Assembly (NCBI GenBank): GCA_024276275.1
Contig: JAJRXM010000069.1
Location: 1-43,853, forward strand
DNA: 43,853 bases
From: Candidatus Zixiibacteriota bacterium
GTDB lineage: Bacteria; Zixibacteria; MSB-5A5; GN15; FEB-12
Direction: 5' to 3'
This document shows, in pieces, positions 1 to 43,853 of the stretch (its first letter is position 1; each line of letters opens with the position of its first letter). Position numbers and translations under genes: made by a program. The notes below the pieces were generated by a model, which was not told the origin of the DNA, ran no database searches, and saw nothing but the letters and a program-made list of their open reading frames with translations.

Positions 1-142
1 ATATTGAATTGTTTTATAACCGTAACCGTCGTCATTCGAGCTTAGGATACAAGAGTCCGGCTCAATTTGAGATGCTGGAAGCTCGACTTGGAGAGATGAC
101 ATAACATACTTAACTACCTGTCCGTTTTTGCGGGGGAACTCA
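1..142 (+). mobile_element. Right end of an IS3-family insertion sequence
   Basis: The first 104 bases encode the C-terminus of an IS3-type transposase. They are followed by a probable terminal inverted repeat at about 109-142, which on the minus strand begins TGAGTTCCCCCGCAAAAACG. IS3-family ends usually finish in TG...CA, and the junction here is ...TCA at 140-142. The left end lies outside the window, so the matching repeat and any target duplication cannot be checked. The insertion interrupts a DUF488 gene on the minus strand. Confidence 0.8.
3..104 (+). CDS. IS3-family transposase (OrfB/DDE domain), C-terminal fragment
   Basis: The window opens inside this gene; 33 residues and a TAA stop remain. 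The motif YNRNRRHSSLGYKSPAQFE is the characteristic end of the IS3/IS150 integrase core, in the region after the catalytic Glu. The catalytic DDE residues are upstream of the window. The protein would act as the transposase of the element ending at 142. Activity cannot be judged from this fragment. Confidence 0.85.
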   Translation: MELFYNRNRRHSSLGYKSPAQFEMLEARLGEMT

Positions 143-238
143 TATATCACAAAATGTATCAATATGATTATCAACTAGTTTATTAAAAAAAACTTCTTCT
201 GTTAATCCATACACACCAATTGTAATTATTTCTTTCAT
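140..238 (-). pseudogene. Second DUF488-family gene, truncated by the IS3 element
   Basis: An ATG at 238 begins one base after the stop of the DUF488 gene at 240-785, so the two form a tight operon. The 32 readable residues start MKEIITIGVYGLTEE and continue VFFNKLVDNHIDTFCDI, the typical N-terminus of a DUF488 protein (ITIG...F...L...ID...DI). Reading then runs into the IS end, whose TGA terminus supplies an in-frame stop at 140-142. The rest of the gene is expected beyond the left end of the element, outside the window. Paired DUF488 genes are seen in other bacteria; their function is not established. Confidence 0.75.
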
Positions 239-239
239 A

Positions 240-785
240 TTACACTCTGTGGCTTTTACGCGATTTTAAACTAGTATTAAAAAAATCTCTTTGGTTTGGA
301 ATAAATTTATCTCTAATCACTCTGTGATTAATTGTTGTGCTATCAGATAATATATGAGTTACGTTTATTTCTTTATTATATAACACTTCACCTATCAACT
401 TGCTGCGATGACAATCTTCCGGTTTATTCTCACTACACATTATACATAAACGGTAGTTATTATCTAACCCTTTTAATAACCTCTCAATCCCTTCTATAAA
501 AAAAGTTTTACTTCTTATTACTTCATATAAAACCTTACCGGTATTATCATAACAATCTTCATCTCTTGGCATACCGCCAAGTTGATCACCTAAAAAAAGG
601 TATTTGATATTATACTTATTGAGATAGTTTGATAGTCTATCTTTATTGAAATTTGGTTTATATTTAGAATATGGACTAGTTCTAACGTCTACCAAACAAA
701 ATATCTTATGTTGAGATAATACTTGCCTGAATCGTTCAATTTCTAGTACACTATAACCGATTGTATAAATAACTCTATTGTTCAT
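240..785 (-). CDS. DUF488 domain-containing protein
   Basis: This is a 181-aa cytoplasmic protein of the DUF488 family, whose biochemical role is not established. Family marks are YTIGYS near the N-terminus, LVDVRTSPYSKY (residues ~31-42), FLGDQLGGMPRD (~64-75) and the Cys motif CIMCSENKPEDCHR (~113-126), which resembles a metal- or thiol-dependent active site. Length is normal for the family. It is the first gene of a two-gene DUF488 operon; the second copy starts one base downstream and is cut off by the IS. No signal peptide or membrane segment is seen. Base composition is AT-rich compared with the helicase gene next door. Confidence 0.85.
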   Translation of the reverse strand: MNNRVIYTIGYSVLEIERFRQVLSQHKIFCLVDVRTSPYSKYKPNFNKDRLSNYLNKYNIKYLFLGDQLGGMPRDEDCYDNTGKVLYEVIRSKTFFIEGIERLLKGLDNNYRLCIMCSENKPEDCHRSKLIGEVLYNKEINVTHILSDSTTINHRVIRDKFIPNQRDFFNTSLKSRKSHRV

Positions 786-1334
786 GGTTTTATCAACTCA
801 TCCCATTTTATAATAAAAGTTAATAAAAAACCATACTTTTGTCTACAACTAATTAATAGTAATGTCTCATTCGTTCCACAAAATCTCCACACATTTTTAC
901 TTCTTTCGTTATATGCTATATGCATAGACAACTAACATAACAAGAAAGTTTATCATGCACAAAAAAACTACAAGAAATATGAACAAAAATGGCTTTAAGC
1001 CATTTTATAGAGTAAAGCCATTTACCTGTAACAGGCTATACCTTATTTGTTTATAACGAAAAAGCAGGTAGAAAAACGACTAAAAAAAGATGTTTTATAT
1101 GCGACTGAAGCCATTTTGGAAACAACAATGTTGGATCCCAAATCAAGTTTGGGATGACATGAATTCGAGTAATTATAGAATTTCAGTTCTAGATTTCTGG
1201 TCAAGCCAGAGAAAAAGTTAAATTAGAAATGAGTTTGCCACACTCCCTTTGGTCGTTCGCAATGACAGGAAAAAAGAAATAGGATAGTAGGTCAGGTCTC
1301 CCCGAGACCTGATTCGGTTTATATCAAAAAACAA
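786..1334. other. Gene-free stretch with dispersed palindromic repeats
   Basis: No credible coding region is seen in about 550 bases. It holds AATGGCTTTAAGCCATT near 987-1003 with a partial copy further on. It also holds TCCCAAATCAAGTTTGGGA near 1137-1155, an inverted repeat whose relative is at about 42304-42322. A stretch around 1228-1271 (...CCACACTCCC...GCAATGACAGGA) is related to one at 18613-18649. The AGGTCTC/GAGACCT palindrome at 1288-1312 closes the region. Confidence 0.5.
1288..1312. repeat. Dispersed palindromic repeat family A (short copy)
   Basis: The sequence GTAGGTCAGGTCTCCCCGAG continuing ACCTGA contains the palindrome AGGTCTC...GAGACCT. The same unit recurs at 14996, 15337, 17766, 20188 and 21058. 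It sits 22 bases past the helicase stop codon and could form an RNA hairpin at the 3' end of that transcript. Confidence 0.7.
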
Positions 1335-3550
1335 TCAACCAACGATTTTCAGTTTGGCGTATTTTGCCAGTATCTTTTTCAAACCGAGTCCTGAAAACAT
1401 AATTTCAAGTCGCAGTGATTCACCCATACCGTCTGCTTTGACAATACGACCCCGTCCGAATGTAGGATGCTGCACTATCCTCCCGACCTGCATAATTTCG
1501 TTTTCTTCAAACTCGTAATGCACCCCTTGCGGTTGCGAAGTCGCCATAGCAGGTTTACGATTAAAAAATGTCTGTTGAGCAGGAGCTCCCGAATGAGCAT
1601 TTGACCCATAACGGCGGTTATGTCGGCGGTCTTTTTTCTCAATAAGTTCAGACGGTACCTCTTTGATAAACCGCGACGGTATCGACTCTACCTCGCCAAA
1701 CCGATGACGCGTTGTTGCCGATGAAAGATACAACTGTTTTCTTGCTCTGGTAGCTCCGACATAAAACAGACGACGTTCTTCCTCAAGAGCCATCGGGTCC
1801 ATCGTTGCCTTACCGAGCGGAAAGAGTCCTTCTTCGAGTCCGACCATAAATACGGTATCGTACTCCAACCCTTTGGCAGCATGCAGAGTCATCAGGGTTA
1901 CTTTGTCATCAATTTCTTTATATGCATCTAAGTCGGTGAACAGAGAAATTTCTGCAAGATACGACTCAAGAGCAGCATCGACATTATTTTTTACATATTC
2001 GGCAACACCCTCGATAAATGCCTCGATATTTTCAATCTTGGTCTGCCCGATTATTTTATCTTCATTGCGAAGTTCTTCGATAAGGTTTATATCTTCAACT
2101 AAGTCTTGAGTCATTAAATCAATCGCCATTGTTTTTTTCTCGGTGCGATATTTTTCTATCAAAGCAGCAAACGGTTTTATCCGTTTTGCTCTGGCACCGA
2201 ACTCGGGATAGTCATCAATCTTTTGAACGACATCATACATAGAGATTGTTTCACGACGTGCAATTATCGCAATATCGGTAACAGTTTTGGCACCTATCCC
2301 CCGTTTGGGATAATTGATTGTCCGTTCAAAAGCGACATCATCTTTTGTATTTACAATCAGTTTCAGATACGCCATGATGTCTTTAATTTCTTTTCTTTGA
2401 TATAACGAAACACCACCGACTATTTGATACGGTAAAGACTGACGGCGGAGTTGTTCCTCAAAGGCACGTGACTGAGCATTGGTTCGATAGAGTACTGCAG
2501 TATCTTTAAGGGAAGTCTTTATTTGCTTGTTGAGTATTGTCTTAACAACTTCAAGAGCTTCTTCGGCTGCGGTGTCTACTAACAATAGTTGTAACTTGTC
2601 GCCGCCCTTTGGTCGGTCCAAAGTTTTTTCCCTTTGCGTGCTTCGTTGTTGTCAATAACAGCCGAGGCAGCATCGAGAATAACATTGGTCGAACGGTAAT
2701 TCTGTTCGAGTTTAATAATTTTTGCACCGGGGAAATCTTTTTCAAAGTCTAAGATATTGCGTATGTCGGCACCACGCCATCCGTAGATAGACTGGTCTTC
2801 ATCGCCTACAACACAGATATTATTGTGCGAACCGAGAAGGTATTTCATTAAGAGATACTGTACATGGTTGGTATCCTGATACTCATCGACCATCAGATAT
2901 TTGAACCGATTTCTATATTTATCTCCCAGCTCTTCATGGTTTTTTAATAATAGAACCGAATTGTACAAGAGGTCATCAAAATCCATCGCATCACATTCTT
3001 TGAGCCGTTTTTCATAGAGCGAATATATTTTAGCGGTAGCATCTTCAAAGTATCCCGATGAGGTTTTTGCAAAATCATACGCTGAAATCAGTTTATTTTT
3101 GGAATCGGATATTTTTTTCATCTGTGCTTTAGGTGTAAACTGTGTATTTGATAAGCCGAGTTCTTTGATACAATTTTTGACAACTGTCTGGGCATCTTTG
3201 GCATCAAAAATTGTATAGTTGGAATCATAGCCTATCAGATGCGACTCACGCCGTAAAAATTTAGCACAAAATGAATGGAAAGTAGAAACATTTAATGATG
3301 AAATATCGCCTCCCAAGAGTTCGCCGACACGTTCTTTCATTTCACCGGCAGCTTTGTTGGTGAATGTTACAGCTAACATCTGGTATGGTTCCGCTTTGCG
3401 TTCGACCAAAATATGTGCTATTCTGCGGGTCAAGACTCGGGTTTTCCCCGAACCTGCCCCTGCAATAACTAGGAGTGGTCCATCGGTAGTAGTGACTGCC
3501 TCTAGCTGGGCAGGGTTGAGATTTTCAAGTAGTTTGCTCATAAGTGACAT
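1335..3550 (-). pseudogene. pcrA: UvrD/PcrA-type superfamily 1 DNA helicase, interrupted by a frameshift
   Basis: This ATP-dependent 3'-5' DNA helicase acts in repair and replication restart. The N-terminal part (start 3550) has the Q-motif region NLNPAQLEAV, Walker A AGAGSGKTR, motif II VDEYQDTN and motif III GDEDQSIYGWRGA. It reads as far as KKLWTDQ and then leaves frame. The C-terminal part continues in another frame from about 2616 as KGGDKLQLLLVDTAAEEA, with motif V/VI regions VTLMTLHAAKGLEYD and EEERRLFYVGATRA, and ends with the usual PcrA tail (FGRGRIVKADG...KILAKYAKLKIVG). Together they give about 735 aa, the normal PcrA length. The shift lies at about 2603-2616 and is fixed by adding one base near the short A/G runs (CAAAGGG). 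Every helicase motif is intact, so a sequencing error or very recent mutation is likely. Confidence 0.9.
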
Positions 3551-3725
3551 AATATACAGGAGTTAAAGATTAAAACAAGAATTTTCAAAAAAATATTGTG
3601 TCGAAAACAAAATATAGATAAATTAGACTTATAAAATCTATAATTCATTTGGATAAAATAGTAATTCATAATTTTGAAATTATATAAATCGTGTGCGATT
3701 CGCTGTGCTGCGAATCCGCCTCTTT

Positions 3726-3762
3726 CCCTCTCTTTTACGGATAAAAGAGAGGGGTTTTTTTT
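3726..3762 (+). terminator. Intrinsic-terminator-like hairpin on the plus strand
   Basis: A perfect 12-bp stem (CCCTCTCTTTTA / TAAAAGAGAGGG, loop CGGA) is followed by GTTTTTTTT. It has full intrinsic-terminator form on the plus strand, but no plus-strand gene lies upstream of it. A relative (CCCCTCTTTTAAGAGGGG) is at 18572-18589, so it may be a member of a dispersed repeat family. Apart from this hairpin and the next two features, the 3551-3897 gap holds nothing recognisable. Confidence 0.55.
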
Positions 3763-3790
3763 ATTCCTAGTATACAATTTATAACAGCAA

Positions 3791-3819
3791 TAAAAAAAGA
3801 GATGCATAAAGCATCTCTT
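3791..3819 (-). terminator. Intrinsic terminator downstream of rpmA
   Basis: The stem AAGAGATGC / GCATCTCTT with loop TTTAT is followed on the minus strand by a run of seven T. It lies about 80 bases past the rpmA stop codon, which suits the end of the rpmA transcript. Confidence 0.7.
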
Positions 3820-3836
3820 CAAATTTCATGAAATAC

Positions 3837-3876
3837 CCTTCGACAAGCTCACACCCTGCAGGGTGTTCAGGGTGAC
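3837..3876. repeat. Dispersed repeat family D (CTTCGACAAGCTCA type)
   Basis: The sequence CCCTTCGACAAGCTCACACC is followed by a CCTGCAGG-centred palindrome and GTTCAGGGTGACA. Related pieces occur at about 4219-4244 (CCCTTCGACTCCGCTCAGGG), 15270-15290, 18661-18700 and 42364-42390. It lies between rpmA and its terminator. Confidence 0.55.
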
Positions 3877-3897
3877 AATATAAGTGCCTTCAGGAAC

Positions 3898-4170
3898 TTA
3901 GTTATGTTTTGGATGGGATTGACTGTAGACAGATACTTTTTTACCTGTTTTGCCAACTCTTTCAAAACATACTTCACCGTCAATTTTTGCAAAAAGAGTG
4001 AAATCTTTTCCTTGTCCGACATTGTTCCCCGGTTTGATTGGAGAACCGACTTGACGGACAATAATAGAACCGGCAGTAATTGATTGACCGGAATATAATT
4101 TGGTGCCTCTTCGTTGTCCGTTTGAGTCACGACCGTTTCGTGTAGAACCTACACCTTTTTTATGAGCCAT
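3898..4170 (-). CDS. rpmA: 50S ribosomal protein L27
   Basis: This 90-aa ribosomal protein sits near the peptidyl-transferase centre of the large subunit. The N-terminal [16 protein letters not shown] is diagnostic of L27, followed by [10 protein letters not shown] and [19 protein letters not shown]. The protein begins directly with MAHKKG, so there is no cleavable Firmicutes-type extension. In most bacteria rpmA follows rplU (L21). Here the upstream neighbour is clpC, 248 bases away with a terminator between them, so rpmA is probably transcribed on its own. Length and key residues are normal. Confidence 0.97.
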
Positions 4171-4360
4171 TTAAAACCTCGTATATTTAAAAAATTCTTT
4201 TTTCTATTTTAATGTTTACCCTTCGACTCCGCTCAGGGTGACATCTGCAATCTTTCGACTGTAGCCACCAATTATAACACACCCGAGAATTAATGCAACA
4301 TATTTTTACAACTTGTTATATTCAAACAGTTTAACATAATAAAAATTTGTTATTTTTGTC

Positions 4361-4396
4361 AAAAAAACAGTCGATTTTACAAAAACCGACTGTTTT
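4361..4396 (-). terminator. Intrinsic terminator of the clpC transcript
   Basis: The stem AAACAGTCG (4365-4373) / CGACTGTTT (4387-4395) has a 13-nt loop and is followed on the minus strand by TTTTTTT. It lies 23 bases past the clpC stop and separates clpC from rpmA. Confidence 0.8.
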
Positions 4397-4418
4397 GATA
4401 TTTGAAGCTATTATAAAT

Positions 4419-6869
4419 TTATGCAACTGTTTCGTTTGAATTATCTTTTTCTTTCACAAATTCAAATTTCAAATTGTCTTTTTCAACTGAAATTTTCAAA
4501 TCAATATCACCGGCATATTGACCGCGAAGGATTTCCTCGGCAAGAGGGTCTTCAAGGTATTTTTGCAAGGCACGTTTTAGCGGTCTTGCACCATATTCCG
4601 GTTCATATCCTTTGTCAGCAAGGAAGTTTTTGGCATCTTCGGTTAAGTTGAAACTAATACCTTTTTCAGCTAAACGAGTAGCAATATCTTCGACTAAGAT
4701 TTCAATAATCTCTTTAATGTGATCTTTAGAAAGAGAATGGAAAACTATTGTTTCATCAATACGGTTCAAAAGTTCCGGATTGAATACTTTTTTGAGTTCA
4801 TCCATAAGTTTCTTAGTCATATTATCAAATGATGAATCAATCTCTTCTGAATCAAAGCCGACAGTTTTTTGGTCACGTAACTGACGAGTTCCGACATTTG
4901 AAGTCATGATGACAACAGTATTACGGAAATCTACTTTACGTCCGAATGAATCTGTCAAAGTTCCATCGTCCATTAGTTGCAGTAGGATATTAAATACATC
5001 AGGATGTGCCTTTTCGATTTCATCAAGAAGTATAACCGAGTATGGTTTCCGTCTGACTTTTTCTGTTAATTGTCCACCCTCTTCATAACCGACATACCCC
5101 GGAGGAGCACCGATTAAACGAGAGACTGCAAATTTTTCCATATACTCAGACATGTCGATACGTATAAGTGAATCAGCATCTTCAAACAAGAACTCAGATA
5201 ATGTACGGGCAAGTTCTGTTTTACCTACACCTGTCGGTCCTAAGAAAATAAAGGTTCCGATAGGTCTGCGAGGATCACCCAAGCCTGCTCTGGCACGGCG
5301 GATAGATTGCGAAATAGATTTGATTGCATCTTCCTGACCGATAATAGTTTTCTTAAGCTCTTCTTCCATATTGACCAAACGCTTTGATTCGTTTTCTTCA
5401 AGACGGAAAAGAGGGATACCTGTTATTTTAGCAAGTACTGAAGCAACATCTTCACCGGTAAGAGTAACTTTGTTGTTTTTCCGGCTTTCTTCCCATTCTT
5501 CTTGCAGGGTAGTAAGCTCGTCACGTTTAATTTTAATATCATCACGAAGTTGAGCAGCTGTTTCAAATGCCTGATTTTTAACGGCATCTTCTTTTTTCAC
5601 TTGCAGCTCTTCTAACTCTGCCTCAGTTGTTGCAAATGATTCCGGACGAGTATAGGTTGCAAGATGAGCTCGTGAACCTGCTTCATCAATCAAATCAATT
5701 GCTTTATCCGGTTGAAATTTACCCGAGACATATCTGTTAGAAAGTTTAACTGCTGTTTCGATAGCATCGTCTGAGATATTTAACTGGTGATGCTCTTCAT
5801 AACGGACTCTCAGTCCTTTTAGAATCTTTATTGTATCTTCTTCAGACGGTGGTTCTACCATAACGGTTTGGAATCTACGATCCAAGGCACCGTCTTTCTC
5901 AATATATTTTCTATATTCATTCAAAGTAGTAGCACCTATACAGCGTAATTCACCGCGGGCAAGAGAAGGTTTAAAGATATTTGATGCGTCCAATGAACCT
6001 TCGGCACCACCGGCACCAACGATAGTGTGTAATTCATCAATAAAAATTATTACATCGGTAGCATTGATAATTTCTGTCATTACAGCTTTTAAGCGTTCTT
6101 CAAATTGTCCCCGGTATTTTGTACCGGCAACAAGCGATGCCATATCAAGGGTAACAACTCTTTTATTTTCAAGTGTATGCGGAACTCTGTTTTCAACAAT
6201 ACGCTGGGCAAGTCCTTCGGCGATTGCTGTTTTGCCGACTCCCGGTTCACCTATTAAGACCGGATTATTTTTCTTACGGCGTGAAAGAACCTGAGCAACT
6301 CTTTCGATTTCATCATCCCGACCGATAATCGGATCAAGCGAACCTCTGCGGGCAAGCTCGGTTAGGTCTCTACCAAAATGATCCAGAGCAGGAGTTTTAG
6401 ATTTTTTGCGTTTCTTTTTAAACGATGAAGGTTTTCCGTTCTGGATATTTTTTAATTCTTCATAAGCTTCTTTATAGTCGATTTCATATCCTGATAAAAC
6501 TTGTGATGCGACTCCTTCTTCATCTTTGAGAAGAGCCAGCAAAATATGTTCTGTATCGATATCTTTTGATTGTAGTGCTCTTGCTTCTTGTCCCGATACT
6601 TCCAATGTTTTTTTGGCACGTGCTGTTAAGGGAAGCTGTCCCATTGTCATCGTACCGCCGGAAGGTTGTACAACTTCTTCAATTGATGTCCGTAAGTCAG
6701 AAATTTCTAAACCAAGATTACTGATTATTTCAACTGCTCTACAGTCACCAAGCCGAACCAACCCCAAGAGCAGATGTTCTGTTCCGATATAGTCATGCCG
6801 CAATCGTGACGCTTCATCACGAGCATATTCTATCGCTTTTCGAGCACTTTCGGTGAACATTTCATTCAT
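4419..6869 (-). CDS. clpC: AAA+ unfoldase ClpC, ATP-binding subunit of the Clp protease
   Basis: This 816-aa Hsp100 protein unfolds substrates and feeds them to ClpP. Two Clp-N repeats fill residues ~4-145 and include the conserved TEH motifs of the phosphoarginine-binding domain. AAA1 has Walker A GEPGVGKT (~207) and Walker [10 protein letters not shown] (~273). The middle region (~410-475) carries a UVR-like coiled coil. AAA2 has GPTGVGKT (~540) and [12 protein letters not shown]. The tripeptide VGF (~669, [11 protein letters not shown]) matches the ClpP-docking loop, so a ClpP partner is expected elsewhere in the genome. The gene follows mcsA and mcsB, whose products mark and deliver phosphoarginine substrates to ClpC. 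The 63-base gap from mcsB and the terminator after it suggest it ends the operon. Confidence 0.96.
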
Positions 6870-6932
6870 GACATTTTATCCTTTTTATGTCTAACATTAT
6901 CTTTGCTAATTTAATAAATACTTTACTGCTTT

Positions 6933-7994
6933 TTATTTTTGGTCTCGTAATTTTTCCCGAACCATTTGGGCTCGTACAAAATCACGTCTGTTATTATCCA
7001 TTTCAGACCCATAATACTTTTGTAAATGAGCCGGCTGAGATAATAGTAATATATCATTAATAAGGCTAACATCCAAGAAGTCTAGCATCTTAGTTGCATG
7101 CCCCAATCGTACAGCCGAGAGTAAATTCATTACTTCCTCAGATGTCAGGACTCTGGCATTTTTTAGAATACCGTAAGCACGCCAGATTTTATCTTCAATA
7201 ATTTCGGAAGTTTCTTCAATTAACCGTTTTCGGGCAGAAGTTTCTTTTTCAATAATATCATTTGTAACCCGCTCAATTTGCTGTAATATTTCTTCTTCTG
7301 TAACACCAAGAGTAGTTTGGTTAGATATCTGGAATAAATTACCCAAAACATCGGAACCCTCGCCATAGAAACCTCTTACAATCAATCCGGTGCGGGTAAT
7401 ATGTGAAATAACTGAATCAATTTCACGAGTTAGAACCAGTCCCGGCAGATGAATTAAAACCGAAGTTCTCATACCTGTTCCGGCATTGGTAGGGCATGAT
7501 GTCAAATAGCCAAAGTCGGGATCATAGTTATATTCTAAATATTTGCTGATTTCATTTTCATACTGCATAGCCAGTTCAAAAGAACCCCTTGGGTCCAGTC
7601 CGGCTGAGAGTCCTTGTATTCGTAAATGGTCTTCCTCATTTACCATAATTGAGACACGTTCATCATTTGAAATATAGAGTGCTTTATTCAAATCAGTATT
7701 GAGAAAAACCGGTGAAATTAAATGTCTTTCAATTAAGAAATCTTTATCAAGGCTGTTTATATCGGCAGCTTTGATATACAGCCCTTCACTCATTTGTTTC
7801 GAACGAGTGACCACAGAGTCAACATAACTAATAACCCGTTTTTTTGTTTCTATATCAGCCGACTCCGGAAAATTGCAACCGGCTATGTTTCGGGCAAGAC
7901 GTACCCGTGTTGAAAGAACAACAAGAGATTCTTTCCCGGCACTCGAGAGCCATGCCGCCGGAGATTTTGCCATATCATCAAACATAGTTTTCAA
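6933..7994 (-). CDS. mcsB: Protein arginine kinase McsB
   Basis: This 353-aa phosphagen-kinase-fold enzyme transfers phosphate from ATP to protein arginines, tagging proteins for ClpC-ClpP. The ATP-binding start STRVRLARN (~28-36), NEEDHLRIQ (~118-126), CPTNAGTGMRTS (~165-176) and GFYGEGSDVLGNLFQISNQ (~208-226) match the catalytic core. The C-terminal motif RDFVRA (~335) is the RDxxRA signature of the allosteric phosphoarginine site, which separates true McsB from creatine/arginine kinases. It starts 12 bases after mcsA, its activator. No CtsR repressor gene is present, so regulation differs from that in Bacillus. Confidence 0.96.
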   Translation of the reverse strand: MKTMFDDMAKSPAAWLSSAGKESLVVLSTRVRLARNIAGCNFPESADIETKKRVISYVDSVVTRSKQMSEGLYIKAADINSLDKDFLIERHLISPVFLNTDLNKALYISNDERVSIMVNEEDHLRIQGLSAGLDPRGSFELAMQYENEISKYLEYNYDPDFGYLTSCPTNAGTGMRTSVLIHLPGLVLTREIDSVISHITRTGLIVRGFYGEGSDVLGNLFQISNQTTLGVTEEEILQQIERVTNDIIEKETSARKRLIEETSEIIEDKIWRAYGILKNARVLTSEEVMNLLSAVRLGHATKMLDFLDVSLINDILLLSQPAHLQKYYGSEMDNNRRDFVRAQMVREKLRDQK

Positions 7995-8006
7995 CTTACA
8001 TTCCTT

Positions 8007-8546
8007 TTAATTATCAACCGTTAGAGAGTCTTGCAGTGATTTTAATTTATCTCTTATTTCAGCAGCACGTTCAAAATCTTCTGAACTGATTGCTTTTTGT
8101 AATTCATCCTTGAGTCGTTCTTCTTCTTTTACCGTAAATGTTTTGACTGTAGCATCATCACTTATTTCAAACGAAGGAGTTTTACCCCGATGCATGGAAG
8201 CTCCATGAATTTTTCTCATAATCATTTCCAAGCGGTTCCGAAATGCTTTATAACATTCACCGCATCCGAAACGACCTTGACGGGTAAACTGTTCAAATGT
8301 CAGACCACAACCTGAGCAGGAGATAGATTCTTCTTGAGCAATCTGTTTTTGCATCGGAAGGTTGGCAGCAAGCCCTGATAAGATATTTGCCAATGGGAAC
8401 GGCATGTTATCAAGCGGAGAATGAAATCCCCGAGCGGCAGCACATTCTTTACACAACGATAGAGCAGTTTTTTCGTTAAAAATAATCTGTGTAAAATGAA
8501 CCTGTGATTCTCTTTTTTTACAATCTTGACATAACATGATTTTCAC
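8007..8546 (-). CDS. mcsA: McsA, zinc-finger/UVR activator of McsB
   Basis: This 179-aa protein has an N-terminal pair of Cys motifs (MLCQDCKKRES, LCKECAAARGF), a second zinc-binding set (CSGCGLTFEQF, GCGECYKAF) and a C-terminal UVR motif (SSEDFERAAEIRDKLKSLQ). This is the McsA architecture: the zinc fingers bind and activate McsB, and the UVR segment contacts the Clp unfoldase. It is 8 bases downstream of lolD, so the stress genes appear to be co-transcribed with lipoprotein-export genes. The start ATG at 8546 leads straight into the first Cys pair. Confidence 0.93.
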   Translation of the reverse strand: MKIMLCQDCKKRESQVHFTQIIFNEKTALSLCKECAAARGFHSPLDNMPFPLANILSGLAANLPMQKQIAQEESISCSGCGLTFEQFTRQGRFGCGECYKAFRNRLEMIMRKIHGASMHRGKTPSFEISDDATVKTFTVKEEERLKDELQKAISSEDFERAAEIRDKLKSLQDSLTVDN

Positions 8547-8554
8547 CTACTTCA

Positions 8555-9241
8555 TTAACACTCTTGTAATACGCCGTCAACAATCTTAAAATGTCTTTTA
8601 CAACTTGCCGACAATTCCTGATTGTGAGTCGCTATTAAAAAACTGATTTTCTTTTCTTCATTCAAAGCCATCATTAGTTCATGCAGTTTTTGTCCGGTTG
8701 CTCTGTCTAAATTTCCGGAAGGTTCATCGGCAATTACCAATTCAGGAGAATTTGCCAACGCCCGAGCAACTGCGATACGTTGTTGTTCACCGCCGGATAG
8801 TTCTGCAGGACGATGATCCTTTCTATCTATTAAACCGACAAGTTCCAGTAAGTGTTCCGCATTAGAGACTGAATCTCTCTTGTTTTGTCCGGCAACCATC
8901 ATCGGAATCATCACATTTTCCAGAGCGGAAAAATCTTCCAATAGGTAATGAAATTGAAATACAAAGCCGACTTTTTCATTTCGGAACTGTGCCAAATCCT
9001 TTTCAGACTTCCCTACAAGGGCTTCATTATTGATAAAAACATTACCTTTTGTAGGTTTATCGAGTCCGCCTAAAATATGAAGCAGAGTAGATTTACCAAT
9101 CCCGGATGCTCCCGTTATAGCGGCAGTTTCACCTGCTTTCAGTTCCAAATCAACCCCTTTTAATACAGATAAAGGTTCTGTAGAGGTTTGAAATTCCCGG
9201 TGTATACCCTTGGCTGACAAGATGTAAGAATCAGTCATCAT
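8555..9241 (-). CDS. lolD: LolD-type ABC transporter ATPase (lipoprotein release)
   Basis: This 228-aa ATPase would power the LolCDE-type complex that extracts lipoproteins from the inner membrane. Walker A GASGIGKST (~43-51), signature LSGGEQQR (~143-150), Walker B LVIADEPSGNLD (~163-174) and an H-loop (ATHNQE) are all present. Length and the GFVFQFHYLLEDFSALENV stretch fit the LolD/MacB family. The permease gene is directly upstream. MacB-type efflux is the main alternative, but the paired FtsX-like permease favours lipoprotein release. Confidence 0.9.
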   Translation of the reverse strand: MMTDSYILSAKGIHREFQTSTEPLSVLKGVDLELKAGETAAITGASGIGKSTLLHILGGLDKPTKGNVFINNEALVGKSEKDLAQFRNEKVGFVFQFHYLLEDFSALENVMIPMMVAGQNKRDSVSNAEHLLELVGLIDRKDHRPAELSGGEQQRIAVARALANSPELVIADEPSGNLDRATGQKLHELMMALNEEKKISFLIATHNQELSASCKRHFKIVDGVLQEC

Positions 9242-9339
9242 CTGTTATTTTTGAACTCCGATTTCTTCTATTTCCATATACAACTATTTTCGGCAATACT
9301 GCCAAACACTTTACATTTATATACAAACCTTCAAAACAA

Positions 9340-10566
9340 TTATTTCCGTAATACCTTGATAACCGAGAGTTTTGCCGCCTGATGAGCCGGAAACAAGGCA
9401 GCTAAAAAACAAATAAATACTGTTACAACCCCGGCAAGTAAAAACTCATACCATTTAATAACAAAAGGAAGATATGTAATAAAATATATATCCGGAGGAA
9501 GCTGTATTATTTCAAATTGATTTTGAATAAAAATCGCAACAAAAGCCAACAACCAACCGGCAGCTACACCACTTATACCAATCCATAATCCGTTATATAT
9601 AAATATTTTACGTATAGAATACGGAGTAACTCCGATTGTTTTTAAAATACCTATTTCCTGACGTTTTTCCATTGTCATCATAACTAAAGTTGAAATAATT
9701 GAAAATGCAGCGACCAAAACTATCAAAAGAAAACCGAGCATAAGCACTATTTTTTCTATTTCAATCCAAGTAAAAAGCTGTTTATACAAAACATTCCAAG
9801 GGATAACATCATATCGAAATTCTAAAACCGCATCAATAATTGACGACAAATCTTCAGCCATATAAATATCTTCAAGTTTCAGATGAATAGCTGTTACCCC
9901 GTTCCCTGTTTTATACAGTTTTTGTGCTGATTCAAGCGAAATATAGGCGAGCTGATCGTCAAACTCATGCATACCGGTTTCAAAAATTCCTGAGATATAA
10001 AATTTGGCAACTCTCGGACGGGCTTTACGGGTCAGAGTTTCTTTATTTAATGAATAAAGTACAACCGATTCACCTAGATATACACCTAACCTGTTGGCAA
10101 GTTGATTACCGATAACCATTCCGGGAATAGTGTCATCTTCTGTGATAAGCGGATTAAAATCGTAAGTTCCAAGTTTGACATCTTTTTTGATGTTAGCTGT
10201 TTTTTCTTCTAAATCAGGAATAATTCCACGAATCATTACCCCATCACCGCCTGATGCGGAAGAAATAGCTGTTTTATAGTAAATAAAAGGTGAAGCAGCT
10301 ATGACACCGTCTACTGCCTCTACTTTTTTTACAAGCGGCAGGTAATCTTCAATTATACCGCTTTGTTTGGGGAATATTGAAATATGTGATGTTGTCCCCA
10401 ATAAACGGGAACGTATCTCTGACTCAAATCCATTATGCAGAGCCATCACAAAACAGACAACTCCAACCCCCAACATCACCCCCACAATAGATATCCAAGT
10501 TGATACAGATAGAAATCTCTTGCCGGATCTCATGTATCTGTTTGCTATAAAAGTCTCGTATCTCAT
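9340..10566 (-). CDS. lolC: LolC/LolE-type lipoprotein-releasing permease
   Basis: This 408-aa inner-membrane protein has the MacB-PCD/FtsX layout: one N-terminal membrane helix (~20-43), a large periplasmic domain (~45-265) and three C-terminal helices (~268-293, 318-345, 372-394). The N-terminus YETFIANRYMRSGKRF and the segment MEKRQEIGILKTIG after the second helix are typical of LolC/LolE. Only one permease gene is present, so the complex may be LolF-like, with one permease type doing both jobs. It is the first gene of the minus-strand cluster lolC-lolD-mcsA-mcsB-clpC. The next gene upstream is divergent. Confidence 0.9.
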   Translation of the reverse strand: MRYETFIANRYMRSGKRFLSVSTWISIVGVMLGVGVVCFVMALHNGFESEIRSRLLGTTSHISIFPKQSGIIEDYLPLVKKVEAVDGVIAASPFIYYKTAISSASGGDGVMIRGIIPDLEEKTANIKKDVKLGTYDFNPLITEDDTIPGMVIGNQLANRLGVYLGESVVLYSLNKETLTRKARPRVAKFYISGIFETGMHEFDDQLAYISLESAQKLYKTGNGVTAIHLKLEDIYMAEDLSSIIDAVLEFRYDVIPWNVLYKQLFTWIEIEKIVLMLGFLLIVLVAAFSIISTLVMMTMEKRQEIGILKTIGVTPYSIRKIFIYNGLWIGISGVAAGWLLAFVAIFIQNQFEIIQLPPDIYFITYLPFVIKWYEFLLAGVVTVFICFLAALFPAHQAAKLSVIKVLRK

Positions 10567-10874
10567 CGGTTTATTATACAGGTAAATAACTTATAAAGGC
10601 AAGATTAAATAGTAAATTTCAACAGATAACTCAATCTTGAATCGCAATAATTACGCTTGGAGAAAATCAATTGACTTGGTATCGCAGAAATTGTATTCTA
10701 TATATGTATAGGAGTTAGGATGGGATGTGACAATGGCTCAAAAATCTCCTCGATAAAGCATGAGCAAATAAAAAAATTCCCCAATTTCTCATTTTAATTA
10801 TCAAAATTGCTTAAAGATCTAACAGAATAAATAAGTTAACTTTTCATAAAAAACCTCTAACCAAGGAGTTTCAA
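10567..10874. other. Divergent intergenic region between lolC and the secreted-peptide/regulator pair
   Basis: This 308-base stretch has no ORF. It must hold promoters for both directions. A possible plus-strand promoter is listed separately. The hexamer ATCGCA occurs at 10641 and 10682, and it reappears in the dyad at 13544-13580 and just before the sigma54 promoter at 13870. No terminator or RNA element is obvious. Confidence 0.5.
10671..10699 (+). promoter_or_regulatory. Possible sigma70-type promoter for the secreted-peptide/regulator operon
   Basis: TTGACT at 10671-10676 and TATTCT at 10694-10699 are separated by 17 bases, close to the standard -35/-10 layout. It would leave a leader of about 170 bases before the ATG at 10875. 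Promoter consensus in this phylum is not known, so this is tentative. Confidence 0.35.
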
Positions 10875-11228
10875 ATGAAACGAATTTTATTCGTATTAGC
10901 TCTTATGCTAATACTAACTGTATGCTTCGTCGGCGAAGCATTTGCTTTAAACCGCCCCTGGTCTGAAGCAGGAACTATTCCGGACGGTGATGAACACCCA
11001 TGGGGTGGAGACGAAAACAATACAGACCCACAACCTTTCTCAATAAAAATTGGTGGTCAAGGAACCTTTGCTACCGGAATTATGCCGGTCGATTTACTTT
11101 TCAGATTTTTCTTTTTGGATAAATCAAATATCATTGAAGAGAATAACTCTGTCAGGCAGGATAGTCAAAGTCGACTAATTGATTTTCCTAAAAATGTAAC
11201 CGTAAAAAATAAAGGTATCCGTAAATGA
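10875..11228 (+). CDS. Small secreted protein coupled to a sigma54 activator gene
   Basis: I do not recognise the family. The 117-aa product starts with a clear Sec signal peptide (MKRILFVLALMLILTVCF..., cleavage probably after GEAFA, ~residue 24). A mature chain of about 93 residues is left, rich in Trp, Pro, Asp and Gly at its start (LNRPWSEAGTIPDGDEHPWG). A hydrophobic patch (PVDLLFRFFFL) follows, and the tail is basic. A good Shine-Dalgarno (AAGGAG) precedes the ATG. The stop overlaps the start of the next gene in ATGA, so the two are translationally coupled. A signal, ligand or envelope partner for that regulator is an inference from this coupling only. Confidence 0.7.
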   Translation: MKRILFVLALMLILTVCFVGEAFALNRPWSEAGTIPDGDEHPWGGDENNTDPQPFSIKIGGQGTFATGIMPVDLLFRFFFLDKSNIIEENNSVRQDSQSRLIDFPKNVTVKNKGIRK

Positions 11229-13480
11229 AGATTGAGAAAAAAATCCGCAAAGATTTTTTAGACTCAATGTTTCATTACTTGGAGACCTTGATAAGTCAAA
11301 AAAATCTCACCGATGCCGTGAAGTATTACGAGTCACATCGTGATGAACTTCATCAGTCCGGAATTGCGGCGGGAGCGATACATCACATTGCCAGTAAAGC
11401 CTACGCTTCTCTCACTCAACTTCAACAAGCACTTAAAACTGCCCGTCTTGCTCAAAATTCCGCTACAGTCGAAGGAAATAATATCCTTCTAGCTGATATT
11501 TGTATAACAATCGGATCTATTTTGAGAGACATGAGTGAATTTAAAGAAGCGGAAAAAGCATATCGTGATGCTGAATCAATTTACCGCCGTAACGATTCAT
11601 TGGAAGGACAAAGCCGTGCATTAAATATCTTGGCAGGATTGTTCTTTAAACAAACTGATTATAGTAATGCCCTTTCTGTTTTAATTGATGCTTTGGAAAT
11701 TGCTAAAAAACTTGATGACAAGAAAAAACTTGCCTTCATGATGGGAAATATCGGACGTATTTATACATTTACCGGTAATTTTTCAGAAGCAAAAAAACAT
11801 CTTCGTACATCAGTTGAACTTTCTGAAAGTTTAGGTAACTCTCTTGAAATTGCCCGTGGTTGTTTATCTCTCGGGTATATTTATCTTCAGGAAGCTAACT
11901 ATACAAAAGCTGAAACTGCATTTGAAAAAGCATATCCGCTAATAATTAGCGAACAAAGTAAACGTGATGAAGTTTACTATTTAACCTATGTAGGTGAATT
12001 GCAATATAGAACTATGCAGTTTACACAAGCCAAAGAACAGCTTGAAAAAGCATTAGAATTAGCTGAGTCAATTGCACCTAATTCTATTCTTACCGGTGCT
12101 CCTCTTCGTCATTTAGCTGAATTAGCTCTATTGGAAAATAATACTAATACAGCCAGCCGGTATGCTTCACGTGCCTGGGTTATATTTGAAAAAACATCTG
12201 ATAAAGTTGAGCTGGGTGTTCTGCTTAAAATCAAAGCTCAAATAGCATCGCTCAAACAAGATGCAGCTGAAAGTAAAAATCTTTTTGTGAAATCTATTGA
12301 GTTGTTGTCTGAATCGGGTGTTCGTTTTGAAAAAGCTGAGGCGTTAGTTGCTGCTGGTAAATCTAAAGTTTTCAAAACTCGTCAACGTTTAACCTATTTG
12401 TTCCGTGCTGAAGAATTTTACAGCAGTTGTAATTTGACTCAGAAACTTTTACAAATAGAAAAGCTTCTAAACAATGTGGAGCAAACAGCAAAACAAAAGC
12501 CTAAACAAATTCCGACCCAAACCGGTATTTGTCCGGACAATATTGAATATCTCACTATAAACAAAGAGATAATTCAATTTAAAGGACAGCTCCCGTTACT
12601 CGCATACACCGATCTCCCTATATTACTGACAGGCGAAACCGGTGTCGGTAAGGACCACATGGCAAGATATTTCCATCATGCCGTTCGTCCCGAGGGACCG
12701 TATATTGCTATCAACTGTGCCTCATTACCTGAAACATTACTTGAGTCGGAACTCTTTGGATATGTGCGGGGTGCTTTTACAGGTGCTGAAAAATCCAAAG
12801 AAGGTCTTTTTGTAGCTGCTAATCAAGGAGTTCTGTTCCTTGATGAAATCGGCGATATGCCTTTGTCTTTACAAACGAAACTTCTTTCTGTTTTAGAAAA
12901 CAGAACTATAGTTCCGCTTGGTTCTACGAAGACAGTTGCTTTGGATATCAAACTAATTGCCGCAACAAACAAAAACTTAGAGGAAATGGTTGCACAAGGT
13001 ACCTTTAGACGTGATCTCTATTATCGTTTAAGTGGAATTACTTTTACCTTACCTCCACTCAGAGACCGTAAGGCTGATATTCCGATTCTTTTAGAGAAGT
13101 TTATGCTGCAATCACAACTTCTAAAAGAAGGTGATAAACTGGAAGTTGATTTTGTAAAGCAGTTTATTGCCTATGACTGGCCGGGTAACACCAGAGAATT
13201 GTATAACAAAGTCAAACGACTTGAGGTTATGACAATGATGGTTGCCGAGGGTGACTTAGTTGAACTCTCCCGTTCTATGTTTAAAAGTGATGCTGCTTTA
13301 GAAGAAAAATCACTTTTTGACAGGGTTGAAGAGTTTGAACGGAAAATTATCGTTGAGGCTCTTTTAGCAGCCAAAGGTAATAAATCCGAGGTTGCCAGAA
13401 TGCTTGGGATTCATGAAGCAACGGTACGTACAAAACTCAAACGATACGATATTTCTTTAGATAATTATCATATGAACTAA
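11225..13480 (+). CDS. TPR-repeat sigma54-dependent transcriptional activator (AAA+, Fis-type HTH)
   Basis: This is a 751-aa bacterial enhancer-binding protein. Residues ~20-400 are helical tetratricopeptide-like repeats, with TPR-like segments such as EFKEAEKAYRDAESIYRR and ANYTKAETAFEKAYPL, in place of a receiver or PAS domain. The AAA+ domain has Walker A TGETGVGKD (~468-476), the sigma54-contacting GAFTGA loop (~516-521), Walker B GVLFLDEIGD (~535-544) and RRDLYYRLSG. The C-terminal Fis-type HTH is KSEVARMLGIHEATVRTKL (~720-738). It should drive RNA polymerase-sigma54. A consensus sigma54 promoter lies 390 bases downstream, in front of the BMC genes, which are its most likely target. The TPR domain probably senses a protein or peptide. 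No membrane segment is seen. Confidence 0.92.
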   Translation: MKIEKKIRKDFLDSMFHYLETLISQKNLTDAVKYYESHRDELHQSGIAAGAIHHIASKAYASLTQLQQALKTARLAQNSATVEGNNILLADICITIGSILRDMSEFKEAEKAYRDAESIYRRNDSLEGQSRALNILAGLFFKQTDYSNALSVLIDALEIAKKLDDKKKLAFMMGNIGRIYTFTGNFSEAKKHLRTSVELSESLGNSLEIARGCLSLGYIYLQEANYTKAETAFEKAYPLIISEQSKRDEVYYLTYVGELQYRTMQFTQAKEQLEKALELAESIAPNSILTGAPLRHLAELALLENNTNTASRYASRAWVIFEKTSDKVELGVLLKIKAQIASLKQDAAESKNLFVKSIELLSESGVRFEKAEALVAAGKSKVFKTRQRLTYLFRAEEFYSSCNLTQKLLQIEKLLNNVEQTAKQKPKQIPTQTGICPDNIEYLTINKEIIQFKGQLPLLAYTDLPILLTGETGVGKDHMARYFHHAVRPEGPYIAINCASLPETLLESELFGYVRGAFTGAEKSKEGLFVAANQGVLFLDEIGDMPLSLQTKLLSVLENRTIVPLGSTKTVALDIKLIAATNKNLEEMVAQGTFRRDLYYRLSGITFTLPPLRDRKADIPILLEKFMLQSQLLKEGDKLEVDFVKQFIAYDWPGNTRELYNKVKRLEVMTMMVAEGDLVELSRSMFKSDAALEEKSLFDRVEEFERKIIVEALLAAKGNKSEVARMLGIHEATVRTKLKRYDISLDNYHMN

Positions 13481-13543
13481 TTGATAATATCAAAGAAATT
13501 AATTTGTTTGAACTGATGTAAAAGAACAAAATACTTGACTGTC

Positions 13544-13580
13544 TGTTATATCGCATTGTGTATAACATTGCGATATAACA
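13544..13580. promoter_or_regulatory. Perfect 12-bp dyad, candidate enhancer or operator
   Basis: TGTTATATCGCA (13544-13555) and TGCGATATAACA (13569-13580) are exact inverted repeats separated by 13 bases. No T-run follows, so it is not a terminator. It overlaps a possible -35/-10 pair (TTGACT 13535, TGTATA 13559). It sits 64 bases after the activator gene and about 300 bases upstream of the sigma54 promoter, a suitable place for an enhancer bound by the Fis-type HTH. The half-site core ATCGCA also occurs at 10641, 10682 and, twice, at 13852-13862. Confidence 0.6.
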
Positions 13581-13626
13581 ACAGCATGATAATATATTTA
13601 GTAGGAAATTTTTTCACTCCTTGGTT

Positions 13627-13665
13627 AACGGTAAGTCTGTGTTTCACAGGCTTACCGTTTTTTTT
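13627..13665 (+). terminator. Strong intrinsic terminator downstream of the activator gene
   Basis: A 15-bp stem AACGGTAAGTCTGTG / CACAGGCTTACCGTT with a TTT loop is followed by a run of T to 13665. It ends the activator transcript about 150 bases past the stop codon. It could also end a ~95-nt transcript from the possible promoter at 13535-13564. Confidence 0.88.
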
Positions 13666-13869
13666 CGTTAACCTATACGAAAACCGCACAATATTTGGTT
13701 GCTACTCTATCTTCTTCTCTGTCAACGGCTTAACTTGCCAACCCAAATCAAGCCACTCGTACATTCATACGACAATTTAAGAATACAAACCGATCACACC
13801 GACCTCTAAAAACTATACTCTATTATGCCACAACAAGATACAGTTCACATCGCATCGCATTACAACTCT

Positions 13870-13885
13870 TGGCATATAGGTTGCT
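13870..13885 (+). promoter_or_regulatory. Consensus sigma54 (-24/-12) promoter
   Basis: TGGCATATAGGTTGCT matches the sigma54 consensus TGGCAC-N5-TTGCW, with the invariant GG (-24) and GC (-12) correctly spaced. Transcription would start near 13896. It lies downstream of a sigma54-activator gene and upstream of the BMC operon on the same strand. The double motif ATCGCATCGCAT ends about 8 bases before it. Confidence 0.75.
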
Positions 13886-13895
13886 TATGATATAA

Positions 13896-13996
13896 GTGTC
13901 ATTTTTACTCCCAGATTTTAGCTGTAATTTTTGGGTTTTCTTTTCTCTTTGGTAAGACCATCCGCACACTGAGGGGAGTGCGGGTGGTTATTTTTT
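13896..13996 (+). ncRNA. Predicted ~100-nt sigma54-driven leader RNA or small RNA
   Basis: The interval runs from the predicted sigma54 start site to the end of an intrinsic terminator, with no good ORF inside. A small hairpin (CCCAGA ... TTTGGG, ~13911-13934) precedes the terminator stem. It may be a free small RNA, or a leader that controls read-through into the BMC-H gene 92 bases further on. No known RNA family is recognised. The call rests on the promoter and terminator predictions only. Confidence 0.5.
13956..13996 (+). terminator. Intrinsic terminator between the sigma54 promoter and the BMC genes
   Basis: The stem ACCATCCGCAC / GTGCGGGTGGT (one G-T pair) has a 10-base loop and is followed by TATTTTTT. 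Its position after a promoter and before the first BMC gene makes it a possible attenuator. Confidence 0.78.
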
Positions 13997-14087
13997 GCCT
14001 TATTCCGACAATTTCAGACCGAAATATATTCAATAAAATCAGATACTGTTTTACAATTGGCTTGCAATCATTTATTATCCTAATGTA

Positions 14088-14663
14088 ATGTCTGATAAAG
14101 CACTAGGATTGATTGAAACCAAAGGATTGATTGGTGCAATCGAAGCAGTCGATGCTGCCGCCAAAGCAGCCGCTGTTATTGTATCATCAGTTGAACTGAC
14201 CGAGGCTGCCTTTATGACTTTAAAAATCGAAGGTGACTTAGGAGCGGTGCAGGCAGCGGTAGAAGCAGGAGCTACTGCGGCTGAAAAAATCGGAGAACTT
14301 GTAGCTGTTCATGTGATAGCTAACCCGTCAAATGAAATGTCGGCAATTCTCCCCCGAAGAAGATATATCTCAAAGTACCACCCGAATGACAACCGCCCTG
14401 CATTGACAGACAACAATGCCGAAGCTAAACTTCCTGTAAAAAAGAAAAAAAAGGTACAAAAGCAAACCGACACAAAACAGCAAAACATAACTGAGATTAA
14501 AAACCAAATAATAGAACATGAACTGGATAAAATGACTGTCTCGGAACTTCGTCAGATTGCCCGTAAACTAGTCAACCTGACACTCAAAGGACGAGAGATT
14601 TCAATGGCAAACAAACAACAACTTATAGATGCGATACGTCGCACTAAAGATAACGGGAAATAA
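14088..14663 (+). CDS. BMC-H shell protein with a basic linker and Rho-N/SAP-like C-terminal tail
   Basis: Residues ~3-85 form a BMC (Pfam BMC) domain: ALGLIETKGLIGAIEAVDAA, KIEGDLGAVQAAVEAG and LVAVHVIANPS are the classic shell-hexamer segments. A linker of about 60 residues follows, including the lysine-rich PVKKKKKVQKQ. The last ~40 residues (MTVSELRQIARKL, then GREISMANKQQLIDAIRRTK) resemble the small helical Rho-N/SAP fold that binds nucleic acid in other proteins. Total length is 191 aa against ~95 for plain BMC-H. EutK and PduK also carry C-terminal extensions, but of other types. It is the first gene of the BMC operon and the only BMC-H in the window. The Shine-Dalgarno is weak. Confidence 0.9.
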   Translation: MSDKALGLIETKGLIGAIEAVDAAAKAAAVIVSSVELTEAAFMTLKIEGDLGAVQAAVEAGATAAEKIGELVAVHVIANPSNEMSAILPRRRYISKYHPNDNRPALTDNNAEAKLPVKKKKKVQKQTDTKQQNITEIKNQIIEHELDKMTVSELRQIARKLVNLTLKGREISMANKQQLIDAIRRTKDNGK

Positions 14664-14666
14664 ATT

Positions 14667-14984
14667 ATGTTTATGGGTAAAGTTGTCGGATCGCTCTGGG
14701 CAACCAGAAAAGTAGAAAACACATCGGGAGTGAAATTTTTAATCATTCAACCGTATAACTTAAACAAAGAACCGAACACCGATACAATTGTCGCTGCCGA
14801 TACTCTTGGAGCAGGTGAAGGTGAACTTGTTATGGTGGCGTACGGACGTGCGGCAAGGGTCGCGGTCGGTAATGAAGATATGTCTATCGAGGCTGCTGTT
14901 ATCGGTATAATTGATGAGTACACAGTTGATAAAGAAGCATACAACGGTGATTTAGACATTGAAAAAGTAGCATTTAAAAAGTAG
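14667..14984 (+). CDS. EutN/CcmL-type BMC-P pentameric shell vertex protein
   Basis: This ~105-aa protein closes the vertices of a polyhedral BMC shell. The start GKVVGSLWATRKVENTSGVK, then FLIIQPYNL, IVAADTLGAGEGELVMVAYG and AVIGIIDEYTVD, is the full EutN/CcmL pattern. It begins 3 bases after the BMC-H stop. Translation may start at the ATG at 14667 (MFMGKVV) or, as in most relatives, at 14673 (MGKVV). A pentamer protein implies a closed shell is built, not just a sheet. Confidence 0.93.
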   Translation: MFMGKVVGSLWATRKVENTSGVKFLIIQPYNLNKEPNTDTIVAADTLGAGEGELVMVAYGRAARVAVGNEDMSIEAAVIGIIDEYTVDKEAYNGDLDIEKVAFKK

Positions 14985-14995
14985 TTAAGAATATA

Positions 14996-15052
14996 GTAGG
15001 TCAGGTCTCCCCTAGACCAGACATTAAAGGGTGTTTCACGAAACGCCCCTAC
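14996..15052. repeat. Dispersed palindromic repeat family A (full-length copy)
   Basis: It consists of two hairpin-forming parts: GTAGGTCAGGTCTCCCCTAG (palindromic around TCTCCCC) and GGGTGTTTCACGAAACGCCC. The full-length consensus from the copies here is about 57 bases. It fills the gap between the BMC-P gene and the small membrane-protein gene. A family B copy (GTAAGTCGAAACCCCTGCGG) follows at 15070-15097. Confidence 0.75.
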
Positions 15053-15116
15053 GAGATAAAAATAAATTAGTAAGTCGAAACCCCTGCGGTTTAGACAAAA
15101 GTGAAAATAGAATAAT

Positions 15117-15263
15117 ATGAAAAAGTTAAACATATTTTATCTGCTCGCCTTTATCGGCGGAGGACTTCTGTTTGTTGCGGCGGCATATTTACTGCTTCGT
15201 GCAAGCGGACTATGGTATAAACTGTCACCCGACAACGGCGACAAATGGATTGAGCATGAGTAG
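15117..15263 (+). CDS. Small single-pass membrane protein in the BMC operon (48 aa)
   Basis: No family is recognised. The 48-residue product reads MKKLNIFYLLAF at its start, has one hydrophobic helix (~6-28, rich in Leu/Ala/Gly) and a short polar tail containing LWYKLSPDNGDKWIEHE. It lies between the BMC-P and pduS-like genes on the same strand, so it is probably co-expressed. A membrane anchor or connector for the PduS-like redox protein is possible but unproven. The ORF is short and its Shine-Dalgarno poor, so it could also be non-coding. Confidence 0.5.
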   Translation: MKKLNIFYLLAFIGGGLLFVAAAYLLLRASGLWYKLSPDNGDKWIEHE

Positions 15264-15336
15264 TGAAGCATGCTTCGACAAGCTCAGCATGACTTGTTTA
15301 TATAACAATATCCACCAAGTCACCCTGAGAACCTAA

Positions 15337-15393
15337 GTAGTCAGGTCTCCCCGAGACCTGACAATGTAGAGGTGTTACATATAACGCCCGCAC
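15337..15393. repeat. Dispersed palindromic repeat family A (full-length, diverged copy)
   Basis: GTAGTCAGGTCTCCCCGAGA continuing CCTGACAATGTAGAGGTGTT, with a degenerate second hairpin (ACATATAACGCCCGCAC). It sits just before the pduS-like gene. A family D piece (CTTCGACAAGCTCAGCATGA) lies at about 15271-15290. Confidence 0.7.
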
Positions 15394-15427
15394 GAAAGAA
15401 AAATGAATTGAAAAGACTAAAAACAAT

Positions 15428-16750
15428 ATGCATCCAATAGTTGAGAAAATAAAACAGGCAGGAATTGTTGGTGCCGGCGGTGCGGGATTCCCTGCTCATA
15501 TCAAATTTAACGCCAAGGCGGAAATCCTTATCGCCAACGGTGCCGAGTGCGAACCGCTTCTGTATAAAGATAAAGAACTGATGCGTCTTTTTTCGAATGA
15601 AATCAAAAAAGGAATCGAACTTGCTGCAGAAGCTGTCGGAGCATCGCGAACTATTTTGGGCATCAAAGCAAAAAACTCGGAAGTTATCAGTCAGTTCAAC
15701 GGACTTTTTGGCGGAACTTCGCACGAGATTTTTGAAATGGGTGACTACTACCCTGCCGGTGATGAATATGTTTTAGTCTACGAAGCGACCGGTCGGTTGA
15801 TACCCTATGGAGGTTATCCGGTTAATATCGGATGTGTAGTCTCAAACGTCGAGACACTTCTAAATATAGCCCTCTCCGATTCGGGAGTCCCTGTTACCGA
15901 AACTTTTGTAACGCTAAACGGCGTTATCAAAAATCCGATGACTCTCAAAGTTCCGATTGGTACTCCTCTCAACGAACTTATAAATTTCGCCGGTGGTTTT
16001 TCTGTTATCGGTAATGTAGCATCTCTATCAGGCGGTGCTATGATGGGCAGTCTGCAGACAGATTTCACACGACCACTTATGAAAACCTGTTCAGGCTTTA
16101 TCTTCCTACCAACCGACCATAATTTAGTCCGTCGTCGTGGAGAGTCTCTTTCTGAAATGAAAAAAATCGGACAGTCGGCATGTGACCAATGCACCTACTG
16201 CACCGAGTTCTGTCCTCGATATTTGTTAGGCTATCATATAGAACCGCACAAAGTAATGCGTTCGCTCGGTTTTGCAGGTGAACAAGATGACTTCTGGGGT
16301 TTGCACGCCATGAACTGCTGTGAGTGTAATCTTTGTTCGCTCTATGCCTGTCCCGAAGATTTAGACCCGAAACAAGCGTGCGTAAGGTCAAAAAGAAATA
16401 TAAAATTAAAAGATATTCCGTATACTCCCCCACCTGAAGATTTGACCGCCCATCCAATGCAGGAACATCGCAAAGTATCAACCCACAAACTGACCCGAAA
16501 ACTTGGACTTGCACCTTATAACTTTGAAGCATATTTTAATGATGCTTCTTTTGCCCCCTCGCAGGTTTCTATCCCTCTTTTGCAGCATGTCGGTTCTCCT
16601 GCGGAGGCAAAAGTTTCAGTCGGTGATTCGGTTTCGGTCGGTGATTTGATAGGTTCTATTCCCGACGGTTCTATGGGAGCCAACATACACGCCTCGATAA
16701 ACGGAACTGTCACCCACGTAGATGAAAATATAACGATAAAGGCAAGATAG
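15428..16750 (+). CDS. pduS: PduS-like cobalamin reductase / RnfC-type flavin and Fe-S electron carrier
   Basis: This 440-aa protein resembles PduS, the BMC-associated NADH/FMN/[4Fe-4S] protein that reduces cobalamin or passes electrons across the shell. The N-terminal glycine-rich GIVGAGGAGFPAHIKF (~13-28) with EPLLYKDKEL is the RnfC/Nqo1-type nucleotide/FMN fold. An SLBB region surrounds residues ~185-235. Two ferredoxin-like Cys sets follow: CDQCTYCTEFCPR (~252-264) and CCECNLCSLYACPED (~297-311). The C-terminal part has a barrel-sandwich (RnfC N-like) region. It abuts the BMC-T gene with no gap, the same pairing as pduS-pduT. No B12-dependent diol dehydratase is in the window, so its partner enzyme is unknown. 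Confidence 0.88.
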   Translation: MHPIVEKIKQAGIVGAGGAGFPAHIKFNAKAEILIANGAECEPLLYKDKELMRLFSNEIKKGIELAAEAVGASRTILGIKAKNSEVISQFNGLFGGTSHEIFEMGDYYPAGDEYVLVYEATGRLIPYGGYPVNIGCVVSNVETLLNIALSDSGVPVTETFVTLNGVIKNPMTLKVPIGTPLNELINFAGGFSVIGNVASLSGGAMMGSLQTDFTRPLMKTCSGFIFLPTDHNLVRRRGESLSEMKKIGQSACDQCTYCTEFCPRYLLGYHIEPHKVMRSLGFAGEQDDFWGLHAMNCCECNLCSLYACPEDLDPKQACVRSKRNIKLKDIPYTPPPEDLTAHPMQEHRKVSTHKLTRKLGLAPYNFEAYFNDASFAPSQVSIPLLQHVGSPAEAKVSVGDSVSVGDLIGSIPDGSMGANIHASINGTVTHVDENITIKAR

Positions 16751-17302
16751 ATGGAATACTCAGCAATAGGATTAATAGAATACAGCTCGATTGCCAAAGG
16801 TATCGGTTCTGCTGATGAAATGCTCAAAGCAGCATCGGTGGAAATGGTGATCAGCCGTACAATTTGTTCGGGCAAATACATGAATATGGTCGCAGGCGAT
16901 GTACAGGCTGTCAAGCAAGCTGTCGATGCGGGCGAACGGTATGGTGCCGAAACAGTGATAGATTCGTTTGTCATTCCGAATGTACATCCCGATGTTTTCC
17001 CTGCTATGTCAGGTTCAACCCAACTGGTCAAACTTGATGCTTTAGGAATTATCGAAGCTTTCTCGGTAGCATCGCTTGTAGAAGCTGCCGATGCTTGTGC
17101 CAAAGCTGCCGAAATAAAACTGATAGAGATTCGTCTTGCCATGGCACTTGGTGGAAAAGCGTTTGTGACACTAACAGGAAATGTCGGAGCAGTGGAAGCT
17201 GCTGTTGAAGCGGGAGCCGAAATTGTATCGAAGGCAGGGATGCTTGTCAACAAAGTTGTGATTCCATCACCAAGCAAAGAACTCATGCGAGACATATTGT
17301 AA
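16751..17302 (+). CDS. pduT: PduT-like tandem BMC-T shell protein with probable Fe-S cysteine
   Basis: This 183-aa protein has two BMC domains in tandem (~4-85 and ~95-180) and would form pseudohexameric trimers. The loop RTICSGKYMNMVAGDV contains Cys39 in the position where PduT binds a [4Fe-4S] cluster at the trimer axis. The second domain reads DALGIIEAFSVASLVEAADA. It starts one base after the PduS-like stop codon. PduS and PduT are thought to work together, PduT carrying electrons through the shell. Confidence 0.92.
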   Translation: MEYSAIGLIEYSSIAKGIGSADEMLKAASVEMVISRTICSGKYMNMVAGDVQAVKQAVDAGERYGAETVIDSFVIPNVHPDVFPAMSGSTQLVKLDALGIIEAFSVASLVEAADACAKAAEIKLIEIRLAMALGGKAFVTLTGNVGAVEAAVEAGAEIVSKAGMLVNKVVIPSPSKELMRDIL

Positions 17303-17334
17303 GGTGTTATATATCATTGAGGTTTATTTAAATT

Positions 17335-17757
17335 ATGGATGTGAAAGTAGGAAGAAAGAAAAACATTAAAGTATTATTTCATGTTTTCTATAGTATAGTT
17401 GTAATAATAATTATCAATAGTATCTATCGATTTGTTTTGAACAATGGATCAAACGAGGATCTTATGTTTCTCATTACATCTATTGTATTTTTCTTAATTT
17501 TTACCTTTGCATATATTGATTTCATTAGAACTATTTTTGTTATTAATGACTTATTTATTTGTAATATAAGTACATTTAGCAATAAGATATATTTTAAAGA
17601 AGTTAATAGAATTATAATTTCTAAAAAGTTTATACAAGTTTTTAATAAAGAATCGAAGATTAAAATCAATTCGGAATTCGATGATTTTATGAAGATAAAA
17701 TCTTTTATTATTGAAAAAGTTTCTAACAATGAAAATATTGAAATAAATAAAAAATAA
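17335..17757 (+). CDS. Hypothetical AT-rich two-helix membrane protein
   Basis: I do not recognise this 140-aa protein. It has two hydrophobic helices (~13-35 and ~42-68) followed by a charged domain of about 70 residues with alternating beta-like stretches (FKEVNRIIISKKFIQVFNKE), an arrangement seen in small PH-like membrane proteins. Base composition is far more AT-rich than the flanking BMC genes, and a family A repeat follows directly. This suggests a later insertion into the BMC operon, not a core component. Confidence 0.6.
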   Translation: MDVKVGRKKNIKVLFHVFYSIVVIIIINSIYRFVLNNGSNEDLMFLITSIVFFLIFTFAYIDFIRTIFVINDLFICNISTFSNKIYFKEVNRIIISKKFIQVFNKESKIKINSEFDDFMKIKSFIIEKVSNNENIEINKK

Positions 17758-17765
17758 TAGAATTT

Positions 17766-17823
17766 GTAGGTCTGGTCTTTCCAAGACCTGACAATGTAGG
17801 GGTGTTTCGCGAAACGCCCCTAC
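17766..17823. repeat. Dispersed palindromic repeat family A (full-length copy)
   Basis: GTAGGTCTGGTCTTTCCAAG continuing ACCTGACAATGTAGGGGTGT, then TTCGCGAAACGCCCCTAC. The second half is an almost perfect 22-base palindrome (GGGGTGTTTCGCGAAACGCC). It lies between the AT-rich hypothetical gene and the ACT-domain gene. Confidence 0.75.
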
Positions 17824-17870
17824 TTAAAGAGTGAAAAATAAAAGATTTAAAAAGATAAAGAGTAAACATT

Positions 17871-18437
17871 ATGGCACTATCAGAATTTGAAATAAAAAAG
17901 ATTACCGAAATTGTTGCAGGTAAAGTCGGAACCGACCTCGACGCAAAAGCACTTCGCAAAGTTATCGACTCGGTAGTTGATAATTTGCAGGCAAACCAAA
18001 ACAATCCTGAAATAAAAGGTGCCACTTGTGAAGTGTCAGCATCAGACAGTAAAGCAGAAGCAAAAACTACTATCGGTAATTCGCCGACAATACAAAAATA
18101 TCTTACTGATGAAAATCAGGTACAGGGTAAGGGCGGGTTGTATGATGAAATCGAAAAATCCGATGCCTCACGTATTATTGTTGCCGCTTTTGGAAAGAAC
18201 CGTCCCGGTGTGGTTGCCGCTATTACAAAAATACTTGCTGAGTTGAATTGTTCTATTGAAGATATTTCGCAGACAATCATGCAGGATTTTTTCTCGATGA
18301 TTATGGTTGTTAATATGAAAGACTGTACGATGGACTTTGCTACCCTTCGTGAACAGATACAGGCGACAGAATCAACCCTTGGCATGAAAGTATATGTCAT
18401 GCACGAAGACATTTTTAAGTACATGCATAGGATATAG
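17871..18437 (+). CDS. UPF0237 ACT-domain protein with an encapsulation-peptide-like N-terminal extension
   Basis: Residues ~97-188 are a complete UPF0237 ACT domain (RIIVAAFGKNRPGVVAAITK, LAELNCSIEDISQTIMQDFF, SMIMVVNM, ending VYVMHEDIFKYMHRI), normally a ~90-aa stand-alone protein. Here about 96 residues are added in front. They contain two amphipathic helices, EFEIKKITEIVAGKV (~5-19) and AKALRKVIDSVVDNLQ (~25-40). The second fits the L..VI..VV..L spacing of peptides that target cargo into BMC shells. A flexible Ser/Lys/Glu-rich linker joins the parts. ACT domains usually bind small ligands such as amino acids. The next gene is UPF0210, its usual partner. Cargo status is an inference. Confidence 0.85.
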   Translation: MALSEFEIKKITEIVAGKVGTDLDAKALRKVIDSVVDNLQANQNNPEIKGATCEVSASDSKAEAKTTIGNSPTIQKYLTDENQVQGKGGLYDEIEKSDASRIIVAAFGKNRPGVVAAITKILAELNCSIEDISQTIMQDFFSMIMVVNMKDCTMDFATLREQIQATESTLGMKVYVMHEDIFKYMHRI

Positions 18438-18735
18438 ATATTAGATATTTACTTGTAGATTTCAGACCTGCCTGAACCTCGTAGGTCGAAACCCCTGTGG
18501 TTTCGACATGACTGTATCCGTTATAAAGTTGGGAATGATATTGAAATAAAAACAAACAACCCTTTTTTGTTCCCCTCTTTTAAGAGGGGTTAGGGGTGTT
18601 TTTAAAACATAAGATTGCCACGGCGACAAGTCGCCTCGCAATGACAGGAACTAAAATAAGTCACACTGAACAGCTTGCAAGCTGTGAGCTTGTCGATGTG
18701 TGCTCCAAATAAATATTAAAAGCGGAAATAACATT
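18438..18735. repeat. Repeat-rich spacer in the BMC operon
   Basis: No gene is seen in about 300 bases. It holds a family B palindrome at 18481-18508 (TCGAAACCCCTGTGGTTTCGA) and the hairpin CCCCTCTTTTAAGAGGGG at 18572-18589 followed by GGGGTGTTTTT, possibly a weak terminator. It also holds a CCACGGCGACAAGTCGCCTC stretch (18616-18635) ending in CAATGACAGGA, and a family D piece with CTTGCAAG (18661-18700). Several unrelated dispersed repeats are packed side by side. Confidence 0.6.
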
Positions 18736-20036
18736 ATGACATACAAACCAGAAGAAATTATTGAAACTATTCACATGACCGAGGTCGAACATCTTGATAT
18801 TCGTACTGTCACCATGGGTATATCACTACGCGACTGCTCATCGCCTGACCCATCCCAACTGATAGATAATATCAAAACAAAACTACTGACCCTCGCAAAA
18901 GACCATGTGAAAACTGTTGAACAAGTATCAAGCGAATTTGGAATCCCTATTGCCAACAAACGTATTGCCGTCACCCCGATTTCAATAATCGCCGACGGTC
19001 ACAGCCGCGAAACATTTGTCGAAGTCTGCAAAGCTCTCGACTACTGTGCCAAAGAACTTGGTATCGACTACCTTGGCGGATATTCAGCCTTGGTACAAAA
19101 AGGAATGACCAAAGGTGATAAAAATTTAATAGAGTCTATCCCCGAAGCGTTGGCTGTTACCGAACGGATATGCTCATCGGTCAATATAGCCTCGACCAAA
19201 GCAGGTATCAACATGAACGCCGTTGCCAAGATGGGTCATATAATAAAAGAGTTAGCTAACAACACCGAAGAAGCTATCGGATGCTGCAAGTTAGTTGTCT
19301 TTGCTAACTGTGTTGAAGACAACCCGTTTATTGCAGGTGCATTCCACGGTGTTACCGAACCGGAAGTTGTTATTAATGTCGGTATCTCCGGACCCGGGGT
19401 GGTTCTTGCCGCTGTACAAAAAGCAGGCGATTGCGATTTGGGTGCTTTGGCGGAAGTTATCAAACGAACGGCATTCAAAGTTACCCGTATGGGTGAGATG
19501 GTCGGGCGTAAAGTTTCCGAACGGTTAGGAATTGAATTCGGTATTATAGATCTGTCACTTGCACCGACTCCTGCCGAGGGAGATTCGGTTGCCTCGATTT
19601 TGGAAGCTATCGGACTGGAACGGTGCGGATGTCACGGCACTACTGCGGCACTTATGATGCTCAACGATGCTGTCAAAAAGGCGGCATGATGGCATCGTCG
19701 TATGTCGGAGGTCTTTCGGGTGCTTTCATTCCGGTCTCTGAAGATGCCGCCATGATTCGTGCAGTTGAAGCAGGTGCGATGACTTTAGAAAAACTTGAAG
19801 CGATGACTGCGGTCTGTTCGGTCGGGCTTGATATGGTTGCGGTTCCCGGTGATACCCCTGCCGAAACTATTTCAGCAATCATTGCCGACGAAGCTGCTAT
19901 TGGTGTAGTCAATAATAAAACTACTGCTGTGCGAATTATCCCTGTCCCTAATAAAGGTGTCGGTCAGTCGGCAGAGTACGGCGGACTGCTTGGAACGGCT
20001 CCTGTTATGGCGACCTCGAAGTTTTCATCGGCTTAA
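18736..20036 (+). pseudogene. UPF0210/DUF711 ('PFL family') protein, split by a frameshift
   Basis: The two reading frames together make one DUF711 protein of about 433 aa. The first part (ATG at 18736, [14 protein letters not shown]) carries [15 protein letters not shown], the conserved N-terminus, plus [11 protein letters not shown] and [14 protein letters not shown]. It breaks at LNDAVKKAA*. The second frame resumes as [20 protein letters not shown] and ends [19 protein letters not shown]. The break is at an A5 run (19675-19679) and one more A restores the frame. The family has a PFL/RNR-like barrel fold but no assigned reaction. UPF0237 and UPF0210 genes commonly sit together; finding them in a BMC operon is unusual. 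A GTG at 18700 in frame is a less likely start. Confidence 0.88.
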
Positions 20037-20097
20037 TTTATCAAACGAGGCGGACGAATCCCCGCCCCTGCAACAGGGATAAATAACTAGTAGTCTC

Positions 20098-20215
20098 GTA
20101 GGTCGAAACCCCTGCGGTTTCGACAAGACTGGATTCCTGCGTTCGCAGGAAAGGAGTTGTAGTGAAATGTTTATCAGCTTACAATTCGTAGGTCAGGTCT
20201 CCCCGAGACCTGACA
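20098..20215. repeat. Cluster of three dispersed palindromic repeats (families B, C and A)
   Basis: Family B is at 20098-20125 (TCGAAACCCCTGCGGTTTCGA, arms TCGAAACC/GGTTTCGA). Family C is at 20129-20160 (GGATTCCTGCGTTCGCAGGA, then AAGGAGTTGT). Family A short form is at 20188-20215. They lie between the DUF711 gene and the AT-rich lipoprotein gene. Confidence 0.7.
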
Positions 20216-20236
20216 AAAGCAGAAAGAGAAATTATA

Positions 20237-20836
20237 ATGAATTTATTAAAAACTAATATTCTAAAAATTTGTATCTTATTTTTATTATTTTTCTCTTTAA
20301 TTGGCTGTCCTTACTATCCTAACAAGATTAATTTTTATGAGAAGAAAAAATATGAAGATGAATTGTTAATATATAATGAAACAAATGATTTCTATATTAG
20401 CATTCGTGGAGATTCTTATTTTAATTCAGAAACATCTTTAAGCCCCAATTAATTACAGTATGTAGATAATTCTATCGTTTATGATTTAGATTTAAGCTTC
20501 TATATAAAATACGATTCTCAAAAACTCAATTTAACTTTCCACCCTGAATCAATTCAAATATTTTTCCAAGACATAGAACTAAAACCTAATATTGAGAGAC
20601 AAAAATCAGATTATAATGGTGAAGCATTTAAATTTGTAGGCAGATATGAAACTATGTTTCGATATTCTGATTTAGATACTCTCATCTGTATAAATGACGG
20701 TTATAATATAAAAATCATTCTTAATGATTGTTTACTAAATGAAAACAAAGTCATATTTACCGATACTTTGTACGCTTGCGATAAAAAATTTAATAGATTA
20801 AGGATAAAACCTGACGAGATAAAATATATTAGATAA
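20237..20836 (+). pseudogene. AT-rich lipoprotein of unknown function, interrupted by an in-frame TAA
   Basis: The first 71 codons encode a lipoprotein signal (hydrophobic CILFLLFFSLIGCPYY, lipobox IGC with Cys ~24) and a charged region. A TAA at 20450-20452 stops translation. The same frame stays open for another ~127 codons (LQYVDNSIVYDLDLSF...IKYIR) to a TAA at 20834-20836. This argues for one original gene of about 200 aa. I do not recognise the family. The context AAT-TAA-TT is the same as that of the internal stop in selD at 29424. Low GC and flanking repeats on both sides suggest an accessory gene. Confidence 0.6.
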
Positions 20837-20844
20837 ATTCACAG

Positions 20845-21114
20845 TAGCGTTTATCAAACCCCTGCAGTTTTGATAAGAACTAATATATCTATCATTTTGT
20901 TAAAATTATTTCTGCACTGGATTCCTGCGTTCGCAGGAAAGGAGTTGTGGAGTTTTACTAAGTATAGATTACAATCTAACGGCCTTATAGTAATGTCTGA
21001 AAAAGACTCCTGACATCGCTATCAATCAGAAGAAAACCCATCATTCAGTCGATATTAGTAGGTCAGGTCTCCCTGAGACCTGACAATGTAGGGGCGTTTC
21101 GCGAAACGCCCCTA
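20845..21114. repeat. Gene-free stretch with degenerate family B, family C and full-length family A repeats
   Basis: Copies seen are a decayed family B (ATCAAACCCCTGCAGTTTTG, ~20850-20869), family C at 20917-20948 (nearly identical to 20129-20160) and a full family A copy at 21058-21114. In the last, the second palindrome is perfect (GGGGCGTTTCGCGAAACGCC). The rest of the 20837-21161 gap shows nothing recognisable. Confidence 0.65.
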
Positions 21115-21161
21115 TATAAACTTGATTGAAATTATGGTACAGCAAGCCGCTCCCTACAAAA

Positions 21162-21685
21162 TTACTCAAACAAATTCAAGCTTTTGCTCTCAAGGGCTAA
21201 CAGTTTTTTCTTACGCCAGAGTTTTCCGCCGTAGCCTGTGAGTGACCCATCGGCACCGATGACTCTATGGCAGGGAATAACAATCGAAATATAATTCATC
21301 CCGTTGGCTCGTCCTACCGCCCGAACCGCTTTACAGTTTTCGATAGCATCGGCAATTTGTCCGTAGGTTCTTGTTTCACCGGACGGAATTGTTAAAAGTT
21401 GTTTCCATACCTGTTTCTCAAATGCAGTTCCTTTAATATCAAGTACTGTATTGAATTCTGTAAGAGTGCCATCGAAATAATTTTTCAATTCTTTTTGCAG
21501 TTGTGTGATAAATTTATTTTCTTCAACTTGAATTTCTTCCAGTCTGTATTTTTTGTTACCCGTTTTAAAATCCGTTCAATCCCTCCGCGGTCTTCCCATT
21601 CTAAAAAACAGATTCCGCTTTCAGTCGCCCCGGCAACCATCTGCCCCATCGGAGAATCAAAAAATTGATATTCAATCTTATTCAT
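21162..21685 (-). pseudogene. adaB: Methylated-DNA-[protein]-cysteine S-methyltransferase, AdaB/Ogt type, frameshifted
   Basis: This suicide enzyme removes alkyl groups from O6-alkylguanine. Translation starts at the ATG at 21685 (MNKIEYQFFDSPMGQMVAG), which overlaps the adaA stop by 8 bases. The frame breaks at a run of six A (21549-21554 on the plus strand). One added A turns RVTKNTDWK into RVTKKYRLEEIQVEENKF and joins the C-terminal part (LKNYFDGTLTEFNTVLDIKG). Active-site IPCHRVIGADGSLTGYGG is intact. Full length would be ~175 aa, as in Bacillus AdaB. Both parts are well conserved, so a sequencing error or fresh mutation is likely. Confidence 0.88.
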
Positions 21686-22220
21686 TATAATAACTCCCCG
21701 GAGTTTGCCCGAATTGTTTTTTGAATGCCTCACAAAACCCGCTTGAAGATTCCCATCCTGTTTCAAAAGCAGCATCAAGATAAGAACTGTTACTACGAAT
21801 TAACGACATAGCATAATTCAAACGAAGCCTGCGATGAAATGCAAGTGGAGTTGTCTTGTGGTGTTGTTTAAAATATCGACGGATAGTTGAAATTTCAACC
21901 CCAGTTATTTTCATCAGTATATCAGAGTTTAATTTTTCTTTGTAGTTTTGTTTTAAATATTCCAGTAACGGATGTACCCAAGTCGGAAGCACATTAGGGT
22001 AGAATTCTGAACGGCATCGTTTACACCCACGCAAACCAAATGCAATCGCTTCTTCTCGTGTATCAAAAAATGTTACATTTTTGATAAGCGGAAGTTTGGC
22101 CCGACACGACGGCAGACAGTAGATTTTTGTCGATGTGACCCCGACATAAAATTTGCCGTTGTAACTGCTGTCACAATCAGTCATCGCTTTTATCATTCTC
22201 TTTCGGTTTAAACTGCTCAT
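21678..22220 (-). CDS. adaA: AdaA-type methylphosphotriester-DNA methyltransferase and AraC-family activator
   Basis: This 180-aa protein has the Ada zinc domain (~10-75), with cysteines in IYCLPSCRAK and GCKRCRSEF that hold zinc and accept the methyl group, then a helix-turn-helix of AraC type (~85-178; STIRRYFKQHHKTTPLAFHR, FETGWESSSGFCEAFKKQFG). This is the sensor-activator half of the adaptive response, as in Bacillus AdaA. The methyltransferase half is the overlapping downstream gene, an adaA-adaB operon in place of the fused E. coli Ada. Confidence 0.9.
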   Translation of the reverse strand: MSSLNRKRMIKAMTDCDSSYNGKFYVGVTSTKIYCLPSCRAKLPLIKNVTFFDTREEAIAFGLRGCKRCRSEFYPNVLPTWVHPLLEYLKQNYKEKLNSDILMKITGVEISTIRRYFKQHHKTTPLAFHRRLRLNYAMSLIRSNSSYLDAAFETGWESSSGFCEAFKKQFGQTPGSYYNE

Positions 22221-22304
22221 GCCAATAAGATAAGAATCACGCTTGGGTGTGTCTACCGAAATTCGGGCTTGGAAGTTAGTATTAAAAAAAGAAGTCGCTA
22301 ATTA

Positions 22305-22769
22305 TTATTTTTTCCAATACTTCTTCATCAAATCCGATGACCATTCTGGTTGTTTGATATCATCATTCGGTAAAAATTCTTTCAAGACAGGCTTAATATC
22401 AACTATCGGGGTTCCGTCGATAGCATCAAAATTTCCGACTGTTAAAACCCTTCCCTCATGTTTCAGTAGTTTCACAGTTGTCAGCCCAATATGATTAGGG
22501 CGGTCCTTTTTACGTTGGGCAAAGATTCCGACTTTGGGATAGTCTTTGTTACCTCTCGGATGCCCTGCCCCGTTCAAAATTTTTTCAGATTTATGAAAAT
22601 GAAAAATGATGTGCAAATGTGAAAAAGTTTCGATTCCATCTAAAGATTCTGTCGGTATATTTTCTACCAGCTCAATTTCTGAAATTATTTCAGCCCAGTT
22701 ATCATCGGTCGGTTCTTTACGGCTGTTTTTCACAAAAGCTATCGGTTTAATAATTATTCTATCTGACAT
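22305..22769 (-). CDS. TsaA/TrmO-like tRNA (adenine-N6) methyltransferase family protein
   Basis: This 154-aa protein belongs to the TsaA (YaeB/TrmO, VirR-like beta-barrel) family, which methylates N6-threonylcarbamoyladenosine at tRNA position 37 using SAM. Family marks are IKPIAFVKNSRKEPTDDNW near the start, GIETFSHLHIIFHFH, GHPRGNKDYPKVGIFAQRKKD and RPNHIGLTTVKLL. It lacks the C-terminal extension of E. coli TrmO, so it is the short archaeal-like form and its substrate is less certain. It stands alone, convergent with nothing and divergent from the phosphatase gene. Confidence 0.85.
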   Translation of the reverse strand: MSDRIIIKPIAFVKNSRKEPTDDNWAEIISEIELVENIPTESLDGIETFSHLHIIFHFHKSEKILNGAGHPRGNKDYPKVGIFAQRKKDRPNHIGLTTVKLLKHEGRVLTVGNFDAIDGTPIVDIKPVLKEFLPNDDIKQPEWSSDLMKKYWKK

Positions 22770-22885
22770 GTTTATAATATAAATAGAGCATTCAGTACAG
22801 GCAAGCGAGTTCCCGACAACTCATATAAAAGAGATAAAATCTTAATCAAATATGTAATTGACATACTTTTTTAAAAACGTACCTT

Positions 22886-24637
22886 ATGCTCACTATGGTA
22901 TCTCATTCTAAAAATGAAAAGCTGTTACTTGAAGCTGCCAAACGGTTTAATTCTACCCTTGAGTATGAAGACTTAATCGAAATTGTGCTAAAACTGGTTT
23001 CCGATGCTGTTGATTGCGAAGCTGCCTTGGTCTTTCGGGTAGATCATTCTCATTCTGAGATGAGAGTCAGGTATATGAACTGTAAGACCGACCGTAAAAT
23101 GCTGATATTTGAGCGTGATTTAGGGTCAGGTGTTGTAGGGTGGGTTGCTCAATACAAAAAACCTGTCATTATCAATGATGCCCAAAATGACAAACGACAT
23201 GATGCCGAAATGTGGGCAAATGTTGATATCGACTTACGTTCTATTCTCTCGATTCCACTTGTCGGTAAAGGACAGATGATCGGTGTAATTGAAGCAATTA
23301 ACAAAGTTGACGGTGAGTTTTCAGAAGGAGATTTAGTAATTCTGGAAGGTCTTGCCAATCAAATCGCAGTTGCGATTGATAATGCTAATCTATATCGGGA
23401 AGCTCAGAGAGAATTGCTTGAGAAAAATCTCTTGATAGAAATTGGTGCAAAACTTTCAAGCTCGCTGACATTAAATGAACTATTACAAATTATCGTAGAT
23501 TCGCTTAAGCAGGTTATTGAATTTGATTCCGGTGGTGTTTTTATCATTAACACTGACTATTCCGAAATTGAATCACTTTACACACTTGGCTATGAAGACT
23601 GCTCGGAAGAGCATATCCATTTAAAATACGGTCAGGGTTTGGTCGGTCATGTTGCCGATACCGGTGAACCGATTATTGTTTCCGATGTTACCGAAAACCC
23701 AAATTATATAGATATGCATTGTAAAACAAAAAGCGAGATGCTGGTTCCGCTGAAAGTAGATAATCGTGTGGTAGGTGTGTTTAATATAGAATCAACCAAA
23801 ATAAATGCCTATGACAATAATGACTTAAAGCTTTTAACTGCTTTTGCTGCCCAGGCTGCGGTATCTATTGAACGTGCCAGACTGCACGATGAATTGGTTG
23901 AAAGTAATAAAATCGGTCAGCAGTTGTCAATTGCCCGTGATATTCAAATGTCGTTTCTTCCCAAAAAAGAACTTGTTATCAAAGGCTATGATATTACCGG
24001 TGAGAATATTCCGTCAGGGCAGGTCGGTGGTGATTACTATGACTTTATTCAAATTGTCGATAATCAAATCGGTATCGCAATAGGTGATGTTTCCGGTAAA
24101 GGAATCCCTGCCTCACTTTTAATGGCATCATTTCGGGCATCGATGATCGCCGAGATTCGCAATAATTATTCTATACGTATTATATGTCAAAAAGTAAATC
24201 AGCTTCTACATGAATCTATGCAGCCCGGAAATTTTGTTACCGCTGTCTATGGTGTCATGGATATAAAAAATCATATCTTTACTTTTTCAAACTGCGGGCA
24301 TGATTTCCCTTTGCTTTTACGTGCTGACGGAACGATTGAACAACTACGTGAGGGAGGTCCGGTGCTTGGTGTTGTCCCTGATGCTATTTATGAAGAACGC
24401 CCTGTTTATATTAATAAAGATGATATTGTTATTTTGTACACCGACGGTGTCGTGGAAGTGTTTAATAACAATGATGAGCAGTTTGGTGAGGAACGGCTTA
24501 TTAAAATAATTCAGCAAAACAGAGATAAGTCTACGACAGAAATCAGAACTGCTATTTATAAAGCGGTAAATAAGTTTGCCTCGAAAAAACATATTTTTGA
24601 TGATTTCACGATGATAGTTTTAAAGAGAACAATTTAA
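22886..24637 (+). CDS. GAF-GAF-PP2C (RsbU/SpoIIE-type) serine phosphatase
   Basis: This 583-aa cytoplasmic signalling protein has two GAF domains (~20-165 and ~180-335), a short linker helix (ESNKIGQQLSIARDIQMSFLP) and a SpoIIE/PP2C phosphatase domain (~365-583). Metal-binding motifs are SGQVGGDYYDF, GDVSGKGIPASLLMA, VILYTDGVVEVFN and FDDFTMIVLK. RsbU-type enzymes usually dephosphorylate an anti-sigma-factor antagonist, so it probably feeds a partner-switching pathway. No kinase or antagonist gene is next to it. Translation may start at 22886 or at the in-frame ATG at 22895. Confidence 0.92.
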   Translation: MLTMVSHSKNEKLLLEAAKRFNSTLEYEDLIEIVLKLVSDAVDCEAALVFRVDHSHSEMRVRYMNCKTDRKMLIFERDLGSGVVGWVAQYKKPVIINDAQNDKRHDAEMWANVDIDLRSILSIPLVGKGQMIGVIEAINKVDGEFSEGDLVILEGLANQIAVAIDNANLYREAQRELLEKNLLIEIGAKLSSSLTLNELLQIIVDSLKQVIEFDSGGVFIINTDYSEIESLYTLGYEDCSEEHIHLKYGQGLVGHVADTGEPIIVSDVTENPNYIDMHCKTKSEMLVPLKVDNRVVGVFNIESTKINAYDNNDLKLLTAFAAQAAVSIERARLHDELVESNKIGQQLSIARDIQMSFLPKKELVIKGYDITGENIPSGQVGGDYYDFIQIVDNQIGIAIGDVSGKGIPASLLMASFRASMIAEIRNNYSIRIICQKVNQLLHESMQPGNFVTAVYGVMDIKNHIFTFSNCGHDFPLLLRADGTIEQLREGGPVLGVVPDAIYEERPVYINKDDIVILYTDGVVEVFNNNDEQFGEERLIKIIQQNRDKSTTEIRTAIYKAVNKFASKKHIFDDFTMIVLKRTI

Positions 24638-24649
24638 AATTTCTTTGAG

Positions 24650-24673
24650 CTGTCAGGAACCCTTTCCTGACAG
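24650..24673 (+). terminator. Hairpin between the phosphatase gene and the downstream beta-barrel-like gene
   Basis: A perfect 10-bp stem CTGTCAGGAA / TTCCTGACAG with a 4-base loop lies 13 bases past the phosphatase stop. Only a weak AT stretch follows (GATTATTAAA), so it is a poor intrinsic terminator and may allow read-through into the gene at 24698. Confidence 0.45.
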
Positions 24674-24697
24674 GATTATTAAAGCAGGAGGCTTCAA

Positions 24698-25198
24698 ATA
24701 CCTAAATACTTTATAAGCGTACTAACAGTTTTTATTGTTATATTTTCATGTAGTGAGACATCAGCCTTCGACGGCAACCGCAAAGGTTTTGTGATGAGCG
24801 GTGGAATTGAGCTAGCCAATATTACTACAACAGGTAACAATCAAAGTCAATACTACCCCGGAGACTATGATTTTACTGTAGTTTTCTCTTTAGGATATGC
24901 ATTTAATGAAAGAGAAATGCTGACCTTTGATAGATCAATGAGTGTTCGTAAAAAACCTCTCGATGGAACTACATCACTATTCATGAGTGCTGATGGAAAT
25001 AACTGGTATCATTATTTTTCAAAAGATAAAAAATCATTTTATTCTGTAATTGGTTCCTTAATTACTTTTGATACTTTCATTATCGGTGGAGGATATCTAT
25101 TTGATAATAACATTCAAGTAGATATTAGATTTACTGACTATACAACAAGCGGAAGTGTAAATCATATCAGACTACTCATCTCATATGTTGCATTTTAA
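24698..25198 (+). CDS. Small exported beta-barrel-like protein, apparent ATA start codon
   Basis: The open frame extends upstream of the first ATG/GTG (24791) to an ATA at 24698, 6 bases after a perfect AGGAGG (24686-24691). The extra segment reads PKYFISVLTVFIVIFSCSETSA, a convincing export signal (Sec, or lipobox-like IFSC). This argues that the true start is the ATA, or a mutated ATG. The mature ~140 residues alternate polar and hydrophobic residues and include GYAFNEREMLTFDRSMS and LLISYVAF. The C-terminal Phe suits an outer-membrane beta-barrel. No family is recognised. It follows the phosphatase gene on the same strand. Confidence 0.6.
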   Translation: MPKYFISVLTVFIVIFSCSETSAFDGNRKGFVMSGGIELANITTTGNNQSQYYPGDYDFTVVFSLGYAFNEREMLTFDRSMSVRKKPLDGTTSLFMSADGNNWYHYFSKDKKSFYSVIGSLITFDTFIIGGGYLFDNNIQVDIRFTDYTTSGSVNHIRLLISYVAF

Positions 25199-25201
25199 AA
25201 G

Positions 25202-25231
25202 AAAAAAAGCGGTTACAAAAGTAACCGCTTC
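25202..25231 (-). terminator. Intrinsic terminator of the 25242-26828 gene
   Basis: The stem AAGCGGTTAC / GTAACCGCTT with a 4-base loop is followed on the minus strand by TTTTTTTC. It lies 10 bases past the stop codon of the dockerin-type protein gene. It can also stop plus-strand transcripts of the convergent gene, though no T-run is present on that side. Confidence 0.85.
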
Positions 25232-25241
25232 AGAACTATTT

Positions 25242-26828
25242 TCAATTCCCTGCCGGATTAGGACGTATCCCCGGGTCTAAACTTTGTGGCGGAGAACCAC
25301 CGTCAAACATATAAGTTACCAGATAAACTAAATCACTTATATCCCCAAGATCACCGTCACTATTAAAGTCTATAACAGCATCAGGAAAAAATTTATAATC
25401 AGCATTTGAAAACATATATTCAACTTGAGTAATCAAATCAGAAATATCTATCTGCATGTCAAAATTTATATCACCGGGTACAAAAACACCAATCTGACTA
25501 TACGGTATGAGTTGAGCAGAAATTTGTGGTTCATTATTTTCGTCTAAAAATGTCCACATAAAAACAGCCTGCCCATCATCGCTAAGGTCACAAGCATAAG
25601 GAATATTTTTTAAAATAGTAGCATTATTATTATTGATTCGATAATTATGACCAACAAGATTTCCGAGTGCATCAATTTTTTGTGTATACATATTACTTGC
25701 TGTTTCGTATGCAGAACCTTGCCCCCAAGTTACTAATAGTTCACCGGAATTATTACAAACTACTTTTTGATGTATATACCCTGTTGATGCAAAATGATTT
25801 GTATAAAGTGAATTATGTTCATTTGCCCTAATCAAATTATATTTAGGCGAACCGTCAGCATTAAACCCACGAACCCAAACGTGATGAGTATAATCAGAAC
25901 TGTCAACTCCTACCCAAGAGATATAAAAATCTCCATCAAGTTCATTGGCAACTGAGAATTGCTGAACTCTCTCATATCCAATACAACCGGTAGGACCTTC
26001 TTGGCAGTCAGCTAACAAAACAGAAGTTCGGGGGGTCATATCGTTATTGTAAACTCTATAATATACTCTTTCCTGTTTCGCATAACTGTTTTGCCATGCA
26101 ACTACAAAACTATTATCTTGAAATATTTTTAAAACAACCGGTTCATTTGTTCTATATAAAGTATCATTGGAACCTGCTAAATTAGGGAGAGGGTTGGCTT
26201 GGTCAGTCACTACAATTGGATCGCTTAACACTCCTGTGGCCGGTGTATAAAATCTCACAACAATCATATTTGTTCCAATACTGGGATTCCCGACAGTATC
26301 AGTATAGATATTTACATTTCCAATTATACCGCTATACCCTATATCAGCTCGACTATATTTTTTTTTGTAACCTGTCAACAACGTGTCATCACAGGTAAAA
26401 CAAATAGGAGCAACAACAGCAGTACCCTGTATATCCATATAATAAATATAATTATTCGATTCTCCTGACAAGTTTGTATATATAGGGAAAACCGAAAAAT
26501 CAGACTCATTTACTGATACAGTAGAAAATCTGTTATAATCAGATACTGTTGAAGTATCTCCTGTAAAAGGAAAGTATTTTTCTATGCTTCTTTTTACATC
26601 ACCGTTCGGATAAAATTGGGTAAAATAATCAGAACCACCCCAATCACGAATAACTTGTATGAATGAGTTGTCAGAATAAAAAGCAACATCAACATTACTC
26701 ATTTCTCCTGCAAGGCTTACTGAACCGGAGACATAACAAGAAAAGTCATCTTTGGTAATTAAATTGGCAGAAAAAAGAGATGAGACCGACACGAGAAGTA
26801 AAATAGTAACTATTATCAAGTATTTCAC
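25242..26828 (-). CDS. Secreted protein with C-terminal dockerin-like repeats
   Basis: This 528-aa protein begins with a Sec signal (MKYLIIVTILLLVSVSSLFSA). The long middle (~25-450) is beta-rich with repeated Gly/Asn/Asp/Trp patterns such as DGDFYISWVGVDSSDY and SGELLVTWGQGSAY, like bladed or beta-sandwich cell-surface proteins. Near the C-terminus two EF-hand-like dockerin units appear: GDINFDMQIDISDLITQVEY (~455) and DFNSDGDLGDISDLVYLVTY (~490). Such repeats bind calcium and are common in secreted proteins of this lineage, where their role is not cellulosome assembly as far as known. The specific substrate is unknown. Confidence 0.82.
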   Translation of the reverse strand: MKYLIIVTILLLVSVSSLFSANLITKDDFSCYVSGSVSLAGEMSNVDVAFYSDNSFIQVIRDWGGSDYFTQFYPNGDVKRSIEKYFPFTGDTSTVSDYNRFSTVSVNESDFSVFPIYTNLSGESNNYIYYMDIQGTAVVAPICFTCDDTLLTGYKKKYSRADIGYSGIIGNVNIYTDTVGNPSIGTNMIVVRFYTPATGVLSDPIVVTDQANPLPNLAGSNDTLYRTNEPVVLKIFQDNSFVVAWQNSYAKQERVYYRVYNNDMTPRTSVLLADCQEGPTGCIGYERVQQFSVANELDGDFYISWVGVDSSDYTHHVWVRGFNADGSPKYNLIRANEHNSLYTNHFASTGYIHQKVVCNNSGELLVTWGQGSAYETASNMYTQKIDALGNLVGHNYRINNNNATILKNIPYACDLSDDGQAVFMWTFLDENNEPQISAQLIPYSQIGVFVPGDINFDMQIDISDLITQVEYMFSNADYKFFPDAVIDFNSDGDLGDISDLVYLVTYMFDGGSPPQSLDPGIRPNPAGN

Positions 26829-26957
26829 AACAAAATCCTCCTAATATAGTTTACCTAAAACTTTATTTAAATATGTTATGTATTGCTTTCCGTGTCAAGG
26901 ACTAAAACCTCCCTTTTTATCCTCTTTTAACAAAAAAACTTTATCTCTATTTAAAAA

Positions 26958-27659
26958 CTATGGGCAATTCTCAGGCGGAACATTTCCCTCGACTGAGAAC
27001 ATGTAATTAACAATCAATACAACATCTGAAATATCAAGCTGACCCGATGCGTCAACATCGGCTTCTTCAAAACAAGGCGGTGCAGGACCGACCGGAGTTC
27101 CAAAAGAAAAATCGACAAGAAATACTAAATCCGAAATATCTATATTGTCTGATAAATCCCCGTTGATATCTCCCCTTGTACCGATACAACAATTTGGTGC
27201 AACAGGTTCGGCAATTCCAAAAAAGGCAAATGGTTGTTTTCCCCAAAAAGTTATATGAGAACTGTCGCTGTTTGATGTGTAAAATTTCAATTCAGCTGTC
27301 TGCGTTAATGTTCCAATTATCCATCTTGTACAAAGTAGGTTCGGATAGAGGGTTCCCTCGGTTATGTCGTAACTGATAACCGGAGATGCATTTCCGTCGA
27401 TTATATTTGAAATAATAAATACTGAATCAGTTGTATTTGCAGTCAGATAAAAATCGGTGATACTTTGTGGAGAAAGATTATTAATTGTAACTATTATAGT
27501 ATCGGCGTTTGATGATACAGCAATTGTAACCTGATTTGTATCAGGATACAAAGAGGATTGAAACTCACCTGCATTTGCGGTAATACTACATATAGCTATA
27601 AATATAATAATTAGAATCTTTTTCATCTTTTTCATTTTTGTTCCGAACAGGTTTTTCAA
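26958..27659 (-). CDS. Small secreted protein with C-terminal dockerin-like repeats
   Basis: The 233-aa reading frame has a signal peptide (KKILIIIFIAICSITANAG). The in-frame Met residues just before it (MKKMKKIL) are more likely starts than the outermost one. Residues ~30-160 form a single beta domain without a recognised family. Two dockerin-type units end the protein: GDINGDLSDNIDISDLVFLV and DVDASGQLDISDVVLIVNYM. The arrangement matches the neighbouring 528-aa protein, so both are probably exported by the same route. Confidence 0.8.
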   Translation of the reverse strand: MKNLFGTKMKKMKKILIIIFIAICSITANAGEFQSSLYPDTNQVTIAVSSNADTIIVTINNLSPQSITDFYLTANTTDSVFIISNIIDGNASPVISYDITEGTLYPNLLCTRWIIGTLTQTAELKFYTSNSDSSHITFWGKQPFAFFGIAEPVAPNCCIGTRGDINGDLSDNIDISDLVFLVDFSFGTPVGPAPPCFEEADVDASGQLDISDVVLIVNYMFSVEGNVPPENCP

Positions 27660-27681
27660 TCTGTTCGGTGTGCAGTAAATG

Positions 27682-28692
27682 TTATGTACGGCTTGAAATT
27701 TCTTTTACAAGTTCATCGGTAAATTCGGTTGTAGAAAGAGTCCCGCCTAAATCTTTTGTTAAGTGGTGTCCCATTGCCAAAGTTACAACAATAGATTTCC
27801 AAATTTTAGTGGCAGCATCTTCTTCTTTTAAATGTCTGAGCATCATAAGTGCCGAAAAAATCAAGGCAGTCGGATTGGCAAGGTTTTTTCCTGCTATATC
27901 CGGTGCGGAACCATGCACCGCTTCAAAAACGGCATACTCTTTACCTAAATTAGCACCCGGAACCACACCAAGCCCGCCAACTAAACCGGCGGCAAGGTCT
28001 GAAACTATGTCACCAAACATATTACCTAATAATAACACATCAAATTGGGTTGGGTCAATAACTAAATTCATACAGAGTGCATCAACAATTCTATCTTCAG
28101 CTTTGATTTCGGGGTAATCTTCTGAGACCTCTTCAAATGATTTCAAAAAGAGTCCGTCGGATATTTTCATAATATTTGCTTTATGCACAAGCGTGATTTT
28201 TTTCCGTCCGTTTGCTTTTGCATATTCAAAAGCAAAACGGGCTATATTGTCCGAAGCATCTTTTGTTACAACTTTAATTGCCTGTGTAACACCCGGAGAA
28301 ATTATATTTTCAATACCGGAATATAAATCTTCGGTATTCTCCCGTACAATAACCAAATCAACTTTATCAAATCTACTCGGCACACCTCCGATAGTTTTCA
28401 CCGGGCGAAGATTGGCATACAAATTAAGTTTCCTCCGCAAGGTAACATTGGCAGAGCGGAACCCTTTGCCGACTAAAGTTGTCAACGGTCCTTTGAGAGC
28501 TACTTTGTTTTCTTTGATTGATTCTAGACATTGGTCAGGGACTGAATCACCGAATTCTTGAACTGCCGGAATTCCGGCTAATTGACGGTCCCATGCTATA
28601 TCAACTCCGGTTGCTTCGATAACCCGTATTACTGATTCTGTAATTTCAGGTCCGATACCATCGCCGGGAATGAGAGTTACTTTATGTGCCAT
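27682..28692 (-). CDS. NAD-dependent isocitrate dehydrogenase (isocitrate/isopropylmalate dehydrogenase family)
   Basis: This 336-aa enzyme oxidatively decarboxylates isocitrate to 2-oxoglutarate. VTLIPGDGIGPEIT at the N-terminus, SANVTLRRKLNLYANLRPVK (~79-98, substrate-binding arginines), VIVRENTEDLYSG (~113-125) and GNMFGDIVSDLAAGLVGGLG (metal-binding aspartates, ~221-240) define the family. The NLYANLRPVK stretch and the EAVHGSAPDIAGKNLANPTA motif fit the short NAD-type isocitrate dehydrogenases better than LeuB. Homoisocitrate dehydrogenase is the main alternative. It is transcribed alone and diverges from selD. Confidence 0.88.
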   Translation of the reverse strand: MAHKVTLIPGDGIGPEITESVIRVIEATGVDIAWDRQLAGIPAVQEFGDSVPDQCLESIKENKVALKGPLTTLVGKGFRSANVTLRRKLNLYANLRPVKTIGGVPSRFDKVDLVIVRENTEDLYSGIENIISPGVTQAIKVVTKDASDNIARFAFEYAKANGRKKITLVHKANIMKISDGLFLKSFEEVSEDYPEIKAEDRIVDALCMNLVIDPTQFDVLLLGNMFGDIVSDLAAGLVGGLGVVPGANLGKEYAVFEAVHGSAPDIAGKNLANPTALIFSALMMLRHLKEEDAATKIWKSIVVTLAMGHHLTKDLGGTLSTTEFTDELVKEISSRT

Positions 28693-28829
28693 ATATTAAA
28701 ACCTTTTCTAATTCAACAAATATTCATTGGGGCGAAAGTATACCTATAAAGGCTATTTTTGTCAATGTCTATAATAGTACATAATTTTTCTATTGCCTAT
28801 TACGTTGTATGACTATACCTTAGCTAGAT

Positions 28830-29882
28830 ATGGAAGATAAACGGAAAGAAGCCGAAATCAAATTAACCGCTCAAGTAAGTTGTGCCGGTTGAGCTTCTAA
28901 ATTACCGCCAAAGTTTTTGGCTGAAGCTCTCAAAGATTTACCTCAATCAAGCCACAAAGATTTACTGGTTGGGTTCAACAAAGCCGATGATGCCGGAGTT
29001 TTTCGGGTTGCCGATAATCTTGCTTTAGTGCAGACGCTTGACTTTTTCCCGCCGATTGTTGATGATCCTTATAATTTCGGTCGGATTGCTGCTGCCAATG
29101 CCATTTCAGATGTTTACGCCATGGGCGGTCGTCCGATTACAGCCTTGAGTATTGTAGGCTTTCCGACAAATCTCCCTGCTTCAATTCTTGCCGATATTTT
29201 GCGGGGCGGCACTGAAAAAATAGAAGAAGCCGGAGCAGTTGTAGTCGGTGGACATTCGATAAAAGATAAAGAGCTGAAATACGGTGTTTCAGTCACCGGT
29301 GTAATCGACCCATCCAAAGTTCTCACCAATTCAAACGCTCAAGTCGGCGATAAAATATATTTGACCAAAAAACTCGGTACAGGACTTATTACGACCGCTA
29401 TAAAAAGAGATGCAGTTTCAAATTAATTGATAGAAATTGTCACCGAACAGATGGTTGAACTAAACAAAGCAGCCGCAGAAATAATGGTCAATCATAACCC
29501 CTCATCTGTTACTGATATTACCGGATACGGTCTGATGGGACATGCTTTTGAAATGGCAGACGGTTCGGACGTTACAATTCGGATTAAAGCAGACAATCTT
29601 CCTGTACTTCCCAAAGCTCTTGAATTTGCCGAAAAAGGGATGGTACCGGGCGGTACAAACGCCAACATGGAATTTTTAGAGGGGAAATATCAAATAAGTT
29701 CAGATATAGATAAAAATCTTATACCTGTTCTCTTTGACCCACAAACATCGGGCGGACTGTTTATTTCAATACCTGTGTCTCATTGTGAAGCATTTGAAAA
29801 AGAACTTACAGAGAAAAATATTCTTGCTATTTGTATCGGAAGCGTTGAAACCAAATCTGATTTCCCACTAATTATCTCATAA
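28830..29882 (+). pseudogene. selD: Selenophosphate synthetase with selenocysteine (UGA) active site and an internal UAA
   Basis: SelD makes selenophosphate from selenide and ATP. Translation from the ATG at 28830 reads SCAG, then UGA at 28890-28892 (codon 21), then ASKLPPKF. This is exactly the catalytic Cys/Sec position of SelD, so the UGA is read as selenocysteine, supported by a hairpin directly after it. The protein continues with DDAGVFRVADNLALVQTLDF and YNFGRIAAANAISDVYAMGG. A second in-frame stop, TAA at 29424-29426, falls where homologues have Glu (VSN-x-LIEIVTEQMVELNKA), after which the frame runs on normally (SSVTDITGYGLMGHAFEMA, FDPQTSGGLFISIP) to 29882. One substitution (GAA to TAA) explains it. 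Full length ~350 aa is normal. Confidence 0.88.
28891..28930 (+). promoter_or_regulatory. Bacterial SECIS-like hairpin after the selD UGA
   Basis: Immediately after the UGA, GAGCTTC (28891-28897) pairs with GAAGCTC (28923-28929). Inside that, GCCAAA (28907-28912) pairs with TTTGGC (28916-28921) around a GTT apex. The position, the two-part stem and a G in the apical loop fit the general layout of bacterial SECIS elements bound by SelB. selA, selB and tRNA-Sec are not in the window. Confidence 0.7.
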
Positions 29883-30077
29883 CCTAAGTTTTTTACTCAT
29901 ATTAAATATAGACCAATATAATCTTTTATGTTGCTTTATCGGCAATATTGATTTAAGTCATGTTAATCAGAACTATATTGTATTACATAGACCAACACAG
30001 TGCTTGTTAAATACACTTTATATAATAATAAGTACAATAGTTTTGATTATTATAACTATTAGAAAGGATTTACAACT

Positions 30078-32309
30078 ATGAAAAAACTATGGATTGGATT
30101 TATAGCCGTAGTTACAGTTTCATTTACTATTCTCGGTTGGTCCGGTTTTAAGATTTATCAAGAAAAACCGCCAATCCCTGATTCGGTAGTTACTACCCAA
30201 GGTGTAGTAATTGTTCCCTCCGGTGATATTTCAAAAGGTCAGAATGTTTGGCAGGCAATGGGAGGAATGGAACTTGGCTCTCTTTGGGGTCACGGTTCTT
30301 ATGTTGCTCCTGATTGGACAGCTGAGTGGCTGCATCGTGAATGTGTTTTCATCTTAAATGAATATGCACGTGTAGATTTTGATCTGTCCTACGATGATTT
30401 AAACGAGGAACAGCAAGCTGCTTTACGACAGCGTTTAAAATCTCTGTTAAACAAAAACACTTATGACCCAAGTAGCAATAAATTGGTTTTAGACCCAATT
30501 CGACATTTAGCATACAAAGCAAATGTTGCCTATTATATAGATATCTTTAAAAATGGAAATGAACAGTTTGCGATTCCTCCGGGAACTCTAAAAGACCCGG
30601 TACGGATAGAACAGATGGCATCATTTTTCTTTTGGTCTGCATGGGCAGCGTCAACGCATCGAGTTGATGATAATATCACTTACACAAATAACTGGCCCCA
30701 TGAGCCGTTAATTGATAATAAACCGACATCGGATTCAATTATATGGACCGGGTTTTCAATTTTGACACTTCTATTTGGAATTGCACTTTTGGTCTTTTAC
30801 TATGTAAAGAACAAAGATGAAGATTCTATTGCAGAAAACTTTCCAACTGAAGACCCCTTACTTGGTTTTAAACCGACACCTTCTCAAAAAGCATCTATCT
30901 TATATTTTTGGGTAGCATCAGCTCTTTTCTTAATTCAGATGGCATTAGGTATTATTGTAGCTCACTATGGAGTTGAAGGTCATGCGTTTTATGGTATTCC
31001 TTTAGCAGAAATTCTACCTTATGCAGTTGCACGTACATGGCATACCCAGCTTGGAATTTTCTGGATAGCGACATCATGGCTGGCAGCAGGTCTGTTTATA
31101 GCTCCGATAATATCCGGATACGAACCTAAATACCAAAGACTCGGAGTAAATGTATTACTCGGTGCCTTAGTGGTTGTTGTACTTGGTTCAATGACGGGTG
31201 AATGGCTTTCGGTAATGGGTTACCTAAATGATAGTGATGCATGGTTTTATTTCGGACACCAAGGATATGAATATGTTGACCTTGGTAGAGTTTGGCAAAT
31301 TGCATTACTTGCCGGTCTCATGATTTGGGTTGTTTTAGTCGGAAGATGTATTATTTCAGCAATTAGAAAAAATGGTCCTGATAAAAGTCTGCTGACAATG
31401 TTCTTAATCTCCATTGTTGCTATCGGCGGTTTTTATATGGCAGGTTTAATGTGGGGAAAAGGAACACATATCTCAATTGTAGAATACTGGCGCTGGTGGG
31501 TTGTACATCTATGGGTGGAAGGTTTCTTTGAGGTTTTTGCTACCGCTGTTATCGCATTATTATTTACAAAGTTATCTTTACTACGTATAAAAAGTGCCAC
31601 CAATGCAGTTCTTTTTTCTACTACAATATTTTTAACAGGCGGTATTGTCGGAACACTACATCATCTTTATTTTGCCGGCACTCCGACAGCTATAATGGCT
31701 CTCGGTTCTGTTTTCTCCGCTTTAGAAGTTGCACCGTTAACTATTGTAGGATTTGAAGTTTGGGAAAATCTTCGGTTGATTAAAACTGCCAAATGGGTAG
31801 AAAAATACAAATGGCCGATATATTTCTTTGTGGCAGTTGCATTCTGGAATATGATCGGTGCCGGGTTATTCGGATTTATGATAAATCCGCCAATCGCTCT
31901 CTATTATATGCAAGGACTTAACACTACTGCTGTTCATGCTCATACTGCTCTCTTTGGAGTCTACGGGATGCTTGGACTCGGTTTAATGCTGTTCTGTTTA
32001 CGCGTTATACATGTAAGGCAAGTTTGGAATCAAAAAATTATTAAATTTGCTTTCTGGGCTATTAACTCCGGCCTGAGTTTGATGGTTCTCATCAGTCTTC
32101 TGCCAATCGGATTCTTACAGACCTATGCGTCTGTTGACAAAGGATACTGGTATGCACGGTCTGCCGAGTTCTTATACTCACCTTTGATTACAACTTTGAA
32201 ATGGATGCGTGCTCCCGGAGATACAATCTTTGCGATAGGTATTTTAGTAATTGTTCTTTTTATCTTTGGACTTTCAACAGGACATTCATTATTAAAAGAT
32301 AAGAAGTAG
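30078..32309 (+). CDS. norZ: Quinol-dependent nitric oxide reductase (qNOR)
   Basis: This 743-aa integral membrane enzyme reduces 2 NO to N2O with quinol. One N-terminal helix precedes a ~200-residue periplasmic cytochrome-c-like domain without a haem-c motif, typical of qNOR; 12 or 13 helices of the NorB core follow. The haem ligand region RTWHTQLGIFWIATSWLAAG and the non-haem iron site HLWVEGFFEVF (His ~477 with the conserved Glu) and HHLYFAGTP (~528) are intact, which argues against an NO dismutase. HAHTALFGVYGMLGLG carries the other haem ligands. It is a single-gene unit with a good SD, probably for NO detoxification or partial denitrification. Confidence 0.95.
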   Translation: MKKLWIGFIAVVTVSFTILGWSGFKIYQEKPPIPDSVVTTQGVVIVPSGDISKGQNVWQAMGGMELGSLWGHGSYVAPDWTAEWLHRECVFILNEYARVDFDLSYDDLNEEQQAALRQRLKSLLNKNTYDPSSNKLVLDPIRHLAYKANVAYYIDIFKNGNEQFAIPPGTLKDPVRIEQMASFFFWSAWAASTHRVDDNITYTNNWPHEPLIDNKPTSDSIIWTGFSILTLLFGIALLVFYYVKNKDEDSIAENFPTEDPLLGFKPTPSQKASILYFWVASALFLIQMALGIIVAHYGVEGHAFYGIPLAEILPYAVARTWHTQLGIFWIATSWLAAGLFIAPIISGYEPKYQRLGVNVLLGALVVVVLGSMTGEWLSVMGYLNDSDAWFYFGHQGYEYVDLGRVWQIALLAGLMIWVVLVGRCIISAIRKNGPDKSLLTMFLISIVAIGGFYMAGLMWGKGTHISIVEYWRWWVVHLWVEGFFEVFATAVIALLFTKLSLLRIKSATNAVLFSTTIFLTGGIVGTLHHLYFAGTPTAIMALGSVFSALEVAPLTIVGFEVWENLRLIKTAKWVEKYKWPIYFFVAVAFWNMIGAGLFGFMINPPIALYYMQGLNTTAVHAHTALFGVYGMLGLGLMLFCLRVIHVRQVWNQKIIKFAFWAINSGLSLMVLISLLPIGFLQTYASVDKGYWYARSAEFLYSPLITTLKWMRAPGDTIFAIGILVIVLFIFGLSTGHSLLKDKK

Positions 32310-32345
32310 TATGTAATTTCAGATTATTATGTTGTTTATACACAG

Positions 32346-32380
32346 AAGCAGTAGAGTGAGAAATCACCCTACTGCTTTTT
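32346..32380 (+). terminator. Intrinsic terminator downstream of norZ
   Basis: The stem AAGCAGTAG-A-GTG / CAC-C-CTACTGCTT with loop AGAAAT is followed by TTTTT. It sits 36 bases past the norZ stop and overlaps the stop codon of the convergent TfoX-C gene. Confidence 0.85.
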
Positions 32381-32669
32381 ATTTATTACTTCTCAAATTT
32401 TCTGTAAACTCTTTGTACTCTTTTTTTGTTTTCTCTGGAATATCCAGCCAATCACAATTTCGTATTGCTCCCTCAAGAGCATAAAGGTAACTTGCGTTAT
32501 ACTTTCCACAAAATCCACCGGTGTGATGAATACGAAGAAATGCTTCCTTTGCTCCGATTTTTCTTAATTTTTCAGGAGTATCTATTCCTGCGTCAATTAG
32601 TTTTTCCGCAACGGCAGGACCGACATTGCGGAGTCGTTTAGCAAGATTATCTATAGGATTTTTATTCAT
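32379..32669 (-). CDS. TfoX C-terminal domain family protein
   Basis: This 96-aa protein matches the TfoX C-terminal domain, a helix-hairpin-helix-like module (NLAKRLRNVGPAVAEKLIDA, GIDTPEKLRKIGAKEAFLRI, YLYALEGAIRNCDWLDIPEK). Full-length TfoX/Sxy regulates competence in gamma-proteobacteria. Stand-alone C-terminal domains are widespread and their role is unclear, possibly nucleic-acid binding. It is a monocistronic gene convergent with norZ. Confidence 0.85.
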   Translation of the reverse strand: MNKNPIDNLAKRLRNVGPAVAEKLIDAGIDTPEKLRKIGAKEAFLRIHHTGGFCGKYNASYLYALEGAIRNCDWLDIPEKTKKEYKEFTENLRSNK

Positions 32670-32840
32670 TATATCTTTCCCAAATTTATATGTAGGGAAC
32701 TGGCTTGCCTGTTCCGAAAATTTACTTCAGGTGCCACACACTTCGGGTAGGTTTATATTACTTTGTCATTGAAAACCATTAATGAGTTCTTCCCTACAAA
32801 GATGAATCGAATTTTTTTTGAAAACTCTTAATTTCACCAC

Positions 32841-32872
32841 TACTCCCTTCCTGCGAAAGCAGGAATCCAGCC
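32841..32872. repeat. Dispersed repeat family C (inverted orientation)
   Basis: ACTCCCTTCCTGCGAAAGCA continuing GGAATCCAGCC is the reverse-oriented relative of the copies at 20129-20160 and 20917-20948. Its core CCTGCGAAAGCAGG is a small palindrome. It lies just downstream of the lipoprotein gene at 32894. Confidence 0.65.
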
Positions 32873-32893
32873 TTTTATGGTATTATAGCTATG

Positions 32894-33292
32894 TTATTTT
32901 TCACATTTTCCCACAATAATTTTCCCATCAACAAACTCTCCAGACCTAAAAGAACATTGCTTAATAAATTCTTCATCTTTTGTAAGGCTGACTTCATCTT
33001 CTACGACACAATCATCTCTTCTTAACGCAAAAAGCGAAGTATGATCCTTCACACGCATCTTCTCCCATGATCTAAATAAATGGTATTGTTCAATTGAACC
33101 TTGATAGGTTATTAATACGTCACCCTTTGATGTCTGAAAATCTGATGGTACAACAATAAAATATTCTCTTCCATTCTGCACAATGCTTCCACTTGCAATT
33201 TCTTTAGGAAGCACTTGTTTTATTTGTTTTATTGCACAACCTGATGCAATAAAGCAAAGAAATATGAGTACTATTATTTTTTTCATTTGCAT
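32894..33292 (-). CDS. Lipoprotein with one copy of an uncharacterised YHLF-type domain
   Basis: The 132-aa product has a lipoprotein signal (MKKIIVLIFLCFIASGCAIK, lipobox ASGC, Cys ~19) and one domain with the pattern YQGSIEQYHLFRSW ... TSLFALRRDDCVVEDE ... EEFI. The same pattern occurs twice in the 240-aa lipoprotein at 40719-41441 (YEGTIDGYHLFVIY and YIGTIDQYHLFRTF). I know of no named family with this motif. Its conserved Tyr, His and Cys suggest a small folded periplasmic domain. Function unknown. It is an isolated gene between TfoX-C and sodB. Confidence 0.68.
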   Translation of the reverse strand: MQMKKIIVLIFLCFIASGCAIKQIKQVLPKEIASGSIVQNGREYFIVVPSDFQTSKGDVLITYQGSIEQYHLFRSWEKMRVKDHTSLFALRRDDCVVEDEVSLTKDEEFIKQCSFRSGEFVDGKIIVGKCEK

Positions 33293-33344
33293 CTATCTTT
33301 CTAAATAAAATAATTATAAGGATAACTACCTACTAATTTCACTC

Positions 33345-33923
33345 CTAACCCGCGAAATTCCTACTCGCAAAATCCCAGTTGACAAGTGACCAAAAATGGT
33401 TCAAATACTCAGGTCTCGCATTACGATAATCTACATAATATGCATGCTCCCATACATCAACTGTCAACAATGGGGTACACCCATAAGTAAGCGGACAGCC
33501 GGCATTTGAGGTCTGCATAATATCCAAAGTGCCGTCCTCTTTTTTGACCAGCCAGCACCATCCCGCCCCAAACAAAGTCGCTGCTGCTTGAGTAAATTTT
33601 TCTTTAAAAGAGTCAAGTGAACCGAATTGGGCGATAAGAGCTTCGGCAAGAAGCCCCGATGCCTCGCCTCCTCCGTTTGGAGATAAACAGTTCCAGTAAA
33701 ATGTATGGTTGTAGACCTGTGCAGCGTTGTTGAAAATTCCGCCTTCGGATGATTTTATAATATCCTCCAATGACTTAGCAGCAAACTGACCACCCTCGAT
33801 AAGTTTGTTTAAATTGTTCACATACGCTTGGTGATGTTTTCCGTAATGATAGTTAATTGTTTCTTCAGAAATGTGAGGCTGTAAAGCATTTTTTGGGTAA
33901 GGTAACTCAAAAAGTTTGTGCAT
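33345..33923 (-). CDS. sodB: Iron-type superoxide dismutase
   Basis: This 192-aa cytoplasmic enzyme converts superoxide to H2O2 and O2. Metal ligands are His27 (in YHYGKHHQAY), His ~73 (VYNHTFYW), and Asp and His in DVWEHAYYVDYRNARPEYL. The stretch TSNAGCPLTYGCTPLLTVDVW is very close to E. coli SodB and, with ATLFGAGWCWL, favours Fe over Mn. Length is normal. It is a single-gene unit. Together with norZ it gives this region a role in reactive oxygen and nitrogen defence, though the genes are not an operon. Confidence 0.95.
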   Translation of the reverse strand: MHKLFELPYPKNALQPHISEETINYHYGKHHQAYVNNLNKLIEGGQFAAKSLEDIIKSSEGGIFNNAAQVYNHTFYWNCLSPNGGGEASGLLAEALIAQFGSLDSFKEKFTQAAATLFGAGWCWLVKKEDGTLDIMQTSNAGCPLTYGCTPLLTVDVWEHAYYVDYRNARPEYLNHFWSLVNWDFASRNFAG

Positions 33924-34080
33924 AATTACTCCTTTTGTGTATAATAATTATAGATATACTGCTATACATTAAATCGCTTATAGGAGATTGTCAAGATTTT
34001 AACATAAATTACAGACCGATTATTGTTGACACGACTGTTTAAAAAAATGATTTTAATCAGAGAGCAATAAAGGAAATATT

Positions 34081-34338
34081 ATGGAAATTGGATTAGTTTT
34101 TTCAAGCAAAGATCCGAAACAAAAAGAAGCCAGTGATTCGGTCATACATTTTATTGACTCATCGGGGCTTTTAGCAGAATACTCGGAACATGACAAATCT
34201 GTCGACTCGCCGACTATTATTATCGACGGTCTTGCGTTGTGTGAAAAAAGAAAAGCCAAAAGAGATAAACAATTTACAATGTTTCCTGACCGCAAAGATA
34301 TGCTTCAGTTTATAGAACAGAATATTTGGGGTATATAA
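34081..34338 (+). CDS. Small hypothetical protein, possibly thioredoxin-fold-like
   Basis: I do not recognise this 85-aa protein confidently. It starts MEIGLVFSSKDPKQKEASD, has a central PTIIIDGLALCEKRKAK and ends FPDRKDMLQFIEQNIWGI. The beta-turn PTIIIDG and helical ends recall a minimal thioredoxin or glutaredoxin fold, but a CxxC is absent; only one Cys (~53) is present. It converges with an ArsC-like gene, with 4 bases between the stops. Its codon use resembles that of its neighbours, so it is probably real. Confidence 0.6.
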   Translation: MEIGLVFSSKDPKQKEASDSVIHFIDSSGLLAEYSEHDKSVDSPTIIIDGLALCEKRKAKRDKQFTMFPDRKDMLQFIEQNIWGI

Positions 34339-34342
34339 CAGA

Positions 34343-34690
34343 TTATTTTAATTTTTTTGCCCAATCTTTCCACGCTTCTTGATCATACCCGACAAACACC
34401 CCAAAATCTGAACGTAATATCGGCGTTATGAATAATAACGGATGAGCCAATAGCATTTCTTCAACATCATGTTGAATATATGCTAAATTTAAATTTTCAT
34501 ACGTCTTAGAGTATCTGTCAATAATATCTTCAAGATAGTAATATTTTTTAATCGAATTTAGTTCACCCGGGCTGACAGATTTTTCTTTTAAATCTATAAA
34601 TTGAAAATTAATACTTCGCTCTTTAAAAAAACGAACAGCTTTTTGGCTATCTTTACATTTTTTACTGCCGAATATTTGTAGTATCATCAT
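34343..34690 (-). CDS. ArsC/Spx-family glutaredoxin-like protein
   Basis: This 115-aa protein has the ArsC-family thioredoxin-like fold: LQIFGSKKCKDSQKAVRFFK with a single N-terminal Cys (~12), FQFIDLKEKSVSPGELNSIK, and FITPILRSDFGVFVGYDQEAWKDW at the end (the TPIL motif with Arg resembles the ArsC/Spx phosphate- or thiol-binding region). The usual ArsC cores are ~115 aa. It may be an arsenate reductase-like thiol enzyme or a Spx-like protein. No arsenic genes are nearby, so the specific substrate is open. Confidence 0.78.
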   Translation of the reverse strand: MMILQIFGSKKCKDSQKAVRFFKERSINFQFIDLKEKSVSPGELNSIKKYYYLEDIIDRYSKTYENLNLAYIQHDVEEMLLAHPLLFITPILRSDFGVFVGYDQEAWKDWAKKLK

Positions 34691-34835
34691 AAACTCTTAT
34701 TTATATTAAGTTGGTATAATAATTATAATGATCTTTATAAATGTCAAGCTTTGTCTGATTATTAAAAATGATTAAACTTGACATTTATTGTTATCTATTG
34801 AATTTTTGATTTTGAACTTTCTATTAAAGGTAGCT

Positions 34836-36350
34836 ATGTCTGATCAATCAAACGACAGAACTTTTATCACCGACGATTTGCGATGTAAAGATCTACCCAC
34901 ATCGCCGCTTACCGATGCGGGAAAAATTTTGATAACGGGTGCATCCGGATATATTGGCGGCAGATTAATACCGGAATTGTTGGCACGTGGTTATCAACTA
35001 CGAGTTATGGTACGAGGTGATTCAGATATTTATAAAAACTATTGGCCGAATATTGAAGTAATAGAGGCGGATGCTCTAAATATCAATGAATTACGTGATG
35101 CTCTTGACGGCATAGACACCGCATATTATTTAATTCATTCGATGCAGCTGGGATTATTAGAATTTGAGCATGCCGATATAAAGGCAGCAAAAAATTTTAG
35201 AAAAGTAGCCGAAGAAAAAGAACTAAAACGGATTATTTATCTTGGCGGACTTGGTGATAAAAGAAGCGATCTTTCTTCGCATCTCAGAAACCGTATTGAA
35301 GTATCAGATGAATTTAATAAGGGAAGAGTCCCGGTTACAATTTTAAATGCTGCTATTATTATAGGTTCCGGGTCGGCTTCGTATGAAATAGTTCACAATC
35401 TTGTAAAAAAACTACCGTTTATTTTTACTCCTCATTGGACAAAAAATAAATGCCAGCCTATCTCTATTCGTGATGTTATTAAATATCTGGTGGGAGTATT
35501 AGAAGTTCCCGAAACAGCTAATAAACAATTTGATATCGGCGGAAAAGATGTTCTTTCTTATAAGGATATGTTAAAGATATTTGCAAAAATTCTTGATAAA
35601 AAAACAATTTTCATATCATCACCTTTTTCATATCTCTCTCTTTATGCATATTGCATTAGTCTTGTAACACCTGTACCGTATCCTATCACTCAATGCTTAA
35701 TGGAAAGTTTAAAAAATGAAGTTATCTGTCAAAATGATTCTATTAAAAATTATGTACCGATAGAAACTTTCTCATTTGAAGAATCAACACGACGGGCTAT
35801 GACTCGCGAAGACCAGGATAAAGTATATACCCGATGGTCAGATGCTTATCCTCCTGCCCACGAACTTGCTCTAAAACTCAAAGAGCTAAATTATGTAACC
35901 AGATATTCAACCAGGTATTCAATTCGAAGTAATAAAACGGCAAACTCTATTTTTTATTCAATCTGTGAAATAGGCGGAGACGAAGGATGGTTCCAAAGCA
36001 GTTGGCTATGGAGATTGCGGGGAGCAATTGACAGAACCCTGACCGGAGTCGGAACTCTTCGGGGTAGAAAACATTATTATCCTCTTAAAGCAAATGATGT
36101 TATCGATTTTTGGAGAGTCGAATCAATAGAACAGAACAAAAAATTACTTCTCCGTGCCGAAATGTTTCTGCCCGGAAAAGCCTGGCTAGAATTCAGAATT
36201 ACGCCAAAACAGGATATGAAAAAATTGACCGTCATAGCCTATTACGATACATATACTTTTTTAGGTCGTGCATATTGGTATTTATTTTTACCGTTCCATT
36301 ATTTCATTTTTAAAAACCTTATAAAAGGCATTGAAGAAAGAAGCTACTAA
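34836..36350 (+). CDS. NAD(P)-binding SDR (NmrA/YwnB-like) fused to DUF2867
   Basis: The ATG at 34836 (MSDQSNDRTFITDDLRCKDL), after AAAGGTAG, is a better start than the outer in-frame one at 34788. The ~504-aa protein has a Rossmann domain (~27-300; GKILITGASGYIGGRLIPEL, AYYLIHSM and IIYLGGLG) and a C-terminal DUF2867 domain (~350-500; EGWFQSSWLWRLRGAIDR, GVGTLRGRKHYYPLKANDVI, FWRVESIE). This fusion is a known conserved family of unknown substrate, sometimes annotated as a nucleoside-diphosphate-sugar epimerase. A C-terminal hydrophobic helix (LGRAYWYLFLPFHYFIFK) may contact the membrane. It is monocistronic. Confidence 0.88.
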   Translation: MSDQSNDRTFITDDLRCKDLPTSPLTDAGKILITGASGYIGGRLIPELLARGYQLRVMVRGDSDIYKNYWPNIEVIEADALNINELRDALDGIDTAYYLIHSMQLGLLEFEHADIKAAKNFRKVAEEKELKRIIYLGGLGDKRSDLSSHLRNRIEVSDEFNKGRVPVTILNAAIIIGSGSASYEIVHNLVKKLPFIFTPHWTKNKCQPISIRDVIKYLVGVLEVPETANKQFDIGGKDVLSYKDMLKIFAKILDKKTIFISSPFSYLSLYAYCISLVTPVPYPITQCLMESLKNEVICQNDSIKNYVPIETFSFEESTRRAMTREDQDKVYTRWSDAYPPAHELALKLKELNYVTRYSTRYSIRSNKTANSIFYSICEIGGDEGWFQSSWLWRLRGAIDRTLTGVGTLRGRKHYYPLKANDVIDFWRVESIEQNKKLLLRAEMFLPGKAWLEFRITPKQDMKKLTVIAYYDTYTFLGRAYWYLFLPFHYFIFKNLIKGIEERSY

Positions 36351-36510
36351 CTTAGTAACTGATTGACTCTTATAGGTTTTCATTCAATCCCGAAAAACTA
36401 ATGTCTCCGGTTAAAATAACAGAGAGTAACTGCTATTTGTTTTTTATTACTTTATATTATATAATATAGGTCTAATATAAATAGTTAATGAAAGCTGAAG
36501 AGAGATACAA

Positions 36511-37392
36511 ATGATAGTTTTAGGATTTTACAAATATGTCGAAATAGATAACCCAAACCGATTAGCAGAATCGCTGAGGGAAATATGCAACAAACAGTTT
36601 TATCGTGGTACTATTTTAGTAAGCAACGAAGGTATCAACGGCTCGGTATCATCAAACAGACAAAACACCGATGCATTACGCAAATTTTTCTCAGATGACT
36701 CTAGATTTTCAGATATGTTTTATAAAGAAGAAGAGACCTACGGTGAACATCCGTTTAAAAAAATGAAAATCAGAATAAAAAAAGAGATTGTCCGTTTTGA
36801 TTTTGATGTAGACCTCAAAAACAGAGGTGACCATATCTCTCCTGATCAGTTCTTAGAATTATACGACAAAGACGGAAACTTAAAAGAAAATGTTGTTCTC
36901 TTGGACACTCGCAATGATTATGAATTTGAAGTCGGTAGGTTTAGAGGTGCAACACATGTCAATCTGAAAACATTTAGAGAATTCACTAAAAAAATTGACT
37001 TAAACGAACTGAAAAATAAAAAAGTTGTCATGTATTGTACCGGTGGTGTACGATGCGAAAAAGCAACCGCATTTGTCAAAGAGCAAGGCATTAAAGATGT
37101 ATCGCAGCTCAATCAGGGAATTATTCAATTTGGTAAAGAACATCAAAAATCTGTCTGGGAAGGAAAATGTTTTGTCTTTGACAAAAGGATGGTCTCCCCG
37201 ATGAACAGCGAGGGTGAGCCGGTTTCTAATTGTTATATCTGCGGAACATCATCGGATTTTTTACGTAACTGTCGTAATGTTGATTGTAATCGTTTTTATG
37301 TCTCCTGTCCAACATGTGAAGAAAAACTAAATAAATGCTGTTCAAAAGAATGTCAAAAGATAGTCGACAAACCAAAAGATGCAGTAGCATAA
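36511..37392 (+). CDS. trhO: tRNA uridine(34) hydroxylase TrhO (rhodanese family)
   Basis: This 293-aa protein uses O2 to hydroxylate uridine 34 of certain tRNAs, a step towards wobble modifications. The N-terminal acylphosphatase-like domain (~1-95; GTILVSNEGINGSV) is followed by a rhodanese domain (~115-215; VVLLDTRNDYEFEVGRFRGA, catalytic Cys176 in YCTGGVRCEKA). A Cys-rich C-terminus follows (CYICGTSSDF, CRNVDCNRF, SCPTCEE, CCSKEC), all in the usual order for TrhO/YceA. Full length and intact. It is a single-gene unit, convergent with the VOC gene. Confidence 0.93.
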   Translation: MIVLGFYKYVEIDNPNRLAESLREICNKQFYRGTILVSNEGINGSVSSNRQNTDALRKFFSDDSRFSDMFYKEEETYGEHPFKKMKIRIKKEIVRFDFDVDLKNRGDHISPDQFLELYDKDGNLKENVVLLDTRNDYEFEVGRFRGATHVNLKTFREFTKKIDLNELKNKKVVMYCTGGVRCEKATAFVKEQGIKDVSQLNQGIIQFGKEHQKSVWEGKCFVFDKRMVSPMNSEGEPVSNCYICGTSSDFLRNCRNVDCNRFYVSCPTCEEKLNKCCSKECQKIVDKPKDAVA

Positions 37393-37402
37393 AGCTAAGT
37401 AA

Positions 37403-37786
37403 TTATTCCAAAATTTGATACAACGCCGAAACTGCTCCGGCAGGGTCTTTGATAATACAGTACCTTCCCTGTTCGCCGTAATCTTTCGGTTCCATAATAA
37501 CCTCACCGCCCAACTCTTTACATGCTGATACAGAATGTTCGATATCAGCGACTATTATATAAATAATCCATATCGGTGGTAAATCTTTATTGGCTCCTCT
37601 TGCGTAGCAAATCCCGCTCACCGGATTTTCTGATGACGGCGGCAGCATACAGAAATCATCATACTCCCCCATCGAAACCGCTGAATGATTCCACCCGACA
37701 ACTTTTTGATAAAAATCACGAATTACGGTGGCATCGGGAACAGTGAGGTCTATCCAGCCGATTGTTCCAATTTTGTTTTCTGACAT
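37403..37786 (-). CDS. VOC (glyoxalase/bleomycin resistance) superfamily protein
   Basis: This 127-aa protein has the vicinal-oxygen-chelate fold, with paired beta-alpha-beta-beta-beta modules: IGWIDLTVPDATVIRDFYQK (~8-27), PPIWIIYIIVADIEHSVSAC (~70-89) and GRYCIIKDPAGAVSALYQ (~108-125). It resembles small CFP32/27-kDa-antigen-like VOC proteins. No substrate can be assigned. It is convergent with trhO, with 10 bases between stops. Confidence 0.85.
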   Translation of the reverse strand: MSENKIGTIGWIDLTVPDATVIRDFYQKVVGWNHSAVSMGEYDDFCMLPPSSENPVSGICYARGANKDLPPIWIIYIIVADIEHSVSACKELGGEVIMEPKDYGEQGRYCIIKDPAGAVSALYQILE

Positions 37787-37883
37787 TCTGATTTTCCATT
37801 CTTTAGTTTGATGTAGAATCTTTTATTTTTAATAAAACTCTTATTGTCCTTCTTTGCAAAATTATAAACAAATATCAAACCCC

Positions 37884-39083
37884 CTACTTCAATAACAGCA
37901 TCTTCTTTGTACTTGTAAAACTGTCCGTTGAGATTCTATAAAGATAGACTCCGCTTGACAATGTTTGTCCGTTTCTATCTTTTCCGTCCCAATTTATTTG
38001 ATAACTGCCTGCAGATTGATTTTCATGAACTAATCTGACAACCAATTGCCCCAATAAATTATACACATCAATTTGTACATCGGTTCGTGTCGGTAAACTG
38101 TACTCTATCGTTGTTGACGGATTAAATGGATTTGGATAATTCTGAGATATATGCAAGCTTGTGGGTAGTTCATTCTCGGAATCTCCGACTGAAACAGCAA
38201 TACTGTCATAGACAAATAGTGTTATCTCGTCAATCCGTACATTACCTTCGTAGTCATCTGTATGCGGTTCACCTATGTACAAATACTCAACCGGATTATT
38301 CATCGCATTAACTTTATCCAAACTAACCGGCGTTGTTTCCTCTATGATTATCTGATTACCGTCATACAATCGTAGGGTTAATAAATTATTTCGTTTTTCA
38401 AGTTCAGCATAATACCAACTATTATAGTTATAAGTTGCGGCGACATTCCAATTCCAAGGAGTCTCATCCCAAATAGAACCGTTCCATGTTCGAAGTAGAT
38501 TCCCTCCTGAATTTGTCTGCGGGGCCATATACACCATGTAAACAGGATGTACTGTCTCGCCTCCTCCTGAGTTCAGGTGGTTATCAATATCTATAACCAT
38601 CTTCCGATGGTAATGCCACCAAAGTTCGGCACATTGATTTCCCGAACAGGTATCATCGGTCACGGTCAAAAAATAGACACCGTTTTCGTAGTATCCCCCA
38701 TGTGTATTAAAATCGGGATTGATAAAATCTTCCGCTTCATAGTTAGATAAATCATAATTTATATATCCGATTTTCGTCCTTATTTTATATTCAGACGGAA
38801 GTGAATTTACACTTCTAATTAAACCGGCCATTTGAAAATCATCGGTATTAAGTTGTGCATAACCGTTAGCAACAGTAATGCTCCCTCCGTTTAATAATTG
38901 AAATGTCAACCAATTATCAGTTCCAAATTTCTGACCGTCAACAGCTACAAAGTTTGAATCAAAATTTTCCTGATAAACAATGTTCCAGCTGCTGTCATTA
39001 AATTGTGCCGACAGGTTACCGCATGACAGCATAATTATTATTATAGTAGTTGATATAATTTTCGTTTTCATAGTTACTCTCAA
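37884..39083 (-). CDS. Secreted protein with a T9SS-type C-terminal sorting domain
   Basis: The 399-aa frame has a Sec signal (MKTKIISTTIIIIMLSCGNLSA; start more likely at the ATG at 39071). The central region (~25-290) looks like a jelly-roll lectin/LamG-like domain (NIVYQENFDSNF, SWYYAELEKRNNLLTLRLYD, VRIDEITLFVYD). The tail has the sorting signature SQNYPNPFNPSTTIEYSLP, then GQLVVRLVHENQSAG, SSGVYLYRI and KKMLLLK. This class of tail directs export and surface attachment by a type IX-like system in FCB bacteria. No ligand can be assigned. A second protein with the same tail is at 43196-43660. Confidence 0.88.
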   Translation of the reverse strand: MRVTMKTKIISTTIIIIMLSCGNLSAQFNDSSWNIVYQENFDSNFVAVDGQKFGTDNWLTFQLLNGGSITVANGYAQLNTDDFQMAGLIRSVNSLPSEYKIRTKIGYINYDLSNYEAEDFINPDFNTHGGYYENGVYFLTVTDDTCSGNQCAELWWHYHRKMVIDIDNHLNSGGGETVHPVYMVYMAPQTNSGGNLLRTWNGSIWDETPWNWNVAATYNYNSWYYAELEKRNNLLTLRLYDGNQIIIEETTPVSLDKVNAMNNPVEYLYIGEPHTDDYEGNVRIDEITLFVYDSIAVSVGDSENELPTSLHISQNYPNPFNPSTTIEYSLPTRTDVQIDVYNLLGQLVVRLVHENQSAGSYQINWDGKDRNGQTLSSGVYLYRISTDSFTSTKKMLLLK

Positions 39084-39158
39084 ATTATCATATTTACGTA
39101 TATAGCTAATATATAATAATTCAAGATATTATGACAATGAAACTTTAAAGAAATATTT

Positions 39159-40277
39159 TTACAATTGATGTATTATATAATACGAACCGCCGGCAAGTAA
39201 GGCACCAAGTGGCAGGGTTATCACCCATGATAAAATAATTTTACCTATCACTCCGTAGTTTGCTTTTTTATTAACCAGTCCGATTCCAAACAAAGCACTT
39301 ACAGAGACATGAGTCGTTGAAACCGGCATGCCGAATTTTGAGGCAAACAGAACGATGACACCGGTAACAATATTGGCAGTAAATCCCTGTACATGGTTTA
39401 AATATGTAATATCGTTACTCATAACATGGGCTACTTTTTTAGAGTTGAAAATTCCACCCAACGCCATAGCAACCGCAATAGTAATCATGCTGACTTGCAA
39501 ATTAAGAGCTGTTACCACTATTAGCAATCCCATAATTTTTGGAGTATCGTTAAGCCCTCTAGCAAATGAAACTACCCCCGCACTTATAAAATGAAAAACG
39601 TCAAGAATTTTTTCAGTTTGAAAGCCTAAAAATGAACCGTTATATTTTTCTATACATACATTCTCTTTATCTATCGTTAAATCATTTTTCTCAGCCTGCA
39701 TGAGAGCAAGCGACTCTCTGCTCGATGCTACCGCAACAACTTCGTGCGTCTTACCGACACACAAACAATACTCTTTTGTTATCCCCAAATATTGTCTGGC
39801 ACTTCGAAAGAGAATATACAGAAGCGATGCCACCGTTAAGGCAACAACAGGACTGACAATAAGAGGAGCTAAAAATGATTTTGATAATGCACCAAAATTC
39901 AGGTTTGCATCTGATGCCATAAACCCGCTGCCAACTAAGGAACCTATCAGTGCGTGCGTTGTCGAGATAGGAAAGCCAAGCAAGGTTGCTATAAAAACTG
40001 TAAGTGCAGCACCTAAACCAACCGCAAGCAGATAGTCGGGCATTTGTGTAACAGAGGTCGCCACCAATCCCTTGCCGGAAAAAGCTATAACTAATTTATG
40101 TGCTATGAATACAGAAAAACAGGACCCTGCCAAAGTAGTAACTGTTGCCCAAATAAGTGCCGGCTTGTAACCGGTTGTTTTACTGCCGAATAATGTAGCG
40201 ACACCCTTGAAATTGTCGTTGGCCCCGTTGGAATACGCCAAAAACAGAGTTGCAAAAAACAGAATAATTTCGATCAT
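39159..40277 (-). CDS. pit: Inorganic phosphate transporter, PiT family
   Basis: This 372-aa membrane protein imports phosphate with a cation. The family signatures occur in inverted halves: SNGANDNFKGVATLFGSKT (~16-34) and ARGLNDTPKIMGLL (~239-252), each with a matching GFPISTTHALIGSLVG (~101) or FGMPVSTTHVSVSALFG (~319) segment. About 10 helices are predicted, with a hydrophilic cytoplasmic insert (~170-235). No phoU/DUF47 gene is adjacent. It is the last recognisable conserved gene before the AT-rich orphan region. Confidence 0.94.
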   Translation of the reverse strand: MIEIILFFATLFLAYSNGANDNFKGVATLFGSKTTGYKPALIWATVTTLAGSCFSVFIAHKLVIAFSGKGLVATSVTQMPDYLLAVGLGAALTVFIATLLGFPISTTHALIGSLVGSGFMASDANLNFGALSKSFLAPLIVSPVVALTVASLLYILFRSARQYLGITKEYCLCVGKTHEVVAVASSRESLALMQAEKNDLTIDKENVCIEKYNGSFLGFQTEKILDVFHFISAGVVSFARGLNDTPKIMGLLIVVTALNLQVSMITIAVAMALGGIFNSKKVAHVMSNDITYLNHVQGFTANIVTGVIVLFASKFGMPVSTTHVSVSALFGIGLVNKKANYGVIGKIILSWVITLPLGALLAGGSYYIIHQL

Positions 40278-40378
40278 ACTAGCTCTTTATATTTATGATT
40301 TGAATTAGTTAATTATTAGAACAAGAATTATTCTGAAATTGTTTCATGGTTATAAAAATAGTTATTTATGTACAAAAA

Positions 40379-40537
40379 GCTGGGTAGCCAATCCCTTGTG
40401 GTTGGGTTCTATTCAAAATTATCAATTTCAAAACTTATTTCCTCTGTACCTCTTAAACAATTTAATTAACAATTCATTGATAATCTTGTCAAAGTAAATG
40501 ATGACTATAAACACACCTGTGCGGTGTACCGCCCGTC
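40379..40537. repeat. Long direct repeat, copy 1 (~155 bp)
   Basis: GCTGGGTAGCCAATCCCTTG opens a ~159-base sequence that recurs at 41498-41649 in the same orientation with about 10-15% differences by eye. Shared landmarks are GTGGTTGGGTTCTATTCAAA, CAATTCATTGATAAT and ATAAACACACC. The two copies flank the 240-aa lipoprotein gene. Apart from this copy and a GCGGTGTACCGC palindrome, the 40278-40718 gap shows no gene. Confidence 0.85.
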
Positions 40538-40718
40538 GATTTTATCATGAATGTTGTACCAAGTATGTTGACCGTTGCACTGATAGAATGGCCAATCAGA
40601 ATCACCTCCTAAGGATGTATCACCTAAGAATACTGGAGGGCTAACCCTACCAAAATACAAGCTGTTAATAATTTAGTTTATTTTAAAAGAATAACCCTAA
40701 AAACGAGTTAAAAAATAA

Positions 40719-41441
40719 TTAATTTTCTACTTTAAACTTTCCTTTCTTTAGTGTTGCTTCCCTAAGTTTATTTGTTGCAAACATATAAAGTTTTTCATTT
40801 TCAGGTGTTCTTTCATTTTCAATTACACAGTCTTTCTTAACTAACGCAATAAAAGAAGTGTTTTTAGATTCATTACTATCACCATTAAATGTTCTAAATA
40901 AATGGTACTGATCTATTGTCCCAATATAAGTTGGACGAAAGTTTTCATTAACATTTAATAAATCAGAAATAGTGAATTTATAATATTTTATACTATGATA
41001 TTCTATATATCCGCTTGACTTTTTAATTGGAACTGCTATTTTTCCATATATTTTATTAATTGAATTTTTGACAAATAATTTCCCATACAACAAATATCCT
41101 TTCCTAAATCCTAACTTTCGGATATTAATGTATTCTTCTGCTGGAGTGCATTCACTTTCTATAATGCATTGTTCTTTTCTTAAAGCAAAATGGGAAGTTT
41201 CACCATCCTTAACTGTTTTTCGATAAATAACAAATAAATGATATCCATCAATAGTTCCTTCATATATTGGATAAACTTTGCTATGTAAATTTATGAAATC
41301 TTCTAAATCAAACTTATAATATTTGACACCATTATCTATAGACAAAAACCCTTTTGACATTTCGATTGGAAGGAGACTTCTATCATAACGACATCCAATA
41401 AGTAAAATTATTAATAAGCAAAGTAACATCTTTTTTTTCAT
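40719..41441 (-). CDS. Lipoprotein with two copies of an uncharacterised YHLF-type domain
   Basis: The 240-aa product has a lipoprotein signal (MKKKMLLCLLIILLIGCRYD, Cys17). Two copies of one domain follow, at ~20-115 and ~135-235. Matching segments are YEGTIDGYHLFVIY/YIGTIDQYHLFRTF and TSHFALRKEQCIIESECTP/TSFIALVKKDCVIENERTP. A single copy makes up most of the 132-aa lipoprotein at 32894-33292. No known family is recognised. The gene is AT-rich and flanked by the long direct repeats at 40379 and 41498, so it may have been gained or moved as a unit. Confidence 0.7.
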   Translation of the reverse strand: MKKKMLLCLLIILLIGCRYDRSLLPIEMSKGFLSIDNGVKYYKFDLEDFINLHSKVYPIYEGTIDGYHLFVIYRKTVKDGETSHFALRKEQCIIESECTPAEEYINIRKLGFRKGYLLYGKLFVKNSINKIYGKIAVPIKKSSGYIEYHSIKYYKFTISDLLNVNENFRPTYIGTIDQYHLFRTFNGDSNESKNTSFIALVKKDCVIENERTPENEKLYMFATNKLREATLKKGKFKVEN

Positions 41442-41497
41442 TGTAATATTCTTTTTTAATATGCTGAATTACATTGTATTTAATTAAATATAAATCA

Positions 41498-41649
41498 GCT
41501 GGGTAGCCAATCCCCTTGTGGTTGGGTTCTATTCAAAATTATTAGTTTCTTCATATCTCATATACAATTTAATGTACAATTCATTGATAATACTGTCAAA
41601 GTAAAAGATGATTATAAACACACCCCTGTGCGGTGCACCACCTGTCCTG
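41498..41649. repeat. Long direct repeat, copy 2 (~152 bp)
   Basis: The partner of the copy at 40379-40537, in the same orientation, ending in CCCCTGTGCGGTGCACCA. It lies between the start of the 240-aa lipoprotein gene and the stop of the next AT-rich gene. Confidence 0.85.
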
Positions 41650-41684
41650 AAATCCGAAGGTAAAGAGACTCATCACTTCTATTA

Positions 41685-42137
41685 CTATTTTATTCTTTTA
41701 TGTATTATATACCTCCACGTCGGAACTAATAGCATAAATGCAATTATTCCCATAAATGCAAAACAAAGTCCTATTGAAATATTTTTTTCAACCATGAACG
41801 ATAGAACAGAATAACCTATTCCCAAAACAAGAACTACAATCAAAAATAATTGTAAAATTATAATTATTATATGATTTAGTTTCTGTAATTTTTTATCAAA
41901 TGAATAAATTTTACCGTTAGAAAAATTTTTATTATACTCAATTTGAGAAAGAGCAATAATTCCTGAAGACATTATGAATATTGTAGGTAAAATTATAGAT
42001 AAACAAATTTCAATTGAGATATTCATAAATTTATTCATTAATAAATAATAACCATAAAATGAACCCAGAATAACAGACCAACTTAATAATTTATATAAAT
42101 AATAATCTTTTTTATTTTTGTATGTTCTAATTTTCAT
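41685..42137 (-). CDS. Hypothetical four-helix membrane protein
   Basis: No family is recognised for this 150-aa protein. It has hydrophobic segments at about 16-36, 42-62, 88-110 and 118-140, with short charged loops (YNKNFSNGKIYSFDKKLQKL between the second and third). It is AT-rich, like its neighbour at 40719, and stands next to the second long direct repeat. It may be an accessory orphan gene. Confidence 0.6.
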   Translation of the reverse strand: MKIRTYKNKKDYYLYKLLSWSVILGSFYGYYLLMNKFMNISIEICLSIILPTIFIMSSGIIALSQIEYNKNFSNGKIYSFDKKLQKLNHIIIIILQLFLIVVLVLGIGYSVLSFMVEKNISIGLCFAFMGIIAFMLLVPTWRYIIHKRIK

Positions 42138-42583
42138 TATTCATCTCTTATGTTTAATTGTTTCTACTTCTCTTACAATTATTCTCAATACCACGGGTGC
42201 CCCAACGCTTGCGTTGGGTTGTGTATAATCTCTCCGAAACTTTAACATCTTCATATTTAAATAACGAATGACCTGACTAAATTGTCAATTATAAAAGACT
42301 GGATTCCAAATCAAGTTTGGAATGACATAGGGGAAAACAGGATGGCAACATTTTTAGAAATGGAACACACTTCGACAGGCTCAGTCTGACTTATTATAAG
42401 CAGAATATATATCAAATATATTTTTGCAGTATGTAGTTTTTTAATTTCAAATAAAATTTTCCCCGCAGTCCGAAGGATAAATCATACTTAGTATGCGGGG
42501 AACTTGGGATACATATAGAACTATTTTAAATGAAAAGTTCTAATATTTAAAAGTCTTAAAGTATTTATGAAGCCATTATTTAA
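42138..42583. other. Gene-free stretch before the tRNA fragment
   Basis: About 450 bases without a credible gene. It holds palindromic GCCCCAACGCTTGCGTTGGG (~42199-42218), a family E copy TTCCAAATCAAGTTTGGAA (42304-42322), a family D piece (ACTTCGACAGGCTCAGTCTG, ~42368-42387) and an inverted pair CCCCGCA/TGCGGGG (~42463-42501). Confidence 0.5.
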
Positions 42584-42606
42584 TGGCGGAGAGGCAGGGA
42601 TTCGAA
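42584..42606 (-). other. tRNA 3'-end fragment, probable attachment (att) site of an integrated element
   Basis: On the minus strand TTCGAATCCCTGCCTCTCCG followed by CCA is the T-loop, T-stem 3' half, acceptor 3' strand, discriminator and CCA of a tRNA, most like tRNA-Ser (tRNA-Leu or tmRNA are alternatives). The sequence before TTCGAAT lacks the matching T-stem 5' half, so the gene is not complete. Such displaced 3' ends mark the far end of elements integrated into tRNA genes. The orientation implies the element lies to the right. Confidence 0.75.
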
Positions 42607-42672
42607 GTAGTATGATCTCATAAGTTTTTGTGTCACATGAAATTACACGTAAATCGTTGAATTCCATACATT

Positions 42673-42754
42673 AAGTTGCATCAAGTAGAGTCAACTTGCA
42701 TCAAGTTGAGTTAAGTAGAACCAAGTAGATTGTTAGAAAATCGTTAGAAAAAGT
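42673..42754. repeat. Six phased 10-bp repeats plus a pair of 11-bp repeats beside the att site
   Basis: AAGTTGCATC, AAGTAGAGTC, AACTTGCATC, AAGTTGAGTT, AAGTAGAACC and AAGTAGATTG run end to end (42673-42732). TTAGAAAATCG and TTAGAAAAAGT follow. The spacing of one helical turn puts all copies on one DNA face, as in arm-type integrase sites or iterons. They start 67 bases from the tRNA fragment. Confidence 0.7.
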
Positions 42755-42866
42755 GTATGTCAAGGTTCTTTCGAATTGTTAATTATTGAGTTTCTCTGTT
42801 CCTCAGATTATACAAACTATATACTTTAATGTAAATCGTTTAAACCCATTAAAAGGAATTTGATAA

Positions 42867-43040
42867 ATGACGCAAGGGAAAAAAGAAGAACAATCTGATA
42901 AACGTAAGAAGAAAAAAGAAATTACATTTACTATTAAATATGTAGACCCTCCTCCTGATTTTAACTTTGACCTTGAAGAGTGGTTAGCAGAGATGCTCGT
43001 AGATAACTACTTAAAAAACAATAAGGAAAAAGGGGACTAA
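42867..43040 (+). CDS. Small charged protein of the integrated element (57 aa)
   Basis: An AAAAGGA Shine-Dalgarno precedes the ATG at 42867. The product has a Lys-rich start (MTQGKKEEQSDKRKKKKE), then EITFTIKYVDPPPDFNFDLE and EWLAEMLVDNYLKNN. Short ORFs of this general make-up are found near recombinase genes in integrative elements, but I cannot name a family. It is the first gene inside the presumed element, next to the phased repeats, so a role in integration or excision is possible. Confidence 0.6.
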   Translation: MTQGKKEEQSDKRKKKKEITFTIKYVDPPPDFNFDLEEWLAEMLVDNYLKNNKEKGD

Positions 43041-43041
43041 T

Positions 43042-43176
43042 CTATTTCTTTTTTTCTTGAGCTTTCTTTTCTTTATCTTCTCTATCCCATTCAATTAAAA
43101 CGTCAAAAAAGCCTCTTAAGTTAACTACAATCTCTCTTGCTTCTTCTTCTGAGAGTATATATCCATAATGAATACA
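43042..43176 (-). pseudogene. Fragment of a small element-type gene without a start codon
   Basis: The frame reads IHYGYILSEEEAREIVVNL then RGFFDVLIEWDREDKEKKAQ and ends at TAG 43042-43044. A TGA lies directly before the first residue and no usable start exists, so the 5' end is lost or the reading frame is changed upstream. The sequence has the look of a real charged helical protein (ILSEEEA...FFDVLIEWDRE). It overlaps nothing and lies between the 57-aa gene and the sorted protein. Confidence 0.45.
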
Positions 43177-43195
43177 TCAATGTTTCTTTTTTAAC

Positions 43196-43660
43196 TTATT
43201 TTAATAATACCATTTTCTTTGTAGCTGTAAAAGATTCAGTTTTAATTCTATATAAATATATTCCGCTAGATACTTTAACACCTGAATTATTTATTCCATC
43301 CCAAGTTACTCTATAATTTCCAGCAGAGAATTTTTGATTTATAAGTTCTTTTACTTGCTGTCCAAGCAAATTGTAAATAAGTAAAGTTACAACAGAACGA
43401 GTAGGGAGATTAAACTCAATCGTAGTATTTGGATTAAATGGGTTCGGATAATTTTGATAAAGATGATAATCTATTGGTAAGTTTCCATTATCAAATTCAG
43501 TAATATCAGTTGGAATAGATGAGATAATTGATCTTAATAATTTTCTTGAATCGTCATAACCCATATAATAAAGGTGAAATCCGTAGGTATACACTTCATA
43601 AGGTGGGTATAAATCTGTTCCTTCAGTTATTACTTTAACTCCTACAACCATATCCTCCAT
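43196..43660 (-). CDS. Secreted protein with T9SS-type sorting tail, N-terminus missing
   Basis: The 154-aa frame ends with the full sorting domain (YQNYPNPFNPNTTIEFNLP, GQQVKELINQKFSAG, SSGIYLYRI, KKMVLLK). It has no signal peptide. Coding-like sequence continues upstream of the ATG at 43660 in the same frame (HRYKSLYPTTSD, before it YWHGGAGAIIT) to about 43735, where a different sequence begins. The gene is therefore probably truncated, perhaps by the insertion suspected at the window edge. The remaining non-sorting part is too short to assign a function. Confidence 0.75.
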   Translation of the reverse strand: MEDMVVGVKVITEGTDLYPPYEVYTYGFHLYYMGYDDSRKLLRSIISSIPTDITEFDNGNLPIDYHLYQNYPNPFNPNTTIEFNLPTRSVVTLLIYNLLGQQVKELINQKFSAGNYRVTWDGINNSGVKVSSGIYLYRIKTESFTATKKMVLLK

Positions 43661-43782
43661 ATCAGAGGTTGTAGGATATAAAGATTTGTACCTATGAGTA
43701 ATTATTGCTCCAGCCCCTCCGTGCCAATATAAGTGAGACAGAAAGTTGAAACGTGTAAGTAGGGCGGTATGGAGAATATCAG

Positions 43783-43853
43783 ATGTTATCAGAATCTGTA
43801 CATGCAGAGAAAAAGAAAGAATCAGTTCTGTTCAAAAGTGTATCAAGCTCCGC
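43783..43853 (+). CDS. Start of an unidentified ORF, possibly an IS transposase (partial)
   Basis: An ATG at 43783, preceded by GGAG with suitable spacing, opens a frame reading MLSESVHAEKKKESVLFKSV to the window end. It begins where coding of the truncated sorted protein breaks off (~43730), which suggests the left end of an inserted element near AGTGAGACAGAAAGTTG. Too little is visible to name a family. Confidence 0.3.
   Translation, partial: MLSESVHAEKKKESVLFKSVSSS

Follow-up and report, generated by a model that had tools for sequence, protein, structure and literature searches.

An order of uncultured Candidatus Zixiibacteriota very probably carries a small RNA (sRNA) gene that is transcribed from a sigma54 promoter under the control of a TPR-type activator (bEBP). 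In the window (the whole stretch of DNA that was analyzed, 43,853 nucleotides), the predicted gene lies between the activator gene and a microcompartment (BMC) operon. Comparison of related genomes strongly supports a stand-alone sRNA gene, i.e., an independent transcription unit with a terminator. The 5' end of the RNA is predicted to pair with the start of a gene for a zf-HC2 anti-sigma factor.

A probable sRNA gene behind a sigma54 activator gene

The features of the locus, in window coordinates, are as follows.

10875–11228, plus strand: small-protein gene, 4-nt overlap with the activator gene; the product has the motif DEHPWGGDE and an apparent signal peptide
11225–13480, plus strand: TPR-AAA-Fis sigma54 activator (bEBP) gene (Pfam domains; GAFTGA in the alignment)
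13627–13659, plus strand: putative intrinsic terminator of the activator transcript (hairpin with T-run; relatives also have one after the activator gene, ahead of the RNA)
13664–13681, no strand: distal enhancer palindrome TTCGTTAACCTATACGAA, -207 from the -24 GG
13756–13773, no strand: proximal enhancer palindrome CTCGTACATTCATACGAC, -115 from the -24 GG
13870–13885, plus strand: predicted sigma54 -24/-12 promoter TGGCATATAGGTTGCT (pattern match; kept in relatives)
13896–13996, plus strand: predicted sRNA of ~100 nt (covariance models R1 and R2); start placed by the usual distance from the -12 element, end by the U-run
13897–13911, plus strand: 5' seed UGUCAUUUUUACUCC, complementary to GGAGUAAAAAUGACA, which comprises a ribosome-binding site and a start codon
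13910–13935, plus strand: hairpin 1, variable in sequence (single-sequence folds)
13936–13955, plus strand: CU-rich unpaired linker
13956–13996, plus strand: hairpin 2 with invariant GAGGG loop, and U-run (covariation; U-runs across the family)
14050–14078, plus strand: sigma70-like promoter TTTACA-N17-TATTAT, assigned to the BMC-H gene and not to the sRNA

The predicted promoter is an exact fit to TGGCAYRN4TTGCW, a pattern with 12 matches in the 3.39-Mb genome versus 3 for a reversed control pattern, and RpoN is present in this genome (E 3.5e-57). Hairpin 13956–13989 is followed by ATTTTTT, and the gene at 14088 encodes BMC-H; the strong hairpin and U-run should end a transcript of ~100 nt ahead of the BMC gene. 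A simple terminator scanner missed this hairpin, whose loop is presumably too long for the scanner's limit of 8 nt. The initial annotation of this DNA had pointed out the perfect -24/-12 spacing, the adjoining sigma54-activator gene and a terminator between the promoter and the first BMC gene, and it had named a lack of rpoN as grounds for giving up its proposal. All three observations hold up, the activator gene having TPR, Sigma54_activat and Fis-type HTH domains with GAFTGA, and rpoN is there. Absent from that annotation were the two enhancer-like palindromes, the terminator of the activator gene and the sigma70-like promoter.

The arrangement of promoter and hairpin is preserved in dozens of related genomes, and judged by this preservation it is beyond chance. 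Covariance model R1 was searched in 61 relatives, which represent four families of the order, and found exactly one copy of the RNA in 49 of them. Model R2, searched in 132 genomes of the phylum, found one copy per genome in 64 genomes, all within the order, i.e., 64 of the 80 order members in the set by our own count from the genome listing. The E-values of both models are rough; strong matches are far from the threshold, and the weakest matches, in family f4 (E about 1e-4 to 1e-3), rely on promoter and palindrome conservation. The genomes seem mostly to be drafts or assembled from metagenomes. Genera g8 and g27 have neither the RNA nor a full-length activator orthologue, and the small protein is absent or marginal there. 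Three genomes of family f5, outside the order, carry a diverged module composed of a small protein with HPWQD, a bEBP, a sigma54 site 233–251 nt behind the bEBP, and a hairpin RNA. Model R2 misses this diverged RNA, which was located by its position after the bEBP (L289, L290, L291).

From 5' to 3', the predicted sRNA consists of the UGUCAUUUUUACUCC segment, hairpin 1, the CU-rich linker, hairpin 2 with its GAGGG loop, and the U-run, and the 104-nt RNA folds better than shuffled sequences (z -3.0). The initial annotation had called for a covariation search for conserved leader structure, and hairpin 2 provides it: 11 of 13 pairs have double changes and 96.4% of cells are paired, versus 37–50% in slid controls, in an alignment that was fitted to the tested structure and so favors it. 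A strong U-run occurs in 33 of 47 members; the other 14 lack a U-run of 5 or more in 8, in some cases because the stem was extended into the U-run. As judged by eye, linker (YYCUC) and loop (GAGGG) are complementary in nearly all members and form a candidate pseudoknot, which is inaccessible to covariation because the loop never varies. Indels whose lengths are not multiples of three, also read by eye, occur in the alignment and argue against an open reading frame within the predicted sRNA. The Rfam 15 covariance models gave no match to the leader or sRNA, and no description of this RNA turned up in the literature searched.

Several lines of evidence suggest that the RNA is probably switched on by the neighboring TPR-type activator. 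In 36 genomes, the RNA is immediately preceded by an orthologue of the activator gene, which ends 208–478 nt before the RNA match. Two TTCGTA-N6-TACGAA palindromes occur at fixed distances, about -115 and -205 from the -24 element. With at least 9 of 12 matches required, they are found at -114±9 in 37 of 44 genomes and at -204±9 in 38 of 44, and at seven other offsets in 0–2 genomes. In four genomes scanned whole, exact palindromes occurred only at the RNA (two of G039, one of G032), which suggests that the bEBP is a dedicated activator; we consider this role likely for the protein encoded at 11225–13480. A search for related loci returned mostly unrelated bEBPs.

The genes for the activator and the small protein are located elsewhere in G023, in G030 and in family f4. 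In f4, both palindromes and the sigma54 site have nevertheless remained at the RNA; this tells regulatory linkage apart from mere neighborhood. Overall, the position-conserved -24/-12 element of the TGGCA-N6-TTGC type, rpoN, and a bEBP with GAFTGA and upstream sites all point to sigma54 control. The predicted sRNA resembles a bEBP-paired sRNA in its place beside a probably dedicated bEBP gene, with its control deduced from these sites, and in forming a separate unit with a terminator.

The small-protein gene is co-encoded with the activator throughout the order. The proteins evolve fast, keep a near-invariant HPWGG (HPWQD in f5), and always occur just upstream of the TPR activator (alignment A4); no Pfam or NCBIfam match was found for them. 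It is conceivable that the TPR domain receives a signal from them, as a peptide or from the envelope. A near-perfect 16-nt inverted repeat, TGTTATATCGCATTGT/ACATTGCGATATAACA, lies at 13544–13580 between the activator gene and its terminator.

A predicted target at the start of an anti-sigma gene

The seed is the exact complement of GGAG-UAAAA-AUG-ACA, i.e., a Shine-Dalgarno sequence, spacer and start codon. Its complement was sought in eight genomes with up to 2 mismatches. Outside the RNA itself, the exact 15-nt complement lies where a zf-HC2 anti-sigma gene starts in G000–G003 and G032 (five genomes, two genera); this gene follows directly behind an ECF sigma gene, both identified by Pfam. 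The 2-mismatch sites of G027 and G020 are again at the anti-sigma start. The sigma/anti-sigma pair is syntenic in two genera (L325:7280-12044, L326:5827-10623), where it is accompanied by genes for an exported protein and an M54 peptidase and by phosphopentomutase-like and deoC-like genes.

A blind find came from G014, which belongs to a third genus and was sampled piecewise: its orthologous operon has the exact 15-mer. The RNA of G014 itself pairs with this site over 14 of 15 nt, one as G-U. The target is unchanged, and the RNA has changed to a tolerated G-U pair and an edge mismatch. Of the 4872 candidate starts in the 749 kb sampled from G014, only two form a duplex of better energy than the anti-sigma start, and in the limited DNA of G000 and G032 it gives the best or nearly the best duplex. 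Chance exact matches to the seed are negligible in G014; for the genus of the window they are not, at 0.6 per genome, a figure that is itself inflated because the small genus sample contains four anti-sigma sites. Ribosome-binding sites also resemble each other. We regard the anti-sigma gene as a moderately probable target of the sRNA, which would then probably silence it. Hfq was not found in any of the 61 genomes, in which controls were detected, so the pairing would be Hfq-free.

A different reading accepts the same sRNA gene and takes the anti-sigma match as incidental; the RNA would then act in another way, for example by protein binding to its GAGGG loop or CU-rich linker, or on other mRNAs, e.g., that of an M3 peptidase. 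The most invariant parts of the sRNA are this loop and linker, not the seed. Seeds differ in G009, G013, G015, G018, family f3 and much of f4. In G011 the seed is the same, yet there is no anti-sigma start within 2 mismatches, and the anti-sigma locus was not found in about 0.8 Mb sampled from G009. A second exact seed complement occurs at L300:1501-1515 (G000:C31:26664) and L301 (G002), where a gene for an M3-family oligopeptidase F-like protein starts. Against this, exact or near-exact sites lie at the same anti-sigma orthologue in eight genomes from five genera, and the site in G014 is free of overlap with the ECF stop codon. We consider an incidental match the less likely reading and retain the anti-sigma start as the predicted target. 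Where seeds have diverged, the RNA 5' ends predict target starts of their own: GGAGTTAAGATGACA in G009, GGAGTAACAATGACC in G015, GGAGTAGAAATGACA in G018 and, in family f2, GGAGCTTAAAATGACA in G037.

Relation to the microcompartment genes

The BMC operon is the downstream neighbor of the RNA in only part of one family, where promoter, RNA and hairpin are conserved upstream of BMC-H homologues. In other lineages, the gene 3' of the RNA is a transporter, an SDR-like enzyme or another gene (names other than BMC-H were read by eye). In the first set of genomes, no BMC-H homologue was matched in any of the 24 from f2–f4, and 18 of these carry the RNA with its promoter. In G008, the BMC genes are on contig C256 behind unrelated sequence and the RNA is on contig C57. 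BMC-H also appears to have its own promoter: in the window, the sigma70-like element sits just 5' of the BMC-H ATG, and 12 of 17 cases have an element of the TTTACW-N17-TATNNT type 5–13 nt 5' of this codon; the mean score exceeds all 300 shuffles.

These data bear on a mixed use, in which the element serves mainly as an sRNA gene and, in BMC-bearing genomes, some readthrough adds sigma54-driven BMC expression. Such readthrough would fit the U-runs that are weak or missing in, e.g., G018, G020 and G031, and the orientation of the BMC operon, which is that of the RNA wherever the two are neighbors. However, the window has a strong stem with T6, a second terminator-like hairpin follows the weak U-run of G022, about 400 nt separate RNA and BMC-H in G031, and BMC-H has its own promoter; we judge the mixed use improbable.

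Conditional termination has a known precedent in eut operons with ANTAR leaders. The model put first by the initial annotation takes the sigma54 promoter for that of the BMC operon, with the TPR activator turning it on and conditional (riboswitch-, ANTAR- or attenuation-like) termination gating it. That precedent and the position in the window suggest this model, but it is very improbable given the RNA in 18 genomes without BMC-H, the BMC genes without RNA in cis in G008, the BMC promoter, and the lack of an Rfam leader or ANTAR match. A conditional-termination leader lies in the 5' leader of the operon it regulates, and this placement was not found for the RNA. The BMC leader was rejected on these grounds, and with it the proposed new mode of BMC control. 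The second option of the same annotation, that the promoter makes a small RNA, has strong support from the comparative evidence.

The BMC locus itself (14088–20036) encodes BMC-H with a Rho_N-like C-terminal extension, EutN, an RnfC/PduS-like protein, a two-domain BMC protein, an ACT-domain protein and DUF711. Neither DUF711 nor ACT domain is a term used in the main text of the BMC catalogue of 2021 (PMC8217296). The DUF711 gene (18700–20036) seems split by a frameshift or sequencing error, as the ORF ends at 19689 and an overlapping frame starts at 19623. Several genomes have a GCTCC...GGAGC hairpin directly at the BMC-H start codon (L055, L051, L022, L054). Intergenic repeats of the type GTCAGGTCTCCCCGAGACCTGACAATGTAGGGGTGTTTCGCGAAACGCCCC are interspersed at about 15010, 15340, 17770, 20190 and 21060 of the window.

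Known bEBP-sRNA pairs and a proposed mechanism

In two known systems, the Qrr sRNAs with LuxO and GlmY with GlrR, a bEBP governs sigma54-dependent sRNAs; the Qrr RNAs pair at the start regions of mRNAs, and CrcZ works through Hfq/Crc. The Zixibacteria RNA resembles Qrr and GlmY in its predicted dependence on sigma54 and a bEBP, and Qrr in its predicted pairing at an mRNA start. It differs in RNA, partner proteins and target, and LuxO and GlrR are response regulators (LuxO is treated in PMC4878744).

In myxobacteria, the Pxr sRNA gene is directly downstream of the gene for the NtrC-like activator PxrR, it has a predicted sigma54 promoter and upstream enhancer region, and sRNA and activator appear to have co-evolved (PMC5684412). 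The pair described here shares with Pxr and PxrR/PxrK the sRNA gene 3' of a bEBP gene, the predicted sigma54 promoter, the upstream enhancer region and the apparent co-evolution. However, PxrR is a two-component response regulator, whereas the activator here has TPR without a receiver and a small HPWGG partner protein; the RNAs are unrelated, and Pxr is without known targets, whereas an anti-sigma target is predicted here. CbrB, a bEBP of Pseudomonas, activates the CrcZ and CrcY sRNA genes from sigma54 promoters via upstream subsites (PMC6296734). The CrcZ/CrcY system is likewise bEBP-driven with upstream sites, but the subsites of CbrB lack palindromic symmetry and CbrB acts on many further targets (PMC6296734), whereas the sites here are palindromes. 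Unlike for CrcZ, no Hfq was found in the 61 genomes. The architecture matches that of PxrR-Pxr and resembles CbrB-CrcZ, but the RNA is outside known families.

We propose the following mechanism. The TPR-type activator would bind the two palindromes and make sigma54-RNA polymerase transcribe the ~100-nt RNA, with transcription stopping at hairpin 2; the downstream BMC genes would use their own promoter. The sRNA would act in trans, apparently without Hfq, its 5' end covering the ribosome-binding site and start codon of the anti-sigma gene. Lowered translation of the anti-sigma factor would free the ECF sigma factor encoded just upstream in the operon. Perhaps the HPWGG protein reports the state of the envelope to the TPR domain of the activator. 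We hold the explanation as a whole (sRNA gene, sigma54/activator control and anti-sigma target) to be likely. The full relay from sigma factor to sigma factor through RNA, which would start from an exported HPWGG protein and end with release of the ECF sigma factor in a phylum without detectable Hfq, is put forward tentatively.

The analysis removes BMC control as a wrong lead and adds an sRNA family that is absent from Rfam and whose promoter, enhancers and dedicated activator could all be deduced from genomes. No sRNA work on the phylum Zixibacteria was found in the literature searched. The activator and its sRNA appear still tied after separation of their genes. If the predicted target is true, silencing of an anti-sigma factor by the RNA would link the sigma54 system to that of the ECF sigma factors.
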